Made by a program: the position numbers and the translations under genes. A stretch of DNA of 64,000 bases from Salminus brasiliensis. Its lineage: Eukaryota > Chordata > Actinopteri > Characiformes > Bryconidae. Shown piece by piece: positions 1 to 64,000 of this stretch. Each line of letters starts with the position of its first letter. Position 1 is the first letter of the stretch. The DNA is taken from assembly GCF_030463535.1 (NCBI RefSeq), contig NC_132878.1, positions 29,200,261-29,264,260 on the forward strand, written 5' to 3'. The notes beneath the pieces are model-generated. The model was given only the letters and a program-made list of their open reading frames with translations, was not told the DNA's origin and did not search any database.

Positions 1-146
1 TTAGACCTAAATTAGCTTGCAAGGGCTATGGCTTGTTCATAATAATTGTTAAGACAGACCAAATTTCAATGCTTTATAAATACTCTGACTTCTCAAACCT
101 TGTCCCAATAAAACGTACCAATGGGCTTTAATCTGCCTATCACTCT

Positions 147-236
147 GAAATAATTGATGTCAACAAAGAAGGAGAAGGCCATAAGAAAATAGCAAAAAGT
201 TTCCTCAGTTTGTAACGTAATTAAGATATGGCAATA
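147..236 (+). mobile_element. Tc1-like transposase fragment (helix-turn-helix remnant)
   Basis: Reading 147 onward gives EIIDVNKEGEGHKKIAKSF, and after a one-base shift VSSVCNVIKIWQ. This resembles the first DNA-binding helix-turn-helix of Tc1 transposases (the usual pattern is GEGYKKIAK..VSSVRNVIKKW). It is frameshifted, short and without visible inverted repeats, so it is a dead fragment in the lama4 intron just before the first exon seen here. Confidence 0.6.
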
Positions 237-335
237 ATAAGACCATCAAGTCGACGTCTGATTTTTGTCCTGAAAAAAGTTTGTAGAAAAGAGGGTGCAG
301 AATTTCAGGGTGTTTCTTGCATGTGTGTGTTTCAG

Positions 336-9946
<9,611 letters not shown>

Positions 9947-11599
9947 ACCCCTGCCTCCACTGTGTCTTCAGTAAACAGCACACAAGAAGTTACATAATTT
10001 CCTTGTCTCCTCGTCCCTCATTCAACGTCCCTGCACTTTTTAAAATTACACAACTCTGGCTGTGTCCCAAATCGCATCATCTTACTGCAAACAGTGAATC
10101 AGAATCTGGTGCCCAAAGGTAAACGGGAAGTACCCAGTGTGTCAGGATCAGGGCTGTTTATTAATACTGTGATCATTTACACCCTGATACTCTTCTCTAA
10201 ATGAGTGTGAGGGGTGCGGCCAGCACTTTTAGGAAACTAAATATCGGCATAGATCATAAACAAGAGGCTTAGACCAGTTATGAAGAGCCTGTAAACAATA
10301 GTGTAACGTAAGAAGTTACAGTAAGAAGAAGCAGGTTGGATCGCAGCCCATTATGACATCACAGACTATCCTTATGAAAGGCTTATTCATGGTTAAAATG
10401 TGTTTATTTATATCATAAATATAGACCGTAGAAATCATTAGTAAGCAGTTATGACACATGAATGAAAAAGGCAGCAGAGAGCCCACATTCCTCCATACTG
10501 TTAAAGCTCAGATGCTGCTGGCTTCTGATCTTGTAACCTATGTTGTAACACGTACTCCAACGTGTTCCACCACTGCTGGTACTGGTGATGTTTTTGGTGT
10601 TTGCAGGTTTTGGACGCAGCTGTTTATATATCATAACTAATACTGTGCACTTCTTAACCCTGTCAAGCCTGTGTTAAATGTTCAGTGCTGACCGCAGATC
10701 TGTGTTGATTGAATTTAAGGTCACTGGGGTCACTGGTTCCTCCTTAAATTAAGACATGTTTGGGGGATGATTGATTTGCTCCAAAAATCTCCTTGCAGAC
10801 AGTGATCAATCATTAAGGTCCAACTGAAAGAGTGAAGATTGTGAACCTGTGTGTTGAGACAGTGAACGGCTGTGTCACAGTTCTGTTGGTTGTGCCTCAC
10901 GCCTTCTTATTAAACATTTATTAAAACCTGTCCTTTTTTTACTGAAGTGTCCCTCCTTCCCAATAAATGTACCTGTTTTAAACAGCTGCTCGGAGTGTTG
11001 CCGTGTGTTTAACTTCTGCTCCAAAGATACAACCACATTTCACTGAGAATCGGTGACATTTTTATTTAATTAAATTAAATTAATAAATAAATATATTTAT
11101 ACTGATGTCATTGCTGTCAGATCAGTTACTTCTCAACTTTCAATCTGCCCAGTACATCAGGTACCTATAGCACACCGACAGACTACCTAGGTACAGTATT
11201 TTTTTACACCCCTGCTGGTGATGGAAAGAAAAAAAACTGGCCAACAGAAACAATACTGGTAGCAAAGAATGAAAATATTGGATCTTATTGTTTAATAAGG
11301 CAGAATTTAGTTTAATACAATCTAAACAAAAAAATAAAAATTAATAAAGTGCATTTCTTTGACTTATAACAATAGTGGAACCATACTTCTATATAGAACA
11401 AGCTACAAATGAGAACCATTTAATCAGACAACTAAGATCATCTAAGCATCCAAACAGGTTCGTGGTTCTGTTTAGGACTTTTACTAAAAATAACTTCTTT
11501 ATGAATGTAAGATTGAGTCAGTTTAATGACTCTGTAAAATGCCCCTCTGCAGGTGCCCCTTGCCAGTGTAAACGGCAGCTTCCTACATGCGCTGCAGCA
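9947..11599 (+). other. lama4 3' UTR and lama4-tube1 intergenic region
   Basis: About 1 kb of probable 3' UTR follows the stop, then intergenic DNA. No gene was found. In particular I see no frame resembling FAM229B, which lies between these genes in human. An 80-codon open frame at 11375-11617 has no recognisable features. Confidence 0.55.
10962..10967 (+). terminator. lama4: Candidate lama4 polyadenylation signal
   Basis: AATAAA followed by a T/G-rich stretch (TGTACCTGTTTTA), about 1.0 kb after the stop codon. ATTAAA near 10909 is an alternative. No transcript evidence is available here. Confidence 0.5.
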
Positions 11600-11779
11600 G
11601 CATTAATAGTCACGTGATCTGCCTCATTGCGTCATCAGCGCGCGGCAGGCTGGTTTGAATGGTACCGGCGCGCATTAGCAGCTAAAAGCGTCTATTATAG
11701 CGGGGATCATTCATTAGTCATTAAACTTGGACTTTTCTCTTAAAATCGCGCTGATAGACTTTAATCCTGCGCGGCTGGA
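11600..11779 (+). promoter_or_regulatory. tube1: tube1 promoter and 5' UTR region
   Basis: A short CpG-rich island in otherwise AT-rich DNA (GCGCGCGGCAGG, ACCGGCGCGC) directly before the start codon. It contains a CACGTG E-box near 11611 and a CRE-like TGCGTCATCAGC near 11628. A CpG-rich promoter suits a broadly expressed centriole gene. The exact start of transcription is not visible. Confidence 0.55.
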
Positions 11780-14700
11780 ATGACTCAGTCGGTTGTTGTT
11801 CAAGGTAAGCGAGTTCAGCAGACTGTTAGCTAGCTAGCTAGCCTGGTCACACAGCTTCACGTTCGGCTCCAGTTGTTAAGAATGGTAGCGCTAGCTAATG
11901 TAACGTAGCTTTCACTCCTGATTAGTGTGTTAGTTTAATAACCAGTGTCTCCGGGAATCCCGCGCTGTTGTCTGGTGGAAATTAGCTAGCTAGCTAGTTA
12001 GCACGGCCGTTTGAAACTTTAGTGAAGCTCTGTCGGTTACCATAGCAACAGTGTAACAGCGCTATCAGCAGGGCTGCACTAACTCGAGCTGAAGGGTTTC
12101 AGCGTCTGTTGAGTTTGAGTTTTAGTCTTCGTCCTTTTGTTAAGAGTTTCTTTGCTTCCACTTGTTGCTTTTTCTTGCTGACCGCTGCGCTTATCATAGC
12201 AAAAGACAAAGAGCCTCGCCTGAAGACTGGATTTAAGGAATTTAGATGATGACTAAAGTGTATTAAACTGAACAGCAGCAGCAGCTGTGCTGTGTTGTCA
12301 GTTGAAATGTAAACACTTGTTGTCTGTCGGACTGCACGGTGACCAGTCGTCTTGGGTTGATGTCAGTCAGACAGCGTGGTAACCAGTTGTATTGTCTTGT
12401 CAATCTAACAGTAACAAGCTGTGTAGCATTGCCAGTCCAACAAGGTGGTAAGGTGCGGTGCTGTGTTGTCAGTCAGTCAGTGTTGTAAATAGCTGTGTGG
12501 TGTTGTCAGTCAGTCAGTGTTGTAAATAGCTGCGTGGTGTTGTCAGTCAGTCAGTGTTGTAAATAGCTGTCTGGTGTTGTCAGTCAGACAGTGTTGTAAA
12601 TAGCTGTTTGGTGTTGTCAGTCAGACAGTGTTGTAAATAGCTGTGTGGTGTTGTCAGTCTGACAGTGTTGTAAATAGCTGTGTGGTGTTGTCAGTCAGTC
12701 AGTGTTGTAAATAGCTGTGTGGTGTTGTCAGTCAGTCAGTGTTGTAAATAGCTGTCTGGTGTTGTCAGTCAGACAGTGTTGTAAATAGCTGTGTGGTGTT
12801 GTCAGTCAGACAGTGTTGTAAATAGCTGCGTGGTGTTGTCAGTCAGTCAGTGTTGTAAATAGCTGTGTGGTGTTGTCAGTCAGTCAGTGTTGTAAATAGC
12901 TGTCTGGTGTTGTCAGTCAGACAGTGTTGTAAATAGCTGTTTGGTGTTGTCAGTCAGACAGTGTTGTAAATAGCTGTGTGGTGTTGTCAGTCTGACAGTG
13001 TTGTAAATAGCTGTGTGGTGTTGTCAGTCAGACAGTGTTGTAAATAGCTGTGTGGTGTTGTCAGTCAGTCAGTGTTGTAAATAGCTGTCTGGTGTTGTCA
13101 GTCAGACAGTGTTGTAAATAGCTGTGTGGTGTTGTCAGTCAGACAGTGTTGTAAATAGCTGCGTGGTGTTGTTAGTTAGACAGTGTTGTAAATAGCTGTG
13201 TGGTGTTGTCAGTCAGACAGTGTTGTAAATAGCTGCGTGGTGTTGTCAGTCAGACAGTGTTGTAAATAGCTGCGTGGCGTTGTCAGTCTGACAGTGTTGT
13301 AAATAGCTGCGTGGTGTTGTCAGTCAGACAGTGTTGTAAATAGCTGTGTGGTGTTGTCAGTCAGACAGTGTTGTAAATAGCTGTGTGGTGTTGTCAGTCA
13401 GACAGTGTTGTAAATAGCTGCGTGGTGTTGTTAGTTAGACAGTGTTGTAAATAGCTGTGTGGTGTTGTCAGTCAGACAGTGTTGTAAATAGCTGTGTGGT
13501 GTTGTCAGTCAGACAGTGTTGTAAATAGCTGCGTGGTGTTGTCAGTCAGACAGTGTTGTAAATAGCTGCGTGGCGTTGTCAGTCTGACAGTGTTGTAAAT
13601 AGCTGCGTGGTGTTGTCAGTCAGACAGTGTTGTAAATAGCTGTGTGGTGTTGTCAGTCAGACAGTGTTGTAAATAGCTGCGTGGTGTTGTTAGTTAGACA
13701 GTGTTGTAAATAGCTGTGTGGTGTTGTCAGTCAGACAGTGTTGTAAATAGCTGTGTGGTGTTGTCAGTCAGACAGTGTTGTAAATAGCTGCGTGGTGTTG
13801 TCAGTCAGACAGTGTTGTAAATAGCTGCGTGGTGTTGTCAGTCAGACAGTGTTGTAAATAGCTGTGTGGTGTTGTCAGTCAGTCAGTGTTGTAAATAGCT
13901 GTCTGGTGTTGTCAGTCAGACAGTGTTGTATATAGCTGCGTGGCGTTGTCAGTCTGACAGTGTTGTAAATAGCTGCGTGGCGTTGTCAGTCTGACAGTGT
14001 TGTAAATAGCTGCGTGGCGTTGTCAGTCAGACAGTGTTGTAAATAGCTGCGTGGCGTTGTCAGTCAGACAGTGTCGTAAATAGCTGCGTGGCGTTGTCAG
14101 TCTGACAGTGTTGTAAATAGCTGCGTGGTGTTGTCAGTCTGACAGTGTTGTAAATAGCTGCGTGGTGTTGTCAGTCTGACAGTGTTGTAAATAGCTGCGT
14201 GGTGTTGTCAGTCTGACAGTGTTGTAAATAGCTGCGTGGTGTTGTCAGTCTGTCAGTGTTGTAAATAGCTGCGTGGTGTTGTCAGTCTGTCAGTGTTGTA
14301 AATAGCTGCGTGGTGTTGTCAGTCTGACAGTGTTGTAAATAGCTGCGTGGTGTTGTCAGTCTGACAGTGTTGTAAATAGCTGCGTGGTGTTGTCAGTCAG
14401 TCAGTGTTGTAAATAGCTGCGTGGTGTTGTCAGTCTGTCAGTGTTGTAAATAGCTGCGTGGTGTTGTCAGTCTGTCAGTGTTGTAAATAGCTGCGTGGTG
14501 TTGTCAGTCTGACAGTGTTGTAAATAGCTGCGTGGTGTTGTCAGTCAGACAGTGTTGTAAATAGCTGCGTGGTGTTGTCAGTCTGACAGTGTTGTAAATA
14601 GCTGCGTGGTGTTGTCAGTCAGACAGTGTTGTAAATAGCTGTGTGGTGTTGTTAGTTAGACAGTGAGGTAGCTAGCTGTGAAGTAATCAGCGAAATTGTA

Positions 14701-16763
14701 ATGTCATTCACACAAGTTCTGTAACTGGCTGCCTTGTGTAGTGTTATCAGTCAGACATTGTGGTAACTAGCTGTGTTGTGTTGATAGTTGGACTGTAACC
14801 ACATGTGTTGTCAGTCAGACAGTGTTGTAAATAGCTGCGTGGCGTTGTCAGCCAGACAGTGTTGTAAATAGCTGCGTGGCGTTGTCAGTCTGACAGTGTT
14901 GTAAATAGCTGTGTGGCGTTGTCAGTCTGACAGTGTTGTAAATAGCTGTGTGGTGTTGTTAGTTAGACAGTGTTATAATTAGCTGTGTGGTGTTGTTAGT
15001 TAGACAGTGTTGTAAATAGCTGTGTTGTGTTGTTAGTTAGACAGTGAGGTAGCTAGCTGTGAAGTAATCAGCGAAATTGTGATGTCATTCACACAAGTTC
15101 TGTAACTGGCTGCCTTGTGTGGTGTTGTCAGTCAGACATTGTGGTAACTAGCTGTGTTGTGTTGTGTTGATAGTTGGACTGTAACCACATGTGTTGTCAG
15201 TCAGACAGTGCAGTAACTAGCTGTGTTGTGTTGTGGTCAGTGTGAGAAACAGGCATTTTTGTCAGGTGAACAGTGCGGTGACTAGTTGTGTTGTTGTCAG
15301 GTGAACAGTGCGGTGACTATCGGTGTGTTGTCAGCTGAACAGTGCGGTGACTAGTTGTGTGTTGTCAGCTGAACAGTGCGGTGACTAGTTGTGTGTTGTT
15401 GTCAGGTGAACTGTGTGGTGACTAGTTGTGTGTTGTTGTCAGGTGAACTGTGCGGTGACTAGTTGTGTGTTGTTGTCAGCTGAACAGTGCGGTGACTAGT
15501 TGTGTGTTGTTGTCAGGTGAACTGTGTGGTGACTAGTTGTGTGTTGTTGTCAGGTGAACTGTGCGGTGACTAGTTGTGTTGTTGTCAGCTGAACAGTAAG
15601 GTAAACAGCATTTTTTGTTGTCAGTTTAGCGGTGCAGTAATGAGCTGTGCTGTGTTGTTGGTCGGACAGTGTGACAACCAGCTGTGTTGACTATCAAATC
15701 GTGTGATGACTCGTGGTGTGTTGTTGGTAGTCGGAGTCAGTAAGGTAAACGGTGGAGTTGTGCTGGTATTTAGACCAGATGTGGTGGTGTTGTCAGCTGG
15801 ACAGTGTACAAATCAAGCCAGGCAGTCAGTGCAGTAATTAGGTATGTTGTGATGCCAGTGAGTGCAGTAACCATCTGTGCTGTGTTGTTGTCAGTTGGAC
15901 AGTGCGGTAACCAGGTAGGCTGCAGGTTCTGGGACCTGGCGCTGAGAGAGCATTCGCATGTCAACAAGGTAAGACACACCCTCGCACACACTACACTACA
16001 CTCATTTCCTGTTCCTGTCTCATAGCAACATAATACAGTCAGAGTTTTGGGAAAACCCTGGAAAAGACCCAGAAACTTAAAAAAAAAAGTAACTATATTG
16101 TAGCACATGACAACAGCTATAAAAAAAAAGTATGATAAAAGTATGAAAAAAAATTAAGCATATTACTTAAAATTAAACAGTATCTTACAGTATCTGTCTC
16201 AAAGTTGGAGGTGGTTGCCAAGCAGTGTAACAGCCAGTGCTTATTTCATGACCACACAGGGATTTTAACAAATTAATAGCTTTAATACATAATAAATGTA
16301 TACTGGGTATTTCTAGAACTCTTTTATTCACAGTAAAATGTTGTTTATACTCCACAGAAAGGAATTTATGACGAGGCGCTGAGCAGCTTCTTTCAGAATG
16401 TAGATCCAAGGTAAAACAAAGCATTTTATTTTTTACAAATGAGTGCATACTTTATTACATATTATTATAATGAATTCTAACTGATTTATCATTCCATAAC
16501 AGTGGAATCAGTGCCTTCATATTTATAAACTGTATTACTGAAGTGAGAAGCTGAGCGCTGTGTTTCTGTAGGAGGAGTGATGGAGGAGGTGGAGGAGCTC
16601 CGGGCAGCAGGATCTCTGGGCTAAGGGCTCGGGTAAATGCTTCTATTTTCCCTGCAACCATGGAGTCTGTAGACTTTTCACAAAGGAAGGGGTACCTCGA
16701 TTGAGAACCATAACACGTACACATACACTGTGTGTTCTAGAAAGCTGCTATATATATATATAT

Positions 16764-16795
<32 letters not shown>

Positions 16796-18900
16796 AGGCC
16801 ACTAAATAGGAGCACATAGTGGGTGTTTCTGATACAGTGACCAGTGTGAGAAAGCACATTTGTAATAAAGGATGCACTGAGTGAAAACACAAGGTCTCAC
16901 TTCCTCTGTCCCTGTTCTGTAGGCGGTGTTGGTGGATATGGAAGAAGGCGTTCTCAGTGAGGTCCTGCAGGGCCCCCTGCGGCAGCTTTTCAGCTCCACT
17001 CAGCTTATTAGTGATGTGTCTGGCTCTGGAAACAACTGGTAAGGAGCACCCCCTGCAGGGCAGATGGTAATTAAGATGAATTGATGATGTCGTAATATAT
17101 ATGTGTGTCTGTGTCAGGGCAGTGGGCCACCACTCCTATGGCAGTGTGTATCGTGAGCAGATAGTGGAACAGGTGCGCAGGGCAGCAGAACAATGCGACT
17201 GCCTCCAGTGCTTCTTCATCATACACTCTATGGGTGGAGGTGAGTGTGCAGTAAAGCAGTAGTTCAGATGAAAAGCCCCCGTGTTACCTAAACTGTAGGG
17301 AGTTAAGGGGGTTCAACTTTGCTTTCATCTCAGTAAAGCTGAAGTCTGAAGTTTTTTTTATTTAATTTTTTTATTCCACTTTAAATAGTCCAGCACTTAG
17401 ATTTGCTGATTCCTTCTTATTTGCCAGCTTGTTGTTGGAATTTGCTGTTCCACCTTAACATATGCAGTAGTTATTTTCAGTGGGTAAGGGTGAGGTGCCA
17501 TAATTTATGCTGATATGCTATGTATGTTTGTTTGTCTTTGTGTGTAGGAACCGGTTCAGGTTTGGGGACACGTGTGTTAAAGCTGCTGGAGGACGAATTC
17601 CCAGAGGTCTGCCGTCTCGTCACTGCAGTCTATCCATCTGCTGAAGATGATGTCATCACATCCCCCTATAACAGTGTCCTAGCCATGAGGGAGCTAACGG
17701 AACACGCAGACTGCGTTCTACCCATAGAGAACCAGGTGTGTGTATGTTTCTGTGTATTAGGTACCTTCTTCCTTTCCTTCTACAGATAGCTGTAATTGAG
17801 AGGTTGCTTTGTCTAGTTCTATAATGGACTGCCTTGGGACTTCTTTTCTTAAGTCTGAACTTACACTGAACACTGAATACTGTGGAAGACGGGACACCAC
17901 AGATACACTGGATACCACAGCAACCTGGTGAAAGTGATACAATGTTAATGGGGCTGTTAGGGTCAGTGAAAGCAGTAGATCTGCTCTACTGCTGTGGAGC
18001 GAGCTGAGTCTAGTAAGGGAAAGTGAAGCATTTTACTATTTAATCACTTACTCACTATTTTTACAGTATTTTGGTTAAATATCCCTCAGGATTGGTTCAA
18101 AATCCTGTTATATCAGTGCAGTGCTAACAGTGTTATCCACCTGTAAGTACAATTATTCAATTATATTTAGAATTGATCTGCTGTTTTTAACAGTTTTTAA
18201 AGTTTGTAAAAATTATTACTGGTGTTTTGGTTGTTTTGTCTCCCAACTGCAGTCTCTGATGGACATTGTGAGTAAAATTCAGCACATGGCTCACACTGGA
18301 AAACCAGGGAGTGTGATAAAGAAGGACAGTACCATCATCTCCGGGCAGGGGGGCGTGTCCAAGACCGAGAAACCCTTTGATGCCATGAACAACATTGTGG
18401 CCAACCTTCTGCTCAACATTACCAGGTAGCTAACATGTAAGCTTATACCTCACCAATTAGCACTGGGACTACAGGGAAAATGTAGCTAACATGTAATGGA
18501 AGCTTATACCCAGTTAGCACTAGAGCTACAAGATACTCCTCAAAGCATGTGGAGCTGTTAATGAATCTCTAATAATGAATACAGTGTTTGTTTGTTTTGA
18601 ATGTTTGTTATTGGGTTGCAGCTCTGCACGGTTTGAAGGTTCTCTCAACATGGACCTGAACGAGATCGCGATGAATCTCGTACCATTTCCACGGTTACAC
18701 TACCTGGTGTCCAGCCTTACTCCCCTGTATACACTGGCAGATGTTAATATACCCACTCGCAGGTACTCAACTTTTTTTGCCATACTGAGAACTAAAACAA
18801 ATACGTGTAGTGTTATTCAGTCATTTAATAATTGTGTCAATGGAAGGTCCCCACAAGTGTGTGTCTGTGTGTGTCTGTGTGTGTCTGTGTGTGTCTGTGT

Positions 18901-18952
<52 letters not shown>

Positions 18953-20304
18953 AGGCTGGATCAGATGTTCACTGATGCGTTCAGTAAGGATCACCAGCTA
19001 ATGAGAGCTGACCCTAAACACAACCTGTATCTTGCCTGTGCTCTAATGCTGAGGGGCAACGTCCAGCTTTCTGACCTCCGCCGGAACATTGAGAGGTTAC
19101 TGTCCTCTTCTCTTTTCCTTTAATCTCTTCTCTCGTAAGTCCCGGATATTCTGTAGGAACTCTCTCTCTCTCTGTGTCTCTCACTCAGACTGAGGCCGAC
19201 TCTGTCGTTTGTTCAGTGGAACACTGAAGGATGGAAGACTGGTCTGTGTTCAGTTCCTCCGGTTGGTCACACACACTCTCTGCTGGCTCTGGCTAATAAC
19301 ACCTGTGTCAAGCCTTCCTTTATGGATCTCAGGGAGCGCTTCGTTCGACTTTACCGCAAAAAGGTACATGGCATGTAATGTAGGTAGATGTAGGTACAGT
19401 CGTATGCAAAGTTTGGACACCCCTGGCGAAATGAGAAATGAAATGTTGAAATATGTTAAATAAGCTTAAATATGATATTTTTCTGTACATTTTGCACACG
19501 GTTTGTATTTATTTACTGCCTTTGCAACAGATTAGAGTCACAGCTGAAAATGTGACATGAAATATGCCATTATTAACAGATTTTATGTTGAAATTCAGTA
19601 CTTAAACAGCAACAGTGCAAAAGTGTGTCCCTGTAGAGAATGTGACCTATTTACACTTTGAAAATCAATAAATACGTGTAAACTGAGATGCCCAAAACAT
19701 TTGCATAAGACTGTATGCAGTTATGGTCAGAAGTTTACATACACTCATCATGTACATTAGTGTCATGGCAATATTTAGCTATTAGTGATATATTTGAATC
19801 ATTCTTTTTCTGGGACAGAATGAGTGAGAATGGAATTCTATCTTTAATAGAAATTGGTGTGCAAGTATTTAAATATCTCTTAGCATGTTGTACCTAGACT
19901 AGATACTTTTGGTAGTCATCAGCAAGCTTCTGGCAGAATTCGAATTGTATATGATCACTCTTTTTGGCAGAATGGGCAGAATTCATGGTGTTTCTAATAA
20001 AGTGGCCAGTGCATAGAAGCACAAGGTGTTTCTAATGCAGTTAGAGTCAGTTAGCCAGTGAGTAGGAGCTTGAGGTAGGTGTTTCTAATAAAATGCTGAC
20101 AGTTCACTGAACCCTTAATAACAGCTTTTTTTGTGTGTTCTATAGGCTCACCTGCATCACTACCTAGGTGTGGACGGGATGGATGTGTCTGGTTTCAGTG
20201 AGGCTCTGAGCTCTCTCTCTGCTCTTATAGACGAGTACAGCCAGCTGGACTCTACCAAAACAGCTCCCACTCAGGAGCCCCCCCGACTGAACATCGCCTG
20301 CTAA
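11780..20304 (+). CDS. tube1: Tubulin epsilon chain (complete, 12 exons)
   Basis: Centrosomal tubulin needed for stable triplet microtubules in centrioles and basal bodies. It acts with delta-tubulin. Exons: 11780-11804, 15895-15968, 16358-16410, 16572-16632, 16923-17038, 17118-17239, 17548-17735, 18253-18425, 18622-18762, 18955-19095, 19189-19363, 20146-20304. They sum to 1428 nt (475 residues plus stop), the same length as human TUBE1. N-terminus MTQSVVVQ-VGQCGNQ carries the tubulin nucleotide-binding GQCGNQ. The tubulin signature GGGTGSGLG is split by intron 6. AMNNIVANLLLN, ARFEGSLNMDLNEI and DLRRNIERL are epsilon-type blocks. A glycine-rich stretch in exon 4 (SDGGGGGAPGS) differs from mammals. 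Intron 1 is filled with a 37-bp tandem repeat. The neighbours match human 6q21. Confidence 0.97.
12330..15894 (+). repeat. 37-bp minisatellite filling tube1 intron 1, related to the exon 2 splice junction
   Basis: The core, about 12460-14680, holds roughly 60 near-identical units of 37 bp (pattern TGGTGTTGTCAGTCAGACAG then TGTTGTAAATAGCTG). Copies marked by GTTAGTTAGA at 13171, 13430 and 13689 are spaced exactly 259 bp apart (7 units), a higher-order repeat. A 170-bp block starting at 14651 is repeated at 15032. From about 15255 to 15600 a variant unit (GTCAGCTGAACAGTGCGGTG) dominates, and diverged units continue to the exon 2 acceptor. The acceptor with the first exon 2 bases (GTCAG|TTGGACAGTGCGGTAAC) aligns with the unit. 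TGCG/TGTG variation between units looks like CpG decay. Confidence 0.95.
15895..15968 (+). CDS. tube1: tube1 exon 2
   Basis: Encodes VGQCGNQVGCRFWDLALREHSHVNK, the tubulin N-terminal nucleotide-binding strand and helix. The upstream acceptor is TG-rich (GTGCTGTGTTGTTGTCAG) with few C residues. The first 20 or so bases of the exon resemble the intron 1 repeat unit, so the functional acceptor is preceded by dozens of look-alikes. Confidence 0.95.
16750..16794. repeat. TA/GATA microsatellite in tube1 intron 4
   Basis: TA repeats run directly into about seven GATA units. Just downstream (about 16800-16850) is a fragment similar to the inverted form of the lama4 42-bp unit (GTGGGTGTTTCTGATACAGT). 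Confidence 0.85.
18858..18951 (+). repeat. TG microsatellite at the tube1 exon 10 acceptor
   Basis: About 45 TG units with CTG interruptions in the first half end at TTTAG, the acceptor of the exon at 18955. This intron has almost no other pyrimidine tract. Confidence 0.9.
19397..19713. mobile_element. Tc1/mariner-type MITE (317 bp) in tube1 intron 11
   Basis: Left end CAGTCGTATGCAAAGTTT and the inverted right end (AAACATTTGCATAAGACTG) match. TA flanks both sides (19395-19396, 19714-19715). It has no coding capacity. The size and TA target point to a deletion derivative of a Tc1-like element. Confidence 0.82.
19718..19915 (+). mobile_element. Fragment of a Tc1-type terminal repeat
   Basis: CAGTTATGGTCAGAAGTTTA followed by CATACACTCATC resembles the outer end of Sleeping Beauty-like Tc1 elements. 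No opposite end is seen, so it is a solo or truncated end inserted beside the MITE at 19397-19713. Confidence 0.6.
19985..20095 (-). repeat. Dispersed repeat related to the lama4 42-bp minisatellite unit
   Basis: GGTGTTTCTAATAAAGTGGC appears with partial repeats (GGTGTTTCTAATGCAGTTAG, GGTGTTTCTAATAAAATGC). This is the reverse complement of the unit amplified at 7605-8062. Confidence 0.7.
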
Positions 20305-20709
20305 TGCCCAGGTCAAAACCGGCCCTCCACCTTGCAGTACTGGCTCAGAAATGCTAGAAGTAGGACTGCCAGAAAATGTATTTGATCAACCGAAACAAGA
20401 GCACAGACCGAATGTAGACTTCTTGCAGTTGCTACTGTGATCAGTTCTGCTCCATGCCTCAGTTTGTTTTTTATTAATAACATTCACACGTCATCTAGTG
20501 TCAGAAACCTAAACTAGCTGGTTAAGGACATATGCAGTATGAATGGGTACTATGAAAAGTTGGGTATACTTGTGTGTTTTTTTTTTTTTTTTTTTTTCAT
20601 ATCATATCTAAGATTTGTCTTTTGACTGTACAGACTGAACGTATGAACAGTAAATTACTGGTCCGTTATTTCATGCTGTGCATGTTAATATGAAGTTTGC
20701 AAGTAAGTA

Positions 20710-20715
20710 AATAAA
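20710..20715 (+). terminator. tube1: Candidate tube1 polyadenylation signal
   Basis: AATAAA about 405 bases after the stop, downstream of a poly-T tract (about 20577-20597). It is the first canonical signal after the coding region. Confidence 0.6.
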
Positions 20716-21060
20716 CAAGTAAAATCAGGTGTTTTTGAGAATTGACTTGTATATATGTTTTATATATGTATATATACGTATATATGTTTTAATGTTGTCT
20801 TTTGTGTAAACACTGATTCATCATACTACACTCTTTAAAACCTGTTTAAACAAAAAAGTTGAAGAAATGAAGAAATACAATTTGTAGAGTCACTCTATGG
20901 AGAGTCACTCTAAGTCTAGATTTTGTGTTTTATACAGTATAATAAAAAATGAATCTGTGTTTTCAATGGTTAAGCAGTTGGTAATGTATAAAAAAACATT
21001 AAAACCTTCATAGGTTTGAAAGTACTATTAGACAATTATTAGTTTTATGTATATTAGTTC

Positions 21061-21308
21061 TAGTAATATTAATATTCAGAATGAAGCTCTAATAGTATTA
21101 ATATCCAGAATGAAGTTCATTAATATCCAGAATAAAGCTCTAATAACATTAATATCCAGAATGAAGTTCTAATAACATTAATATCCAGAATGAAGCTCTA
21201 ATATCATTAATATCCAGAATGAAGTTCTAATATCATTAATATTCAGACTGAAACTCTAATGACATTATTATCCAGAATGAAGCTCTAATAACATTAAAAT
21301 CCGGAATA
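21061..21308 (-). repeat. Small array of the ccn6 intron satellite, in opposite orientation
   Basis: About nine diverged copies of ATTAATATCCAGAATGAAGC with TCTAATAACATT. This is the reverse complement of the unit filling 23930-33875 (GAGCTTCATTCTGGATATTA). It lies between tube1 and ccn6, about 2 kb beyond the ccn6 stop. Confidence 0.92.
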
Positions 21309-22478
21309 AACATTTTAAAATGCAACCAGAATACATTTCAGATTCTGTTTGATGTATTCTATATTGTATGAGTTATCACTGTATATAAAAGAACAAAACT
21401 AAATAATTATTCATAAACAATTACTGAATTCATTTATTCAACACACTTAAATATTGAGAAGTTGTTTATTATTTCAGATGTGAATAAACAGCCTGTCTCA
21501 GCAGGACGTGGGTTTTAGACCCGTACTTACTGCACCATCTAGGTTAAATACAGACTTCAGTTATTACAACTATTCACATTTTAATAAACATACATAATAA
21601 TAGACAGATAGGACTTAACCACACTAACTCGACACATCAGAAAACATTACATTTGTGAGCAAGAATCAGAAGGGTGTGTAATACAGACAGCGGCTCCTGT
21701 ACAAGTTCTCTTTACAAATAAATAATCAGGTTCCACTTCCTTCTGCTTTAGGCTGAGGCAGTGTGGTGTGTGGTGTTGTGGATCTGCATGAAAGCAGTGG
21801 AGAACCGTAACTATTAGAGCTCAGCCTACAGCTCAGGTCACATGTGTCAAAACTCAATGAAGGAGGAAGAAGCCCACCTGTACGATAATACTAACTTCTG
21901 CTAGAACTACATATATGTTAGCGTTCTAGATTACACACAGCCATTCAATGCTTTATCTAAGTAACAGACATTAGCCTGTATTTGACCTCACCTGTTGCAG
22001 TGACCTCAGCTTAACAGTGTCTCTCTCAGTAAAGAGCTGACACAGAGCTGCTGACAGAACAGAGTGAGACCTACTCTATTAACAGACCGTCGCATCTGCT
22101 CACACTACAACTCACGTTCACAACCTATCTAGAACCTCCTGAACAGGTCCCACCCACTGTATATCAAAGCGTGAGGAGTTGACTAAATCATAATTATTCT
22201 TGTGGTTCCTCTAAAGGCCTGCAATTCGACCAGCAAAGTCCCAACCACTAGGAGAGCTTGTTGAGCTGTGTCTTCGCAGATATCACTGAGAAACCAATCC
22301 TGATTGGGCAGTTTTGGGTTTAGTGTTTTGCTCCCATGGAACAAGACTAGAGCTGTAATACTGCATAGTTTAAATATCATTCTACTGACTACAAAAGGAC
22401 AGATATGTATTTTTTTTATTCACAGAATTCATTAGGATTTCCCTGAATGCCTAAAACACCCTGAGGTTTCCCCACCGC

Positions 22479-22513
<35 letters not shown>

Positions 22514-22770
22514 GTGCATCAGGAAGGATTTCTAACATACTCGTTTCAGGATGTTTGAAAAAAGTGTGTGTTTGGGAACGTTGCCCTGAAAATATGCTCT
22601 CTGAGATCACACAGATTGTTGTGCGTGCACCCATGTTAACTGTATGAGGTTGTTAATGTTCTAGGTGTAAATAAGTGAACAGATTCTTTACAGGAAACAA
22701 TTTGTTTCTGCATATTTTCCACAATCACACCATTTTTACTGGATATCACAGATTTAACAGAACACATATA
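21309..22770. other. tube1-ccn6 intergenic region
   Basis: No gene recognised. It contains a GA microsatellite at about 22481-22510 and otherwise AT-rich unique-looking DNA. The two genes converge here (tube1 plus, ccn6 minus). Confidence 0.5.
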
Positions 22771-23038
22771 CATTCATGTCAAAAAAAGTTGGACACCCCC
22801 ATTAAAACCCATGTGCTAACTTTTATTTTCACATGAACAGTGCATTCCTAATAATTACATTTAACAGATTAGTTTTAACCGACATTTCTTCAGTTTTATG
22901 TATTATGTATGTTATGAATTATGTATATGTATATTATGTATATGTTCAAGTAAAGATCAAATGTCCATATGTTTAAATCTATTCAAAAAGACTTTAGGTT
23001 AGGTTTTCATAGGGTGTCTTAACTTTTTCACATGACTG
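22771..23038. mobile_element. Tc1/mariner-type MITE (268 bp) beside the ccn6 3' end
   Basis: Left CATTCATGTCAAAAAAAGTT then GGACACCC pairs with the inverted right end GGGTGTCTTAACTTTTTCAC then ATGACTG. TA flanks both sides. It is non-coding. Confidence 0.82.
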
Positions 23039-23176
23039 TATGTTACGTGTAATTTAATCTTTAATATCTTAAATGTCTTTTACACTTGCTCTTAGAACAT
23101 CAACACCACATGCTTTAAACAGGTGTGCGCAAACCTTTGCACATAGCTGTATCCTGCTGTGCCAGAAAAAACACAT

Positions 23177-23182
23177 TTTATT
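23177..23182 (-). terminator. ccn6: Candidate ccn6 polyadenylation signal
   Basis: TTTATT on the plus strand reads AATAAA on the minus strand, about 207 bases past the ccn6 stop. This is a plausible short 3' UTR. Confidence 0.5.
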
Positions 23183-23388
23183 GTAAATTGATATAGTTAT
23201 TACATTTTTACATTTTTCTAAAAGTCATTTTCAATCATTTCTGTTGGTCAGTTCAACAGCAGAGTTTTAAAATGATGTCAGTAGATTATTATCAGTGATA
23301 ATATAATACATAAGTTACATAAATACGGCCGGTTTGTCCTGAGACATGTTTAAACTAACTTGAGTGTGTGTGTGTGTGTGTGTGTGTG

Positions 23389-23670
23389 TTAGAGTAAGTA
23401 TAGCTCTGAGAACATGTCCCCCGGCAGGTTGCATTTCCGCTCACACACGCAGGAGGTGATCCACTGCATCTTCCAATTCACGGTGGCGCCCCCTTTGCAG
23501 CGGAACTGCACCTGCACGGCCCTGGACTTGTTGGGGACACAGCAGCGCTGGTCGGTGCACACTCCGCAAAAGGTCGGCCGGTACTTCTTGATGCTGGTGC
23601 AGCCGGACAGGGACAGTTTTTCTGCTTTCCTGGCCTGGAACGTGGGCTTACAGGCCTTACCAGCAGGAAT
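23389..23670 (-). CDS. ccn6: ccn6 exon 5: C-terminal cystine-knot domain
   Basis: Starts [12 protein letters not shown] and ends FSELYLL then TAA. Ten cysteines are visible, including PTFCGVC, QRCCVPN and [10 protein letters not shown], as expected for a complete CT domain. It is isolated from exon 4 by the 10.4-kb satellite-filled intron. Confidence 0.96.
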   Translation of the reverse strand: MPAGKACKPTFQARKAEKLSLSGCTSIKKYRPTFCGVCTDQRCCVPNKSRAVQVQFRCKGGATVNWKMQWITSCVCERKCNLPGDMFSELYLL

Positions 23671-26600
23671 CTGTAAGAGAAAAAGAGAATCGGTAGCTCT
23701 CTATCCACTCTGCCCTCAATCCTAAAACCCAGTGAAGTTTACATGTGCAAACTCATCAAACATCAAACTGACTAAAGCTAGAACTAGGAAACATCAGCCT
23801 GCTTTCCAACACTTTACCAACAGACTCAATTCATGACTAATCAAACATCAGGACACTTCTCACTGGATAACAGCTAGCCGACATTAGCAGCACAGTGCTA
23901 AACACTGACACATGCTCCTCACCTATTACAACTAGATTTAATTCTGGATATTAATGAACTTAATTCTGGATCTTAATGTTATTAGAGCTTCATTCTGGAT
24001 ATTAATGAACTTAATTCTGGATATTAATGTTATTAGAGCTTCATTCTGGATATTAATGTTATTAGAGCTTCATTCTGGATATTAATGAACTTAATTCTGG
24101 ATATTAATGTTATTAGAGCTTCATTCTGGATATTAATGTTATTAGAGCTTCATTCTGGATATTAATGATATTAGAGCTTCATTCTGGATATTAATGTTAT
24201 TAGAGCTTCATTCTTGATATTAATGTTATTAGAGCTTCATTCTGGATATTAATGTTATTAGAGCTTCATTCTTGATATTAATGTTATTAGAGCTTCATTC
24301 TGGATATTAATGTTATTAGAACTTCATTCTGGATATTAATGATATTAGAGCTTCATTCTGGATATTAATGTGATTAGAACTTCATTCTGGGTATTAATGA
24401 TATTAGAGTTTCATTCTGGATATTTATGATATTAGAGCTACATTCTGTACATTAATGTTATTAGAACTTCAATCTGGATATTAATGTTATTAGAACTTCA
24501 TTCTGGATATTAATGTTATTAATGAACTTAATTCTGGATATTTATGATATTAGAACTTCATTCTGGATATTAATGTTATTAATGAACTTAATTCTGGATA
24601 TTTATGATATTAGAGCTTCATTCTTGATATTAATGTTATTAGAACTTCAATCTGGATATTAATGTTATTAGAACTTCATTCTGGATATTAATGTTATTAG
24701 AGCTTCATTCTGGATATTAATGATATTAGAGTTTCAATCTGGATATTAATGTTATTACTGAACTTCAATTTTGGATATTAATGTTATTAATTAGCTTCAT
24801 TCTGGATATTAATGATATTAGAGTTTCAATCTGGATATTAATGTTATTACTGAACTTCAATTTTGGATATTAATGTTATTAATTAGCTTCATTCTGGATA
24901 TTAATGTTATTAGAGCTTCATTCTGGATATTAATGATATTAGAGCTTCATTCTGGATATTATTGTTATTAGAACTTCAATCTGGATATTAATGTTATTAG
25001 AACTTCATTCTGGATATTAATGTTATTAGAGCTTCATTCTGGATATTAATGTTATTAATGAACTTCATTCTGGATATTAATGACATTAGAACTTCATTCT
25101 GGATATTAATGTTATTAGAGCTTCATTCTGGATATTAATGAACTTAATTCTGGATATTAATGTTATTAGAGCTTCATTCTGGATATTAATGATATTAGAG
25201 TTTCATTCTGGATATTAATGTTATTAATGAACTTTATTCTGGATATTAATGATATTAGAACTTCATTCTGGATATTAATGTTATTAATGAACTTCATTCT
25301 GGATATTAATGACATTAGAACTTCATTCTGGATATTAATGTTATTAGAGCTTCATTCTGGATATTAATTAGCTTCATTCTGGATATTAATGTTATTAGAG
25401 CTTCATTCTGGATATTAATGATATTAGAGCTTCATTCTGGATATTATTGTTATTAGAACTTCAATCTGGATATTAATGTTATTAGAACTTCATTCTGGAT
25501 ATTAATGTTATTAGAGCTTCATTCTGGATATTAATGATATTAGAGTTTCATTCTGGATATTAATGTTATTAATGAACTTCATTCTGGATATTAATGTTAT
25601 TAGAGCTTCATTCTGGATATTAATGAACTTAATTCTGGATATTAATGTTATTAGAGCTTCATTCTGGATATTAATGATATTAGAGTTTCATTCTGGATAT
25701 TAATGTTATTAATGAACTTTATTCTGGATATTAATGATATTAGAACTTCATTCTGGATATTAATGTTATTAGAACTTCATTCTGGATATTAATGTTATTA
25801 GAGCTTCATTCTGGATATTAATGAACTTAATTCTGGATATTAATGTTATTAGAGCTTCATTCTGGATATTAATGATATTAGAGTTTCATTCTGGATATTA
25901 ATGTTATTAATGAACTTTATTCTGGATATTAATGATATTAGAACTTCATTCTGGATATTAATGTTATTAATGAACTTCATTCTGGATATTAATGACATTA
26001 GAACTTCATTCTGGATATTAATGTTATTAGAGCTTCATTCTGGATATTAATGTTATTAATTCTGGATATTAATGTTATTAGAGCTTCATTCTGGATATTA
26101 ATGATATTAGAGTTTCATTCTGGATATTAATGTTATTAATGAACTTTATTCTGGATATTAATGATATTAGAACTTCATTCTGGATATTAATGTTATTAGA
26201 GCTTCATTCTGGATATTAATGTTATTAGAGCTTCATTCTGGATATTAATGAACTTAATTCTGGATATTAATGTTATTAGAGCTTCATTCTGGATATTAAT
26301 GTTATTAGAGCTTCATTCTGGACATTAATGTGATTAGAACTTCATTCTGGGTATTAATGATATTAGAGTTTCATTCTGGATATTAATGTTATTAATGAAC
26401 TTCATTCTGGATATTAATGATATTAGAACTTCATTCTGGATATTAATGTTATTAAAGCTTCATTCTAGATATTAATGTTATTAGAGCTTCATTCTGGATA
26501 TTAATGTTATTAGAGCTTCATTCTGGATATTAATGAACTTAATTCTGGATATTAATGTTATTAGAGCTTCATTCTGGATATTAATGAACTTAATTCTGGA

Positions 26601-29600
26601 TATTAATGTTATTAGAGCTTCATTCTGGATATTAATGTTATTAGAGCTTCATTCTGGATATTAATGATATTAGAGCTTAATTCTGGATATTAATGTTATT
26701 AGAGCTTCATTCTGGATATTAATGTTATTAGAACTTCATTCTGGATATTAATGTTATTAGAGCTTCATTCTGGATATTAATGTTATTAGAGCTTCATTCT
26801 GGATATTAATGAACTTAATTCTGGATATTAATGTTATTAGAACTTCATTCTGGATATTAATGTTATTAGAGCTTCATTCTGGATATTAATGATATTAGAG
26901 TTTCATTCTGGATATTAATGTTATTAATGAACTTCATTCTGGATATTAATGTTATTAATGAGCTTCATTCTGGATAATAATGTTATTAGAGCTTCATTCT
27001 GGATATTATTGATATTAGAGCTTCATTCTGGATAATAATGTTATTAGAACTTCAATCTGGATATTAATGTTATTAGAACTTCATTCTGGATATTAATGTT
27101 ATTAGAGCTTCATTCTGGATATTAATGATATTAGAGTTTCATTCTGGATATTAATGTTATTAATGAACTTCATTCTGGATATTAATGATATTAGAACTTC
27201 ATTCTGGATATTAATGTTATTAAAGCTTCATTCTAGATATTAATGTTATTAGAGCTTCATTCTGGATATTAATGTTATTAGAGCTTCATTCTGGATATTA
27301 ATGAACTTAATTCTGGATATTAATGTTATTAGAGCTTTATTCTGGATATTAATGATATTAGAGTTTCATTCTGGATATTAATGTTATTAGAGCTTCATTC
27401 TGGATATTAATGATATTAGAGTTTCATTCTGGATACTAATGTTATTAGAACTTCAATCTGGATATTAATGTTATTAGAACTTAATTCTGGATATTAATGT
27501 TATTAGAGCTTCATTCTGGATATTAATGTTATTAGAGCTTCATTCTGGATATTAATGATATTAGAGCTTCATTCTGGATATTAATGTTATTAGAACTTCA
27601 TTCTGGATATTAATGTTATTAGAGCTTCATTCTGGATATTAATGATATTAGAGTTTCATTCTGGATATTAATGTTATTAATGAACTTCATTCTGGGTATT
27701 AATGATATTAGAGTTTCATTCTGGATATTAATGTTATTAATGAACTTCATTCTGGATATTTATGATATTAGAGCTTCATTCTGGACATTAATGTTATTAG
27801 AACTTCATTCTGGATATTAATGTTATTAGAACTTCAATCTGGATATTAATGTTATTAGAACTTCATTCTGGATATTAATGTTATTAGAGTTTCATTCTGG
27901 ATATTAATGTTATTAGAGCTTCATTCTGGATATTAATGATATTAGAGCTTCATTCTGGATATTAATGAACTCAATTCTGGATATTAATGTTATTAGAGCT
28001 TCATTCTGGATATTAATGTTATTAGAGCTTCATTCTGGATATTAATGAACTTAATTCTGGATATTAATGTTATTAGAGCTTCATTCTGGATATTAATGTT
28101 ATTAGAGCTTCATTCTGGATATTAATGATATTAGAGCTTCATTCTGGATATTAATGTTATTAGAGCTTCATTCTTGATATTAATGTTATTAGAGCTTCAT
28201 TCTGGATATTAATGTTATTAGAGCTTCATTCTTGATATTAATGTTATTAGAGCTTCATTCTGGATATTAATGTTATTAGAACTTCATTCTGGATATTAAT
28301 GTTATTAGAGCTTCATTCTGGATATTAATGATATTAGAGTTTCATTCTGGATATTAATGTTATTAATGAACTTCATTCTGGATATTAATGATATTAGAAC
28401 TTCATTCTGGATATTAATGTTATTAAAGCTTCATTCTAGATATTAATGTTATTAGAGCTTCATTCTGGATATTAATGTTATTAGAGCTTCATTCTGGATA
28501 TTAATGAACTTAATTCTGGATATTAATGTTATTAGAGCTTTATTCTGGATATTAATGATATTAGAGTTTCATTCTGGATATTAATGTTATTAGAGCTTCA
28601 TTCTGGATATTAATGATATTAGAGTTTCATTCTGGATACTAATGTTATTAGAACTTCAATCTGGATATTAATGTTATTAGAACTTAATTCTGGATATTAA
28701 TGTTATTAGAGCTTCATTCTGGATATTAATGTTATTAGAGCTTCATTCTGGATATTAATGATATTAGAGCTTCATTCTGGATATTAATGTTATTAGAACT
28801 TCATTCTGGATATTAATGTTATTAGAGCTTCATTCTGGATATTAATGATATTAGAGTTTCATTCTGGATATTAATGTTATTAATGAACTTCATTCTGGGT
28901 ATTAATGATATTAGAGTTTCATTCTGGATATTAATGTTATTAATGAACTTCATTCTGGATATTTATGATATTAGAGCTTCATTCTGGACATTAATGTTAT
29001 TAGAACTTCATTCTGGATATTAATGTTATTAGAACTTCAATCTGGATATTAATGTTATTAGAACTTCATTCTGGATATTAATGTTATTAGAGTTTCATTC
29101 TGGATATTAATGTTATTAGAGCTTCATTCTGGATATTAATGATATTAGAGCTTCATTCTGGATATTAATGAACTCAATTCTGGATATTAATGTTATTAGA
29201 GCTTCATTCTGGATATTAATGTTATTAGAGCTTCATTCTGGATATTAATGAACTTAATTCTGGATATTAATGTTATTAGAGCTTCATTCTGGATATTAAT
29301 GTTATTAGAGCTTCATTCTGGATATTAATGATATTAGAGCTTCATTCTGGATATTAATGTTATTAGAGCTTCATTCTTGATATTAATGTTATTAGAGCTT
29401 CATTCTGGATATTAATGTTATTAGAGCTTCATTCTTGATATTAATGTTATTAGAGCTTCATTCTGGATATTAATGTTATTAGAACTTCATTCTGGATATT
29501 AATGATATTAGAGCTTCATTCTGGATATTAATGTGATTAGAACTTCATTCTGGGTATTAATGATATTAGAGTTTCATTCTGGATATTTATGATATTAGAG

Positions 29601-32600
29601 CTACATTCTGTACATTAATGTTATTAGAACTTCAATCTGGATATTAATGTTATTAGAACTTCATTCTGGATATTAATGTTATTAATGAACTTAATTCTGG
29701 ATATTTATGATATTAGAACTTCATTCTGGATATTAATGTTATTAATGAACTTAATTCTGGATATTTATGATATTAGAGCTTCATTCTTGATATTAATGTT
29801 ATTAGAACTTCAATCTGGATATTAATGTTATTAGAACTTCATTCTGGATATTAATGTTATTAGAGCTTCATTCTGGATATTAATGATATTAGAGTTTCAA
29901 TCTGGATATTAATGTTATTACTGAACTTCAATTTTGGATATTAATGTTATTAATTAGCTTCATTCTGGATATTAATGATATTAGAGTTTCAATCTGGATA
30001 TTAATGTTATTACTGAACTTCAATTTTGGATATTAATGTTATTAATTAGCTTCATTCTGGATATTAATGTTATTAGAGCTTCATTCTGGATATTAATGAT
30101 ATTAGAGCTTCATTCTGGATATTATTGTTATTAGAACTTCAATCTGGATATTAATGTTATTAGAACTTCATTCTGGATATTAATGTTATTAGAGCTTCAT
30201 TCTGGATATTAATGTTATTAATGAACTTCATTCTGGATATTAATGACATTAGAACTTCATTCTGGATATTAATGTTATTAGAGCTTCATTCTGGATATTA
30301 ATGAACTTAATTCTGGATATTAATGTTATTAGAGCTTCATTCTGGATATTAATGATATTAGAGTTTCATTCTGGATATTAATGTTATTAATGAACTTTAT
30401 TCTGGATATTAATGATATTAGAACTTCATTCTGGATATTAATGTTATTAATGAACTTCATTCTGGATATTAATGACATTAGAACTTCATTCTGGATATTA
30501 ATGTTATTAGAGCTTCATTCTGGATATTAATTAGCTTCATTCTGGATATTAATGTTATTAGAGCTTCATTCTGGATATTAATGATATTAGAGCTTCATTC
30601 TGGATATTATTGTTATTAGAACTTCAATCTGGATATTAATGTTATTAGAACTTCATTCTGGATATTAATGTTATTAGAGCTTCATTCTGGATATTAATGA
30701 TATTAGAGTTTCATTCTGGATATTAATGTTATTAATGAACTTCATTCTGGATATTAATGTTATTAGAGCTTCATTCTGGATATTAATGAACTTAATTCTG
30801 GATATTAATGTTATTAGAGCTTCATTCTGGATATTAATGATATTAGAGTTTCATTCTGGATATTAATGTTATTAATGAACTTTATTCTGGATATTAATGA
30901 TATTAGAACTTCATTCTGGATATTAATGTTATTAGAACTTCATTCTGGATATTAATGTTATTAGAGCTTCATTCTGGATATTAATGAACTTAATTCTGGA
31001 TATTAATGTTATTAGAGCTTCATTCTGGATATTAATGATATTAGAGTTTCATTCTGGATATTAATGTTATTAATGAACTTTATTCTGGATATTAATGATA
31101 TTAGAACTTCATTCTGGATATTAATGTTATTAATGAACTTCATTCTGGATATTAATGACATTAGAACTTCATTCTGGATATTAATGTTATTAGAGCTTCA
31201 TTCTGGATATTAATGTTATTAATTCTGGATATTAATGTTATTAGAGCTTCATTCTGGATATTAATGATATTAGAGTTTCATTCTGGATATTAATGTTATT
31301 AATGAACTTTATTCTGGATATTAATGATATTAGAACTTCATTCTGGATATTAATGTTATTAGAGCTTCATTCTGGATATTAATGTTATTAGAGCTTCATT
31401 CTGGATATTAATGAACTTAATTCTGGATATTAATGTTATTAGAGCTTCATTCTGGATATTAATGTTATTAGAGCTTCATTCTGGACATTAATGTGATTAG
31501 AACTTCATTCTGGGTATTAATGATATTAGAGTTTCATTCTGGATATTAATGTTATTAATGAACTTCATTCTGGATATTAATGATATTAGAACTTCATTCT
31601 GGATATTAATGTTATTAAAGCTTCATTCTAGATATTAATGTTATTAGAGCTTCATTCTGGATATTAATGTTATTAGAGCTTCATTCTGGATATTAATGAA
31701 CTTAATTCTGGATATTAATGTTATTAGAGCTTCATTCTGGATATTAATGAACTTAATTCTGGATATTAATGTTATTAGAGCTTCATTCTGGATATTAATG
31801 TTATTAGAGCTTCATTCTGGATATTAATGATATTAGAGCTTAATTCTGGATATTAATGTTATTAGAGCTTCATTCTGGATATTAATGTTATTAGAACTTC
31901 ATTCTGGATATTAATGTTATTAGAGCTTCATTCTGGATATTAATGTTATTAGAGCTTCATTCTGGATATTAATGAACTTAATTCTGGATATTAATGTTAT
32001 TAGAACTTCATTCTGGATATTAATGTTATTAGAGCTTCATTCTGGATATTAATGATATTAGAGTTTCATTCTGGATATTAATGTTATTAATGAACTTCAT
32101 TCTGGATATTAATGTTATTAATGAGCTTCATTCTGGATAATAATGTTATTAGAGCTTCATTCTGGATATTATTGATATTAGAGCTTCATTCTGGATAATA
32201 ATGTTATTAGAACTTCAATCTGGATATTAATGTTATTAGAACTTCATTCTGGATATTAATGTTATTAGAGCTTCATTCTGGATATTAATGATATTAGAGT
32301 TTCATTCTGGATATTAATGTTATTAATGAACTTCATTCTGGATATTAATGATATTAGAACTTCATTCTGGATATTAATGTTATTAAAGCTTCATTCTAGA
32401 TATTAATGTTATTAGAGCTTCATTCTGGATATTAATGTTATTAGAGCTTCATTCTGGATATTAATGAACTTAATTCTGGATATTAATGTTATTAGAGCTT
32501 TATTCTGGATATTAATGATATTAGAGTTTCATTCTGGATATTAATGTTATTAGAGCTTCATTCTGGATATTAATGATATTAGAGTTTCATTCTGGATACT

Positions 32601-35600
32601 AATGTTATTAGAACTTCAATCTGGATATTAATGTTATTAGAACTTAATTCTGGATATTAATGTTATTAGAGCTTCATTCTGGATATTAATGTTATTAGAG
32701 CTTCATTCTGGATATTAATGATATTAGAGCTTCATTCTGGATATTAATGTTATTAGAACTTCATTCTGGATATTAATGTTATTAGAGCTTCATTCTGGAT
32801 ATTAATGATATTAGAGTTTCATTCTGGATATTAATGTTATTAATGAACTTCATTCTGGGTATTAATGATATTAGAGTTTCATTCTGGATATTAATGTTAT
32901 TAATGAACTTCATTCTGGATATTTATGATATTAGAGCTTCATTCTGGACATTAATGTTATTAGAACTTCATTCTGGATATTAATGTTATTAGAACTTCAA
33001 TCTGGATATTAATGTTATTAGAACTTCATTCTGGATATTAATGTTATTAGAGTTTCATTCTGGATATTAATGTTATTAGAGCTTCATTCTGGATATTAAT
33101 GATATTAGAGCTTCATTCTGGATATTAATGAACTCAATTCTGGATATTAATGTTATTAGAGCTTCATTCTGGATATTAATGAACTTAATTCTGGATATTA
33201 ATGTTATTAGAGCTTCATTCTGGATATTAATGATATTAGAGCTTCATTCTGGATATTAATGATATTAGAGTTTCATTCTGGATATTAATGTTATTAGAGC
33301 TTCATTCTGGATATTAATGATATTAGAGTTTCATTCTGGATATTAGTGTTATTAGAACTTCAATCTGGATATTAATGTTATTAGAGCTTCATTCTGGATA
33401 TTAATGTTATTAGAACTTCAATCTGGATATTAATGTTATTAGAACTTCATTCTGGATATTAATGTTATTAGAGCTTCATTCTGGATATTTATGATATTAG
33501 AGTTTCATTCTGGTTATTAATGTTATTAATGAACTTCATTCTGGGTATTAATGATATTAGAACTTCATTCTGGATATTAATGTTATTAGAACTTCATTCT
33601 GGATATTAATGTTATTAGAACGTCATTCTGGATATTAATGTTATTAGAACTTCAATCTGGATATTAATGTTATTAGAACTTCATTCTGGATATTAATGTT
33701 ATTAGAGCTTCATTCTGGATATTAATGATATTAGAGTTTCATTCTGGATATTAATGTTATTAGAACTTCATTCTGGATATTAATGTTATTAGAGTTTCAT
33801 TCTGGATATTAATGATATTAGAGTTTCATTCTGGATATTAATGTTATTAATGAACCTCATTCTGGATATTAATGTACTCATGTCAGGCAGCATTATCCAC
33901 CCAGAATATTATGTCATTGTTGTGATGTCATATTCTAGATTACAGGCAAAACAGAACAATTTCAGCTCATCAACACAGGGACCACAGTGGTTGACACACC
34001 GCTGAATGTTCTGCTTTCTGCTACTTTAATAATGTACCTTGATGGTTTTCAGGATCTTTTTGTCACAGGGTCTGAGCAGACACAGCCGCCGCTCCTTTCT
34101 CATTTCACACTTGCCGTTGTCGTTGGAGATGCGGACGGAGATGCCGGTGCCACAGGTCTGAGAGCATGGAGACCAGGATGTGGTCTGCACCAGACAGTTC
34201 TTCTTCCAGGCTAAAGGAGGATCCCTGTAAGCTTGCCATGTTATAGTCACAAAGTCACCACACTCCTCGACAACACACAACATGCTAGCAAGCTAGCATG
34301 TGTAACCTGCGTTACACACTCACTGCACCTTGTATATGGATCATAACCACACATTGTTCACTACCTGTTATCAGCCCAGAAATTCCCCAGAAATGGTCAC
34401 TAGTATAAAGGATTGTCAGAACCCAGACATTGGATTTGCCAATCAGTGTGTAAACAAAGTGTGATAGCCAATTAGAGCGCAACAAGTATGTTAGCTAGTC
34501 AGAGTGGAACGAATTGTGATAGCCAATTAGAGCATAACTGACATTCGCTAGCCAATCAAAGTGTAGCTGACGTGATGTCAAATAAGAGTGTAATTGAGGT
34601 CTAGATATCCATTTAGAGTGTAGCAGACTTGTGATAGCCAATCAGGGGTGAGTTTCCCGATCAACAGGATATGAGGAAAGTGAAATACTCACACACATAT
34701 GACTGCATACGTCAACAAAAATCTAGACTGAATCCATAAATTTAATAAATAAACAAACCTCATTGTTACTATTGGTAGTTACTACAAGAATACTACTAAA
34801 GCTACTAGTTTACATAATATTTAGAGTGACAAAGCTTTTGGGAAACCCCCCAGAGCGAGACTGAAATGTAATCAGCTGCATTCTGACAACTGAAACTCAC
34901 TGGAAAAGCAAAATCACTCTGCATTGCTGGTGAGGTTTCTGTAGTCGTCTCACTGCCAAAGCAGTCTACCTGCCAAGGCAGTCCCCTTGCCAAGGTGGTC
35001 CTCTGGATATCATTAGGTTCTTATAACTTCAGTCAATTGAAAAGACACCACACCAGCCATGCCACTGTGCTTCAGAGTCACGATTCTAAAAATTCTAAAT
35101 TTGTGCTGTGCTTCATGGTAGGTGAAACAGCTTCGATTGAGTAACAGACTTGAGCTGTGTGTGAGTTTCAGCTTCAACATTTGTAGAAAAACGAAAATTC
35201 CTACTCTGTGTCACTGTTTGCTAGTTATATATCATTCCATGTGTTTGTGTATTTGTTCTGTGACACTCTTACCACTTTGAGTGGAGCCTCTGGCACTGAA
35301 ACTCACCTGACATGGTCTTGTAGGTGGTGTCCTGCTGCTTTTTGGCCTGCAGTCCCGCAGGGACGCTGCTCTGCAGCCCGGCCGGACTCATCAGGGCCGC
35401 AGGTTTCTGGACGAACGCCGGCGTGCACCCAATGGCTCCGGCAATGCAGACGCACCTATACAGCGAGCTGGGCTGGAAGGACTGGCCGTTGTCGTAGTGA
35501 GCACCGTTCAGGTCACAGCCAACTGCCATCATATCTGCAGGAGGAGTTCAACAGTTTAAAGGGATAGTTTGGATTGTAAAGGTATGATTGTTATTACTGA

Positions 35601-37778
35601 CAAACATGTTATGGCAGGTGTTATATCCATTTGAAAAACTGTGTAATTAGCATGGTTATCTGTCATGACACTTACCAGTATAGTATCGTAGTAATTACAT
35701 GGTGCAAAATATGGGTGGTCCTGGGGCCATATATATATATATTAGGGATGTAGTGGTACATGTATATGTTCAGTGCATGTCACACAGAGACTACACAGTA
35801 CGCACTATTAGGGTAAATACAGTGATTTCACAAGCATATGTACCTTACATTGTATTACATGGTTACATGGTAGCTGTTCTGTTCAGCTGCACAACTCTTC
35901 AACCTAAATGAAAGGGTTATGTGTTTTTTTTGTGTGTGTGTGTCTGTGGGGAGGGGGGGTTCCTGATCCATGAGGTCCAGACTGCACTGTGAACAGCACA
36001 TATCTAGAGATTAAGCAGTGTGTCGGGGCATCACCTATTAAACCAAGCTGTGACCAAGTTTGCCATCTAAGCTAATAGCTCATCATTCCTTGGATTTAGA
36101 TTTGGATTTGGACAGACTGATCACATTGTTACACATTTTAAATGTGGTGCATGCCCTCACATGCAGCCCTCTGAAGCGATCTCTGCCCACGGCTTCCTCC
36201 ACAATTATGCCACTTTGGCTACATCCACGTCTTTAGAGAGAAATGGAAATCAGTAACGCAGGCTAATCATGATTGGCTAGAATCACATTCAACTAGGTAA
36301 CAGTAGTGATTTGAAAGGGCATAATCTGTCATGACAACTCATGCCATATCTGTCATAACATCTGCCATAACATTTATGTTATGGTTATGCCAGTGTAATG
36401 GAGAACAGTTCAAGTACAGGGTTATTTTGAGCCTTTTGACAGTTGGTTGCTGCTTACATGCGCAGATGCCTTTCTGGAAGCGTGGTTTGTCTCTGGAGAA
36501 GTCGCAGTACATGCCCTTGTGGGGGTCACACACGTCCCTCTCGTTGCACGGCTCTCCAATCTGCCGGGCGCAGCTCTTACAGCAGCCGCAGCCATCAAGC
36601 ACCGCGCTGACCCCAGGAGCGCACTGTGGCCGCACACTGGGGCACTTGCACGGCCAGCTGCAAAGTGGAGCATTAGCCTGCACCCTGCACACATGCTGTG
36701 CACACACACAAACACACACACACAAACACACAGTTACCTCTACAGAGAAAAGCACAACATCATTAAAAATTTAGCCAGATAGCTCTTGCCACCAATCTCA
36801 CCAATTCTCCAATTCTCTCAGCTTAAGCTTTCTCTTTTATACTTTATTTAAAAAGAAAATTGGAAAATGGACAAATTCAATAAATAATGCCATTATTTAC
36901 AATTATTTATACTAGTTAGAAATACAAATTGTAATGGCTTTGTAATGAAATGTAATGGATGTGCTAGTTTTTGCTAGTTTTGCTAGATGTGCTTTTTTTT
37001 ATAGATATATCGGTATTTATTAAGATAAGACGACCATAATCATCATTAGTGTTGGACACAGATGGAATTTGGCCTCCGCCTTGAACTCATCCGTGCAGCG
37101 AACACACACACACACACACACACACACTAGTGATCAAACACACACAGCGACAGTGAGCACATGTGCCTGGAGCGGTGGGCAGCCACTCCTGCGGCGCCCA
37201 TGGAGCAGGGAGGGTGAAGTGCCTTGCTCAATGCCCCATATGTGACATAGATATAGCTAACTACTAGCTCTTAATGCAGAGGACCTATTGCCCTGCACAT
37301 TGTTTGTCAGAAAGCGCTTGCTAATGAGTTGATTAGAGTTTTGTCAGGAGTGCTGGGAGCAGAGAAAATGGTCAAATGTTTATTGGATTTTTTTTTTCAT
37401 GACAGCTTTAACTACTTCATATACAAGTGGCTGATATAAGCCGCTTGCTAGCAGTTTGCTGGTTAACGGGTGGGCATGTCATAACTATGAAAAGGCACAG
37501 CAGTATTCTGCTTTTCCTTGAATAAGCACAAAAAAGAAAGGTAAGCTGTGTGACACATGAACAGCACTATTCATATTTGTAATATTTTTCAATACAAGAA
37601 AATGACTCTATAACTCCATTACTAGGTCACTTGGTGAGGCTAAACCTATGTAGTTTGTAGTTCAACTGAAGCAGACCAGGTGGGTCTAAACTGTTGGTTG
37701 GGGCTAAACTTCTGCTGGATGAAAGGCTGGGGTTAAAAGCGAGTGCAGGAGTGTTTCTGTGGGAGATTTTACTACTAC

Positions 37779-37809
<31 letters not shown>

Positions 37810-40800
37810 CACAACAACCTGTCAGCTAAATCTTGAAAACTGACACAGTGAACCCTTCTCAAATACTCCATTTCTTACATCCTCTAAACAAGCCAGCAGC
37901 CTTTTACACTGCCCTGCTAGAAACACCAGCATACACCAGCAAACCAGACCAGCATACTCCAGTTTAGACCAGTTTAGATGAACATGGAACTCATGCTGGC
38001 CTGAACTGTTTGTTTCAGTGGGATGTTTGAACATTTCATGATGAATAAACCAGTAGAAATAAATCAATCATTTAACTTTTTACAATCTTCTTACATGTTG
38101 GAGATGAGGCTTCTCTCTAGCATTGCTGTAAGAAATGTAGTAGATAATGGATTTGCTTCATGAGGACACCAGATTGTCAGGTATTTGTTGCAGATACAGG
38201 GGAAGGTTTCATGAGGATTTTATTAAGTCTTTATTTAAAAATGGGGCTATAAAAATAAATTCAAACTAATTGATATGAATGAGATTACATCACTTTAATA
38301 CAGTAATTCTGTAGATTATGTTATCATTACACATTTAACAGATAATCAGTCATTTGTAACAGTACATTTTTAGAGTTCCCCTCACAACCCTGTTGATATG
38401 GGTGTGGGTGTGTGTGTGTGTGTGTGTGTGCAAATTTTAAAGCAAACCCACAGGTGGGGCCAGGGGTAAACAGGCAGCTCCTTCATCTGCCCCACTGCTG
38501 CTGAGCAGTCGAGGAAAAGAAAACAGCAGAAACATTCCAGCTGTACAGTACATTTATTATCCCATAAGAAACCTTCAAAGAACACACACACACACATAAT
38601 ATTTCTGTTACTGTGAATAGTCCAGAAAGTAAAAGATGCTGATTTCCAAAAGACATGAAGTTATAGATGACAAGTTTACTATTTTATTAACATATAATTC
38701 CAAAAATGGAAAAGGGCTTTAAGCTTACATTTTGGGCAACCTGATTGGCCAGTACTCTTTTGGCAAGACTTTCAGTTCTTGTTTGAGGGGATTTTCTCCC
38801 ATTGTTCCTTGCAAAAGGTGTGCCTGAATTCTCAGATTTTTGATGATTTTTAGGTCGGGGGACATGGCAAAACCTTCAACTTGCATCTCTTGAGGTAGTC
38901 CATAATGGATGTTGAGGAGTGTTGAGGATCCTTTTTCATTCTTTACAGACGGTAAATGGTGCAATGTTTGCTTTGGGAATTTGCTGCTGTTTAACTAAAT
39001 CCATTCTTAACTCTACCAGTGAAATGTTCCCTGTGCCACTGGCTGCAATACAAGTCCAAAGCCCTGTGCTTAACAGTTAGCAATGTATTCTTTTCATTAC
39101 ATTTTCAAGTTATATGGTGACGACACAGGAAAAATTTCCACTGATGACTCTTCAGTAAAGGTCATCAGTGCAGGTGTCGATGCACGGTAGAACAGTGCAC
39201 CACCACTCCAGCTGAGTTTGCTGAATGTGTCCGGAGGCGCAGTGCAGAACCAAGTTTACTTACATATGTCAGTTTTTAAGGCACAGTACAAACAGACTTA
39301 TGAATTAAGACTGTCTTTGGTTCGTTAACCGGTGTGAAATAAAATCCTGAGAAATGGTGGATATGGGATCTTTTAACATGGGATGTGGCCAAAAATTGCT
39401 CTATAGGTGGAATGTCTTCACAGGAAAAGCCTGAACCTTGGCCAGATCAAAACCCCAAACAGACACAGGCAGCAGTGAGATTGACTCACACACACTGAGG
39501 CCTGCTGAGTATCAGCATTCATTCTGCTGAGAAAGAGCTCACAGTCTGCGCTCTGTTTTACTGCACACCGGCTGGAATAAAGTTCACTCTGTATGCTACA
39601 TTATATTAAACAGTAGAAAGCACAGTTTATCCCCACAGATAATAAATGATGCTTTACGAGCTACAGTAATACCACTAGATCTATAAAGTCAGATTTCTGT
39701 ATTAAGTAATACTTCTATATTCCTCTATATTTACACACCTGAGTGTGTTAGTGCTATTATAGCCATGTATTATTCATGTACTAGTAGTGAATCTATAGTG
39801 CAGTGAACTGTAGTACCAGTGTAGGGTCCTGTAGTAAACTGCAGTCATTTATACCACTATAAACATTGTTGTATTGATGTTGTTTACTGGTTCCTACATT
39901 ATAAAGGTTTTATATTGTGTGTTTGTTCTCAGCTCCACTTCCAGGGTTGCTGGAGGTCACAGCAAAAATGTGAGACCCCTCTGAAACTCCTCGGTCAGAT
40001 ATTTCTCACAGTGTGTGAGCAAACACTGAAGTCAAAAACACACTCCACAGAAAGGCAGTGGATCTGTGTACACAGTGCTGCACTACGTACACACACACAA
40101 ACAACAGTAAATGTGAGTTGGTGTTTTCTCCTGTACTTTGTGTTGTGTGCACATAGGGGCGGGTGTAAGGTCCTCCACCTTCCAACTTTATAAAGTACAT
40201 CTATTTATTAGTGCATCCCGCACTAATAGGGTTACTTTAAAAATGTAATCCGATCACTGTACAAAGGATTACTATATTAAAGTAATGTAATCTGAATACT
40301 TTTTGGTACTTTTGCATTATGTGTCTTTTTAAAACACCATATTTAAATTCAAATGAAAAACTTGAGGTCCTGTGTGTCTACACCAAACAGTCTCATGTCC
40401 ATATCCAACAACCCTATGCCTCGTCTAACACACATTCTTTTAAAAATAAAGTGTTCTTTGAGCGATGCTATAGAAGAACCACTTTTGGTTCCATAAAGGT
40501 TGGTTCCCTTTTCTTTGTTAACGAGATTGTGTTAGCGTGAAGAACCTTTTAAAGATCTAAAGCAGTCAATTTCAAGGTTCTTCACCAATGTAAAGGTTCT
40601 TCACACTCACAGCTTCTTTGCAAAAATGGTTCTTCTATGGCATCGCTCAAAGAACCCTTGAGTACAATATGTACCATTGCTGCTAGATCAAAGTCTGTTC
40701 TCCAAAATGTTAACTTAAATATTAATGTAAAAAATAAAGAAATAATAAATTAGTCTAAACTGGTATATGCTGGTCTGGTCTGGTTTGTAGTAATCAAAAA

Positions 40801-42729
40801 GGTTGTGAGCTCCCCAGCTCGTCTACATGGTTTCAGTGGTGGTTTTCTTACCTTCAAGTTTCTTTAAATTCAAGTCTTTTGAAGCTGAGAAGATATTTAC
40901 TGCTGGAAGAGCTCATTGGCATTGGGCACTGATATTATTTTTGTTTTAAAAATGAAGCTCAAGGTTCTCCACTGTGGTACCTGTAATCTAATTACTCACT
41001 TTTTTACTGTAACGGCTTACAGTTACAGTTTTTAACGCTGTTACATGTAGCCTGTTGCAACCCAACCCTGGTGTCATCATAGCTGCATTCCATCTAATTT
41101 TGATGTTGAAAAACATATGGCTATAGGCTTACTTGTTGTTATGTTAATGTTCGTTATATTTGTAATAATACATTTATACATCCTATATTATTATTCAGAA
41201 AAAGCCAAGAAAGATCTGCAGATTTTGGGATGAGAAACAGAAGTCTCTTCTGATGAACTAAAGCTAAACCTCGAGTTTTTCTCTTCAGTGGATGATGTGC
41301 CAGCTAACATGTCCATGTGGAGCCTGTAGGGGTAGCTCAACTGGGAATCAGAAAGTTTTGTCACGAGATTCGACATTGGTCCAAAATATGGATGCTTATC
41401 AGGGTCAGTGATGAGACCAGTTAAACATGGGTGCATGTTGGCTGGGATCTGTTAATCACAGACATATCTTCCCAGTTTCTGGATCTAATTAACGTCAGCT
41501 AGAGTAGTTCACATATGGCTTACATAAGCAAGAGTACTAAAATCAACATCTAGCTAACATCACCTGGAATCGCTAACATCAGTTGGTTATCCTTTAGCTA
41601 ACATCTTGAGAATAATAAACATCTAGCTAATGTAAGCTAAAAGTATTCCCCTCTAACCAACATCTGATAGCTTAGTTAACTTCTAGCTAGCATCAGCTAG
41701 AATTGTTAACCTCTAGCTAACTTGAGCTAGAGAAGTTAATCCTTAACTAACATCTATAATATTATATTAACATATAATAAACATAAAATATTTACCATCT
41801 AACTTACACAGGCTAGATGGTTATGATTTAGCTCTACCTAACAGCAGCTAACATGTAGCTCTTAGAGCAATTAACATCTAGCTAGCTTAAGTAGTTAAGG
41901 TCTAGCTAACATCAGCTGGAGTAGCTCCTCTTGCTAGCATCAGTCAGAGTAATTAGCTAACATCTAGCTAATGTAAACATTAAAGTATTAAACAAATGGA
42001 GAAAATTCAACTTTAGCCAACATCCAAGGGATTAGCTAGCTAGCTAACTTTCTAGCTAGCATCAGCTAGAATAGTTAACCTAGATAACATCAGCTAGAAC
42101 AGTTAGAGCATCCATCTAACATTAGCTAGACTAGCGCACCTAACATCTAGCTAACATCAGCTTAAGGAGTTAAGGTCTAATATTAGTACTTGACTGTTTG
42201 CTATGAATTAACGTGGTTAGCTTTAGCACATTTAGCATAGTCACCCTAGAGCCCTTGTAATCTTATAGGAATAGATTTAGACTGCGGCTATGAGGCTGTG
42301 TAGCTAACAAGTAGTGGAGGCTTACACTCCGCTAATTAGCACAATTAGCTAATAGTGCTAACCGTGGGTATGAATCACCCCACGCTGCTTAAAACGCGGG
42401 AGTTGTTCAGTAATCTGCTACTGTGTTTAGCATTGATAATATACTTCCGGTGGAGGAATGAAGGGAAAGTGTTTAAATATTACATATCAAATATAGATAT
42501 ATTTAATACAAAATATTACATATCAAATGTGCTGTTTGGGGAATCAATTCCTATCCAGGCATCAACTTTTTGTAACTAACTCCGTCCTGTCATCAGTTTC
42601 TAGACCAAAGTTCTGAAAACACACACATTCGGTGTTGAGGGTCCGGACTTCAGAGCACACAGACCCCAACATTACCCCTGCAGGAGCAGTACCTAGAGGC
42701 TTACAGCTTGAGCAGCATTAGCATAAAGC

Positions 42730-42787
<58 letters not shown>

Positions 42788-43028
42788 GAGGAGGAGGAGG
42801 AAGGACAGAGAGAGGGAAGATAGCAGGGTGTCCAGTAAAAACAAGGTAATGGAGGAAAGAGAGGAAGGTTAAGAGACACAGACAGAGAGAGTGGAGGATA
42901 AAGAGAGACAGAGAAAAAGAGAAAGGAAAGAAAGAGAGGGCAAGTTGGTAGAGAGATATAGAGAGAGAATAGTGAGGTCTTACCTGGGGCAGTAGGAGCA
43001 GCAGGCAGCCGTACAGCAGTAAGAGCAT
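23389..43028 (-). CDS. ccn6: CCN family member 6 / WISP3 (complete, 5 exons)
   Basis: Secreted cysteine-rich matricellular protein. Human CCN6 loss causes progressive pseudorheumatoid dysplasia. Minus-strand exons in order: 43028-42984 (signal peptide), 36677-36458 (IGFBP), 35534-35307 (VWC), 34231-34038 (TSP1), 23670-23389 (CT cystine knot). Phases agree and give 969 nt, 322 residues plus stop (human 354). Diagnostic blocks: [74 protein letters not shown]. The TSP1 exon start was fixed by phase: CT|TACAGG gives MSAYRDPP, like mammalian MPAYRN. Its last intron is about 10.4 kb, nearly all satellite. It is convergent with tube1 and divergent from the slc22 gene. Confidence 0.97.
23930..33875 (+). 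repeat. Giant 29-bp satellite array in ccn6 intron 4
   Basis: About 9.9 kb, on the order of 340 copies, of a 29-bp unit (TTAGAGCTTCATTCTGGATA plus TTAATGTTA), mixed with 22-bp (GAACTTAATTCTGGATATTA) and 31-bp variants. Rare variant landmarks show higher-order structure: a variant at 24431 recurs at 29594, one at 26051 at 31214, one at 26453 at 31616 and one at 27221 at 32384. Every spacing is 5163 bp. A nested copy with 1203-bp spacing (27221 to 28424) is also visible. The intron keeps normal ends (GTACAT donor at 34037, TTTCTCTTACAG acceptor at 23671). Confidence 0.97.
34038..34231 (-). CDS. ccn6: ccn6 exon 4: thrombospondin type-1 domain
   Basis: Encodes [16 protein letters not shown] then the TSP1 core [15 protein letters not shown] and [15 protein letters not shown], ending LKTIK. 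The WSPCSxTCG motif is the family hallmark. Confidence 0.95.
34430..34640. repeat. Degenerate GATAGCCAATYAGAGTG repeats in ccn6 intron 3
   Basis: Six or so diverged units of about 35-40 bp share GCCAATTAGAGYG or GCCAATCAAAGTG. Each contains a CCAAT box, but so deep inside an intron they are more likely a decayed minisatellite than a promoter. Confidence 0.5.
35307..35534 (-). CDS. ccn6: ccn6 exon 3: degenerate von Willebrand C domain
   Basis: Reads [20 protein letters not shown], then [14 protein letters not shown] and a cysteine-free tail to TMS. Only the first four VWC cysteines are present. The second half of the usual ten-cysteine pattern is missing. Mammalian CCN6 is also known to lack several VWC cysteines, so this is family-typical but seems more extreme here. 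Confidence 0.94.
35535..36457 (-). other. ccn6 intron 2
   Basis: No gene. It contains a short TA run near 35729 and a TG/G-rich stretch near 35930-35960, otherwise nothing recognised. Confidence 0.5.
36458..36677 (-). CDS. ccn6: ccn6 exon 2: IGF-binding-protein domain
   Basis: Begins [13 protein letters not shown]. The start is set by acceptor GTGCAG|GCT, which is in phase with exon 1. It contains all 12 cysteines of the IGFBP module with GCGCCKSC and ends GICA plus one base. The CA repeats just upstream belong to intron 1. Confidence 0.95.
37070..37330. repeat. Dispersed repeat in ccn6 intron 1 (related copy 44290-44595)
   Basis: GTGGGCAGCCACTCCTGCGG, then AGTGCCTTGCTCAATG, follows a CA microsatellite. 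The same order (CA repeat, GTGGGCAGCCACCTCAGTGC, GGTGCCTTGCTCA) occurs at 44290-44595. It resembles a widespread teleost repeat. Confidence 0.65.
37331..38695. other. ccn6 intron 1, middle part
   Basis: No gene. It holds a trinucleotide ATT microsatellite at about 37771-37807 and TG/CA runs near 38401-38430 and 38583-38596. Confidence 0.5.
38700..39110 (-). mobile_element. Degraded Tc1/mariner transposase fragment
   Basis: The text around GGGCAACCTGATTGGCCAGT, GGGGATTTTCTCCCATTGTT, CTTGAGGTAGTCCATAATGG and GAAATGTTCCCTGTGCCACT matches, by recognition, a common teleost Tc1-like transposase in antisense. No intact frame remains over the expected length and no clear terminal repeats are seen. 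It lies in ccn6 intron 1. Confidence 0.6.
39111..40431. other. ccn6 intron 1, no recognised feature
   Basis: Unique-looking, AT-rich. Open frames such as 39915-40193 show no family resemblance. Confidence 0.45.
40432..40668. mobile_element. Palindromic MITE-like element, second copy
   Basis: GTTCTTTGAGCGATGCTATA then GAAGAACC at 40451-40480 is complementary, with one visible mismatch, to GGTTCTTCTATGGCATCGCT then CAAAGAACC at 40628-40656. It would form a fold-back hairpin. The ends and the AAAATAAAG core resemble the copy at 5816-6033. Confidence 0.78.
41450..42185. repeat. Degenerate field of TAGCTAACATCAGCTAGA repeats
   Basis: About 25 to 30 diverged units built from CTAGCTAACATC, AGCTAGAGTAGTTAA and similar words, with no fixed period. 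It looks like an old decayed minisatellite in ccn6 intron 1. Confidence 0.75.
42731..42784. repeat. GA microsatellite
   Basis: An uninterrupted GA run followed by GGA repeats and purine-rich DNA to about 42970, all within 250 bases of the ccn6 exon 1 donor. Confidence 0.95.
42984..43028 (-). CDS. ccn6: ccn6 exon 1: signal peptide
   Basis: 15 codons, [15 protein letters not shown], a leucine-rich signal sequence. The donor CAG|GTAAGA follows. The ATG at 43028 is the only one in frame close to the donor, and the CCN family always begins with a short signal exon. Confidence 0.9.
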
Positions 43029-43191
43029 CTTATAGAGATAGAGAGAGAGACAGACAGACAGTGAGCTCACAGTTGGAGAGAGAGAGAGAGACTGAGCTCA
43101 CTGAGTTGACCAGTTGGAGAGAGAGTGAGGAAGGATACAAAGCTCCCCTCTGTCTTCTCTCTGAACGCACCTTTCCCTCGGCTTACTGCTG

Positions 43192-43231
<40 letters not shown>

Positions 43232-43680
43232 CACATAGAAATAGTTCTCCGGCCTAGTTCTACTCCTCTCTCTCGCACTCTATCCCTCTCTGTGCTGAAT
43301 GAGCTGTAAAAGGGTGTAAGTGTGTGTGTGTGTGTGTGTGTGTGTAAACACGGCATTCGCGTTCAGAATCAGTACAGTCCCGCCTCTATCAGAAATACTC
43401 CTGTGTTTACACTGGCATTCCTTTGCTGTTTGTTCAGCGTGAAAATCTCACTCTCCTGCTCTCTCTCCGTCTCTGCCTCTCTCTCTCTCCACCTGTAGGC
43501 CCAGAATGTCTCTCAGCATCGCTAACCGCTGCCCTACACACACTGCTGACCTGAAAACGTAATCGTTGGCAGTACTTTAGCCTCAGCGGATGTTTTCAAA
43601 TTACAGTTTTCTCACATCCTAAAGGTCCATATCATGGAAAACTGAATTTTACACCATTTCATTTGAAACGGCTCCACTGC
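43029..43680 (-). promoter_or_regulatory. ccn6: ccn6 5' UTR and promoter region
   Basis: The region upstream of the ccn6 start carries GA, CA/TG and CT microsatellites (43079-43090, 43191-43233, 43320-43346). No TATA or CpG island could be fixed. It is assigned from position only. Confidence 0.35.
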
Positions 43681-43993
43681 TTAAAGCAACACTATGTAGC
43701 ATTTTTACCTTAAAATAACAGCTTCAAAACAACGCTGATGGGCCACCCGCCTGTGATAGGGAGAATAGCGTCTCTGTCGCTGCTACTCTGGGCTCTGCAT
43801 GCTGCTAACTGCACTGTGTAACTTTGGTAAAGTGGGCGGAAAAGAGTCGTAATCCTGTAATCCTGTAAAATATCTCTCAAATCAGCCAGACAATCCTGTC
43901 TTTCAGCGGTGGCTCAAAGCGTCAATTTCACTTCATGACTGTAGGGGGAGCCCAAGAGCAAGATATATTCATTTTCCCCAGTGTTGCTTTAAG
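43680..43993. mobile_element. MITE-like element with AGCAACACT inverted ends
   Basis: CTTAAAGCAACACTATGTAG at the left and AGTGTTGCTTTAAG at the right are inverted copies of each other. About 310 bp, no coding frame. AAAGGAGCAGTACGTAACTT just after it may start another element whose end I cannot find. Confidence 0.65.
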
Positions 43994-44289
43994 ATTATTG
44001 GGGATTTGTGAGCTTTTGAACATACTTAAAGGAGCAGTACGTAACTTAGTAACTAAGTAATATGATTGACCTCTGACCCCAGATGCAGTCAATCAGCCAA
44101 GACATGTTTGGTATCTGTGTGCTTCTTCATTTTACAACGTAAAACGGACCTGCTGTGCTAGCATTGCTAACAAACACTGGACTTAGATTGTCTCCAATCT
44201 CATCTCTGTTAAACCACGCCCACAAAATATTAATTGCTCCAAAATTAGAAATTCAAAACACTTTTATAGCCACTGCAAAGCAGTACAAC

Positions 44290-44595
44290 CCAATTCAGCC
44301 TCCGCATTTCATCCATTCATGCAGTGAACACAGTTAAAAACACACACACACACACACACACATTAGTGCATAGGGCAGTGATCTCACACACACACACTCA
44401 CACACACAGTGGTGGGCAGCCACCTCAGTGCCCAGAGAGTGGTTGGGTGCCTTGCTCACGAGCCCCTATCAGAAGATGTTGAGGGAGGAGAAAGCACTGT
44501 TGCTTCGTTCCCCCCGGCCCCACTTCCATGTCTGTCCAGGAGATCAAACCAGCCTGCTTCTCTAACCTTTAGACCACAACTGCCCCACAACTGTC
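44290..44595. repeat. Dispersed repeat, second copy of the 37070 family
   Basis: CA repeats, GGTGGGCAGCCACCTCAGTG, GGTGCCTTGCTCACG and a tail GGAGATCAAACCAGCCTGCT then CTAACCTTTAGACCACAACT. It is typical of a teleost repeat that pairs a counter-like motif with a trailing ATCAAACCAG box. Confidence 0.65.
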
Positions 44596-46140
44596 CTGAT
44601 CCTCATTTCCTCGGTTTCCAGTCGTGAGTTTCTCAGTCTTATTTGGATGCCATGTTGCAAACTCAGATTTTTCAGCTATGCCAAAGTAAAGAGCCAACTT
44701 AGCTATCAGCATGCTGGCTGACTCAGTCACCACAAGTAGAGACAATCGGAAGTGATCATGTTGCCAGATAATTAGACACTCGCTACAGCACAGTGCAGCA
44801 CAGTGAGTCTTAGTGCTTGGGGCCGTCTGTGATTTTATGATTTTAGTTTATTTAGAGTCAGTGGAGAAGAAATGCTCATGCTTAGACACTGCTAATGTTA
44901 GCATCTCCTAGAGCTCGGAAACCCCTTCAGACGTGGATGTGCATTTGCCAAAAGTGCCAATCAAAGTTGTCCCAAAGCTGAACTCACTGTAGTTTTTCAT
45001 GTGAAGCTTGCTCCGGAAGTCACTACAATGAATCTCTTTTTGTAGCAAATCCTATTTGCTCCCAGTTCACATATGAAAACTGCTAGACCTTTCTGAACGT
45101 GTGTGTTTTCACCACCACAGATGGGTGAAATGCGGAGGACACATTTCACTGTACGTAGTACAGTGACGAATACTGAGCTGAGGGGTAAATAGCTGACATG
45201 AGAAATGGAGGAGCTCTTTAATTCTTTAGCCTTGATTATATGATTAATAATATAAAATAATAATAACAACATCCATCTGTGTTTTAGAATTGACCCTGTA
45301 GATGCTTCATGCCGTGAATGACTTATCTGAGGAATGTGTGTGTGTGTGTGCAATGCAAGGCTTCTGATCCCATCTCCCGTTTCACACAAGACAGCAGCAA
45401 TAAATCAGAAAACACACACACACACACACTCACAGACTGCATTATGCAGGTTTGATCATTTGGATTATCAGCCACTCCAGGTGAGTCACAGATGAAAGCT
45501 AATGTGGTTTGAAGGCTGCAATAACTGCATACCTAAATCACATGGTTTCTGACACTGATATCTATAAAGTCATGCGGTTTAAGGAGTGTCAGTAATGTTT
45601 TACAGAAATCAGTGATTTATATAGTGTCAGAAACCAAGTTTATTAGAAATTGATGTTCACATTTTTCACTCCACCCTAAGTACAGAAGCCACTTTCTTGC
45701 GCCTGGCCTGAGACAAGCCAACATCCGGTATCGCTCATGTACACTTTAACACTTTACACACTGTGCTTTTTCCTGTCTGTCACATGACAGCTTATACAAC
45801 GCCGCCCCCCCCCCACACACACACACGCACACATTACACAAACCCTGACACATGCACAGACACATACACCACATTTTACAAATTTCACATGTTCCAAAAC
45901 ACATGCACACTTAATCCACTCCTTTATTTAGAGACAAAAGGAGTGACGTAAAGAAAGTGTGTCCTTTCTCTACGGATTCACTCCCACTGTTTGCCTCAAG
46001 GTCTTAGACAGATTATAATGTATGTGTGTGTGTGTGTTTGTATTTCTTATACTTGTATCACTGTGAGGACATTTGATAAAACAGCATGACAAATCAGCCA
46101 CAGTGAGGTCTGTAATCTGCCCCTCTTTTCTAAAAGAGCA
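44596..46140. other. ccn6-slc22 intergenic region
   Basis: No gene. A 20-base inverted pair (GGTTTCTGACACT near 45545 and AGTGTCAGAAACC near 45627) encloses about 65 bases and could form a hairpin. Confidence 0.5.
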
Positions 46141-46144
46141 GAAA

Positions 46145-46405
46145 GCTTTTGCATTAAGACTTGGGTTTGGGTTAAGATTAAGGTTAGGTTTAGAGTTAGT
46201 ATAGTTAGGATTAAGGTCAGGTTTAGAGTTAGTATAGTTAGGATTAAGGTTAGGATTAGGGTTAGTATAGTTAGGATTAAGGTTAGGATTAGGGTTAGTA
46301 TAGTTAGAATTAAGGTTAGGTTTAGGGTTAGTATAGTTAGGATTAAGGGTAGGTATAGAGTTAGTATAGTTAGGATTAAGGTTAGGTTTAGGGTTAGTAT
46401 GGCTG
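46145..46405. repeat. 33-bp minisatellite with TTAGGG-like words
   Basis: About seven units of GGATTAAGGTTAGGTTTAGG plus GTTAGTATAGTTA. TTAGGG and TTAGGT occur inside each unit but never in a perfect hexamer run, so it is not a telomeric tract. Confidence 0.88.
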
Positions 46406-46507
46406 TAGTTAAGCTTTAAAAAATTCAGTAGTGGTCCTCGCTACATATAGTAAAACAAATATGTGTGTGTGTGTGAGAGTGAATGAAATACTACACTGGT
46501 GTGCTGT

Positions 46508-46850
46508 GGTTACATATACCCAACACATCCGTTTTGTAACGCCAACAAAGTTGCATAAAGTGTACTTACCCCAACTCAGCAGAAGAGGGCAAACCGCCAG
46601 TGCAGTTAGAGGGCCAGGATAGAGTCTGTTCAGAGAGAGAGAAGAGAAGACAGAGAGTGGGGAAACATGATCCGTTTCTAACTAAGTTTGTACCTTTATA
46701 CAAATGATATGTAAATCAAACCAGTCAAATGAGCTCTGTTTTATAACAACTATAGATCCCCATATGTATTTTACAAATCTCACATTTTTACACTCATGAC
46801 TGAATGTGCAGTTGTTGGGAGGACTGAGATGTGGCCTGAAAGCAGATTTT
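46508..46850 (+). repeat. Duplicated segment, copy A
   Basis: GGTTACATATACCCAACACA, CAAAGTTGCATAAAGTG, TACTTACCCCAACTCAGCAG and, about 150 bases later, GACTGAATGTGCAGTTGTTG and CTGAGATGTGGCCTGA. The same blocks occur in the same order at 48886-49112. Confidence 0.8.
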
Positions 46851-47461
46851 CATTTCCAACAGAAGTCCTCTCAACACAGCCAAAGCATTCTGATAAAAGC
46901 CTTCAGCAGCACATATCAGCCCCCGGAGAAACACAAACACCGGTCTATGGATCATCAAGGGTCATTGTGACACAGTCAAAACAGTGTGAACTGAGCCAGA
47001 GACGAGAGTGGTGAGAAATGACCTCTAAGATATTAATGCAGGACTTGAGAACTGTGAGAAGAACCAAGCTCAAAAACAGAGAAGAACAGGCCTCATTTGC
47101 CCCACCTACCTACACCTACAAGTCCCACCTACCCACACCTTACCAAACCCTGCCCGCCTGCTGCAAATCAATGCCACCTATCAGCACCCAGCCAAACCTT
47201 TTAAAAACCAGCCACTCCAGGCAAACCATGTCTGCATGCACTAAACAAGCTCCACCTACCTTCACCCAACCAAACTTTTTTTTTTTTCATAAACACACAC
47301 ACACACACACACACACACATTACAGTAAGGACTGTAATTGGTGATGTTCTTAAGTCATTCCAAATGCTCCAGGGCAGAATAAGCTCAGTATGCATGTGTG
47401 TTTGTGTGTGATTATGAGGCTCAGTAAGGATTTTAATACCAATCATGTTCAGTCAGAACAG

Positions 47462-47492
<31 letters not shown>

Positions 47493-48885
47493 GGAGTTTA
47501 TCGTAGTTTATTATAGTTCTGAGAAGATTTTGGGTGTAAAATGTGTTTACCAAATCAAATTGAATATCATTAACTTGGTGGAGGGATACGTGCAGGATGT
47601 TACGCAGGAAACATAGTCCCCAAAGAAAAGGTATTCTGTTCAGATTCACCACTGCTTCATCATCATCAGCATCACATAGAAAACTTCAGGAGACATGTGT
47701 CGACTCACTGTAAAGAAACCAGACTCATAAATAAACCACTTCACCCCGAGCCCAGTCTGAAAGTGGTCACACACAGCCACTGAGTTATGCAGAGAATTTA
47801 GGAGAATCTGTGAAATGTGCCTTTAACTTTCCCTTTGAAGTGTCTGTGTCTGATTCCGAGAGAGAGAGAGAGAGCGAGAGCGGGATGAAGAAATGAATAG
47901 ACGGGCACTGATTCAGGAGCAGCTGGCAGGAAATAAAACTTTAATCTGTTTTCACGGTACCTCTCGGCAGCTTTCGCCGTAGCTTTCACACTCACGTTCT
48001 TTTATCTCTCTCTCTTTCTCCATTTTACACTCTCTCAATTCTTTTCTTTTGTCTTTTCTTTCATTCAGTCTCTCGCTCATTCTCATTCTCTCTCTGGCCT
48101 CCACCACTTCCAGCTCTGTGAAACAGGCCAGTCGTTCATTTGAAGATTGAAAGATTAAACATATAAAAAAAACATTTGCATTTCTTTAGAATATCAGTTG
48201 GAGTGTGTGAGTGTGTGTGTGAAAGAGTAAGAAAGAGAGAGTGAGTGAGTCCGAAGCTATTTAGTTGAAGGCAATCCAAAACTCAAATTGAACTTAATGC
48301 CTGAGGACATGGAGGGAAGTTTGTGAGGTGGGGTGAAGTCAGCTTTCTCTTGAATTTTGGGTTCTACTCAATAGGGAGCAGCAGTTATATTGCAGTGTCT
48401 CAGTTATTACTACAGTGCTTGCAAAGCAAAGCACTGCATTGTTATCCCATGGCTTCTTCTTCAGCTTATTATTATTTTTATTATTATTATTATCATCACA
48501 GGATTAATAACTCAAGAACCGCTTCACATAGAAACTTCATTCAATAGTTGGAGCAAATAAACTTTTTAAAATATATATTTATTTAAACTAAGGCAATTTA
48601 TAATGGGCCATGGGCCATTGTGATCATCATAATCCGGCCTGAACCGGCTCTTCACTCTCGCTGAGCTGAGGTTAAGCTTCCCTTTCTCTCTGTCCCTCTC
48701 AATAGCACTGTATTACTGGAGTCTGTCTGTCTGTAGCCTACATTTTAGCCAAAAGGTTTGTGGACACTGCTGTATTCGCCAAACATACTGGATGAGCTTT
48801 TGGACCAGCCATCTTTTGGGAAAAAAAAAAGTCTTGACACCCTACATAGCCAAAAGTTTGTGGGCACAGCTCTATTAGCCAGACT

Positions 48886-49112
48886 AGTTACATATACCCA
48901 ACTCAGCCGTTTTGTAACACCAGCAAAGTTGCATAAATTGTACTTACCCCAACTCAGCAGAAGAGGGCGAACCGCCAGTTCAGTTAGAGGGCCGCTCCCA
49001 TTCTTATGTGTTGTATAAAAACTGTACACTCCCATATTTAAGCATCTCAAACCTTTACACTAATGACTGAATGTGGAGTTGTTGGGTGGGGACTGAGATG
49101 TGGCCTGATACT
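48886..49112 (+). repeat. Duplicated segment, copy B
   Basis: Matches copy A at 46508-46850 with scattered differences and a shorter middle part (GACTGAATGTGGAGTTGTTG then CTGAGATGTGGCCTGA). The two copies are direct repeats about 2.4 kb apart. Confidence 0.8.
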
Positions 49113-50374
49113 GGGGTCCACAAAAGGCCACAAAGAAGTTTTGGCACCCTACCGTTTAGCCAGATGTATTGGACGAGCTCTTGACCCAAAACATTTTTGA
49201 GCAAAGATTTTGGCACGCTACATTTAAGCCAAAGGTTTCTGGACACAGCTGTACCCTGACCTAGCAACACCTTAGCAATTAACACCCATATCATAGGAAC
49301 ACTGACTGTTAAGCTGCAGTCATACTCACAGTTTCTGCAGGAGCTGCACTCTCTACTTCTTTATTTCACTTTTGTTTTAAAATTTTTGCTTTGCAAGCAC
49401 TGATACTTCCTTCAGAAAAAATGCAGTCAAAGCACAGCTTTAGCAATTCTCTGGTGGTTGGTGGTATATTGTTGCTTAGGGGTTGTCAGGTGGTTGCTTT
49501 AGCTTCCCAGGTGGTTGCTGTAGTTTCCCACGTGGTTCCTAGGGTGTTGCTAGGTTGTTGAAACAGTAGCCCCGGTTTGCTAGGATCACAGTTATATTCC
49601 AGATGGTTTCTTGGGATTACATAACAACTCCACACAGCTAATAAACATTGTTCCTAGAATTCTTATGCATCATTTTTTTGTTTTACCCTAAATGGGGCAG
49701 CGGTTAGCCAGCAAATAAGAAGTCAAATCCATTGAGGCAAGTATGCGAGGAGTTATAACCATTCTAATTGGTGTGGTATGTGTTTCTATTACTTGTTGGC
49801 AATATTAGCATTCAGAGTACCTCCAGAGTAAAACTAAAGAAATGAACACTAAATATGTCTCTGCTGATTAAATATATTAAATGGGGGGATTAGATTTTTC
49901 ACTTTAACAACTTCCAGCAGAAGCTCAACAGATATTCAACATAATATCTGATGGGTGTTCATGTTCATGCTTGCCCAAAGTGCTTGTAAAGTGTTTCAGG
50001 AGTCTTGATTTATCTGGGTTTGGTTGATGCCTCAAGTGAAGTCCCTTATTTAGGAGATGAAGGCGACTCCAAAGTAAACTGTTACATGTAACGCATAGGT
50101 ATAATTTTATCTGCATATATACATGTATTTTACATATACTTAGATATATGCAAAACCTTAGGAAACCCCAGTCAAGTCCCAGGCAGTGCTGATCTTCCAA
50201 AACTAACATGAGTTTCTCCTTTGGGAGAAAGTACTGAACTGTATTTCTGCAACTTTTAAGACAAAAACGAATTATTTGATTCATTTGCCAGGTGCATAAA
50301 AATATGCACAGCTATTTTTAGAGTTTAGACAAGTTTGGCTAAAGACCCAGTGTTGTATTTGGGTTGGCTGCAGC

Positions 50375-51215
50375 CCAACACAGTTCTGTCTGAACCCGAC
50401 TGTTGCCCGATAGTTCTGTTTAAAATATGACTGTAGCCCGACAGTTCTGTCTAAATCTAACTGCAGTCGACACAGTTCTGTCTAAAATATGACTGTAGCC
50501 CGACACAGTTCTGTCTAAATCTGACTGTAGTCAACACAGTTCTGTCTAAAATCTGACTGTAGCCCAACACAGGTCTGTCTAAATCTGACTGTTGCCCAAC
50601 ACAGTTCTGTCTAAATCTGACTGTAGCCCAACACAGTTCTGTCTAAATCTGACTGTAGGCGATGCAGTTCTGTCTAAATCTGACTGTAGGCGACGCAGTT
50701 CTGTCTAAAATCTGACTGTAGCCCAACACAGTTCTGTCTAAATCTGACTGTTGCCCAACACAGTTCTGTCTAAATCTGACTGTAGGCGACGCAGTTCTGT
50801 CTAAAACTGACTGTTGCCCAACACAGTTCTGTCTAAAATCTGACTGTAGTCAACGCAGTTCTGTCTAAAATCTGATTGTAGTCGACACTGTTGTGTCTAA
50901 AATCTGACTGTAGCCCAACACAGTTCTGTCTAAAATCTGACTGTACCCAAAACAGTTCTGTCTAAATCTGACTGTAGTCGACGCAGTTCTGTCTAAAATC
51001 TGACTGTAGTCAACACAGTTCTGTCTAAAATCTGACTGTAGCCCAAAACAGTTATGTCTAAATCTGACTGTAGTCGACGCAGTTCTGTCTAAAATCTGAC
51101 TGTAGTCAACACAGTTCTGTCTAAAATCTGACTGTAACCAAAACAGTTATGTCTAAATCTGACTGTAGTCGACACAGTTATGTCTAAATCTGACTGTAGT
51201 CGACACAGTTCTGTC
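50375..51215. repeat. 32- to 33-bp minisatellite upstream of the slc22 gene
   Basis: About 26 units of CACAGTTCTGTCTAAAATCT plus GACTGTAGCCCAA, with GTCGA/GTCAA/CCCAA/GGCGA variants at one site and optional loss of one A. It ends about 550 bases before the slc22 start codon. Confidence 0.93.
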
Positions 51216-51517
51216 TGAAAGGGGAATTCCTCTGTGGCACACTTCTGCAAAAGTAACCATCGAAAACTGCTGTAGGAATGTAGCACTGTGGTTTTCTTGT
51301 CTTGTACCCACAGAGAAGCCAGAAAAGAGTGAAACCCATGCTCTCTGTCTCTTCCTTTCTGTTTTTGTGTAATAGAGTGTAAGTGAGAGTGAGAGGACAT
51401 TGAATGTAGAGCTGTGTCTTCAGAGGAAACTGTATCGGATGTTGGAAGATGGAAGTGATAAAAATAGAGAGAGGAAGAAGAAGTGATTGAAAAACAAAGA
51501 GGGAGAGAAAGTCAGAA

Positions 51518-51559
<42 letters not shown>

Positions 51560-51762
51560 GTAGTAAACATACTTGTGTGTGACTCCTCCCCATATCTAAG
51601 TCACTCCCAGCCGTTTATATCACACTGTGCAACTCACACACACACTCTCTGCCGTCCTCCACCTCTACCTCTTCCAACACATCTCTCTTTCTCTGCACAG
51701 GTGTGAGGAGGATCCTGACCTTACATACTTCACTCCTCACACACTTTCCAATCCAGTCCAGG

Positions 51763-62719
<10,957 letters not shown>

Positions 62720-63165
62720 AGACTAGACTCAGTGGGTTTGTTCTGAAGGACAATTCAGAATGTCATTCAACCTTAACAACCACACACACACACACACACA
62801 CACGTTTAGGCCAGAAACATACTTTACACATGGACGTGAACACAGTTCATAACACAGCGTGAAGCATTCTGATCACTGATGCAGGGGGACGTCACATCTA
62901 CAGCTAAGTCTGGCTGGGCTGTACCTCTCTTGCTAGTACACCTTACTCCAGTCAGTTGCAGCATGCAGTGACTTACAAACACTTGAGTGTGTGCCTGAAG
63001 GGGTCCGGATTAAATATAGGTGAAAGGAGCTAAATAGGTACAGGTGTTTAAAAAAAGTATGTTACTAGTCTTTCAGGCACAATTTCTTCACTTTAGGAAA
63101 ATAGAAGAATGAACTACATAAAACATCACTGAAACACTTACCAGCCAGTTACAGTTACCACTACA
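62720..63165 (+). other. slc22 3' UTR and downstream DNA
   Basis: No gene. CA microsatellite at 62782-62803. ATTAAA at 63009-63014 is a possible weak polyadenylation signal. Confidence 0.45.
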
Positions 63166-63167
63166 GA

Positions 63168-63860
63168 GTACTGTTTGGCTAACATTCTGGCTACTGAGTG
63201 CTAAATAGCTGGTATTCTGGCTACAGAGTACTGTTTGGCTAGCATTCTGGCTACAGAGTACTGTTTGGCTAGTATTCTGGCTACTGAGTACTGTTTGGCT
63301 AGTATTCTGGCTACTGAGTACTAAATAGCTGGTGTTCTGGCTACAGAATACTGTTTGGCTAGCTGTTTGGCTAGCATTCTGGCTACAGAGTACTGTTTGG
63401 CTAGCACTCTGGCTACAGAGTACTGTTTGGCTAGTATTCTGGCTACTGAGTACTGTTTGGCTAGTATTCTGGCTACTGAGTACTGTTTGGCTAGCATTCT
63501 GGCTACAGAGTACTGTTTGGCTAGTATTCAGGCTACTGAGTACTAAATAGCTGGTGTTCTGGCTACAGAATACTGTTTGGCTAGCTGTTTGGCTAGCATT
63601 CTGGCTACAGAGTACTGTTTGGCTAGCATTCTGGCTACAGAGTGCTGATTGGCTAGCATTCTGGCTACAGAGTGCTGATTGGCTAGCATTCTGGCTACAG
63701 AGTACTGTTTGGCTAGCATTCTGGCTACAGAGTGCTGATTGGCTAGCATTCTGGCTACAGAGTGCTGATTGGCTAGCATTCTGGCTACAGAGTGCTGATT
63801 GGCTAGCATTCTGGCAACATAGTACTGTTTGGCTAGCATTCTGGCTACAGAGTGCTAATT
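63168..63860. repeat. 30-bp minisatellite downstream of the slc22 gene
   Basis: About 22 units of GGCTAGCATTCTGGCTACAG plus AGTACTGTTT. A larger block containing CTAAATAGCTGGTGTTCTGG is repeated with 222-bp spacing (63321 and 63543). The 30-bp period keeps several frames open on both strands (up to 295 codons), which are artefacts. Confidence 0.95.
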
Positions 63861-64000
63861 GGCACATTGGGTTCGTTATTTGTGTTTGCACACTTGAGTC
63901 CAGTATGTTTTTGGCCTCACACTTCATTTTAAAGAGCCCATATCTTGCTTTTCTCTTGTCTTTGTGGAAGGACACACAGGGGAATTAAACTCAGTGTATT

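Follow-up and report, generated by a model that had tools for sequence, protein, structure and literature searches.

The first intron of tube1 in Salminus brasiliensis is largely taken up by a minisatellite of about 37 bp per unit, which was very probably founded by a duplication of the gene's own exon 2 splice junction, was subsequently homogenised in its core, and should act as an ordinary intron. It is a clear minisatellite with a nameable likely founder, namely a coding splice junction that is fixed by the protein, and because the founder is fixed in this way, the array can be rooted and its growth read. All positions given here count from the first letter of the window, that is, the whole stretch of 64,000 nucleotides that was analysed.

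The tube1 gene and its surroundings

tube1 is an intact gene on the + strand, whose 12 exons within positions 11780 to 20304 deliver, according to the exon model, an open frame of 475 amino acids. All 11 introns as modelled begin with GT and end with AG. The protein carries the Pfam domains Tubulin (PF00091, E 1.7e-52) and Tubulin_C (PF03953, E 6.8e-31) in one frame, and beta-tubulin sequences are among the matches listed (best 60 of 174) when it is compared with solved structures. Its length and motifs resemble those of the human TUBE1 protein, and we take it to be a probable epsilon-tubulin. The coding part of exon 1 (11780 to 11804, + strand) encodes MTQSVVVQ and contributes the first base of a V codon. 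Exon 2 (15895 to 15968, + strand, 74 bp) encodes VGQCGNQVGCRFWDLALREHSHVNK, which includes the motif GQCGNQ that is highly conserved in tubulins, and ends with the donor AAG/GTAAGA (the slash marks the splice site here and below). Intron 1, situated between these two exons, measures 4,090 bp, and the other ten introns range from 79 to 782 bp. Two further frames near tube1 would suit a ray-finned fish: one has an IGFBP domain and is read as CCN-like, and the other, which is uninterrupted, encodes a Tc1-like transposase that has a Sleeping Beauty-type domain.

Structure of the array in intron 1

The preliminary description of this DNA, made from the letters alone, had reported a 37-bp array in intron 1 whose units contain TTGTCAG followed by bases resembling the start of exon 2, and both TRF and profile hits recover it as described. 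TRF assigns a 37-bp period to positions 12463 to 15061 and finds related arrays at 15190 to 15597. A unit profile, for which 79 units out of 88 anchors were used, gave 105 hits in the window at E <=10, of which 87 pass the HMMER inclusion level of E 0.01; these are all located on the + strand, and the exon 2 junction is among them. When weaker profile hits are included, the array extends to the left as far as 12283 and to the right, via degenerate units, up to the exon 2 junction, covering 88% of intron 1.

Along the + strand, the array is divided into several zones. At its 5' edge (12283 to 12459), degenerate units have kept exon-like bases and are represented by four profile hits with E values from 0.0031 to 2.1e-9. 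The homogenised core (12466 to 14648) consists of 59 full 37-bp units with a mean pairwise divergence of 5.3%. It is followed by a mixed zone (14649 to 15258), where, according to the TRF output and the unit list, core-like units are mixed with diverged fragments inside a duplication of about 381 bp (TRF row 14424 to 15234, period 381, 2.1 copies); such a duplication within the array suggests past instability. The units of the 3' subarray (15259 to 15597) are exon-like, and six of them carry CAG/GTGAAC, in which an acceptor is directly followed by a weak donor. Degenerate units then form the 3' edge (15598 to 15880), with profile hits at 15616, 15643, 15716, 15784, 15818, and 15861 whose E values lie between 2.7e-5 and 1.1, three of the six being weaker than 0.05. 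The last array unit (15881 to 15914) is the real exon 2 acceptor junction itself, comprising 14 intronic and 20 exonic bases. A motif scan also pointed to TAAC at 15868 to 15871 (+ strand) as a candidate branch point for the real acceptor, with the A at 15870 located 24 nt upstream. This TAAC overlaps the weak profile hit at 15861 to 15879 (E 1.1) and seems to belong to a decayed copy of the GGTAAC present in exon 2 itself.

Likeness of the units to the splice junction

With the array masked, the exon 2 junction is the top match of the unit profile (E 2.4e-9), the next match having an E value of 0.67. The first 20 bases of exon 2 alone, with the intronic half masked too, still rank first in the window (E 0.026), in exact register and with the end at 15914. 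It had been set beforehand as a test that the likeness of the consensus to the junction be compared with a shuffled control. In the fixed register after TTGTCAG, the 88 units match the exonic bases at 13.8 of 20 positions on average. No shuffle attained this mean, whether mononucleotide (100,000) or dinucleotide (100,000), nor did any of the 4,440 sites that follow a YAG elsewhere. The fixed-register maximum of 16 was reached by 0/100,000 mononucleotide shuffles, 15/100,000 dinucleotide shuffles, and a single one of the 4,440 YAG sites. Pure chance is rejected for the exonic match by these fixed-register controls.

Codon choice, on the other hand, is ruled out as evidence of descent: of the 1,024 synonymous ways to encode VGQCGNQ, 300 fit the array no less well than the actual exon sequence. 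The likeness thus rests on the positions fixed by the protein, and the array fits what would be seen in many genes encoding VGQCGNQ, as is expected if it descended from coding DNA. Seven distinct tubulin motif sequences, obtained from 30 fetched loci of the same genome and encoding a peptide that is not identical in all of them, match the array less well (mean 8.3 to 12.6 versus 13.8). Three of the 30 fetched tubulin loci also hold a minisatellite of at least 12 copies, viewed by eye only. Furthermore, the 40-mer spanning the exon 2 junction finds an echo of 32/40 in intron 1, compared with at most 21/40 for the other tested junctions in their own introns, with the proviso that intron 5 is too short for this comparison and intron 1 by far the longest. 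A general tendency of arrays in this region to resemble tube1 exons was not seen: seven of the eight other arrays in the window had no tube1-exon match among up to six listed hits per array; the remaining one (at 46171) gave a weak hit with E 0.29, where the single intron 1 consensus reached 0.077. In other collections, the core unit had no identical counterpart among viral contigs, and no tube1 relative was confirmed in the genome and viral contig collections, the latter result being expected as these contain no fish.

Direction of copying

The junction had been proposed as the ancestor of the array, and this is supported by the continuous 37-bp register, by the match of the exonic half alone, by the exon-like bases retained at the array edges, and by the poorer match of other tubulin motifs. 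As the exon 2 bases are held by the protein, they should predate the array. The simplest reading, well supported albeit no proof, is that the coding junction is the founder and the array its copies. The founding step would have been a tandem duplication of a segment of approximately 37 bp across the 3' splice site of intron 1, comprising about 17 intronic bases and 20 coding bases from the start of exon 2. The copies, free of coding constraint, would then have drifted, after which local slippage or unequal exchange, occurring in rounds, may have homogenised the middle of the array, while older exon-like copies stayed at its ends.

The pattern of bases along the array is consistent with such a history. 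Six diagnostic exon positions separate the exon from the core consensus, and at these positions exon-like cells amount to 11/20 at the 5' edge (four units), 10/15 at the 3' edge (three units), 43/54 in the 3' subarray, and 6/360 in the core. When only cells that differ from the core consensus are counted, 21 out of 25 are exon-like at both edges taken together (seven units, four weaker 3' edge hits at 15616, 15716, 15818, and 15861 being left out) versus six out of 26 in the core. The edge count has a probability of 2.6e-7 if an exon-like base arises with a chance of 1/3 and of 0.0095 at a chance of 0.6. For the 5' edge alone (11/14 exon-like), the corresponding values are 0.00069 and 0.12, the latter not being significant. 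Over the whole unit of 34 columns, the 5' edge does not resemble the junction more closely than the core does (0.750 versus 0.764), and its mean distance to the junction on a FastTree phylogeny is the largest of the zones (0.465, compared with 0.384 for the core and 0.246 for the 3' subarray); the argument from the edges therefore rests on the six diagnostic columns. The same tree, calculated from 39 distinct units, gives the junction a terminal branch of zero length, with the 3' subarray as its closest neighbour, and most core units are nested deeper when the tree is rooted at the junction. These placements come from 39 columns with moderate support, and at least four other units also have zero-length branches.

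Relation to known minisatellites at exon-intron boundaries

Minisatellites of this kind are already known from lancelets, and the tube1 array appears to be a large representative of them. The so-called 'mirage' minisatellites are tandem duplications of exon-intron boundaries, described for the globins BflGb6 and BflGb9, Adh3, and troponin C, with similar structures in PGBD5 (PMC3087553, PMC3902484); the primary paper is that of Canestro and others 2002, as cited in PMC3087553. In one lancelet globin, the duplicated segment comprises the 3' end of an intron and the 5' part of exon 2 (PMC3087553). According to the passages available from these papers, AG/GT signals are kept in many units, units at the cluster boundaries escape homogenisation, and RT-PCR together with the Adh3 data suggest that mirages do not interfere with splicing (PMC3087553, PMC3902484). 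BflGb6 contains six and three units of 150-160 bp in two haplotypes, and the units of Adh3 are quoted there as 10-72 bp long. It has also been proposed that boundary-spanning arrays serve as raw material for new introns (PMC3087553).

Like a mirage, the tube1 array has a unit that spans an exon-intron boundary of its host gene, as the junction at 15881 to 15914 is its last unit and the register controls agree; the host gene is intact, with the authentic boundary at the array end, and the array edges were spared homogenisation, judging from the diagnostic positions. It differs in the number and size of its units (86 clear ones of about 37 bp, not counting the junction), in filling most of its intron, and in being located in a tubulin gene of a ray-finned fish. 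Moreover, undisturbed splicing has been reported for the lancelet genes, and is predicted for tube1. The array would carry the lancelet kind to fish, with far more copies. In searches of an open-licence paper library, no junction-derived array from a fish was recognised among the papers listed. Intronic minisatellites as such have been described in fish, for example in intron 1 of MSTN-2 of Sparus aurata (PMC3045353) and, going by a reference title in the same paper, in the growth hormone gene. The location in intron 1 is shared with tube1; units derived from a splice junction are not described in the passages available from that source. Among vertebrates, internal tandem repeats at exon-intron boundaries have also been found in segmentally duplicated human genes (PMC2812944). 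These resemble the tube1 array as minisatellites at such boundaries, but according to the available part of that paper they vary in number among recent paralogues and can form novel introns, while in tube1 a single gene and an existing intron are concerned.

Alternative explanations and possible consequences for splicing

An origin without descent from the junction, in which an independent T/G-rich minisatellite came to resemble exon 2 by accident or gene conversion pulled the free bases of the junction toward the array, is to be regarded as very unlikely. It draws some strength from the ungapped comparison, where the best match of the exonic 20-mer in the array (16/20) barely exceeds the best match elsewhere in the window (14 on the + strand and 15 on the - strand); 16/20 was also reached by 16 of 19,986 random 20-mers taken from outside 11780 to 16000 and by seven of 20,000 shuffles. 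In addition, the intronic half of the junction adjoins the array and thus provides no independent evidence. The exonic half, however, ranks first in exact register, and its fixed-register mean exceeds every one of 100,000 shuffles. Since protein-fixed bases are among the matching ones, it is unlikely that the array converted the exon wholesale. Even less credible, indeed extremely improbable, is an assembly artefact in which repeat copies were collapsed or expanded so that the copy number is wrong. Only a single assembly was considered, and a lancelet globin array of the mirage kind was apparently misassembled in a draft genome, according to its authors (PMC3087553). Here, on the contrary, the array units differ in an ordered way and the flanks form an intact gene, the assembly spans 1.07 Gb in 103 contigs, and one match was reported for the junction segment.

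The array might also be seen as a dose control or a splicing burden, where decoy acceptors capture exon 1 and a length-dependent share of the transcripts ends in early stops and decay. This we consider improbable, even if several observations speak for it. Search patterns resembling TTGTCAG identified 87 decoy acceptors, and the 'scores of decoy 3' splice sites' of the preliminary description hold as a count of motifs but are overstated as a count of usable sites. Its prediction that misuse would truncate the protein agrees with the sequence, in which each of the 87 decoys, once spliced to exon 1, would run into an early stop; the product V-R-Q-C-C-K-stop that it had named applies to 31 of them, and the other 56 stop by other readings, no more than 40 codons beyond the portion shared from exon 1. 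Such early stops are expected, though, since the 37-bp unit shifts the frame with each copy and the core unit has stops in every frame, which rules them out as a sign of selection. A matrix constructed from tube1's ten other acceptors gives 79 of the 87 decoys a score that equals or exceeds that of the real site, with the 3' subarray highest, but on real acceptors its leave-one-out scores vary widely, between -0.7 and 16.2, and a ranking of splice strength by this small, decoy-favouring matrix is unreliable. Branch-point motifs do not discriminate either, with matches at 34/87 decoys and at five of the ten other acceptors.

Other features of the splice sites argue against frequent use of the decoys. 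Donors in the core score at most -1.7, compared with -0.5 to 7.5 for the 11 real donors of tube1 (scores from donor-site frequencies), and exon definition should therefore pass over the core. Pairing with the exon 2 donor would give an exon of <=300 nt for only one of the 87 decoys (at 15797) and of <=500 nt for six. At the real site, 11 out of 17 bases are pyrimidines, a number reached by just one decoy and lying within the range of the ten other acceptors (9 to 14). The distance to the nearest preceding AG is 27 nt at the real acceptor, compared with 17 nt at 72 of the decoys and 16 to 97 nt at the other ten acceptors. The lancelet cases were likewise reported without splicing interference in the passages available (PMC3087553, PMC3902484). 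Despite an acceptor-like TTGTCAG in each copy, the array thus most likely behaves as an ordinary intron, because the core lacks donors and the real acceptor comes last, is nearest to the good donor of exon 2, and has more pyrimidines than 86 of the 87 decoys. It offers a natural experiment on how scores of close copies of a genuine acceptor are passed over by the splicing machinery.

A change of protein output by the array is accordingly an unlikely functional reading of this sequence. Its most specific form, in which an acceptor array of variable length sends some exon 1 splices to dead ends or to step-wise splicing at CAG/GTGAAC and so ties epsilon-tubulin output to the repeat number, seems very improbable; if it were true, the length of the acceptor array might also bear on centriole or sperm-tail traits. 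With a donor score of 3.4 each, above six of the 11 real tube1 donors, the six CAG/GTGAAC units of the 3' subarray would be where occasional misuse or step-wise splicing is most to be expected.

Other repeats and reading frames in the window

Within exon 2 of tube1 (the epsilon-tubulin gene), an internal donor-like site, CAG|GTAGGC, lies at 15912-15920 and coincides with the end of a unit of the 37-bp minisatellite of intron 1. Computed from donor-site frequencies, its score is 4.8, compared with 6.8 for the real exon 2 donor.

The introns of tube1 also contain matches to an 11-copy array of a 42-bp unit at 7598-8058. The unit is matched on the opposite strand in intron 4 (16796-16858) and, again on the opposite strand, at two places in intron 11 (19986-20028 and 20049-20096), a pattern such as would come from a dispersed element.

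Downstream of tube1, a 250-bp array of a 29-bp AT-rich unit (21059-21307) is followed, after a gap of 2.65 kb, by a tandem array of nearly 10 kb (23959-33875) that is built of the same unit but in the opposite orientation. A 29-bp unit of similar appearance, the likeness being judged by eye, is present at another locus of this genome (L020, 2840-3264), next to a tubulin gene.

On the minus strand, a 30-bp array at 63091-63984 is open across a frame of 298 codons that shows a ten-residue repeat of the CSQNASQSAL type, probably because the unit length is a multiple of three. Also on the minus strand, an uninterrupted stop-to-stop frame of 378 aa (1452-2585) belongs to a transposase of Tc1-like type and carries three kinds of domain: Sleeping Beauty-type HTH, Tc3-type, and DDE_3.
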